A stretch of DNA of 34,456 nucleotides from Syntrophobacteraceae bacterium. GTDB taxonomy: Bacteria > Desulfobacterota > Syntrophobacteria > Syntrophobacterales > Syntrophobacteraceae. Under the pieces are notes generated by a model that was not told where the DNA came from, made no database searches, and saw nothing but the letters and a program-made list of their open reading frames with translations. Of this stretch, positions 1 through 34,456 are shown piece by piece. Positions within the stretch are counted from its first letter, which is position 1, and each line of letters starts with the position of its first letter. Location of the stretch: NCBI GenBank assembly GCA_013314815.1, contig JABUEY010000032.1, positions 1-34,456 of the forward strand, read 5' to 3'. Made by a program: the position numbers and the translations under genes.

Positions 1-98
1 CCCCACGGTCTATGTCCCTTCCGCATCTGCCCGATGATCGAGTTCGTCAGCCCGTCTTCCTCTTTTCCTGACGTCTTTGTTGATCCTGGAGCATCCAC

Positions 99-566
99 AT
101 GACGAAGGATTCTTACTCCGCCCTGACGCAGCTGGGCAAAAGAGTCGATATACCCGCAAGCCCCGCAGAAGCGACGATCGAAACGTTCGAGAACCCTCAT
201 CCGGATTCGGATTATGCGGTACGTCTGACCGCGCCCGAATTCACCACCCTCTGTCCGCTCACGGGTCAGCCGGACTTCGCCGTTCTCATCATCGATTATG
301 TCCCCCGGGACAAGCTTGTGGAAAGCAAGTCTCTCAAACTCTTCCTCGGAAGCTTCAGAAACATGGGTACCTTTCATGAAGAATGTACCGTGTATGTTCA
401 GAAGCGTCTGAGGGATGCAATGAACCCGAAATACATACGAGTGGTAGGGCTGTGGAATGTTCGGGGCGGCATTACCATCGATCTGGTCGTCGAGTCTGGA
501 GCGGTGCCGTCCGGGTGTACTCTTTTACCGTTGGGTAAGATCGATTACAGGGCAGGGCGGGAATAG
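99..566 (+). CDS. queF: NADPH-dependent 7-cyano-7-deazaguanine reductase (QueF, short form)
   Basis: The 155-residue product matches the single-domain, YkvM-like QueF that reduces preQ0 to preQ1 in queuosine synthesis in the cytosol. Visible motifs are the catalytic Cys52 in CPLTGQPDF with Asp59, the ESKSLKLF substrate/NADPH segment at 75-82, and FHEEC at 92-96, all in the family's order. The length fits the short, unfused subfamily. The ATG at 99 is preceded by a modest CTGGAG ribosome-binding site. No other queuosine gene is in the window, and no preQ1 riboswitch is recognisable in the 98 bp available upstream, which is too short to exclude one. Identification is firm. Confidence 0.96.
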   Translation: MTKDSYSALTQLGKRVDIPASPAEATIETFENPHPDSDYAVRLTAPEFTTLCPLTGQPDFAVLIIDYVPRDKLVESKSLKLFLGSFRNMGTFHEECTVYVQKRLRDAMNPKYIRVVGLWNVRGGITIDLVVESGAVPSGCTLLPLGKIDYRAGRE

Positions 567-966
567 CCCGTTTCGTTCACGTTTTCTTCACAAAGTCTAC
601 ATGCTGCCGCCATGATTCCCGGAGGAGATGGAGTAGTATCGCTTTCAAGTCCCTTGCTGCGCAACGCAGCAAAAATCTTCCCTCTCCCCGCGGAAGCCGG
701 ATTCCCCCTTGATCCCGGCTTCCGCTTCCCTGCAGGATACACTGTGCCGTCTCCCCCGGGTTCCTTTGCCTTGAAGTCGTCGTGCGTCCGTTCGTGATGC
801 ACCTGGACAACGAATGCCCCCGGTCTGTCGTTGATTCAAAAACGGTAGACGTCGCCGCATGCGACTTCTGCAGGCAAAATTTGCATTGGGCTCCAAAAAA
901 TGAAATACTTGTGAGGTAGTATGTGCCGCGTTGTATTTTCGATGGTTCACAAGGATTCGCAAGGTA
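567..966. other. Intergenic region queF-ino1
   Basis: No convincing gene lies in these 400 bp. It holds a perfect short hairpin at 654-672, a weak promoter-like pair TTGTGA (909-914) and TTGTAT (931-936) with 16 bp spacing, and two facing half-sites TTGTGA (909-914) and TCACAA (947-952). The overlapping reading frames on both strands show no family resemblance or ribosome-binding site. Confidence 0.6.
654..672. repeat. Perfect inverted repeat, 8-bp stem and 3-nt loop
   Basis: TTGCTGCG, CAA, CGCAGCAA forms a perfect tight hairpin. Neither strand has a following T-run, so it is not a standard intrinsic terminator. It could still end queF transcripts through Rho, act as a processing site, or be chance. 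Confidence 0.55.
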
Positions 967-2190
967 ATGAAGAATAGGAGAATCGGCGTCTATCTGATCG
1001 GTGCAAAGGGATCCATATCGGCCACGGTGATGGTCGGAGCCATGGCCCTGCGAAGGGGGTTGGCAGCTCCCACCGGTATGATTACTGTGACAGCCCCGTT
1101 CGATGATCTGAGACTTGTGGATACAGGTTCACTGCATTTTGGCGGGTGCGATGTCAGGCAGGGGACGGTTGTTGAAGCGGCGCATCGTCTTGCCAATGAA
1201 ACGGGGGCCGTAGGCTGGAAGCTCATCGAGGCGGTGGAGGAGGATCTTGCTGGGATCGAGCCGGACATCGAACAAGGGACGGTTCTGAACTGCGGAACCG
1301 CGATAGAAGACCTTGCCTGCCGGGGCGGCTGTGAAACCTCCTTGCGCGATGAGGTCTCCCGCCTGCGCGAATGCCTCGCGCGTTTCAAGTCAAGAAAGGC
1401 GCTGGACGAGTTGATCGTGGTGAACCTTGCATCGACGGAGCCTTCTTTTCATTTGGAGCCCTGTCACGAAGATCCTGCTGCCTTCGAGGAGTGTCTCGAC
1501 CGGAATATCTCGGGGGCGCTCAGAGCGAGTACCCTCTATGCCTACGCGGCGGTCAGGGAAGGATGCCCTTACATCAATTTCACTCCATCCGCGGGGGCGC
1601 TGATCCCCGCCATCATCAGCCTGGCGGAAAAGGAGGGCGTCCCCGTAATGGGCAACGACGGGAAGACGGGGGAAACGCTTGTCAAATCGGCTCTGGCTCC
1701 CATGTTCCTGTGCAGAAACCTGGAGGTGCTCAGCTGGGAGGGCTTCAATCTTCTGGGAAACATGGACGGCTGTGTCCTCGATCATCCCGAAAACAAGCAA
1801 TCGAAGATAAGGACCAAGGACCAGGTCCTTTCGAGGATCCTCGGGTATGCTCCACATTCACGCGTCCACATCCATTACGTGCCGTCTCTTGACGACCAGA
1901 AAACAGCATGGGACTTCATCCATTTCAAGGGATTTCTCGATGCCAGGATGTCCCTGCAGTTCGTCTGGCAGGGCTATGATTCGCTCCTTGCAGCGCCTCT
2001 CGTCCTCGACCTGGTCCGGCTCGCCGAACTTGCCGCAAGACGCGGAGAAAAAGGGCTCATGCCTCATCTCGCCTCCTACTTCAAGGATCCCCTTGGCGTT
2101 TCCGAATACCGGCTGACCGAGCAGTACCGAATGTTGATGGACTACGCCATGGAAGTTCGAAAATCACTCGGCGCAAACGCGGACACCTAG
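967..2190 (+). CDS. ino1: Myo-inositol-1-phosphate synthase family protein
   Basis: The 407-residue product belongs to the NAD-dependent inositol-3-phosphate synthase family, which converts glucose 6-phosphate to inositol 3-phosphate. Support comes from the N-terminal dinucleotide-binding strand IGVYLIGAKGS (residues 5-15), the central GNDGKTGETL signature followed by the LLGNMDG segment, and a length typical of the compact prokaryotic enzymes. I chose ATG 967 (AAGG just upstream) over an upstream TTG at 931 because homology begins right after this Met. Two TIM-barrel sugar isomerase-like genes follow on the same strand and probably share its transcript, so the product may be modified further rather than used only for phosphatidylinositol or osmolytes. 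The pathway is inference; the family is clear. Confidence 0.88.
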   Translation: MKNRRIGVYLIGAKGSISATVMVGAMALRRGLAAPTGMITVTAPFDDLRLVDTGSLHFGGCDVRQGTVVEAAHRLANETGAVGWKLIEAVEEDLAGIEPDIEQGTVLNCGTAIEDLACRGGCETSLRDEVSRLRECLARFKSRKALDELIVVNLASTEPSFHLEPCHEDPAAFEECLDRNISGALRASTLYAYAAVREGCPYINFTPSAGALIPAIISLAEKEGVPVMGNDGKTGETLVKSALAPMFLCRNLEVLSWEGFNLLGNMDGCVLDHPENKQSKIRTKDQVLSRILGYAPHSRVHIHYVPSLDDQKTAWDFIHFKGFLDARMSLQFVWQGYDSLLAAPLVLDLVRLAELAARRGEKGLMPHLASYFKDPLGVSEYRLTEQYRMLMDYAMEVRKSLGANADT

Positions 2191-2233
2191 CCGGAATTTC
2201 ACTCGGCATGCATCATTGGGGGGTATCCGAGCC

Positions 2234-3100
2234 TTGGGAATCAGGTTGTCTTTCAGTACGAATGCATATGTCCGGTTTTCTGTTTTCGAAGCGGTGGAGA
2301 GAATCGGCGCTGCAGGATACGAAGCCGTGGAAATCCTCGCCGATGTGCCACACCTGTACGCTCCTTCGGTTGACGATGCGCTCCTCGACGATCTCAGAAG
2401 GCGGATCATCTCAGCAGGGCTTCGCACATCGAATATCAACGCCAATACCGCCGTCGGCTTCTATGGCCGGCCGTTCTGGGAGCCGCTTTTCGAACCGTCC
2501 CTGGCAAACCCGGATCCGACTTTGAGGAAATGGAGGATCCATTATACGCGGCGCTGCATCGAGATGGCGTCCCGGCTCGACTGTCTGAACGTGAGTATCA
2601 CATCGGGTAGAATGGTTTCCGGGATCCGGCCCGAGGATTCGCTCGACCTCCTGAAGTTCTCCCTCGAGGAACTCCTGCCCTTCGCGGAAAGACACGGGGT
2701 GCGACTCGGTGTCGAATACGAGCCGGGGCTGCTCGTGGAGTGCTGCGATGAACTGACGGCGCTGATCGAGCAAATGGACACGGAGTGCCTGGGAGCGAAC
2801 CTCGATCTCGGGCACAGCCACGTGCTGGGTGAAGATCCTGCCGAGGTCGTTTCGAACCTCGGGGCAAGGTTGTTCCACGTTCACCTGGAAGATATCAAGG
2901 CACGCAAACACTATCATCTCATACCCGGCCAGGGAGACCTCGACTTTCGGGCTCTTTTCGATATCCTGGAGAGCAGCGGGTATGACGGGTATGCCTCGGT
3001 GGAACTCTACACCTGCCCCGATCGCCCCGATCATGCCGCGGCGGAATCTCTGACATATCTCGAAGGAGTGATGAAAAGCGGCGGGAGGACGAAAGAATGA
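2234..3100 (+). CDS. Sugar phosphate isomerase/epimerase (xylose isomerase-like TIM barrel), copy 1
   Basis: This AP-endonuclease-2/xylose-isomerase-like TIM barrel of about 288 residues retains the usual metal-site positions: Glu in GVEYEPGLL, Asp/His in NLDLGHSH, His in FHVHLED and Glu in ASVELYT. It is a paralogue of the next gene, sharing the ADVPH motif and most active-site segments. The start is uncertain: TTG 2234 is preferred because it gives MGIRLSFSTNAY, lining up with the start of the paralogue, and a G-run lies about 10 bp upstream; TTG 2216 is possible. The stop overlaps the next start by 4 bp (ATGA), so the two genes are translationally coupled. The substrate is unknown; the neighbouring inositol phosphate synthase suggests a cyclitol or keto-inositol derivative. 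Confidence 0.82.
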   Translation: MGIRLSFSTNAYVRFSVFEAVERIGAAGYEAVEILADVPHLYAPSVDDALLDDLRRRIISAGLRTSNINANTAVGFYGRPFWEPLFEPSLANPDPTLRKWRIHYTRRCIEMASRLDCLNVSITSGRMVSGIRPEDSLDLLKFSLEELLPFAERHGVRLGVEYEPGLLVECCDELTALIEQMDTECLGANLDLGHSHVLGEDPAEVVSNLGARLFHVHLEDIKARKHYHLIPGQGDLDFRALFDILESSGYDGYASVELYTCPDRPDHAAAESLTYLEGVMKSGGRTKE

Positions 3101-3927
3101 AACTGGCCTTCAGTTCCAATGCCTTTACCGGCTGCGGCCTGGACCGGACAATCGATGTTCTGGCATCCATCGGGTACGACGGCATCGAGATCATGGCGGA
3201 TGTGCCCCATGCCTTTCCTCTTCACCTGAGTGAAGACGATATCGAAGGCATCAGGAAGACGCTTGCCGCCAAACACCTGGAAATCTCCAACATCAATGCT
3301 TTCATGCATCACGCGGACGGCGATACCTACCATCCGTCCTGGATAGAAAAGGACCCGCTTTTGCGAGCCAAACGGGTGGATTATACTCTGAGATGCATCG
3401 ACCTGGCTGCGAAGCTCGGAGCACGAAATCTTTCCACGGAGCCCGGAGGCCCGCTGGACGGAATGAGTGCCGGGGAGGGCATGCGTCTGTTCAGAGATGG
3501 ACTCGATGCCGTGGCGGGAAGAGCGCGGGAGATGGGTATACGAATATTGATCGAACCCGAACCGGGCCTGCTCATCGAAAACAGTGCTCAGTTTCTTTCC
3601 CTGTTCGAAACACTGGATTCCACCGTGTTCGGGCTGAACTTCGATATCGGGCATTTCTTCTGCGTGGGGGAAGACCCCGCCCGGCTGGTAAGGGAACTTA
3701 AAGACGTGACCGGTCATTTTCACCTGGAAGATATCGCCGATTCCAGGGTACATCACCATCTCATGCCCGGCCGGGGAGCCATTGACCTGGCCGGGGTTTT
3801 GTCGGAGATCGATGCCGCCGGCTACACGGGGTTTGTGACGGTGGAACTCTACACCTACGCGGACAGACCGGAAGAAGCGGCCAAAGAGGCCTTCGACTAC
3901 CTGACGGCACTGAGGGAATGGCGGTAG
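3097..3927 (+). CDS. Sugar phosphate isomerase/epimerase (xylose isomerase-like TIM barrel), copy 2
   Basis: This 276-residue TIM-barrel protein is a tandem paralogue of the preceding gene. It keeps the Glu (LIEPEPGLL), Asp/His (NFDIGH), His (HFHLED) and Glu (VTVELYT) metal-ligand pattern. The start ATG overlaps the preceding stop. The tandem copies have clearly diverged in sequence, which argues for successive or heteromeric functions rather than a recent duplication. No substrate can be assigned from sequence. Confidence 0.85.
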   Translation: MKLAFSSNAFTGCGLDRTIDVLASIGYDGIEIMADVPHAFPLHLSEDDIEGIRKTLAAKHLEISNINAFMHHADGDTYHPSWIEKDPLLRAKRVDYTLRCIDLAAKLGARNLSTEPGGPLDGMSAGEGMRLFRDGLDAVAGRAREMGIRILIEPEPGLLIENSAQFLSLFETLDSTVFGLNFDIGHFFCVGEDPARLVRELKDVTGHFHLEDIADSRVHHHLMPGRGAIDLAGVLSEIDAAGYTGFVTVELYTYADRPEEAAKEAFDYLTALREWR

Positions 3928-4219
3928 GCGCGGGCTGCCGGCGTCACTTGGCTTCACGAGCGCAACGCCTCGTGCCACACCGACCACATCATCATTCATG
4001 TCGGATTAACCGCCCCCAAAAATGGTCCGTCGTGAACCCGCATATCCCGCCGGGCGCACTCAACCCCACCCTCGTATCCATTATGGCAGGCAGACCAAAC
4101 GGTGTGCGTCGGAGGTACTCGTTTTATGAGAAAATGCCGGATGAACCAAATTCCTTGAACCCAACTTTTTCCAGGAGACGTGACTGGATCGAGAATGCCT
4201 CTTCTGTCTCTGGATCTTA

Positions 4220-5479
4220 TTATCTTACCCGGATCCTTGTGGACGTGACGATTGCCTCGGTCTGGTCTTCGGATAAGGAACGGTCGTTGAAACGGTTCAG
4301 GTCATAGACGAGTCTCGTGCGAACGGTGTAGCTGCCGGTTGCAAGATCGGGTGTCCATTTGAGTATTCGTTCTTCTCCTGCACGAAGCCCGGGTTCATGC
4401 TGGCTCCCGGCGGCCGAAGCCTGCTGGATGGCAGGATCGTCGGGGGGTGGGCGGCGCGTATCCGAGTGATCTTCAAGAGTCGGAGCAAGAAGCCATTCCC
4501 GGGACCTCAAGATCTTGCCGGTGTCGTCGAGGGCTTCCGCGAAGACAAAGAGCCCTCTGCGGGTTGAACCCGTTGGAACGGAATGCCCGGCCCCGATGTT
4601 GATGATGTGGATTTGCAGATCGGGCTTGCCTTCATCGGGCTGTACCATCACGACGCTCAAGGCTCCCGAAACCCTCTGCTTTGAATGCCCGCCCGTCCAG
4701 ATGTGCCTGGCAACGGCTCTGTTCGGAACGTTGTATTCTTCAGCCGTCTTTCTGATGGTTCTGGGCATGTGGCAGTCCTGGCAATGTTGAATGCCCAGGC
4801 CCGGCCTGTGGAAATCGTCGCGCCACTCCAGAAAAGTCTGCGTCTGCTTCCCCACCTGCCTCCTGCCAAGGCTGTGGCAGTAGGCACACATGGCCGATGT
4901 CTGGATTCGAGGATCTGCGACGGTTTCATGAGGGGCCTCGACCCGATAGGGTCCCCGGATCTTTCCGTCCGGCGTCAGGTGACATCCCGTGCAGGTGACG
5001 CCCCCTGCTTCCCTGCCGGGAGGCCGTGGCCTGGGTCTGCCGGTTTCCGGGCGGTCGAGATCGGGGATTTCGAAGTACATGGGGAAATGGCAGACGCTGC
5101 AGGACTCGCCTCCCATTTCCACCTCCCGCGCGTGGCCTGGGAAAGTGTCGGCGCCTGCCAGGGAATGTCCGGTTCCAGCATACGAAACATGGGAAGGAAG
5201 AGCAACCGAATCACCGTCGATGGACCGATCAGCCGTCCCGGCTTGCTCGATATCGCCTCCAAAACCCATCGAGTACTCGCGATAGATTGCCTTATGGCAG
5301 GCCCCGCACTCCTCGGATGAAATGTAAGCGCCCCGCGAAAGATCCAAGACGCGTGTCTTGCTTCGGTCCTCCGATGTGTTGCCGTTCCCGGGCTGGCAAA
5401 ACGCTGCAAGAAGGGCAAAGAGAAATATTCCGATTCCGGGCATGATCAGCCCTCGATTCGCCTTTGCCTGTTCCGACAT
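4220..5479 (-). CDS. Exported pentaheme c-type cytochrome
   Basis: The 419-residue product starts with a Sec-type signal (hydrophobic core about residues 11-28). Five CXXCH haem sites lie at about 58-62 (CGACH), 127-131 (CSVCH), 163-167 (CTGCH), 198-202 (CAYCH) and 233-237 (CQDCH). The C-terminal third has no haem sites and contains an IGAGHSVPTGS segment of the kind found after haem domains in cytochrome c554-like multihaem proteins. ATG 5479 is chosen over TTG 5506 because the signal peptide follows it and an AAGGGAG lies upstream. A Cys in LLAAFCQ near the cleavage region is not a good lipobox because Phe precedes it. It is likely a periplasmic electron carrier or oxidoreductase. No partner gene is adjacent, so the redox partner is unknown. 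Confidence 0.9.
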   Translation of the reverse strand: MSEQAKANRGLIMPGIGIFLFALLAAFCQPGNGNTSEDRSKTRVLDLSRGAYISSEECGACHKAIYREYSMGFGGDIEQAGTADRSIDGDSVALPSHVSYAGTGHSLAGADTFPGHAREVEMGGESCSVCHFPMYFEIPDLDRPETGRPRPRPPGREAGGVTCTGCHLTPDGKIRGPYRVEAPHETVADPRIQTSAMCAYCHSLGRRQVGKQTQTFLEWRDDFHRPGLGIQHCQDCHMPRTIRKTAEEYNVPNRAVARHIWTGGHSKQRVSGALSVVMVQPDEGKPDLQIHIINIGAGHSVPTGSTRRGLFVFAEALDDTGKILRSREWLLAPTLEDHSDTRRPPPDDPAIQQASAAGSQHEPGLRAGEERILKWTPDLATGSYTVRTRLVYDLNRFNDRSLSEDQTEAIVTSTRIRVR

Positions 5480-5612
5480 AAACCCTGTTACTCCCTTCCG
5501 CTGCAAGCGCCTCTCCCGGAACCGTCCTCATCCGTCCACGAACCCTGCGTGGATAGCGGACGGAACCTTTCTCTTGCACGTCCTTGGAAGAAAAGTGGAA
5601 TCGCCTCCATCG

Positions 5613-5639
5613 AGAATACAATGACCTGGATTCTGACAA
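5613..5639 (-). promoter_or_regulatory. Possible promoter of the cytochrome gene
   Basis: On the minus strand TTGTCA and TATTCT are separated by 15 bp. The resulting leader of about 130 nt would include the hairpin at 5531-5560. The short spacer makes this a weak call. Confidence 0.25.
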
Positions 5640-6095
5640 CATCAGGACTGGGTTTATATCCTGCAAGGAGCCGTAAAGGAAAGCAAGACTCTAATCTCGG
5701 TTTCTGTGGAGTGCGCGTGCCATGGGAACCGGCACCGACCCGACACGCAAGTATCCTGGAGAATTCACGGAGGACGCCGCGAAGTCCAATGCCGGTGATA
5801 CGAAATTGAGTCATCCGATCTTCTCTCGGATTAAGCCTGATGGGGACGGAAACACGCCGATACCCGCCTGAAAAAAAGAAGGAAGCACCGGGGAAGGAGG
5901 GGGGAACCCGGCACCTCCTCCAGGAGAAAGGCCTTTTCAGCCAAATGGTTAAGGTTTGGATAGGACTTATTCTCCCATTCCATTTTATCACTGGCCTCAA
6001 GCCGAGAAAAGGGGTGCGGGAGAATTTGTCCAGCTGCCGGCGACTCAGGAAGGGGTCGAATCTCGATGCTCCCTTTGTAGATGGACCTTCCCGGT

Positions 6096-6135
6096 TTCTT
6101 CCGGCAGATGCGTGCCCGGACAGTCGTCGCACAAA
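6096..6135. repeat. Dispersed intergenic repeat, copy A
   Basis: This 40-bp stretch matches 29650-29689 at 34 of 40 positions, in the same orientation, including an uninterrupted CCCGGACAGT. Both copies lie in gene-free DNA about 23.5 kb apart. A looser resemblance (TGTCGAACA core) exists near 31447. Confidence 0.6.
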
Positions 6136-6156
6136 AGCGGAATATACCCGCAACAA

Positions 6157-6186
6157 CGTCATTCCCGCCTTTTTGCGGGAGTGACG
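6157..6186. repeat. REP-like extragenic palindrome
   Basis: CGTCATTCCCGC faces GCGGGAGTGACG around a T-rich loop. CGTCATTCCCGC-type palindromes are a recurrent repeat class between genes in many proteobacteria. Only one copy is visible in this window, so genome-wide repetition is inferred. Confidence 0.55.
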
Positions 6187-6273
6187 ATGCGGAGGGACTG
6201 ACCATGAAGAAATGCCGGAACTGTTTGACTTGTTTTTTGTGAGATCAGCTGATTAAGAGTCTTGTGTGCGTCT

Positions 6274-7176
6274 TCATAGTTGGTTGTGAGCCGACGGCTC
6301 ATGGAAGTTTGCCGGATGATCCACCTTCCCGAGGTAGGCGGATCGCCAGAACGAGGCGTCTTCTTCCGCGGGTTGCGGCAGGTGGATATCATCGATTTCA
6401 CGCACCGGCATGATTCCCATGAGCGAGTTGACTACCCAAACCGTCTCGGCTTTCTCGAAATCTGACGGCTTGCATTCTTTATCGAGAACCGGCATTCCGG
6501 TGAGTCGGAATAGTTCCGATATATACCCTACTGTAACTCCTGGAAGCTTGTGAGGACTTGACGGGATCCACCAGCTTCCGCCGGTTCTGGCAAGGAGTGA
6601 TCCTGCCGAGGTTTCAGTGACACGACCGAAAGGGTCGAGCACCACGGCTTCATCCGCATTCGCTTGCAGAGCGGCCTGCCTGGCTTGAAGAAAATAGAGG
6701 TAGTTCAGGGTCTTGTGATGAGCCAGCGGAGGTGAAAAACCGTCGCGAAAGACATGAAGTCGCCAGCCTCGCCGGTAGGCATCCCGGGAGGGCGGCGAGT
6801 ACTTGCGAACCGTTATGCATACGGTGGGATGGCGAGGGGCGGGCAGACCCGGGGAGTCCGTCACCCCCCGTGTGACCAGTATCTTCACGGCTGCGGAATC
6901 CTCCAGAAGATGGTTCCTGTCCAGCAGCTCACGGGCTGCATTTCCCCAGTTTGATCCGTCGTTTGAAGCGATACGGAGGGCAGATAGAGTTCGACGCAGC
7001 CTCGCCAGGTGAGCCTCGAGACACAGGATTCTCCCCTCTTCGGCTCTCATGGTCTCAAAAACACCGTCGCCGTAGAGAAAGCCGCGATCGAGCGGTGAAA
7101 TACAGGCCTTTCCCAACGGCATGAAACTGCCGTTCAACCATATGATCTCTGCGGCTTGTGCCGAATCCTGATTCAC
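6274..7176 (-). CDS. pabC: Aminodeoxychorismate lyase (class IV aminotransferase)
   Basis: The 300-residue PLP enzyme of fold type IV would release pyruvate from aminodeoxychorismate to give 4-aminobenzoate for folate. The DRGFLYGDGVFETMR segment near residues 30-44 and the Schiff-base Lys at about 155 in HHKTLNYL fit the family. The GTG at 7176 is the likely start: AGGAAGG lies 5 bp upstream and the GTGA overlaps the pabB stop by 4 bp. An ATG at 7206 would give a longer overlap without a clear ribosome-binding site. The family also includes branched-chain and D-amino acid aminotransferases, but the pabA-pabB context favours PabC. Confidence 0.88.
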   Translation of the reverse strand: MNQDSAQAAEIIWLNGSFMPLGKACISPLDRGFLYGDGVFETMRAEEGRILCLEAHLARLRRTLSALRIASNDGSNWGNAARELLDRNHLLEDSAAVKILVTRGVTDSPGLPAPRHPTVCITVRKYSPPSRDAYRRGWRLHVFRDGFSPPLAHHKTLNYLYFLQARQAALQANADEAVVLDPFGRVTETSAGSLLARTGGSWWIPSSPHKLPGVTVGYISELFRLTGMPVLDKECKPSDFEKAETVWVVNSLMGIMPVREIDDIHLPQPAEEDASFWRSAYLGKVDHPANFHEPSAHNQL

Positions 7177-8591
7177 GTGGACCTTCCTTTCGTGCTCTCC
7201 AGCCATTGGAAAAGGGTGCGCGCCTTATGGAGGGTCTCGTTGTATTCATCTGCTTCGTCCGAATCATACACGATACCGCCTCCGACACTGTAATAGAGGA
7301 CTTGTCTGTGTGCAATGGCGGTGCGAATGGCCACATTCAGATCGAGGTTCGCATGGGCTCCGAGATACCCGATGGCTCCGGTGTAAACGTGCCTTACGTG
7401 GGGTTCCAGTTCGTCGATGATTTCCATGGCCCTGATCTTCGGGCACCCCGTGATCGATCCTCCGGGAAAGGTGGCTCGCAGAAGCTCTCCCCAGGTAACC
7501 CCGGGGCGTAAGGATCCGGTAATGATGGATACCAGGTGGTGTATGTTCCGGTATGACTCGAGCCGCTTATGGTCCGCGACCCGGACGGTGCGAGGCACGC
7601 AGACGCGTCCGAGATCGTTGCGAAGCAGATCGACGATCATGGACAGTTCGGCGTCGTCTTTGGGGCTTGCCAGGAGGTCCCGGATCAGCTCGCTGTCTTC
7701 TTCCACCGAGGGGCCGCGCCTGCGGGTTCCCTTGATGGGTCGGGTTTCCAGGTAATCACCTCTCCTGTACAGGAATCGTTCCATGGAAGTGGAAAGCACC
7801 TGGTGATCTCCTGCGTGAATGAAGGCATAGAAAGGGGCAGGGTTCAATTCAAAAAGCGTTATCCAGAGTTCGAAAGCATCCCCGCTGAAAGGAAGGTGGT
7901 AGCGCTGGGAGAGATTGACCTGGTAGGCGTCTCCATTCAGGATGTATCGGCGGACCTTTCGCACCGCATCGAGATATTCGTGCCTGCTGAAATTGCTGCT
8001 GAGTGTTCCCGGGCTCATGTCCGGGGCCACGAGTGCGGTCGGCTGTTCAAGAAGTCTGACAGGCGGCAAAGACTCCTCTCCCGTGGACAGCCGCAGAAAG
8101 GTCAGCTCTCTTTTCAGTCGGTCATGCACGAGGATGCGTTTGGGCCAGAGGAGAAAAACGTCGGGGAGGTCCAGGTCGTCGGAAGCCGTCTGGGGAAGGT
8201 GTTCAACCAGGTTCTTGAGTTCGTACGCAAAGTATCCGACGGCGCCCCCGGAAAAAGGGGAAACGGCCAGGGCCTGTTCGTGTTCCAGGTTTTCGGTCAA
8301 CAGGTCGAGGATATCGAAGGGGGAGGCATCCAGGAAAAGGGTTTCTTTCGGAGTCAGTATCCGGCAGCAGCGCCCCTTGCTTATGAAAACTGCCAGAGGA
8401 TCCCAGGCTGCGATGGAAAACCGGTTTTCGCCATCGGGCCGCAATGGCCCGCCACTCAGCAGCACTACACAGGGAGGACGAGTGGCAGTTGCCCGGGCAT
8501 GAACGAGAAAATCCCGATCCGGGGCATCCACTGCAACGACCTTCCTGTCCTGAATGCGGACGGTCCGATGGATGAAAGAAAAGCCTGTCAT
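7173..8591 (-). CDS. pabB: Aminodeoxychorismate synthase component I
   Basis: The 472-residue chorismate-binding enzyme pairs with PabA and aminates chorismate to 4-amino-4-deoxychorismate. The active-site Lys287 in RPIKGTRRRG is the residue that distinguishes PabB-type enzymes from anthranilate synthase TrpE. The C-terminal GGSITGCPK and the segment around YTGAIGYLG are standard for the family. The start ATG overlaps the pabA stop (ATGA), and the stop overlaps pabC, so all three are translationally coupled. Confidence 0.93.
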   Translation of the reverse strand: MTGFSFIHRTVRIQDRKVVAVDAPDRDFLVHARATATRPPCVVLLSGGPLRPDGENRFSIAAWDPLAVFISKGRCCRILTPKETLFLDASPFDILDLLTENLEHEQALAVSPFSGGAVGYFAYELKNLVEHLPQTASDDLDLPDVFLLWPKRILVHDRLKRELTFLRLSTGEESLPPVRLLEQPTALVAPDMSPGTLSSNFSRHEYLDAVRKVRRYILNGDAYQVNLSQRYHLPFSGDAFELWITLFELNPAPFYAFIHAGDHQVLSTSMERFLYRRGDYLETRPIKGTRRRGPSVEEDSELIRDLLASPKDDAELSMIVDLLRNDLGRVCVPRTVRVADHKRLESYRNIHHLVSIITGSLRPGVTWGELLRATFPGGSITGCPKIRAMEIIDELEPHVRHVYTGAIGYLGAHANLDLNVAIRTAIAHRQVLYYSVGGGIVYDSDEADEYNETLHKARTLFQWLESTKGRST

Positions 8592-9259
8592 GTCATCCGC
8601 CCCGGGAAGGGACAGTGGCGAGCGACAGCGTGTGGTCGGCGTGTTGTCGAGTCAGAAGTCAAGGGCGTGACCTCCACGTGATCCATGGCACCTGGCAATG
8701 GTTGCTCCAGGAAGTTTCTTGCGATCTCAATGCCGTGTTCGCTCATAAAGGATTCCGGATGAAACTGGACTCCGAACAGCGGCCACAGTTGGTGCTCAAT
8801 GGCCATGATCACGCCGTCGGGGGAATAAGCAGTCACGATGATGTCTTCCGATCGGGGCTGGATGCACAGAGAATGGTATCGGGCGGCCAGGAAAGGGGAT
8901 GGAATTCCGGAAAGGATGCCCCGGCCGTTATGGTCTACTCTTGTCCTCTTTCCATGGACCGGGACGGGCGCCTTGAGAGTTTTGCCTCCGAAGACCTCGT
9001 TGATCACCTGCATCCCCAGGCAGACTCCAAGTATAGGGACGCGGGGCGCGAACCTGCGCACGGTTTCCCGGCTGATCCCGCTGTGCCGGGGGTCTTTGGG
9101 TCCGGGAGATATGCAGATCCATCGAGGTTCCATGGTTTCGATCTCCTCGATGGACACCCTGTCGTTGCGCAATACCGCCACCTCCAGGTCGAACTCATAA
9201 AACAGCTGGACCAGGTTGTAGGTGAACGAATCGTAATTATCGATCATTACGAGCCGCAT
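8588..9259 (-). CDS. pabA: Aminodeoxychorismate/anthranilate synthase glutamine amidotransferase subunit
   Basis: This 223-residue class I glutamine amidotransferase supplies ammonia to PabB. The catalytic triad is visible as Cys80 in GVCLGMQ and His167/Glu169 in FHPES. The N-terminal MIDNYDSFTYN is typical of PabA/TrpG. ATG 9259 is chosen because GGAGGG lies 5 bp upstream; reading frame further upstream runs through a terminator hairpin. With no trp genes nearby, a folate role is most likely, but a shared role in tryptophan synthesis is possible. The C-terminal extension of about 35 residues after the FHPES region is poorly conserved. Confidence 0.93.
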   Translation of the reverse strand: MRLVMIDNYDSFTYNLVQLFYEFDLEVAVLRNDRVSIEEIETMEPRWICISPGPKDPRHSGISRETVRRFAPRVPILGVCLGMQVINEVFGGKTLKAPVPVHGKRTRVDHNGRGILSGIPSPFLAARYHSLCIQPRSEDIIVTAYSPDGVIMAIEHQLWPLFGVQFHPESFMSEHGIEIARNFLEQPLPGAMDHVEVTPLTSDSTTRRPHAVARHCPFPGRMT

Positions 9260-9274
9260 GGGAGCCCTCCAAAC

Positions 9275-9309
9275 AAAAAAGCCATCCCGGCCGTATGAGT
9301 CGGGATGGC
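9275..9309 (-). terminator. Intrinsic terminator in the pabA leader
   Basis: On the minus strand GCCATCCCG and CGGGATGGC form a 9-bp perfect stem with an 11-nt loop, followed directly by six T. The T-run ends about 4 bp before the pabA ribosome-binding site (9265-9270). It either ends transcripts of the upstream phosphatase gene or acts as an attenuator in the pab leader. Confidence 0.85.
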
Positions 9310-9354
9310 TTGCGCCTGGCATAACTCACTTGATGAATCGCGTTGTTCACCGCA

Positions 9355-9383
9355 CCCTATCCGGATAGACCGAGGGGAGTCAA
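9355..9383 (-). promoter_or_regulatory. Possible pab operon promoter
   Basis: TTGACT (9383-9378, minus strand) is followed after 17 bp by a poor -10, ATAGGG. If used, transcription would start before the terminator at 9275-9309, giving a leader of about 90 nt that includes it. Confidence 0.3.
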
Positions 9384-9427
9384 CCGAAAAAGTGCCGCGA
9401 AGCGTAGTTTTGAAAGGTGAAGTCCGA

Positions 9428-10255
9428 TCAGCGGGGGGTGAGTCCCAGGAAGGAAAGAAACTTTTTCAGCACCGAATGTGCCTGGTTCCTGGACGGCTGT
9501 ACTGGTTCGCGGGGAGATAAGGATTCGCCGTGGATGATTCGAAGGGGGTTTTCTGAGACCAATCGCCATGCCTCTTTTCTTCCCACAATCTGTGCCGCGA
9601 TCTCGAATGCGTCGGAAAGCCTCGGAACCCTGGCCTGCAGGCCGTGTGAATCCGTGGCAATGACATGTACCATCCGGTGATCCAATAGAAGGACGGAATG
9701 TTCCTGGATTTCGGTTCCGAACAGACCGAGAAGGCTTGCCGCCGTAATCTGTACCAGCACACCCATCTCAACCCACCGGTAAAGGTCGGCGGGTTCCTGC
9801 ATCAGGGGCATGTGCCTTTCCGGGTGGGCGAGTATGGGAGTGATGTCCTGGCTTTGCAGTTCCCAGAAGAAGTTTTCCATGTTTCGAGGCAGGATTGCAT
9901 CGGGAAATTCGATGAGCGCGTAGCGGCCGGTGTCGTTGAGGGTAAGCACCTCTCCGGAAGCGATCCTGTTCGCCAGTTCGAAATCCAGCCGCAGTTCCGT
10001 GCCCGGGTATAGTTGAAGCGGGATGCCGTTCTCCTCCAGCTTCTCCTTGAACTGCTCCACCGCTTTCAACACCCGGTTTCGAGTGTTGTCGAAGGATCCG
10101 TGCACCCAGTGGGGAGTGCACACGACACCCCTGATCCCGTCCTGGAGCGCAATCTGTGCCATGGCGAGGCTCTGGCTCCAGTTGCGGGCGCCGTCGTCCA
10201 GTCCGGCGAGAATGTGGTTGTGAAGGTCATACATGCGAAGGCCCGGCCCGTACAT
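9428..10255 (-). CDS. CpsB/YwqE-type PHP-domain tyrosine phosphatase
   Basis: The 275-residue product has the PHP metal-binding pattern of bacterial CpsB/CapC phosphatases, which dephosphorylate capsule-related tyrosine kinases: DLHNHIL near the N-terminus, then CTPHW, a mid-protein YPGTELRLD, AHPERH and ATDSHG. The start is either ATG 10255 or ATG 10234 (MYDLHNH); neither has a strong ribosome-binding site, and the frame upstream of 10255 shows no conserved content. No exopolysaccharide genes are adjacent, so the cognate kinase is unknown. Confidence 0.85.
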   Translation of the reverse strand: MYGPGLRMYDLHNHILAGLDDGARNWSQSLAMAQIALQDGIRGVVCTPHWVHGSFDNTRNRVLKAVEQFKEKLEENGIPLQLYPGTELRLDFELANRIASGEVLTLNDTGRYALIEFPDAILPRNMENFFWELQSQDITPILAHPERHMPLMQEPADLYRWVEMGVLVQITAASLLGLFGTEIQEHSVLLLDHRMVHVIATDSHGLQARVPRLSDAFEIAAQIVGRKEAWRLVSENPLRIIHGESLSPREPVQPSRNQAHSVLKKFLSFLGLTPR

Positions 10256-10605
10256 CCTGTCCACACGACATATGGGCGCTCGACGGACGTCTGCCCCGAA
10301 AGAGGCCTGCCTGAGTTGTTCAGATCGTTGTATCCGGGCGCGGAACATCCGCACCCAAGCTCTTATGCCTATTCGTTTATACCCTATAAGCATTTTGCCA
10401 GGAATAAAAAAGGGGAAATGAAAACAATGTTGCATGCATTTCATTCTGTGGTTAATATTGGTCAAATGAAAAACGGACGTTCGGAACGGCAAGCTCTTCA
10501 CTTTCCTCCTCGAGTTCAGCCGCATCTTGTTGGTGAGAATCCACCGCTGCAGTAAAGAAGTCGGAATTACCCGATCAACCGCCACCAGAACACGACGGGG
10601 CAAAG
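10256..10605. other. Divergent intergenic region
   Basis: These 350 bp separate the minus-strand phosphatase and the plus-strand carboxypeptidase. The centre (about 10370-10475) is AT-rich, unlike the surroundings, and is the likely site of divergent promoters. I could not single out a confident -35/-10 pair or a gene. Confidence 0.5.
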
Positions 10606-12198
10606 ATGAACCCGCGGAAGGTGTACGCCCGGCTGTTGGAACGCGGAAGGGAGATCTCGCAGCTCGAGTCCATCCGGGCTCTGCTCAGCTGGGATCAGAG
10701 GACCTCGATTCCACCGGGAGGCCATGCCCATCGTGCGGCTCAACTGGCAACCATCGCCGAACTGCTCAGCATCAGGGTGGCCGATCCTGAAATGGGCGAG
10801 ATGCTGAACCGGATGGAGGAGTCGGAGCTGCTGAGGGATCCTTTATCCCCGATGGCAGTCAATGTGCGGGAATGGAGAAGAATGCACGACCGTGCGGTCA
10901 AGGTCCCACGCCGGCTGTCGGTCGAGCTGGCCAGGGCTTCAGCGGAAGGAGAGATGGCCTGGCAGCAGGCGAGAGGCAGGAACGACTGGGCTTCCTTCTT
11001 GCCTTACCTGGAAAGGATTGTGGAACTCAAACACGAGGAAGCCGGATTCCTGGGTTTCGAAGATGAGCCCTACGATGCACTCCTGAACGATCATGAACCC
11101 GGGCAGACGGTCCGGAATATCGAGCCCGTCTTCAGGACGCTTCGCGAGGCCTTGGTGGAACTGCTCGACAGAACAGCATCGAGTCATCGGCGCCCCTGCC
11201 ACGGAATACTCCGTCGAAATTTTCCCTTATCCGCACAGGAATCGCTTGCCAGGACGGTTGTCAGCCGGCTCGGCTACGACTTTCACTCCGGCCGGCTGGA
11301 TACCACCGCTCATCCTTTTTCCGTGTTTATCGGTCCGGGAGACGTACGCATCACAACCCGCTACGATGAAACCTGTTTTCGCATGGCGTTTTTCAGCGCC
11401 ATACACGAAGCAGGTCATGCTCTGTACGATCAGGGTTTTCCCGCCCAATACTGGGGCCAACCCATGGGGCGGGCTCCTTCCATAGGCCTGCACGAATCCC
11501 AGGCGCTCCTGTGGGAAAATCTCGTGTGCCGATCTTTCGGCTTCTGGGTACATATCTATCCCGAGGTATCGAAGCACTTTCCGGAATTGAACGGTTTTTC
11601 TCCGGAGGAGTTCTATTTCGCCGTCAACGAGGTGCGCCCGAGCCTCATCAGGACCGAGGCCGACGAGGTGACCTACAACCTGCATGTACTGATGCGCTTC
11701 GAGATGGAACTGGCGTTGATGAGGCAGGAAATCGATGTCATGGATCTGCCCGGGGTCTGGGATCAGAAGATGAAGGCCTACCTGGGCATCGTGCCTCCCG
11801 ACCTGGAAAGCGGGGTCATGCAGGATGTCCACTGGGCGGAGGGAGCCATCGGATACTTCCCGACGTACACCCTGGGAAACCTTTACGCGGCACAATTTTT
11901 TGCGGCAGCCAGGCGCGACCTCGGGGACCTCGATGAACTGTTCACGAAAGGTGAATTCCGCCTTCTCCTTTCCTGGCTTCGAGAAAAGGTCCATTCACAC
12001 GGCAGCCGCTACCGCCCTCGGGAGCTGCTCGTCGCGGTCACGGGGGAAGATCTCCAACCCGAATACCTGGTGGAGCATCTCGATGCTCGATACGGCGCAC
12101 TTTACGACTGTCGCCGCTTCCCCCAAGCCCGCCGCCGACAGGTTCCCCCCGTTAACGAACCCGAACCCGACCGGGATTGCTTCGAAGCTCTTCCCTGA
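10606..12198 (+). CDS. Carboxypeptidase Taq (M32 family zinc metallopeptidase)
   Basis: The 530-residue product matches the M32 metallocarboxypeptidases, which remove C-terminal amino acids in the cytosol. The zinc motif HEAGH lies at 267-271, and the third ligand Glu at about 297 in LHESQALLWEN. The length is near the usual 500, with a slightly extended, proline- and arginine-rich tail. The ribosome-binding site is weak (GGGGCAAAG). It converges on the phosphofructokinase gene with only 9 bp between stop codons; a small hairpin, AGGAC/GTCCT at 12200-12216, spans that junction. Confidence 0.93.
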   Translation: MNPRKVYARLLERGREISQLESIRALLSWDQRTSIPPGGHAHRAAQLATIAELLSIRVADPEMGEMLNRMEESELLRDPLSPMAVNVREWRRMHDRAVKVPRRLSVELARASAEGEMAWQQARGRNDWASFLPYLERIVELKHEEAGFLGFEDEPYDALLNDHEPGQTVRNIEPVFRTLREALVELLDRTASSHRRPCHGILRRNFPLSAQESLARTVVSRLGYDFHSGRLDTTAHPFSVFIGPGDVRITTRYDETCFRMAFFSAIHEAGHALYDQGFPAQYWGQPMGRAPSIGLHESQALLWENLVCRSFGFWVHIYPEVSKHFPELNGFSPEEFYFAVNEVRPSLIRTEADEVTYNLHVLMRFEMELALMRQEIDVMDLPGVWDQKMKAYLGIVPPDLESGVMQDVHWAEGAIGYFPTYTLGNLYAAQFFAAARRDLGDLDELFTKGEFRLLLSWLREKVHSHGSRYRPRELLVAVTGEDLQPEYLVEHLDARYGALYDCRRFPQARRRQVPPVNEPEPDRDCFEALP

Positions 12199-12207
12199 AA
12201 GGACATC

Positions 12208-14424
12208 TCAGGTCCTCTCGCCGCTCGGACCATGCCCGGCAAGCGAAGCGGCGGTTTTCACAAGCCGCATGAACCACTGCTCTCGAGGGCGGCCCTGTTT
12301 CAAGTCAATTTCCCCGATGGCATCGGCCAGGCTGTAAACGGATATCCCCCTTCCTCTCAGGCCGATGACCTCCACTCCAGTCTGCCCCTTCTCCATCGCT
12401 TCCGCCAGTCTGAATGCGGCTGTCGCTCCCATGCGGCTGGCCGTGATCCGGTCGAATGCCGTCGGCACTCCACCCCTTTGCACATGGCCCAGCACCGCCG
12501 TCCGGACTTCGAACTGGCCCTTGCTCTCCTCTTCCATGAGGCGGCGGATGAAATCCGTCGTGTAGTGGTACGACGAGTGTTCGTTGCGCATGAAGATGAC
12601 GAGCCGCTTGCCGCTCTCGAAGCTCCGTTTGAGGTTCTCGACGTCCAGGTTGAGCTCCGCCAGGCTGATGCCCGTCTCGGGGATGTAAGCCTTCTCGGCC
12701 CCCGATGCGAGGGCGCTCATCAGGGCCAGAAACCCGCACTGTCTTCCCATCACCTCGACAATAAAGGTGCGCCGGGTGGCCCCCGCGGTGTGCCGGATCT
12801 TGTCGACGGCTTCGATGATGTTGTTCAGGGCGGTATCCGACCCGATGCTGAACTCCGTGTATGGCAGGTTATTGTCGATGCTTGCGGGAACCAGGATCAT
12901 GGGGATCTTGAAAGCAGGATAGCGATCCCGCAGTCCCGCCAGTCCGGCCACCCTCAGGTAGGTTCCCAGGCCGCCGATGGCGATGATTCCCCTGATGTTC
13001 CGGCGCAGAATGGTCTCGGATATCTTATCGTAATCGTTGTCGTGAAAATCGAACCGCGCCGTCCCGATATTCGAACTGGGCCGATTGACCCACTCCACTA
13101 GTTCATGCCAGTCCAGTTCGATAAAATCCCCGCGTATCATGCCGTGAAAGGCGTCCCGGGACCCGAAGACGGGAATTCCCTGGTTGAGCAGGCAGCGTGC
13201 GGCGACGCTCACTGCGGCGTTCATACCGGGAGCATCCGCGCCCCCCGTCAACACCACGACTATGCCGTCGTCCCGCTTTTCCTGGGCGGGAGTGATTCGC
13301 GTAAGCGTCTTCACCAGGGACAGGGTGTTCTTGAAGCTTTCGCCACGCAGTTCCTGCGCCTTGATGTAGTTTCCCTTCTCCACTTCCTGTCGAACGGCCT
13401 GGCTCTTCTCCACTACTTCCACCAGCGGTGTGGCCGTCACTTCATTCTTGACCAGGCCCACCATGTGGCGATGGAGCGTATCTGGTTCGTCCAGAAGCCT
13501 GTCCACGGCGGCGACTCCCAGTCGGGTGGCCAGTATCCGGTCGAATGCCGTGGGAGACCCCCCCCGCTGAACGTGCCCGAGTACCGTGACCCGGACTTCT
13601 ATCCCCAACCGCTCGCTGAGGATCTTCTGGATATCACCGGAACTGAGGTTCAGGCCGTCCGGATGCCTGGCCCCCTCGGCCACGACGACCATCTGGTGAG
13701 GTCTGCCGATGTGGCGGGACTTCTCGAGAGCCGAAACCATTTTCTGGTGCCAGCGCAGTTCGAGTTCCTCTTCGGGAACCAGCACCCACGACGCCCCGCC
13801 TCCCAGGGAAGCCGCAAGGGCCAGGTAGCCGCAATGGCGCCCCATGGTCTCGATGATGAAGGTCCTCTGGTGAGACGCAGCCGTCGAGTTGAGGTTGTCC
13901 ATGGCGTGAATAATGTGATTGAGGGCCGTGTCCGCTCCGATGGACATGTCCGTTCCGTGCAGATCGTTGTCGATGGAACCGGGAAGACCTATGACCTGGA
14001 GCGGCGGGACTTCTCCGGCAGGGATCATGTCGGGGTGCAGCTTCAGGATCTGTTCCACGTGTTCACCCCATTCTTCGGCGAGGGTGTGGGCGCCCATGAG
14101 CGACCCGTCGCCGCCGATGACCACCAGTGCCTGGATTCCCCGTTCCAGCAGGTTGAATACGGCCCGCTGCCTTCCAGGCTTCGTCCTGAATTGCTCCGAC
14201 CGGGCGGTTCCGAGGAAGGTTCCCCCCTTGTCTATGATTCCGCCGACGTCTTCCCAGTGGAGCGGCCTGATGCTGTCGCCTCCACTGACCAGACCCTCGT
14301 ACCCGTAGAAGATCCCGCAGACCTGGATCCCACGATCCAGAGCGCGCCGAACGACGGCTCTCACCGCTGTGTTCATTCCCGGTGAGTCTCCTCCACTTGT
14401 CATGACGGCCAGGGACTTGATCAT
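12208..14424 (-). CDS. Tandem-domain 6-phosphofructokinase
   Basis: The 738-residue product is two PfkA domains fused head to tail, about twice the bacterial length and arranged like eukaryotic PFK. The N-terminal half has the intact ATP-type active site: GGDSPGMN (11-18), GGDGS (104-108), PGSIDND (148-154), then MGRHCGY and GHVQRGGSPTAFDR. The C-terminal half keeps the fold motifs (TGGADAPGMN, MGRQCGF, GHVQRGGVPTAFDR) but has GGLGT (484-488) for GGDGS and PASIDNN (513-519) for SIDND. It has therefore lost key catalytic Asp residues and is probably regulatory. The Gly in GGDGS and in PGSIDND argues for ATP rather than pyrophosphate as donor. ATG 14424 is supported by AAGGAG 8 bp upstream; the further upstream ATG 14484 is not. 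Confidence 0.92.
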   Translation of the reverse strand: MIKSLAVMTSGGDSPGMNTAVRAVVRRALDRGIQVCGIFYGYEGLVSGGDSIRPLHWEDVGGIIDKGGTFLGTARSEQFRTKPGRQRAVFNLLERGIQALVVIGGDGSLMGAHTLAEEWGEHVEQILKLHPDMIPAGEVPPLQVIGLPGSIDNDLHGTDMSIGADTALNHIIHAMDNLNSTAASHQRTFIIETMGRHCGYLALAASLGGGASWVLVPEEELELRWHQKMVSALEKSRHIGRPHQMVVVAEGARHPDGLNLSSGDIQKILSERLGIEVRVTVLGHVQRGGSPTAFDRILATRLGVAAVDRLLDEPDTLHRHMVGLVKNEVTATPLVEVVEKSQAVRQEVEKGNYIKAQELRGESFKNTLSLVKTLTRITPAQEKRDDGIVVVLTGGADAPGMNAAVSVAARCLLNQGIPVFGSRDAFHGMIRGDFIELDWHELVEWVNRPSSNIGTARFDFHDNDYDKISETILRRNIRGIIAIGGLGTYLRVAGLAGLRDRYPAFKIPMILVPASIDNNLPYTEFSIGSDTALNNIIEAVDKIRHTAGATRRTFIVEVMGRQCGFLALMSALASGAEKAYIPETGISLAELNLDVENLKRSFESGKRLVIFMRNEHSSYHYTTDFIRRLMEEESKGQFEVRTAVLGHVQRGGVPTAFDRITASRMGATAAFRLAEAMEKGQTGVEVIGLRGRGISVYSLADAIGEIDLKQGRPREQWFMRLVKTAASLAGHGPSGERT

Positions 14425-14728
14425 TCCCGCTTCTCCTTCTCCAGCGTCTTCTTTCACGGAACGGTACATCGCGTTGTGTCCCATCCTGGAATCGAGTCGA
14501 AAAGGCGCTGTGGATAATAGCTCAGCAGCACACGAGTCCAGGAGTATACGTTCCTGGATACTATGGCAGCATCAGGCATTCATCTCAACTCTTTTCAGCG
14601 GGAAGTCCGTTTTGAGCGAACCGCACCGATCTTCACCCTGTTTTTCGCCAAAACCATGACGAGTCCGGCCGTTCATGGCTGCAGGTGAATGCTGGCGGGA
14701 ATATTCAGATAGTTGCGGATCAATCACC

Positions 14729-14757
14729 TTGACTTCGCTTATGCACTGGTTTATGAG
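14729..14757 (+). promoter_or_regulatory. Promoter-like sequence upstream of a structured segment
   Basis: TTGACT and TATGAG are separated by 17 bp. A 9-bp hairpin with one mismatch (GAGACACAA/TTGTATCTC, 14755-14780) overlaps the predicted start. No ribosome-binding site or gene follows within 400 bp. Confidence 0.4.
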
Positions 14758-14763
14758 ACACAA

Positions 14764-14890
14764 GTACTTCTTTGTATCTCCGAAAAGCCATTGAAAGGTA
14801 AGGATCCTGGGATACGAGACCTGACAGAGGCGGGCAGGGTAGTTGAAAGCCCCAGGCATGGGAAGGCATCTTCGAATGAATGTTTTTTTC
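14764..14890 (+). ncRNA. Candidate small RNA or long 5' leader
   Basis: Downstream of the promoter-like pair at 14729 lies a segment with nested complementarity: CCTGGG (14806-14811) with CCCAGG (14851-14856), and inside it CCTG (14820-14823) with CAGG (14835-14838). A seven-T run follows at 14883-14889 within an AATGAA/TTCATT arm. It matches no RNA family I recognise. It could be an sRNA, an hdr leader, or chance structure. Confidence 0.25.
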
Positions 14891-15048
14891 ATTTTAGATG
14901 ATTTCTCGTACTCCGGGGCTGGAAATTTAGCCGCTAATCGTGTTAAACAATCCGATGGTCGGTAGTATTCCTGTTTGCCGTATGCTGCAGCGCTGACGCA
15001 CGAGTCCACGGATTTGGACCGGTTGCGGGTCCTGATGACGGATATTTT

Positions 15049-15076
15049 TTGCATTTTGAGCAAGATGATGTATATT
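15049..15076 (+). promoter_or_regulatory. Probable promoter of the hdr-flx operon
   Basis: TTGCAT (15049-15054) and TATATT (15071-15076) are separated by 16 bp in an AT-rich patch. The predicted start is near 15083, giving a leader of about 120 nt before hdrA. Confidence 0.5.
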
Positions 15077-15084
15077 AAAAAATT

Positions 15085-15102
15085 TTGTGATTGTCGTCAC
15101 AA
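15085..15102. promoter_or_regulatory. Palindromic operator TTGTGA-N6-TCACAA
   Basis: This perfect 18-bp palindrome with a 6-bp centre sits directly after the predicted transcription start, a position expected for repression. The arms fit CRP/FNR-family sites (including HcpR-type sites of sulfate reducers) and also resemble the outer arms of Rex sites. The centre TTGTCG lacks the extra A/T pair of the usual Rex consensus, so the regulator cannot be decided. Confidence 0.65.
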
Positions 15103-15204
15103 GCAGTTCGGAGGTGTGTGGGTGTATGGAGAGGCATGGCCTGGTCATGCGCGAATGGAATGTTTCGTGAGGCTTTCCCGGAAAAGGCTATGGAGTGAAT
15201 GTTC

Positions 15205-18200
15205 ATGAGTGAAAAAAATGCTTTGAGGCCAGTAACTGGCGCAGTCATGGTGGTCGGAGGCGGCATCGCCGGTATGCAGTCGGCTCTCGACCTGGCGGAT
15301 TCGGGCTATTATGTGTACCTGGTGGAGAAGGAGTCCTCCATCGGCGGAGTGATGGCACAACTGGACAAGACATTTCCGACCAACGATTGTGCCATGTGAA
15401 TTATCTCGCCCAAGCTGGTCGAGGTCGGCCGGCCTCTGAACATCGAGTTGCTCACTTTGACCGAAGTACAGGAGATTTCCGGGGAGCCGGGAGACTTCAG
15501 TGTGAAGCTCATCGAGAAGCCCCGCTTTATTGACCTTTCCAGGTGTACGGGCTGTGGTGAATGTGCCCGGGTCTGTCCGGTCGTAAAGAAGAACGAATAC
15601 GACATGGGGCTCAGCGAGCGCCGTGCGGCATTCAGGCGCTACGCACAGGCCGTCCCGGGGGCGTTTTCCATCGAGAAGCTGGGTATCTCTCCCTGCAAGG
15701 CCACCTGTCCCGCCCATATTTCGGTTCAGGGATACGTTGCCCTGGCGGCTGAAGGCAGGTACAGCGAGGCTCTGAAGCTTGTGAAGGAGCAGAATCCTCT
15801 GCCGGCCATCTGCGGCCGCGTCTGCCATCATCCTTGTGAATCGGCCTGCAAGCGGGGTGAGGTTGACGAACCGGTGGCCATCGATTCCATCAAGCGATTT
15901 ATTGCGGATCTGGATCTTCGTTCTGAAACGCGGTACGTGCCCGAGATCAAGCAAAGGCGTGAGGAGAAAGTGGCCGTGATCGGCGGCGGGCCGGGAGGCC
16001 TGACGTGCGCCTACTACCTGGCTATCGAGGGCTACCGGGTGACCGTGTTCGAGAAGCTGCCCGTGCTGGGCGGGATGCTCCGGGTAGGCATTCCTTCCTA
16101 CCGGCTGCCGCGCGACATCATAGAAGCCGAGATCCAGGTCATGCGGGACATGGGGATCGAGTTCAGGACGGGAGTCGAGATCGGCAAGGATGTTACCATT
16201 TCCATGCTTCGCAAGGAGGGATACAAGGCCTTCTTCATGGCCGTCGGTGCTCATGAATGCAAGATCTTGGGAATACCCGGCGAGGACCTCGAAGGAGTCT
16301 ACCCGGGGGTAAATTTCCTGCGGGACGTGAATCTTGGAAAGGAAGTGAAGCTGGGCGACCGAGTAGCCGTGGTCGGCGGCGGGAATGTGGCCATGGATGC
16401 TGTGAGGACGGCTCTCCGCAACGGTTCATCCAAGCCTTTCATCATTTACCGTCGAAGCATCCATGAAATGCCCGCCAACGAGGAAGAGATCGAAGAATGC
16501 CAGGAAGAGGGCATCGAGATCATGACTCTTACCAACCCCAAGCGAATCATCGGGGAAGGTGGCAGGGTCAAAGCGGTGGAATGCGTGAGGATGCAGTTGG
16601 GGGCTCCAGATGCCAGCGGGCGGCGTCGTCCGGAGGTGATCCCCGGTTCGGAATTCATCATGGAGGTGGATGCAGTGATTCCGGCCATCGGCCAGGAATC
16701 AGACTGGGCGTGCCTGACGGATGAATGCGCTTGTCAACTGACGGACTGGGGGACCATGCGGGTCGATCCCCTGACGCTTCAAAGTCACGACGAAGACATA
16801 TTTGCCGGCGGAGACGCCGTGACAGGGCCCAAGACGGTGATCGAGGCCATTGCTGCGGGCAAGCAGGCGGCTATATCCATCGACCGGTTCATCCGAGGTG
16901 TGGATTTGCGGGAGGGTCGGGAGAAGGAATGGAAGGCGATCGAGGAGGTGAGAACGGAGGGCTACGACCGGATTCCTCGTGAGCGAATGCCTCGCCTTGC
17001 ACCCGGGGAACGCACCTCTGGCTTTGACGAGGTGCAGCTGGGTTTCAACGAGGAGCAGGTGCGCAAAGAGGCGCAGCGGTGTTTGAGTTGCAGTGTGTGT
17101 TCGGAATGTTACCAGTGCGTCGAGGCCTGTCTGGCCAATGCGGTGGTGCACGAAGACCGAGCCAGGGAGCGCGAGGTCCGCGTGGGTGCCGTGATAGCGG
17201 CTCCAGGATTTCAGCCCTTCGATCCCACCCTCTACGACACGTATGCCTATTCGAAGTTCCCCAATGTGGTGACTTCGATGGAATTCGAACGGATTCTTTC
17301 CGCTTCGGGTCCGACCCAGGGGCACCTGGTAAGGCCTTCCGACCATCGTGAACCCAAGCGGGTGGCATGGCTGCAGTGCGTTGGTTCGAGGGACATTCAC
17401 CACTGTGACCACAAGTACTGCTCGGGTGTGTGCTGCATGTATGCCATCAAGGAGGCGGTGATTGCGAAGGAGCATTCTCATGGGGATCTGGACACCGCCA
17501 TTTTCTTCATGGACATGCGCACCCACGGTAAGGACTTCGAGAGGTATTACAACCGGGCCAGGGATCAGCATGGAGTCCGTTTTGTGCGATCCCGGGTGCA
17601 CAGTATCGAACCCGTTCCCGGTTCCGACGATCTCGAGATCAATTATGCGACCGAAACAGGCACTGTCCAGAGCGAACAGTTCGACATGGTTGTGCTGTCC
17701 GTCGGATTCGAGACTGCGAATTCCGTGGTGGACCTCGCCGGGCGGCTCGACCTCAAACTGAACGACAACCTCTTCTGTGAGACGTCGTCCTTCGAACCTG
17801 TTTCCGGAAGCCGTCCGGGTATCTTTGTTTGTGGAGCCTTCCAGTCGCCGAAGGATATTCCCCAGTCGGTGGTGGAAGCCAGCGCTGCGGCCGCAGCGGC
17901 AGGCAGCCTGCTTTCCTCCGCCCGCGGTTCTCTTGTCAGGGAAAGGGAGCTTCCGCCGCAGCTCAATGTCGTTGGGGAGCGGCCTCGAGTCGGTGTTTTC
18001 GTCTGCCACTGCGGGATCAACATCAGCGGCGTGGTGGACGTTAAGGGTGTCCGGGATTATGCACGTGATCTTCCCTTTGTCGAATACGTGTCTGACAACC
18101 TCTACACCTGTTCCCAGGATACCCAGGTGGTGATGAGGGAAGCGATCGAGGAGCACAAGCTCAACCGTATTGTCGTTGCAGCCTGTACCCCTCGCACCCA

Positions 18201-19635
18201 CGAGGCTCTTTTTCAGGAAACCATGTCTGACGCCGGCCTCAACAAGTACCTCTTCGAGATGGCCAACATACGGAACCAGGATTCATGGGTTCACAGCACC
18301 AACCCCGAGATGGCGACCGAGAAGGCCAAGGATCTCCTGCGTATGGCCGTTTCCAAGGTCGTGCTCCTCGAACCGCTCCAGGAACCTGAGTTGAGCGTCA
18401 ACCAGAAGGCTTTGATCATCGGCGGCGGTGTTGCAGGGATGGTGGCTGCCAGGACCATTGCGGATCAGGGTTACCCCGTGTTCCTGGTGGAAAGATCAGA
18501 CCGCCTGGGCGGGCAGGCACTCAGCCTCTTCAAGACCTGGAAGGGTGAAGACATTCAGGGATACCTGAAAGAGCTCACTCGGAGCGTGATGGACCATCCG
18601 CAAATCACGGTTTACCTCTCCACCTCCGTTACAAACGTGGAAGGGTTTGTGGGTAATTTCAAGACCACTATCCTCAACGGGGGGACTCCGGAAGTGCTCG
18701 AACACGGTGTTGCCGTTATTGCAACGGGCGGCAAGGAACACCGGCCTACTGAATATCTGTACGGCGGGGATCCGCGGGTGATCACCCACCAGGAACTGGA
18801 CCGCAGGTTCATGAACGGGGATGCCGCGCTCAAGGATGTGCGGACTGCTGTTTTCATCCAGTGTGTCGGATCGCGTGAGCCTGACCGGCCCTATTGCAGC
18901 CGGGTATGTTGCAGTCATACTCTGGAGAGCGCTCTGGAGCTGAAAAAACTGAACCCGGGCAGTGATGTCTACGTGCTTTACAGGGATCTCAGGTCTTATG
19001 GGGAGCGGGAGGCTCTTTACCTGGAAGCTCGGAGGAAAGGGGTGATGTTCGTTCGCTTCAACCTGGATGACAAACCCAAGGTGGAAGCAACCGACGGGAA
19101 GCTGGTGGTCACAGTAAAGGACCATGTACTCCAACGGCCCATCAGGTTGACTCCGGACCTCCTGACTCTCGCCACGGCCATACTGCCCAACGAAACCGAG
19201 GAACTGGGACAGTTCTTCAAGGTGCCTGCCAACGAGGACGGATTCTTCATTGAGGCCCATGCCAAGCTGCGGCCGGTGGAATTTGCCACAGATGGTGTCT
19301 TCCTTTGTGGACTTGCACACTATCCCAAGCCACTGGATGAGAGTGTTGCCCAGGCGCAGGCGGCTGCATCGCGTGCGGCCACCCTTCTGGCACGCCAGAC
19401 CATTCAGTTCAGCGGTATGGTTGCCGTTACCAACCAGCTGCTCTGCAGCAGTTGCGCCACCTGCGTAAACATATGTCCGTATTCTGCTCCTCGTTTCAAC
19501 GACAAGGGAAAGGCGGAGATCAACCCCGCTCTGTGCAAGGGCTGCGGTCTGTGCGTTGCGTCGTGCCGATCAGGTGCCATTCGTCTGCGCGGGTTCGATG
19601 ACGCCCAGATCTTTGCAATGATCGAGAATATCTAG
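15205..19635 (+). CDS. hdrA: Giant selenocysteine-containing HdrA with inserted GltD-type module
   Basis: Reading the in-frame TGA at 15397-15399 as selenocysteine (residue 65) gives 1476 residues. U65 sits in [14 protein letters not shown], where HdrA proteins carry Cys or Sec. In order: first HdrA FAD-binding half (GGGIAGM at about 15-21) with U65; a [4Fe-4S] site C114-C124; an inserted GltD-like NAD(P)H/FAD module (about 160-600) with CKATCP, GGGPGGL and GGGNVAMD; Cys cluster CLSCSVC (from 626) and the rest of HdrA with the YCSGVCCM motif; a second HdrA module (about 930-1400) opening with [11 protein letters not shown] and GGGVAGM (about 1070); and two C-terminal [4Fe-4S] motifs (from 1414 and 1445). 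The second module has no Sec or Cys counterpart of U65. ATG 15205 is chosen because GGAG lies 9 bp upstream; ATG 15199 is the alternative. It should be the flavin bifurcating subunit of a cytosolic Hdr-Flx complex encoded by the next five genes. Confidence 0.93.
15397..15436 (+). promoter_or_regulatory. UGA selenocysteine codon and candidate SECIS of hdrA
   Basis: The TGA is followed by GAGGTC/GGCCTC arms (15421-15436; six pairs, one G-U) around a GGCC loop. The loop lies 28-31 nt after the UGA, within the window typical of bacterial SECIS elements. Function requires SelB and tRNA-Sec, which are not in this window. Confidence 0.65.
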
Positions 19636-19709
19636 CAGGAATGCGGTCGGAAGGCGGGGAATCGGCTTGGCGTTTCAACAGCCGGTCGCCGCCTCCCAGC
19701 CTTCCTGCT
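19634..19709 (+). promoter_or_regulatory. Long interrupted stem-loop between hdrA and flxD
   Basis: Three nested paired blocks are visible: AGCAGGAA/TTCCTGCT (19634-19641 with 19702-19709), GGCGG/CCGCC (19653-19657 with 19689-19693) and CGGC/GCCG (19663-19666 with 19681-19684). It starts inside the hdrA stop codon, fills most of the 105-bp gap and has no T-run, so it looks like an mRNA processing or stability element rather than a terminator. Confidence 0.55.
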
Positions 19710-19740
19710 CTGGTAAAATCCAATGACAGGAGACACATAA

Positions 19741-20175
19741 ATGTCCGAGTGGGAACCTAAGATAGTCGCCTTCTTGTGCAACTGGTGTTCGTACGGAGCA
19801 GCGGACCTTGCCGGAGTCAGCCGGTTGCAGTATCCGGCCAATATCCGAATCATAAGAGTTCCGTGTTCAGGCCGGGTAAATCCCAAGTTCATACTGGCCG
19901 CGTTTCGAAGCGGAGCGGATGGAGTATGGGTTTCAGGTTGTCACCCTGGAGATTGCCACTACATCGAAGGCAACCTGTATGCAAGGCGCAAGTTCGCTCT
20001 CCTGAACAGCCAGCTGGAATATACGGGAATAGTGGAACCGGGACGGCTTCATTTCTCCTGGATTTCCTCCGCGGAAGCGACCAAATTTGCAGAAGTGGCT
20101 CGAGGAGTTATTGATGCGGTGAAAGCGGCAGGCCCTGCCCGACATTTCATCAAAAAGCAAGCTGAGGTGGCATAG
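19741..20175 (+). CDS. flxD: MvhD/FlxD-type [2Fe-2S] electron-transfer subunit
   Basis: The 144-residue protein belongs to the MvhD (F420-non-reducing hydrogenase delta subunit) family, which passes electrons from an electron-input module to HdrA. The conserved Cys are visible in CNWCSYGAADLAG (C13, C16), VPCSGR (C42) and GCHPGDCHY (C67, C72). AGGAGA lies 8 bp before the ATG. With FlxA-C genes and no hydrogenase large subunit nearby, it fits FlxD of Hdr-Flx complexes. The next gene starts directly after its stop. Confidence 0.92.
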   Translation: MSEWEPKIVAFLCNWCSYGAADLAGVSRLQYPANIRIIRVPCSGRVNPKFILAAFRSGADGVWVSGCHPGDCHYIEGNLYARRKFALLNSQLEYTGIVEPGRLHFSWISSAEATKFAEVARGVIDAVKAAGPARHFIKKQAEVA

Positions 20176-21126
20176 ATGCGAGAATATACCGAAAGGATTA
20201 GAGAAGCTGCAAAGCGCCTGTTATCCGAGCAGCGGGTGGATACCGTGATCGGTTTTCGAAGAGGGACCGTTCCTTTCATGAACGAGCCTTTTCTGGTAAA
20301 GAGTGTCGATCAGGTGGATCAGCTCTACTGGGACAGCAACTGCGGGATCAACCTGGCCAACTATCTGCCTAAAAGGACGGACAGGGTTGCCGTCGTCGCC
20401 AAGGGATGCGATTCGCGCAATATCGTCGTTCACCTTCTCGAAAACCAAATCAAGAGGGACCAGCTTTATATCCTGGGGGCACCCTGCCGCGGCATGGTGG
20501 ACAAGCGCCGCATGATGGCGGATCTCAAGGGAAAGGAACCCCTGCATGCGGAAGAAAACGGTAAGGAAATCAAGGTGTCCGGTCGCGGCTTCCAGGTGAC
20601 CTTCGACCGGCAGACCTACCTTCAGAGCAACTGTGCCATCTGCACTCACCGCAACCCGGTCGTCTATGATGAACTCCTGGGCGATCCGGTCGAGGAACAG
20701 CAGGGCGTCGACCGGTACCCGGACGTGAGGCGGATCGAGGCGATGTCTGTGGACGAGCGGTGGAGGTATTTCCAGGAACTGATTGCTCCCTGCATCCGCT
20801 GTTACGCTTGCAGGAATGCCTGCCCTCTGTGCTACTGCCCCACCTGTTTTGTGGATGAATCCCGGCCCCAATGGGTTGGCAAGACCATCGACCCCACCGA
20901 CACGCTCACCTTCCATTTTCTGAGGGCCTATCACGTGGCGGGGCGCTGCACGGATTGCGGGTCCTGTGAGAGGGCCTGCCCGGTGGGTATCGAGGTGCGA
21001 AAGTTTACCAAGAAGCTGGAAAAGGAAGTGAAGGAGCTTTACGGATATGAAGCCGGCGTGACTCCCGATCAGCGGCCTCCGCTGGACACCTTTAAGCCGG
21101 GCGATCCTGAACCCTTTATCAAGTGA
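20176..21126 (+). CDS. flxC: FlxC-like iron-sulfur protein
   Basis: The 316-residue protein has an N-terminal FrhB/F420-dehydrogenase-beta-like region (AKGCDSRNIVVHLLE, CRGMVDKRR, CAICTHRNP). Two C-terminal ferredoxin-type motifs follow, CIRCYACRNACPLCYCPTC near 210-230 and CTDCGSCERACP near 260. It probably relays electrons between the NADH-binding FlxA and FlxD/HdrA in the cytosol. A GAGGTG ribosome-binding site lies inside the end of flxD. The family is clear; assigning it to FlxC rather than another beta-like Flx subunit rests on gene order. Confidence 0.8.
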   Translation: MREYTERIREAAKRLLSEQRVDTVIGFRRGTVPFMNEPFLVKSVDQVDQLYWDSNCGINLANYLPKRTDRVAVVAKGCDSRNIVVHLLENQIKRDQLYILGAPCRGMVDKRRMMADLKGKEPLHAEENGKEIKVSGRGFQVTFDRQTYLQSNCAICTHRNPVVYDELLGDPVEEQQGVDRYPDVRRIEAMSVDERWRYFQELIAPCIRCYACRNACPLCYCPTCFVDESRPQWVGKTIDPTDTLTFHFLRAYHVAGRCTDCGSCERACPVGIEVRKFTKKLEKEVKELYGYEAGVTPDQRPPLDTFKPGDPEPFIK

Positions 21127-21178
21127 TACGCCATGCGGAAATCACGAACATCAACAACGATAAGGAAGGGATGAATCC

Positions 21179-22231
21179 ATGTCGGATATCTATATTTCCA
21201 GGGGCAAGTTCCCCGAAATCATAGGGCAGCTCATGGCTCGCTACCGGGTATACGCGCCGGTGCTCAAGGGAGAGTACCATGAGTTTGCCAAGATAGAGAA
21301 GACGGAAGAGGCGGACCTCGGTTACCAGAATACACGCCTCTCGCCCAAGGGACTCTTCCATCCTCATGCCGAAAGGATGTTTGAGTATTCCCTGGTCAAG
21401 GATGATCCGCAGGCGGGAATATTGAAAGAGGCCCCCAAGGATTTCTCGCCGCGGGTTGTATTGGGGATTCGTCCCTGCGACGCGAAGGCGTTCCAGCTGG
21501 ACGACGTGAACTTTGATACAACCGCGTACCAGGACCCTTGGTGGGTAAGGAGAAGACAAACGACGACCCTCATCGGCCTGGCCTGCAACGAACCCTGCGG
21601 CACGTGCTTCTGCACATCTCTCGGCACGGGCCCCTTCGACACGGCCGGCCTCGACGTTCTGCTGGTAGATACGGGAGAGGGTTACACCGCTCAGGTGCTC
21701 ACTCAGAAAGGCAAGGATGTCGTCGGCATCACCTCGGGATGGGAATCTGTATCCAGAACCGTATCCGAAAAGATGGAAGGCCTCAGGAAATCCGCTGAAG
21801 ACAGTCTCGGCAGGCAATTCGACTTTGATCCCATCAAGCAGAAGGATATGCTGGAACTCTTCAATGCGTCTTTCTGGGACGAAGTCCAGTTTGCGTGCAT
21901 CAATTGCGGGACCTGTACTTTCCTCTGCCCCACCTGCTGGTGTTTCGATATCCAGGACGAGGTTTGGGGTGATAAGGGAGACCGCATAAGGTTGTGGGAC
22001 TCCTGCATGTTTCCTCTTTTCACCTTTCATGGCTCGGGGCACAATCCACGAAGTCAGAAACTGCAGCGGGTCAGGCAGCGCTTCATGCATAAACTCAAAT
22101 ACTATCCAGACAAGTACCACAACGGTGCGGCCTGTGTGGGATGCGGCCGTTGCGTAAAATTCTGTCCGGTCAACATAGACATACGAGAGGTAGTACGTCG
22201 GATGTCGGCTACCTGCGTATGTCCGGCTTAG
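21179..22231 (+). CDS. flxB: FlxB-like 4Fe-4S dicluster protein (sulfhydrogenase beta / AsrA-like)
   Basis: The 350-residue protein resembles the beta subunits of soluble sulfhydrogenases and anaerobic sulfite reductase subunit A. Features are VVLGIRPCDAKAF, ACNEPCGTCFC, then two [4Fe-4S] motifs, CINCGTCTFLCPTC (from residue 240) and CVGCGRCVKFCPVNID (from residue 319). Such subunits link an FAD/NAD(P)H protein to downstream clusters. AAGGAAGGG at 21162-21170 supports the ATG at 21179. A second ATG at 21171 is out of frame. Confidence 0.85.
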   Translation: MSDIYISRGKFPEIIGQLMARYRVYAPVLKGEYHEFAKIEKTEEADLGYQNTRLSPKGLFHPHAERMFEYSLVKDDPQAGILKEAPKDFSPRVVLGIRPCDAKAFQLDDVNFDTTAYQDPWWVRRRQTTTLIGLACNEPCGTCFCTSLGTGPFDTAGLDVLLVDTGEGYTAQVLTQKGKDVVGITSGWESVSRTVSEKMEGLRKSAEDSLGRQFDFDPIKQKDMLELFNASFWDEVQFACINCGTCTFLCPTCWCFDIQDEVWGDKGDRIRLWDSCMFPLFTFHGSGHNPRSQKLQRVRQRFMHKLKYYPDKYHNGAACVGCGRCVKFCPVNIDIREVVRRMSATCVCPA

Positions 22232-22262
22232 CATCGGAAGCACCTATAATGGAGGAATCAAG

Positions 22263-23105
22263 GTGAACAACCCTTACTTGCCTTATCCGGTACGCATTGA
22301 TTCCGTTGTGACGGAAACGGAAGATCGTAATCTGAAGACCTTCAAGCTTGTCTTTCTCAATCCGGAGGACGAGCAGAAGTTCAAGTATAATCCGGGGCAG
22401 TTCGCGGAACTGTCCATTGCCGGTCTTGGAGAGATCCCCATTGGTATCGCTACATCCCCCACGGAGAAGGGATTCATCAAGTTTACGGTGAACAAGGTCG
22501 GCAAGGTGACCAACCATCTTCATAACATGAAGGAAGGGGATATCATGGGTGTGCGGGGGCCGTTGGGCAACTGGTACCCCTGGGATGCCCTCGAAGGGAA
22601 AAACGTGGTGATCATCGGCGGCGGTTTTGCTTTTACCACCCTCCGGTCATCCATCGTGTACATGCTCGACCCTGCCAACCGAAGCCGCTTCGGGGATATA
22701 ACGGTGGTATACGGAGCGCGTTCACCCGGACTGCTCCTTTACAAGGACGAACTGGCGGCATGGGAACAGCGCAAAGACATCAACATGCACATCACGGTCG
22801 ACGGCACAGACGATCCCAACTGGAAGTACAACGTGGGATTCGTCCCCGCTGTAACCAAGCAGAAGGCGCCCAGTGCCGAGAACTCCTATGCGATCATTTG
22901 CGGACCCCCAATAATGATCAAGTTTACCCTGCCGGTTTTGACCGAACTTGGGTTTCCTCCTGAACGGATCATATCCAGCCTGGAAATGCGGATGAAATGT
23001 GGAATCGGCATATGCGGCCGTTGTAATATCGGTTCCGAATATGTGTGCAAGGATGGGCCGGTCTTTACTCTGGAACAGCTGTCCAAATTGCCCAACGAAT
23101 ACTGA
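22263..23105 (+). CDS. flxA: FlxA-like FAD/NAD(P)H and [2Fe-2S] oxidoreductase
   Basis: The 280-residue protein has the ferredoxin-NADP reductase fold of hydrogenase gamma / dihydroorotate dehydrogenase K subunits: PGQFAEL for flavin binding, the IIGGGFAFTTLRS dinucleotide segment, CGPPIM, and a C-terminal [2Fe-2S] site C246-X4-C251-X2-C254-X7-C262. It should be the entry point for NAD(P)H in the complex. The GTG start is supported by GGAGG 7 bp upstream. The following 228 bp gap holds only a weak 44-codon frame and a TTCCCGGGAA palindrome (23146-23155). Confidence 0.9.
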   Translation: MNNPYLPYPVRIDSVVTETEDRNLKTFKLVFLNPEDEQKFKYNPGQFAELSIAGLGEIPIGIATSPTEKGFIKFTVNKVGKVTNHLHNMKEGDIMGVRGPLGNWYPWDALEGKNVVIIGGGFAFTTLRSSIVYMLDPANRSRFGDITVVYGARSPGLLLYKDELAAWEQRKDINMHITVDGTDDPNWKYNVGFVPAVTKQKAPSAENSYAIICGPPIMIKFTLPVLTELGFPPERIISSLEMRMKCGIGICGRCNIGSEYVCKDGPVFTLEQLSKLPNEY

Positions 23106-23333
23106 GAAGCATCGAGATGGGAGAGAAGTCGTATTCCGCCTGCCCTTCCCGGGAATACCGCCCGGCCCCTGACGGCTGTGATCCGGTGGATGCAAGTGTG
23201 CACGGCGACTATCTTCACGAACCTCCGACGCTCCCTGCTGCTGAGAACTGAAAATTTCTTTTAAAAGACAGACCGGTATGTTACAAAAACCAGAAGTATT
23301 ATGCATTCAGAGAAAGATTAGGGGAGAAAACTT

Positions 23334-24557
23334 ATGGAGCCATTGTTGCTAACCAAGCGTGAAAAACGCAAATTGGCCAGCCAGTATGCCGACTTGTGTC
23401 TTACATGCGGCACCTGTGCAGGCGGCTGCCCGGTTACCGGCGTCGACGGACTGGATGTCCGCAAGGCCGTGCGCCTGGCATTGCTCGGCATGGACCAGGA
23501 ACTGATCGATTCCAAGTTTCCCTGGGTTTGTACGTTGTGTGGCCGTTGCGAATATGCCTGCCCGATGAACATCGACCTGCTGGCCCTGCTCAGGTCCGCC
23601 CGTGGCATGCGGGCCAGGGACAAGGTGCCCGGCGTGCTGCACAAGGGTGTCGAGATGTGCCTCAAGACGGGCAACAACGTCGGGATCCCCAAGGATGACT
23701 TCGTGTTCCTGCTGCAGGATCTGGGTGCGGAACTGGCTGAGGAACTCCCCGGTTTCGAAGTTCCCGTTGACAAAAAGGGAGCCAAGTACCTGTTCACGAT
23801 CAACTCCAAGGAACCTTTCGCCGAACCCGAAGACATGATGTACTGGTGGCGAATCCTTTATGCCGCCAATGAATCCTGGACCACCACATCCGAAAACTGG
23901 GAAGGGGTCAACTGGGGGCTCTTCACCGGAGACGATGCGGCCATGAAGGAAATCGTGGGGCGTATCGTCAAGAATTACAAGGAACTCGGCTGCGAGTACC
24001 TCGTCTTACCCGAGTGAGGGCACGCATACTATGCGACCAGGCTTGGTCTGCAAAAGTGGTATGCCGACGAGGGTGTGAAGTTCGTGAGCATTCACGACCT
24101 GCTGAAACAGTACATCGAAGAGGGTCGTATCAAGCTCGACAAGTCGATCCATCATGAACTCACCACCTATCATGATCCGTGCAATTACGGGCGCAAGGGT
24201 GAACGCGCATTCGGTCACGGCTATTACGAGGAGCCGCGTTGGGTGACTCAGCAGTGCTGCGAGAACTACGTCGAAATGTATCCCAACCGGGCCAACAATT
24301 TCTGTTGTGGGGCCGGCGGTGGCGCATGGGCTGCGCCCTACGTCGAGGAAAGGATTTTCTACGGCCGGGTAAAAGCCAAGCAAATCAAGGATACGGGGGC
24401 CAAGCTGCTGATCGCTCCCTGTCACAACTGCCGTGACCAGATCATGAAGAGCCTCCGCAAGGAGTACGACTTCATGGACGTCGAAGTCAAGTACCTGTGG
24501 GAGCTGGTAGCCGATTCTCTGGTTATGGAACCTCGGGAAGAAGCGGAAGAAGAGTAG
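23334..24557 (+). CDS. Selenocysteine-containing HdrD-like (HdrC-HdrB fusion) protein
   Basis: Reading TGA 24015-24017 as selenocysteine (residue 228) joins two in-frame halves into 407 residues. The N-terminus has HdrC-type [4Fe-4S] motifs, CLTCGTCAGGCP (C22-C32) and CTLCGRCEYACP (C66-C76). U228 lies in LVLPE-U-GHAYY, where relatives carry Cys in an ECGHA-type motif. The C-terminus has a complete CCG domain (C283, C324-C325-G, C363-X2-C366), as in heterodisulfide-reducing HdrB/HdrD. GGGGAG 8 bp before the ATG supports the start. It should be the disulfide-reducing end of the Hdr-Flx complex, since no separate hdrB or hdrC is present. The natural substrate is unknown; DsrC-like disulfides are one possibility. 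Confidence 0.9.
24015..24048 (+). promoter_or_regulatory. UGA selenocysteine codon and candidate SECIS of the HdrD-like gene
   Basis: After the TGA, GACCA/TGGTC arms (24035-24039 with 24044-24048) enclose a GGCT loop lying 23-26 nt downstream of the UGA. Position and G-rich loop resemble the candidate element in hdrA. Confidence 0.65.
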
Positions 24558-24581
24558 ATCCCGCGGTTGTCCGAAAAACAG

Positions 24582-24624
24582 GCCCCATCACACGTGAACG
24601 TGGTTGTATGGGGCTTTTTTCTTT
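24582..24624 (+). terminator. Intrinsic terminator of the hdr-flx operon
   Basis: GCCCCAT and ATGGGGC (24582-24588 with 24608-24614) form a strong stem followed by TTTTTTCTTT. It begins 24 bp after the stop of the HdrD-like gene and separates the operon from the next gene. Confidence 0.9.
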
Positions 24625-24660
24625 ATTGCCTGCAGTCGCGTCTGCGCAGAGTTGTGAGAC

Positions 24661-25884
24661 ATGAACAAGAAGAAAGAAGCCAGGAAGAAGGGGAAGAGCG
24701 ACATCGAGCTGAGCGTCGAAGAATCTCACGAACTCGGTATGATACTTGACCGATTGTCCGTGCAGAATCCGGAAGGTGAAAGCCTGAACAGCTATCTCGA
24801 ATCACTCGGTAAGACCCTCAGGAACCGGGAAAACCTCGCCGCCGCCCTCATCGAACGGCTCAGCCGAAACCCGTCGGAGGTTGGATACCGCACATTCATG
24901 TGGTTTCGGGATTTGCCGGCGGATCCCAGGGCGAGACGCATCGTGAAACAGGCTGGATACCGCTTTTTGCAAAAGGGTTTCGCCGACGAAGCCGATTCGG
25001 TGCAGACGGAAAAGGTGGTCCTGATCCAGAAAGAAGAGAGAACTCCCTCGGCTCATATGCTGCCTGTTCCGGGCGCCTTCTTCCTTCTTTCGGCACTGGT
25101 GTATGAACCTGGCAGTCCGGCCCCCACGGCGGTATCGGTCTTTGCCGAAGACCGTTTCCGCATGCTCAATGCCAAAGCGACGGAGAGCTCTCAGCGCCTG
25201 TACCGTGATTATCTGCGCAACATCGCCGCTCACGCGGAGAAGAAGCCCTGCAGGATTCCTCTCTGGCATGCGGCCCGCGTCTTTTTCGATATGCTCGGTT
25301 TTCACGGAGGCGAAGCGACCTCCCCCGAAGTCTCCATCGCAAGGAGAATATTCGACGATTTCCATGATCCCGGCAGGAAACCGTATGTTTACGAACTGAT
25401 GCCTCGTTTGGATCAGCCCCCGGAGTCGCTTCGAGCCATGGATCCGACGGAACTGCTCCACGCGGTGGATTCTCCCTGGCTGTATTTTACACGGGATGAA
25501 CTGCTCCCTTGGAGGCAGAAGATCCAGGAACTGGAGAGCCCTCTTCTTGTCGTCCCAAGGGAGATTCAGAGGGAGAGGGTCAAGGATGAGCTGGTCCGGG
25601 CGGCGGATGATCTTTGTTCCGGAAGGACCCGGGTGATGTTCCAGAGGTTTTTCGAAGAGTACGCCGTATACTTCAAACTGTCGGGCAAAGAAGAGTTGGC
25701 TGCGGATGCACTGGCAGTGGCCGATCATCTGCGGGGCACGGCGGATGCCGGTGAGAACCCCGCGGTTTTACGGCTCGTCATCCTCTCCATGCACCGTTAC
25801 TGGCCCGAGGACTTTGAAGGGCAGCAGGAGGACGGCGAAGGGGATCTGCGGCGATCGGAGTCCGGCCTGATCCTCCCCGGGTAG
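24661..25884 (+). CDS. Unrecognised 407-residue protein
   Basis: I do not recognise a family. The N-terminus is very basic (Lys/Arg-rich, residues 2-15). The rest is mixed alpha-rich soluble sequence with no membrane segment, signal peptide or metal-binding Cys pattern, and an acidic patch near the C-terminus (EGQQEDGEGDL). The composition, the length of the open frame and third-position GC like the neighbours make it a real gene. It lies just after the operon terminator with a weak ribosome-binding site (GTGAGAC). The segment around residues 60-100 has helical repeats that might suggest a scaffold, but this is only impression. Confidence 0.75.
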   Translation: MNKKKEARKKGKSDIELSVEESHELGMILDRLSVQNPEGESLNSYLESLGKTLRNRENLAAALIERLSRNPSEVGYRTFMWFRDLPADPRARRIVKQAGYRFLQKGFADEADSVQTEKVVLIQKEERTPSAHMLPVPGAFFLLSALVYEPGSPAPTAVSVFAEDRFRMLNAKATESSQRLYRDYLRNIAAHAEKKPCRIPLWHAARVFFDMLGFHGGEATSPEVSIARRIFDDFHDPGRKPYVYELMPRLDQPPESLRAMDPTELLHAVDSPWLYFTRDELLPWRQKIQELESPLLVVPREIQRERVKDELVRAADDLCSGRTRVMFQRFFEEYAVYFKLSGKEELAADALAVADHLRGTADAGENPAVLRLVILSMHRYWPEDFEGQQEDGEGDLRRSESGLILPG

Positions 25885-25929
25885 TCGGAACTTTGAACAT
25901 CCCGCCGATATTGCAGTGGAGAACTGGTT

Positions 25930-26328
25930 ATGCTCGAAACGGTACAGGTGAAAACTCCAGACCATAGTGCGATAGTCGACGTTACGGATCCGATATCCGT
26001 GAAAGTGCGGGAAAGCGGAGTGAAAAGCGGCATATGCGTTGTGTATGTTCCCCACACCACAGCGGGGATCACCGTCAATGAAGGTGCCGACCCGGCGGTG
26101 GCAGACGATGTGCTCGACATCCTGGACAGGCTTGTGCCGTGGCGCGGCGGCTACAGGCACGCTGAAGGGAATTCCGCGGCCCACCTCAAGGCGATCCTGG
26201 TGGGAGGAAGCGCCCAGATCATCATCCACAACGGCGGCCTTCTCCTCGGGACCTGGGAGCGGGTGTTTCTGTGCGAGTTCGACGGACCGAGGACGAGAAA
26301 GATCTATGTCAAGATCATCCAGGGCTGA
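25930..26328 (+). CDS. YjbQ-family (UPF0047) protein
   Basis: The 132-residue product matches the YjbQ family: VPHTTAGITVNEGADP in the middle, then YRHAEGNSAAHLKA, and GTWERVFLCEFDGPR near the end. Members have been reported to have thiamine-phosphate synthase activity as a secondary function; the main role is unclear. The length is typical. A GGAG lies 9 bp before the ATG. Confidence 0.93.
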   Translation: MLETVQVKTPDHSAIVDVTDPISVKVRESGVKSGICVVYVPHTTAGITVNEGADPAVADDVLDILDRLVPWRGGYRHAEGNSAAHLKAILVGGSAQIIIHNGGLLLGTWERVFLCEFDGPRTRKIYVKIIQG

Positions 26329-26459
26329 CGACCTCATTGGTTTCGTGCCCGTCGAGGGCTTCACCCGCGGCTTCCATTCCGCCCGGGATGACAGTTCGAT
26401 GCCCCGCGCGGCAGGGATGCGACTGCTTGACAAAGTGAATCGTTAGAGGAGGTTGGTGC

Positions 26460-28592
26460 ATGGACAGGCTGGATGCCATTTTTTCTCCCAAGTCGGTTGC
26501 GGTGATCGGAGCTTCCACCAAGCCTGGAAAAGTGGGGCATGACATCTTTGTCAACATCCTGAAGGGAGGATTCCAGGGAACCCTTTATCCGGTCAACCCT
26601 CAGGCCAGGTCCGTCCAGTGTGTCAAAGCCTATCCCACCATCCTCGATATTCCCGACCCCGTGGACCTTGCCATCATCATTCTGCCTCCCGCCGAGGCTC
26701 TGAAAGCGGTGGAGCAGGCTCCGCAAAAGGGTGTGCAGGGCATAGTCATCGTATCGGCCGGCTTCCGGGAAGTAGGGGGAGAAGGGCGCAGGATCGAGGA
26801 TGAGATCGCCGCCCGGTGCAGGCAGGCGGGCATAAGGCTCGTCGGCCCCAACTGCCTCGGGGTCATCAATCCCCACCCTTCCGTAAGGCTCAATGCCAGC
26901 TTTTCAGCCCGCATGCCCGCATACGGGCACATTTCCTTTATCTCTCAAAGCGGCGCTCTATGCACGGCGGTGCTGGATTTTGCGGCAGACAGGGACTTCG
27001 GCTTCTCCAAGTTCATCTCCATCGGTAACAAGGCCGACGTAGACGAACTCGACCTGCTCCGCTACTTCCACAAGGATCAGGACACCGAGGTCATCATGAT
27101 CTACCTGGAAGAGTTGCGCAGGGGAAGGGAGTTCATCGATGAAGTGCGGGAGATCACCTCGGGGGATCGTCCGACTCCGATCATCGCCGTGAAATCCGGG
27201 CGCACGGCTGCGGGGGCGAGGGCCGCCGCTTCTCACACGGGATCCCTTGCGGGCACCGAAGGCATCTATGAAGCGATCTTCCAACAGTCCGGAATCCTTC
27301 GCGCCGAATCCATCGAGGAACTTTTCAATTATGCTCATGCCTTTTCCGGCAAGAAGATCCCCAACGGAAACAAGGTGGCCATCATCACCAACGCCGGAGG
27401 GCCGGGCATCGTGGCCACGGACATGACGATCACTTCGGGCCTCGAACTCGCTCATTTCAAAGAAGAAACCATCGAGGCACTGGCAAGCCATCTTCCGGCC
27501 ACAGCCAACCTCCTCAACCCGGTGGATGTTATCGGAGACGCATCCCAGGACCGCTATGAGAATGCGCTGGGAGCCGTCATCAAGGACGAAGGGGTCGACG
27601 GAGCCCTCGTCATCCTGACTCCCCAGTCCATGACCAATGCCCTGGGCACCGCTGAAGCCATAACCCGCATCGCCAACCGAACGTATAAGCCGGTTCTTTG
27701 CTGCTTTATGGGCATCGTGGATGTGTCCGAAGGCGTCAAGTACCTCCAGGAAAGGGGAATTCCCGTCTTTCGTTTTCCGGAACACGCCGCCCAGGCCTTC
27801 GGCGCCCTCTACCGCTATTCGAAATGGACCAGCCGCCAGCACCTTGCGCAGTTCGAATTCAAGCACGACGTGGAAAGGGCATCGGAAATCATCCGGAAGA
27901 ACCTGTCGGAAGGCCGGCTTTACCTGGGCGAGGCCGAGGGGATCGAGATCCTCAACGCGTACGGGTTCCAGACACTGCCGACCTTCCTGGCCAGGACGAG
28001 GGAGGAGGCCATGGACTTTGCCGAAAGCATGGGCGCTCCCGTCGCCATGAAGATCGTCTCCCCCCAGATCATCCACAAGACCGACGCCGGAGGCGTCAGG
28101 CTCAATCTTAAAGGCCGGGACGCCGTCAAGAAAGCGTATGACACCATCCTCGAGAACGTTCTGAAGTTCGATCCCAATGCCGTGGTGGAAGGGGTCCTGG
28201 TGCAGAGGATGGCTTCTCCCGGAGAAGAAGTGATCATAGGCATGAGTCGCTATCCGGAATACGGCCCGCTGATCATGTTCGGCCTTGGAGGCATCTTCGT
28301 GGAGGTGTTCAAGGACGTAGTGTTCCGCCTTGCTCCCGTGGGGCGAAACGAAGCGCGCCGCATGGTCAAGGGCATCCGCGGGTATTCACTCCTCAAGGGA
28401 GTCCGCGGAAGGCCGCCGAGGGATATCCGAGCTCTCGAACGCTGCCTGGTCAGACTCTCCGACCTTGCGGTCAACCACCCCGAAATCAAGGAAATGGACA
28501 TCAATCCCCTGATTGTTCATGAAAAAGACCAGGGCGCTGTCGCAGCCGACTGCCGGATTATCCTCGAAGCGCCCGGCGGTAAAGGAAGCTGA
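26460..28592 (+). CDS. ADP-forming acyl-CoA (acetate-CoA) synthetase, alpha-beta fusion
   Basis: The 710-residue product joins the CoA-binding/ligase alpha part (IGASTKPGKVG near 16-26, GPNCLG near 129-134, ISQSGAL) to an ATP-grasp beta part from about residue 485 (VAMKIVSPQIIHKTDAGGV, GEEVIIGMSRYPEYGP, DINPLIV). The catalytic phosphohistidine is His259 in SHTGSLAG. The enzyme makes ATP from acyl-CoA, or activates acids in reverse, in the cytosol. There is no C-terminal GNAT domain, so it is not a Pat-type acetyltransferase. AGGAGG 7 bp upstream gives a strong start. Substrate preference (acetate, propionate, aryl acids) cannot be read from sequence. Confidence 0.92.
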   Translation: MDRLDAIFSPKSVAVIGASTKPGKVGHDIFVNILKGGFQGTLYPVNPQARSVQCVKAYPTILDIPDPVDLAIIILPPAEALKAVEQAPQKGVQGIVIVSAGFREVGGEGRRIEDEIAARCRQAGIRLVGPNCLGVINPHPSVRLNASFSARMPAYGHISFISQSGALCTAVLDFAADRDFGFSKFISIGNKADVDELDLLRYFHKDQDTEVIMIYLEELRRGREFIDEVREITSGDRPTPIIAVKSGRTAAGARAAASHTGSLAGTEGIYEAIFQQSGILRAESIEELFNYAHAFSGKKIPNGNKVAIITNAGGPGIVATDMTITSGLELAHFKEETIEALASHLPATANLLNPVDVIGDASQDRYENALGAVIKDEGVDGALVILTPQSMTNALGTAEAITRIANRTYKPVLCCFMGIVDVSEGVKYLQERGIPVFRFPEHAAQAFGALYRYSKWTSRQHLAQFEFKHDVERASEIIRKNLSEGRLYLGEAEGIEILNAYGFQTLPTFLARTREEAMDFAESMGAPVAMKIVSPQIIHKTDAGGVRLNLKGRDAVKKAYDTILENVLKFDPNAVVEGVLVQRMASPGEEVIIGMSRYPEYGPLIMFGLGGIFVEVFKDVVFRLAPVGRNEARRMVKGIRGYSLLKGVRGRPPRDIRALERCLVRLSDLAVNHPEIKEMDINPLIVHEKDQGAVAADCRIILEAPGGKGS

Positions 28593-28650
28593 ACCCGTTT
28601 CACATTGCATACCGGGAAGGATCCGCCGGCGATGAAGCCTCTTCGTGGAT

Positions 28651-29508
28651 TCATCCGTCCATTTGTTGTTTGATCTCGCTGTTCAGAACTCCTCCCAGTA
28701 GGATCATGAGGCCGATAAGGTAGAGCCATGTGAGGAGTGCAACCACCGCTCCCAGTGTACCGTAGAACCTGTTCAGGTTGGCCAGATTCTTGATGTAGAA
28801 ACTGAAACCCGCCGAGGTGGCGAACCAGCCGGCCATGGCAAAAATCGCTCCGGGCAGGATAGGCTTGCGATCCCTTTGGTTGTTGGGCGCAAAGCCGTAG
28901 ATGAGTGAAAAGGCCAGGATCATGGCCAGGGAGACCACCCCAAGCCGGATCAGCCTGTAGGTGAGGTGAACGGTGTGGCTCAAGCCCAGATGATGAAGAA
29001 TGAAATCGCTCACGATGGGGCCGATGACGAGAAGAATGAAGGCCAGCATGTAGATGATGACCACGGTCACCGTGAGGCTGAGTGCGATCACCTTGGTTTT
29101 CCAGAAGGGGCGTGTTTCCTGGACTTCGTAGACCCGGTTGAGAGAGATGATGAGGCTCGATACGGCTCTCGACGCCGCCCAAAGTGCCAAAAGAAGCGTT
29201 CCCGCGGCGATCAATCCGCTGGGCTGGATGAGGAGACTCTTCACGGTGGGTGTAATGATATCGAACACGGAAGGTGGAACGAATCGCTTGAGAGTCTGCA
29301 GCGCGGTGTCGTGCGAAGTAACAATGGGCAGCAGGCTGGATATGGCCACAAGGAAGATGACAAAGGGAAAAAGAGAATAAAGGGACCAGAATCCCACCTG
29401 GGCCGCCAGGCCGGACAGGTCGTTCCTGAAGAAGTTCTTCCACATGTTCACGATGAGTTTTGTAAACCGGACCCGGCGATATTGCTGTGCGCGGTGATTC
29501 AGCTTCAT
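28651..29508 (-). CDS. YihY/BrkB-family membrane protein
   Basis: The 285-residue integral membrane protein has about six hydrophobic segments and the family pattern AAQVGFWSLYSLFPFVIFL near the N-terminus, then LLALWAASRAVSSLI, and GTLGAVVALLTWLY toward the end. Members are often misnamed ribonuclease BN; the true role is unknown. GGGGAG lies 7 bp before the ATG. The gene converges on the acyl-CoA synthetase gene with 58 bp between. Confidence 0.92.
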   Translation of the reverse strand: MKLNHRAQQYRRVRFTKLIVNMWKNFFRNDLSGLAAQVGFWSLYSLFPFVIFLVAISSLLPIVTSHDTALQTLKRFVPPSVFDIITPTVKSLLIQPSGLIAAGTLLLALWAASRAVSSLIISLNRVYEVQETRPFWKTKVIALSLTVTVVIIYMLAFILLVIGPIVSDFILHHLGLSHTVHLTYRLIRLGVVSLAMILAFSLIYGFAPNNQRDRKPILPGAIFAMAGWFATSAGFSFYIKNLANLNRFYGTLGAVVALLTWLYLIGLMILLGGVLNSEIKQQMDG

Positions 29509-29860
29509 CCAGGTTCTCCCCTGAAAAGAATGTCCTCAACCTTAACTATGTCGTTTTTTCACCGCAGTCAATGTCCGTCGGCCCGATTGTCCGCCAGCCG
29601 ATAACTTTCGCGGTGCGGAATGCCCTCCCCCGATCCCCCTGAAAACAGGTTCTTCTGGCATATGCCTACCCGGACAGTTGTCGAACAAAGGTGGGATGCC
29701 TTCAGTAGATACCCGTACAGAAGCTTCCATTGCCTTTCGAGTTTGGGGAGTGCTCCTCGGAGCCGGTGTTCAATCCTATCATCAATTGAGCAGCCAAGTC
29801 TTGATTGTAGACGTTTCATCATTAGGATTATGGTTATAAAACGGGAAAGGAGGAATCGGT
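29509..29860. other. Intergenic region yihY-hypothetical
   Basis: These 352 bp hold the second copy of a dispersed repeat (29650-29689) and an AT-rich stretch (29800-29850) that probably carries the promoter of the next gene. An 84-codon minus-strand frame (29568-29822) overlaps the repeat and has no ribosome-binding site or family. Confidence 0.55.
29650..29689. repeat. Dispersed intergenic repeat, copy B
   Basis: This stretch matches 6096-6135 at 34 of 40 positions. It contains the small palindromes GGCATATGCC and TTGTCGAACAA, which may form local structure. Confidence 0.6.
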
Positions 29861-30115
29861 ATGAGTGTTGATCGAAATAAGTTGGCTTTGAAGCTCAAGG
29901 AGATGTACCCTGAAATCGTTCAGCATGGTTTGGACCTTGCCCTGTGTTTTGACGATAAGAAAGACGCCTGGGTTGTGGAGTTGAGCAAGGGGCTGCACAA
30001 ACTGACGACGCACATCGAGAGGAAGGATGCGGAGGCTTGCCTGGAAGGGGTGCAGTGCATCTACTTCGGAGTCCAGGTAGGGCAGTTTGTCAAGAATTTC
30101 GAGGCATCGGGATAG
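29861..30115 (+). CDS. Small hypothetical protein
   Basis: An 84-residue soluble protein with no family I recognise. It is alternately acidic and hydrophobic and likely helical, with a VVELSKGLHKLTTHIE segment in the middle. AAAGGAGG 8 bp before the ATG is among the strongest ribosome-binding sites in the window, so the gene is very likely expressed. A rhomboid protease gene follows 166 bp later on the same strand. Confidence 0.75.
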   Translation: MSVDRNKLALKLKEMYPEIVQHGLDLALCFDDKKDAWVVELSKGLHKLTTHIERKDAEACLEGVQCIYFGVQVGQFVKNFEASG

Positions 30116-30162
30116 AATTTCGCCTTCCCGGGGACAGGACGAGCGACATCAGGACGGGAGGA

Positions 30163-30190
30163 TTGACCTCGTATCCGTTTGATGATACGT
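30163..30190 (+). promoter_or_regulatory. Possible promoter of the rhomboid gene
   Basis: TTGACC and ATACGT are separated by 16 bp. The same stretch is an imperfect inverted repeat (TTGAC...GTATC facing GATAC...GTCAA, 30163-30193), which could be an operator. Confidence 0.3.
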
Positions 30191-30281
30191 CAAGGTGCGC
30201 ACTTGGGACAAAGATCCCGGTTTCGTTCCGATTGCATCGATTCCAATAGGGCAGGATCTACCCGGCCCCGCAGGTAGTTTT

Positions 30282-31127
30282 ATGGAAAATAATGAGAGGC
30301 AGTCGATCCTCTGCCCCAACTGTCGTCACCTGATCAGCAAGTCCGAATCCCGCTGCCCCTACTGCGGTATCTCCAACCCGGCCTCCTGGTGGAAGAACAA
30401 TCCGCTGATCGGCGCTCTTCACAGCGCCGATCAGATCATTAAGGTCATCATCGCCGTCAACGCGTGCATTTTTATCTTTTCCCTCGTGCTGAGTCCTCAG
30501 CTTCCGAGCCTGTCCATGAACCCGTTCATGTTCCTGTCTCCGGACAACAGGAGTCTTCTTCTGCTGGGTGCGACGGGAACCATACCCATCGATCGGCTAC
30601 ATCGCTGGTGGAGCCTGGTTTCGGCCAGCTACCTGCACGGCGGAATCCTGCACATCGTGTTCAACATGATCGCCCTGCGCCAGATCGGTCCGCTGGTTGT
30701 CCAGGAGTACGGCGGGGCGAGGATGTTCACGATCTACACGCTGGGAGGAGTGTTCGGTTACCTGGTGTCCTATTACGCGGGTATCACCTTCACGATCGGC
30801 GCGTCGGCAGCCGTCTGCGCCCTCATAGGCTCCGCGCTCTACTACGGCAAGAGCAGGGGCGGCTATTACGGCCAGGAGATCTACAGGCAGGTGGGCGGCT
30901 GGGTGGTAGCCATCTTCGTGTTCGGCCTGCTCATGCCCGGTATCAACAGCTGGGGGCATGGAGGCGGCATCGCGGGTGGAGTCATCCTCGGATTTCTGCT
31001 CGGCTACCAGGAAAAGGTACCCGAAAACCTCCTGCACAAGACACTTGCCGCGGGATGTGTCGTTATCACCGCGTTGATCCTCGCATGGGCGGTCTTCTCC
31101 GGAATCGCCTACGTCTTCTACGGGTAG
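30282..31127 (+). CDS. Rhomboid-family intramembrane serine protease with N-terminal zinc ribbon
   Basis: The 281-residue product starts with a zinc-ribbon-like C11-X2-C14...C25-X2-C28 in the cytosolic tail, then several membrane segments. The rhomboid catalytic elements are visible: HGGILHIVFN (His124, Asn128), Ser175 in GASAAVCALIG and His226 in WGHGGGIAGG. The residue after the catalytic Ser is Ala rather than the usual Gly (GxSA). ATG 30282 is chosen because the zinc ribbon starts soon after and AGGT lies upstream; the frame extends 29 codons further with no conserved content. The substrate is unknown. Confidence 0.88.
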   Translation: MENNERQSILCPNCRHLISKSESRCPYCGISNPASWWKNNPLIGALHSADQIIKVIIAVNACIFIFSLVLSPQLPSLSMNPFMFLSPDNRSLLLLGATGTIPIDRLHRWWSLVSASYLHGGILHIVFNMIALRQIGPLVVQEYGGARMFTIYTLGGVFGYLVSYYAGITFTIGASAAVCALIGSALYYGKSRGGYYGQEIYRQVGGWVVAIFVFGLLMPGINSWGHGGGIAGGVILGFLLGYQEKVPENLLHKTLAAGCVVITALILAWAVFSGIAYVFYG

Positions 31128-31314
31128 CCCGGAACGGCCTTTCGCCGAGCTGTACATCTGCGGCGGGAACATATCGACAATCAAGAAGAACAGGCGGCGG
31201 AGCTCGATCAACGGAAGGGGGGCTTTGCCCTGTGAGACACAGCATACGGTGCTTCAAGTCCTCATCCGAGCCGACCCGGCCAATGGCGATCCGCTTTCTG
31301 TAAGCGCGTACCGA

Positions 31315-31521
31315 CTATCCGGACGGATCCTGAAAAAACCTCATCCCCTGCTGCTTTTCATCGGACGAGGCATTACGGTCGTCGATTCCTTCCCCTCTGC
31401 CGGCGGGAAGGAAGATGACTCTGTCGGATCTGTCTGAACAAGCTGCTGTCGAACACAGGTAGGCGCGTGAAAGCCTGAGGAAGTTCCAGATCCTGTCTTC
31501 GAGAGTGGACAAGGTTTCCAT
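31315..31521 (-). CDS. Possible small protein, unrecognised
   Basis: A 68-codon frame starts with an ATG preceded by a textbook GAAGGAGG 7 bp upstream, which is the main support. The N-terminal METLSTLEDRIWNFLRLS could be an amphipathic helix. The C-terminal part looks random and low in conserved character, so the frame may be decayed or frameshifted after about 20 codons. No family is recognised. Confidence 0.35.
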   Translation of the reverse strand: METLSTLEDRIWNFLRLSRAYLCSTAACSDRSDRVIFLPAGRGEGIDDRNASSDEKQQGMRFFQDPSG

Positions 31522-31625
31522 CGGGAATCCTCCTTCAAAACGATCCAAAACGAAACCATAACAGACTGCCAAGCCGGGAGCCATCAGCGGAGCAGGAGCT
31601 GCTGCCTGGGCGAAATCAGGTGGAG

Positions 31626-31678
31626 CGGCAGGAAGATGAGAAGTGTGATTTCAGGTACAATCTCTCATCGGCCTGCCG
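31626..31678. repeat. Strong interrupted inverted repeat
   Basis: CGGCAGG/CCTGCCG (31626-31632 with 31672-31678) encloses GATGAGA/TCTCATC (31635-31641 with 31663-31669), separated by symmetric 2-nt internal loops, with a 21-nt apical loop. No T-run follows on either strand. It could be a structured RNA leader, 105 bp upstream of the minus-strand small frame. Confidence 0.6.
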
Positions 31679-32022
31679 GGGGCTCAATCGGGTGAGTCAT
31701 GTATTTCCGCTGGAATTGCGCGGTATTTGGGGGGCGCATGCATGTACTGCCACCTCCGGGGTATCTGCGTCCTCTTGATGTTTGCCCGACCGGGATTAGT
31801 TTTAAAGGTGACTGAAAAAGGGGGATTTATCCGAAGATGATCTGTCTTGCGCATGCGGGCCGCAGCGGCAGTGGACACCCGGAAACACCGCTCAATCGTG
31901 AATCGCCGGACCGGCTTCCTTGAAGGCGAAAGGGCAATCGTGGCATGTCCACTGTGGAAAGATCAGGGGCGTAGGCCGGCTATGAATCGTCGATCCGGTT
32001 GGAGAAGAGGAATCTAAAGTCC

Positions 32023-33555
32023 GTGAAGAAAGAAAAGGGATCTTCGGGGATAACGGAGCGCGATGACGGTTATGAAAGGGAGCTCAGGCTCAACGTCAGC
32101 CCGGACGGATGGGTCAATCCCGATCCGGCGCCGATATACGACCTGGTGGTTGTGGGAGCCGGTACGGCGGGGCTCGTGGCGGCGGCCGGCGCTGCCGGTC
32201 TGGGCGCGCGCGTCGCACTCGTCGAAAAGCACAGGATGGGGGGAGACTGCCTGAACACGGGCTGTGTTCCGTCCAAGTGCCTCGTCAGGTCGTCGAGGGC
32301 CGTGGTGGACGTCCGTAACGCAGTGCTCCACGGGATCCAGGCGGGATCGACGCCGGAAGCGGACTTTCGTGTGGTCATGGACCGGATGAAGCGCCTGCGT
32401 GCAAGAATCAGCAGGCACGACAGCGTCTCCCGGTTCAGTGCACTCGGTGTGGACGTGTTCCTGGGGGAGGCGTCTTTTTCGGGAAAGGCCGCCGTAGAGG
32501 TTGCCGGGAAGACGCTTCGTTTCAAGAAGGCGGTGATAGCGGCCGGGGCGCGCGCGGCACATCCGCCCATTCAGGGCCTGGCCCGGGTGGGATATGTGAC
32601 CAGCGAAACAGTCTTTTCGTTGAAAGAATGTCCGCCGGAGCTTGCCGTGATCGGAGCCGGCCACCTGGGATGTGAGTTGGCCCAGGCCTTTCAACGGCTC
32701 GGCAGCCGGGTGACCATCCTGGAAAAGGCTCCCCGGCTGCTCGAAAGAGAAGATCGCGACGCGGCGGCAATCCTGTACAAGACATTTGTGTTTGAAGGGA
32801 TTGGAGTGGTGCTCGGCTGCGATATCAGGGAGGTCGAACCCGCGGGGGGCCGGAAGAGAATTCTTTACCGGGCGGACGGTATCGACCAGTCCGTGGAAGT
32901 CGACGAAATCCTGGTCGGGGCCGGACGCGTCCCCAACGTGGACGGACTGAACCTCGAATCGGCTGGAGTCGACTATGACCGTACGAACGGGGTGATCGTA
33001 AACGATTTTCTGCAGACGGCGAATCCTCGAATCTATGCCGCGGGTGATGTCTGTCTGAGCCGGAAGTTTACCCACACGGCCGATGCCACGGCACGCATCG
33101 TGATCCGGAACGCTCTTTTCCTGGGCAGAAGACGGCTCAGCACCATGTTGGTTCCCTGGTGCACGTACACCGACCCGGAGATCGCTCATGTGGGCATGTA
33201 CGAAGGCGAGGCTCTCGCCCGGGGCATCCGGGTGGATACGTTCACGAAGTATTTGAGCGAGGTCGATCGTGCCATCGTGGACGGCGAGGAAGAGGGGTTC
33301 GTAAAGGTGCACGTAAGGCACGGGACGGACAAGATACTGGGTGCAACCATCGTCGCGCGGCATGCGGGCGAGATGCTCAATGAAATTACTCTGGCCATGG
33401 AGGCGGGAGTGGGCCTGAGAAAGATCGCCGACGTCATTCATCCCTATCCCACCCAGGCGGAAGCCATACGTCAGGCTGCGGATCTTTACAATCGCTCCCG
33501 CCTCACCGCGACGGTACGGAAGATCTTGAGCCGTTGGCTGGCGTGGAGGAAGTAG
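32023..33555 (+). CDS. Mercuric reductase-like / pyridine nucleotide-disulfide oxidoreductase
   Basis: The 510-residue flavoprotein has an N-terminal FAD site (VVVGAGTAGL, about 43-51) and the redox-active disulfide C76-X4-C81 in GGDCLNTGCVPSK. An NAD(P)H site (VIGAGHLGCELAQ) begins near residue 210, an FAD segment IYAAGDVC follows, and the dimerisation domain ends with the catalytic His region HPYPTQAEA near 473. It lacks the C-terminal Cys pair needed for mercury reduction, so it is a MerA-like relative of unknown substrate. GTG 32023 is preferred (GAAGAGG upstream); TTG 31999 is the alternative. Confidence 0.88.
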   Translation: MKKEKGSSGITERDDGYERELRLNVSPDGWVNPDPAPIYDLVVVGAGTAGLVAAAGAAGLGARVALVEKHRMGGDCLNTGCVPSKCLVRSSRAVVDVRNAVLHGIQAGSTPEADFRVVMDRMKRLRARISRHDSVSRFSALGVDVFLGEASFSGKAAVEVAGKTLRFKKAVIAAGARAAHPPIQGLARVGYVTSETVFSLKECPPELAVIGAGHLGCELAQAFQRLGSRVTILEKAPRLLEREDRDAAAILYKTFVFEGIGVVLGCDIREVEPAGGRKRILYRADGIDQSVEVDEILVGAGRVPNVDGLNLESAGVDYDRTNGVIVNDFLQTANPRIYAAGDVCLSRKFTHTADATARIVIRNALFLGRRRLSTMLVPWCTYTDPEIAHVGMYEGEALARGIRVDTFTKYLSEVDRAIVDGEEEGFVKVHVRHGTDKILGATIVARHAGEMLNEITLAMEAGVGLRKIADVIHPYPTQAEAIRQAADLYNRSRLTATVRKILSRWLAWRK

Positions 33556-33603
33556 GGGCGGGTATCCGCCGAGACTCCGGCATGACGCGGCCGGGCTTTC
33601 AGC

Positions 33604-33631
33604 TTGACTTTTGGGGGCTTGATCTTAAATT
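33604..33631 (+). promoter_or_regulatory. Probable nuo operon promoter
   Basis: TTGACT and TAAATT are separated by 16 bp. The leader of about 120 nt before nuoA contains a small hairpin, AGGCAG/CTGCCT, at 33669-33688. Confidence 0.6.
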
Positions 33632-33756
33632 CCTGCTACTGTATTGTCTTGAGCAGCCTTCATCCGGGAGGCAGAGACACTGCTGCCTGCAATGAAACAC
33701 CTTTGCCGTAATCATATCCACACCGCCGCAGCTTACGGCCCGTTCAGGGAGCACGC

Positions 33757-34173
33757 ATGGACTCGATCCCTCAAGGAGCGATTCAAGCCCTGTCCCCATG
33801 GGAGCCGGGTATATTCGGCTTCGTGGTCTACTTCATCCTGGTGACCGGTCTCATGGCCGTCATACTGTTCCTGTCCGGCTGGCTTGGAGTAAAGAAGAAG
33901 AACGCAGAAAAGACCCGGCCCTATGAGAGTGGCATCCTTCCCACGGGTTCGGCGCGATTGCGCTATCCGGTTCCCTTCTTTCTCGTTGCCACCTTTTTTC
34001 TCATTTTCGACGTGGAAGCGGCCTACATCTTTTCGTGGGCGATTGCTTTCAAGGAACTGGGCTGGGCCGGCTGGCTGCAGATTACGTTCTTCATTGTCGT
34101 GCTTGCGGTGAGCCTCTTTTATGTCTGGTTCAAGGGAGGACTTGAGTGGGGATCGACGACCCGAAGGAAATGA
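33757..34173 (+). CDS. nuoA: NADH-quinone oxidoreductase subunit A
   Basis: The 138-residue membrane subunit of complex I has three hydrophobic segments and the conserved [11 protein letters not shown] loop and [21 protein letters not shown] second helix typical of NuoA. AGGGAG 5 bp before the ATG supports the start. It is the first gene of a nuo operon that runs past the window end. Confidence 0.95.
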
Positions 34174-34456
34174 GCCATTCCGGAAGCGCGATCCTGAGTC
34201 GTCTCGACCAAATCATCAACTGGTCGCGCAAGAACAGCTTGTGGCCGATGTTCTTTGGACTGTCCTGCTGCTTCATTGAAGAGGCGGCGGCGTTCACGTC
34301 TCGCTACGATATAGCCCGGTTCGGATCGGAGGTGTTCCGCGGATCCCCGCGCCAGGCGGATTTGCTCATCGTCTCCGGCACCGTCTTCAAGAAGGTCGCT
34401 CCCGTCGTCCTGAGGCTTTACGAGCAGATGGCGGAACCCAAATGGGTCATTTCCAT
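34146..34456 (+). CDS. nuoB: NADH-quinone oxidoreductase subunit B (partial, cut by window end)
   Basis: The first 103 codons of NuoB are present, including the [12 protein letters not shown] segment whose paired Cys ligate cluster N2 and which lies at the quinone site. The likely start is GTG 34146: GGGAGGA lies 5 bp upstream, giving a 28-bp overlap with nuoA. ATG 34170 (ATGA overlap with the nuoA stop) has GAAGGA too close to serve. The 3' end lies outside the window. Confidence 0.92.

Follow-up and report, generated by a model that had tools for sequence, protein, structure and literature searches.

The window analysed here, 34,456 nucleotides corresponding to positions 1 to 34,456 of contig JABUEY010000032.1 in the Syntrophobacteraceae bacterium assembly GCA_013314815.1, carries on its forward strand an hdrA(L)-flxD-flxC-flxB-flxA operon with an HdrD-like gene at its 3' end (Table 1). 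The latter opens with ATG 23334, preceded by AGGGGAG, closes with TAG at 24555-24557 and is interrupted by a TGA at codon 228, in the context LVLPE-U-GHAYY. Reading this codon as selenocysteine (Sec, U) gives a protein of 407 residues with zero further stops in the frame, in keeping with the original prediction that TGA 24015 lies within an HdrC-HdrB-type fusion. It had also been anticipated that most annotation pipelines would report two broken genes, and a mechanical list of open reading frames does precisely this, splitting the gene into 23334-24017 and 24075-24557.

Table 1. Features of the HdrD-like gene and of the operon that it closes.
Feature	Coordinates	Strand	Evidence or remark
HdrA with inserted GltD domain (HdrL type), predicted selenoprotein	15199..19635	+	TGA 15397-15399 in CAM-U
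flxD / mvhD	19741..20175	+	PF02662, E 5.9e-51
flxC-like iron-sulfur protein	20176..21126	+	PF13183; synteny
flxB-like iron-sulfur protein (sulfhydrogenase beta type)	21179..22231	+	PF17179, E 5.3e-34; NF040829
flxA-like FAD/NAD(P) subunit	22263..23105	+	PF00175, PF00970, PF10418; NF006220
HdrD-like (HdrC-HdrB-type fusion) selenoprotein gene	23334..24557	+	407 aa with Sec228
HdrC-like 2x[4Fe-4S] ferredoxin motif, Cys 22, 25, 28, 32 and 66, 69, 72, 76	23397..23561	+	Pfam Fer4_8
UGA codon, Sec228, motif P-E-U-G-H	24015..24017	+	TGA in 77/114 and Cys codon in 34/114 homologous loci
SECIS hairpin inside the coding sequence	24019..24065	+	apical stem GACCA/UGGUC 24035-24048, GGCU loop 24040-24043
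His230, aligned with EtfD His583	24021..24023	+	His in 66/75 rows
Second CCG domain, Cys 283, 324, 325, 363, 366 (predicted noncubane [4Fe-4S] ligands)	24180..24431	+	Pfam CCG, PF02754

No separate hdrC and hdrB genes were found in the operon, which has the fused gene instead. In a further 12 UGA loci and in 2 Cys loci (motif DCGGG), together 14 of the named genome loci, FlxA is encoded directly upstream of the HdrD-like gene, and the full flxDCBA and HdrA set is present at the FlxA-linked loci wherever the contigs are long enough. Desulfacinum hydrothermale, a cultured relative, has both the orthologue and the operon (L137). The GltD insert in HdrA recurs at two Desulfacinum loci, the remaining loci giving no GltD match. 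The TGA of HdrA is itself followed by a hairpin, and the mechanical reading frame for this protein starts only at TTG 15448. Directly downstream of the HdrD-like gene, on the same strand, lies a 407-codon frame (24661-25884) with no Pfam or NCBIfam match. A scan for promoters and terminators gave no result.

The order of domains in the protein, an HdrC-like 2x[4Fe-4S] region followed by two CCG domains, is that of HdrD or HdrBC. Within a 75-row alignment Cys 66, 69, 72 and 76 of the ferredoxin motif are invariant, and Cys 22, 25, 28 and 32 occur in every row that has letters there. The best curated NCBIfam families are HmcF, TmcB and DsrK, which have their domains in the same order and an ECGH motif that aligns with the Sec site, but with Cys at the position of Sec; scores of 190.7, 180.4 and 165.7 bits, respectively, are far below the equivalog cut-offs of 750, 735 and 400 bits. 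The original description as HdrD-like needs correction in one detail: by score the protein is nearest to these three profiles and not to the HdrD of methanogens.

In order to judge the reading of codon 228 it is useful to consider its counterparts in homologues. Among 114 homologous loci, drawn from the source genome and its relatives and with two source-genome loci counted twice, the column holds TGA in 77, TGC or TGT in 34, and TTA, GGC and ACC in one each, so that Cys or Sec is kept in 111. Of 80 named genome loci, a set that partly overlaps the first so that the counts are not additive, 63 have TGA and the other 17 Cys. Both the aligned Cys and the recurring UGA for which the original prediction had called are therefore present, while the findings named as refuting it, a true stop with a separate downstream start in homologues or a lack of Cys/Sec conservation, were looked for and are absent. 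The protein is about as similar to its Cys homologues before the codon as after it (62% and 66% identity, respectively, for locus L060), and in the seven codons that follow the TGA orthologues differ 0, 8 and 82 times at positions 1, 2 and 3; such almost exclusively third-position changes indicate that these codons are translated.

Three loci of one paralogue group (L068, L071 and L073) have Leu, Gly or Thr at 228 with Gly-His retained, from which it follows that the residue is dispensable in some family members. A remnant of the SECIS hairpin is still visible in L068 and L073. Exchange among Sec, Cys and other residues has occurred repeatedly, with 14 changes on the protein tree and, for Sec, 9 forced by well-supported branches; these counts are approximate because the tree was built by a quick method, carries no bootstrap values and has long branches for L005, L093 and L102. 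One Cys clade, with the motif DCGGG and without His230, comprises L003/L087, L080-L082, L084-L091, L203, L204, L206-L208 and L210-L215, and two of its members, L213 and L214, take the place of the Sec protein at the end of the Flx operon.

The GGCY-loop hairpin that had been noted after the TGA is readily recognized, with GACCA-GGCU-UGGUC at 24035-24048 and a loop that begins at nt 23 past the UGA. In the UGA genes the loop starts 22-24 nt past this codon and the stems differ from one gene to another yet match (GACCA/UGGUC, CAACCCG/CGGGUUG, CAGUCCG/CGGACUG, GCGCUUCA/UGAAGCGC). When the apical 30 nt are compared with synonymous-codon shuffles UGA rows have a mean z of -3.03, with 97 of 99 below -1.5, as against a mean of -0.15 for Cys rows, with 6 of 42 below this value; most Cys genes have either no hairpin or a decayed one. 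In nine independent pairs taken from well-supported branches of the tree the hairpin tracks UGA in ∼7 and opposes it in ∼0. Folding of the whole hairpin relative to dinucleotide shuffles is only moderately significant here (z of -2.2 to -2.6) and non-significant for the paralogue L002, so that the SECIS claim rests on the apical 30-nt test and the paired tree comparison. An Rfam search over 23300-24700 produced no match up to E = 1; the absence of a family in this case says little.

The source genome encodes tRNA-Sec(UCA), SelA, SelB and SelD. SelA is split across contig ends, and of the two SelD copies (C33:38009-38932 and C98:578-1504) one has an in-frame TGA and the other lies inside a 743-codon open frame and is possibly a fusion. 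Because the codon column, the conservation on both sides, the hairpin test and the presence of this machinery all agree, decoding of UGA 24015 as Sec is close to certain, and on these comparative grounds 23334-24557 is one selenoprotein, with two broken genes ruled out. A true stop at 24015 with a restart at GTG 24075, in two genes or in a decayed pseudogene, would match the two listed reading frames, but is scarcely credible given the same UGA in 77 homologous loci and in-frame Cys codons in 34, the equal conservation on both sides, the third-position changes just past the TGA and the SECIS; the homologues already refute it. Only marginally less improbable is that the UGA is read as Cys by a SelB*/selC* tRNA-Cys system, of the kind known from Syntrophobacterales and Desulfobacterales. 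The genome does contain a second SelB-like gene with a tRNA-Sec-like tRNA-Cys(GCA) upstream and an MvhD-like frame between the two (G000:C208:1020-4244; L119, L127), a locus that fits the selC*/SelB* pairs described from Syntrophobacterales (PMC7609411). However, the GCA anticodon pairs with UGU/UGC and not with UGA, and canonical tRNA-Sec(UCA), together with SelA and SelD, is present. Other readings of UGA, such as Trp, were rejected since the column is Cys in homologues and Sec machinery is available.

An AlphaFold2 model calculated from the 75-row alignment (pLDDT 91.3, pTM 0.90) has as its closest solved structure EtfD of Mycobacterium smegmatis (PDB 9ojn), with which it superposes over nearly its full length (VIA-align Z 26.5, 366 residues, rmsd 2.6). 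Values of Z of about 20 are obtained with HdrB of three methanogens for residues 150-399, a region that shares with HdrB/HdrBC (5odc, 8rvu, 7bkb) both the fold and the five Cys of cluster 2. The assignment of Sec to a site where relatives carry ECGH, as originally predicted, is thus upheld by homologue codons, SECIS, Sec machinery and a model that superposes on both EtfD and HdrB. EtfD also combines an HdrC-like region and two CCG domains in one chain but has, in addition, a membrane domain, which the HdrD-like protein lacks. In EtfD C581 and C584 bind a linear [3Fe-4S] cluster, and H583 and Cys637/672/673/709/712 bind the noncubane one (PMC13083937). All of the ligands of the second cluster are matched, Cys637, 672, 673, 709, 712 and His583 by C283, C324, C325, C363, C366 and H230, whereas those of the linear cluster (Cys 503, 538, 581, 584) are not, with U228 at C581, A231 at C584 and no conserved Cys at the remaining domain-1 ligand positions. 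The underlying phmmer alignment pairs E227-U228-G229-H230-A231 with T580-C581-P582-H583-C584, and profile alignments with HdrB of related genomes (HH probabilities of 97.5-98.2) match the first and second Cys of the domain-1 CxxC with residue 228 and A231, respectively. The new alignment therefore equates U228 with the first Cys of this CxxC and with EtfD Cys581, and His230 with EtfD His583; the equivalent Cys in the source genome's own DsrK is found in ECGHMW.

Cys 283, 324, 325 and 363 are invariant and Cys366 is present in 74 of the 75 rows, all of them aligned with EtfD and HdrB, and the profile alignment shows no conserved Cys in the HdrD-like family at the other HdrB cluster-1 positions. 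Rather than five Cys in each CCG domain, and hence the two noncubane clusters of HdrB, the protein has five in domain 2 and residue 228 alone in domain 1; since no other ligands remain in the first domain a single noncubane cluster is expected, in the second. The description of the first CCG half as degenerate was correct but understated, as residue 228 is the sole cluster-ligand position remaining there. In the model U228 and Cys363 each directly precede a helix (229-242 and 364-377), which fits a duplicated CCG fold. Alignment and fold together suggest that Sec228 adjoins the single domain-2 noncubane cluster. At the level of alignment the check on HdrB that had been recommended is positive, residue 228 matching a cluster-ligand Cys beside the noncubane cluster.

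Sec in this family is already known, from the literature of 2006 at the latest. Five 'Fe-S oxidoreductase (GlpC)' selenoproteins were reported in that year (PMC1794560), HdrD4 of Desulfobacterium autotrophicum followed in 2009 (PMC2702500), and a Sec-containing 'Fe-S oxidoreductase-like (GlpC)' protein with the motif UGH is listed in a 2026 review (PMC13188914). The present protein has in common with them the U-G-H motif, the COG0247-type Fe-S oxidoreductase character, an origin in Deltaproteobacteria and the company of hdrA and frhD/mvhD, and its gene likewise has an in-frame UGA in U-G-H aligned with Cys homologues and a bacterial SECIS right after it. The operons differ, however, the published one being glpC-hdrA-frhD-frhG-frhA while the HdrD-like gene closes hdrA-flxDCBA. 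A second HdrD-like type in the source genome, on contig C191, is 64% identical and also has UGA; in 31 loci genes of this kind precede hdrA and mvhD, an arrangement (HdrD-HdrA-MvhD) that corresponds to the published glpC-hdrA-frhD operons (PMC1794560). The other relevant system is the FlxABCD-HdrABC NADH dehydrogenase/heterodisulfide reductase, encoded by hdrCBA-flxDCBA, in which NADH oxidation is described as bifurcating to ferredoxin and DsrC (PMC12125255). The succession of hdrA and then flxD-C-B-A is shared with it, but here one fused 3'-end selenoprotein replaces HdrC and HdrB, and HdrA is set apart by its GltD insert and by being itself a predicted selenoprotein. In the literature searched, covering few subscription journals, no paper places Sec relative to the noncubane cluster and a Sec protein closing an Flx operon is unreported. 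These two elements are added here, and together they suggest the mechanism proposed below.

Most likely the HdrD-like protein supplies the disulfide side of an NADH-dependent Flx-Hdr complex and carries Sec228 beside its single noncubane cluster. We regard the decoding of Sec (by comparison), the homology, the ligand pattern and the operon as shown; complex formation, bifurcation, the three-dimensional position of Sec at the cluster, the acceptor and the chemistry are inferred, as follows. SelB-dependent reading of UGA 24015 as Sec gives a single 407-residue selenoprotein, which would serve within a cytoplasmic Flx-Hdr complex as the subunit of HdrC-HdrB type. There FlxA would accept electrons from NAD(P)H and FlxB/C/D would relay them to the FAD of HdrA (HdrL), which would split them, one going to ferredoxin and one passing through the two N-terminal cubane clusters of the HdrD-like protein to the noncubane [4Fe-4S] cluster held by Cys283/324/325/363/366. 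Sec228, at the position of the first cluster-1 CxxC Cys of HdrB, immediately before a helix and two residues from His230, would complete the active site with its selenol in place of a second noncubane cluster. The acceptor, either DsrC or a thiol carrier like it, would have its disulfide (or trisulfide) attacked by the selenol and would receive two electrons, one at a time, from the neighbouring noncubane cluster. Taken as a whole, a SelB-read selenoprotein that acts as the HdrCB-type subunit of Flx-Hdr and reduces an acceptor with a selenol and one noncubane cluster, we consider this explanation probable, though well short of assured. More tentative is the notion of a hybrid active site, in which a Sec selenol stands in for one HdrB-type noncubane cluster and works with the remaining one in an NADH-driven bifurcating complex, with repeated Sec/Cys/other exchange. 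L068, L071 and L073, which do without Sec or Cys yet keep Gly-His, count against an active-site role for Sec.

In the strongest rival to such a role Sec228 serves the domain-2 noncubane cluster, either as a structural ligand through a selenolate-iron bond or by tuning its potential, and the protein would be an electron relay, as EtfD is believed to be, and not a disulfide reductase. That EtfD, at a Z of 26.5, is the closest solved structure speaks for a relay, as does the match of His230 to the His ligand that is said to render the EtfD cluster non-catalytic (PMC13083937), a property that by analogy could extend to the HdrD-like protein. Nevertheless, the Flx-Hdr arrangement is retained in the operon and its output is believed to be a disulfide carrier, and 9 of the 75 alignment rows keep Cys at position 228 without His230. 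Sec is, moreover, mostly retained where a nucleophile is needed, and we regard a relay function as unlikely. As for the acceptor in the preferred scheme, DsrC is encoded in the source genome, and nearly all relatives that have a close UGA orthologue encode it too, but it is the leading candidate only, because it was not detected in G060 and G096, two genomes of one family, both incomplete, in which a UGA homologue is present. Neither was DsrC found in G001 and G049, also incomplete assemblies, which carry UGA orthologues. Some other thiol-disulfide carrier or protein partner may thus take its place, and the complex might work in the reverse direction as well (confurcation); this we hold to be a serious possibility, if on balance a doubtful one. 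Co-occurrence with DsrC is weak evidence either way since most genomes of these orders have it.

Once the UGA is read as Sec, an energy-conserving complex of wide distribution among sulfate reducers and syntrophs regains what is likely its output subunit. As the aligned Cys occurs in DsrK, the role of Sec228 would bear on DsrK-type handling of sulfur substrates as well, and the existence of natural Sec/Cys pairs that otherwise resemble each other in sequence makes this residue a practical one to test.
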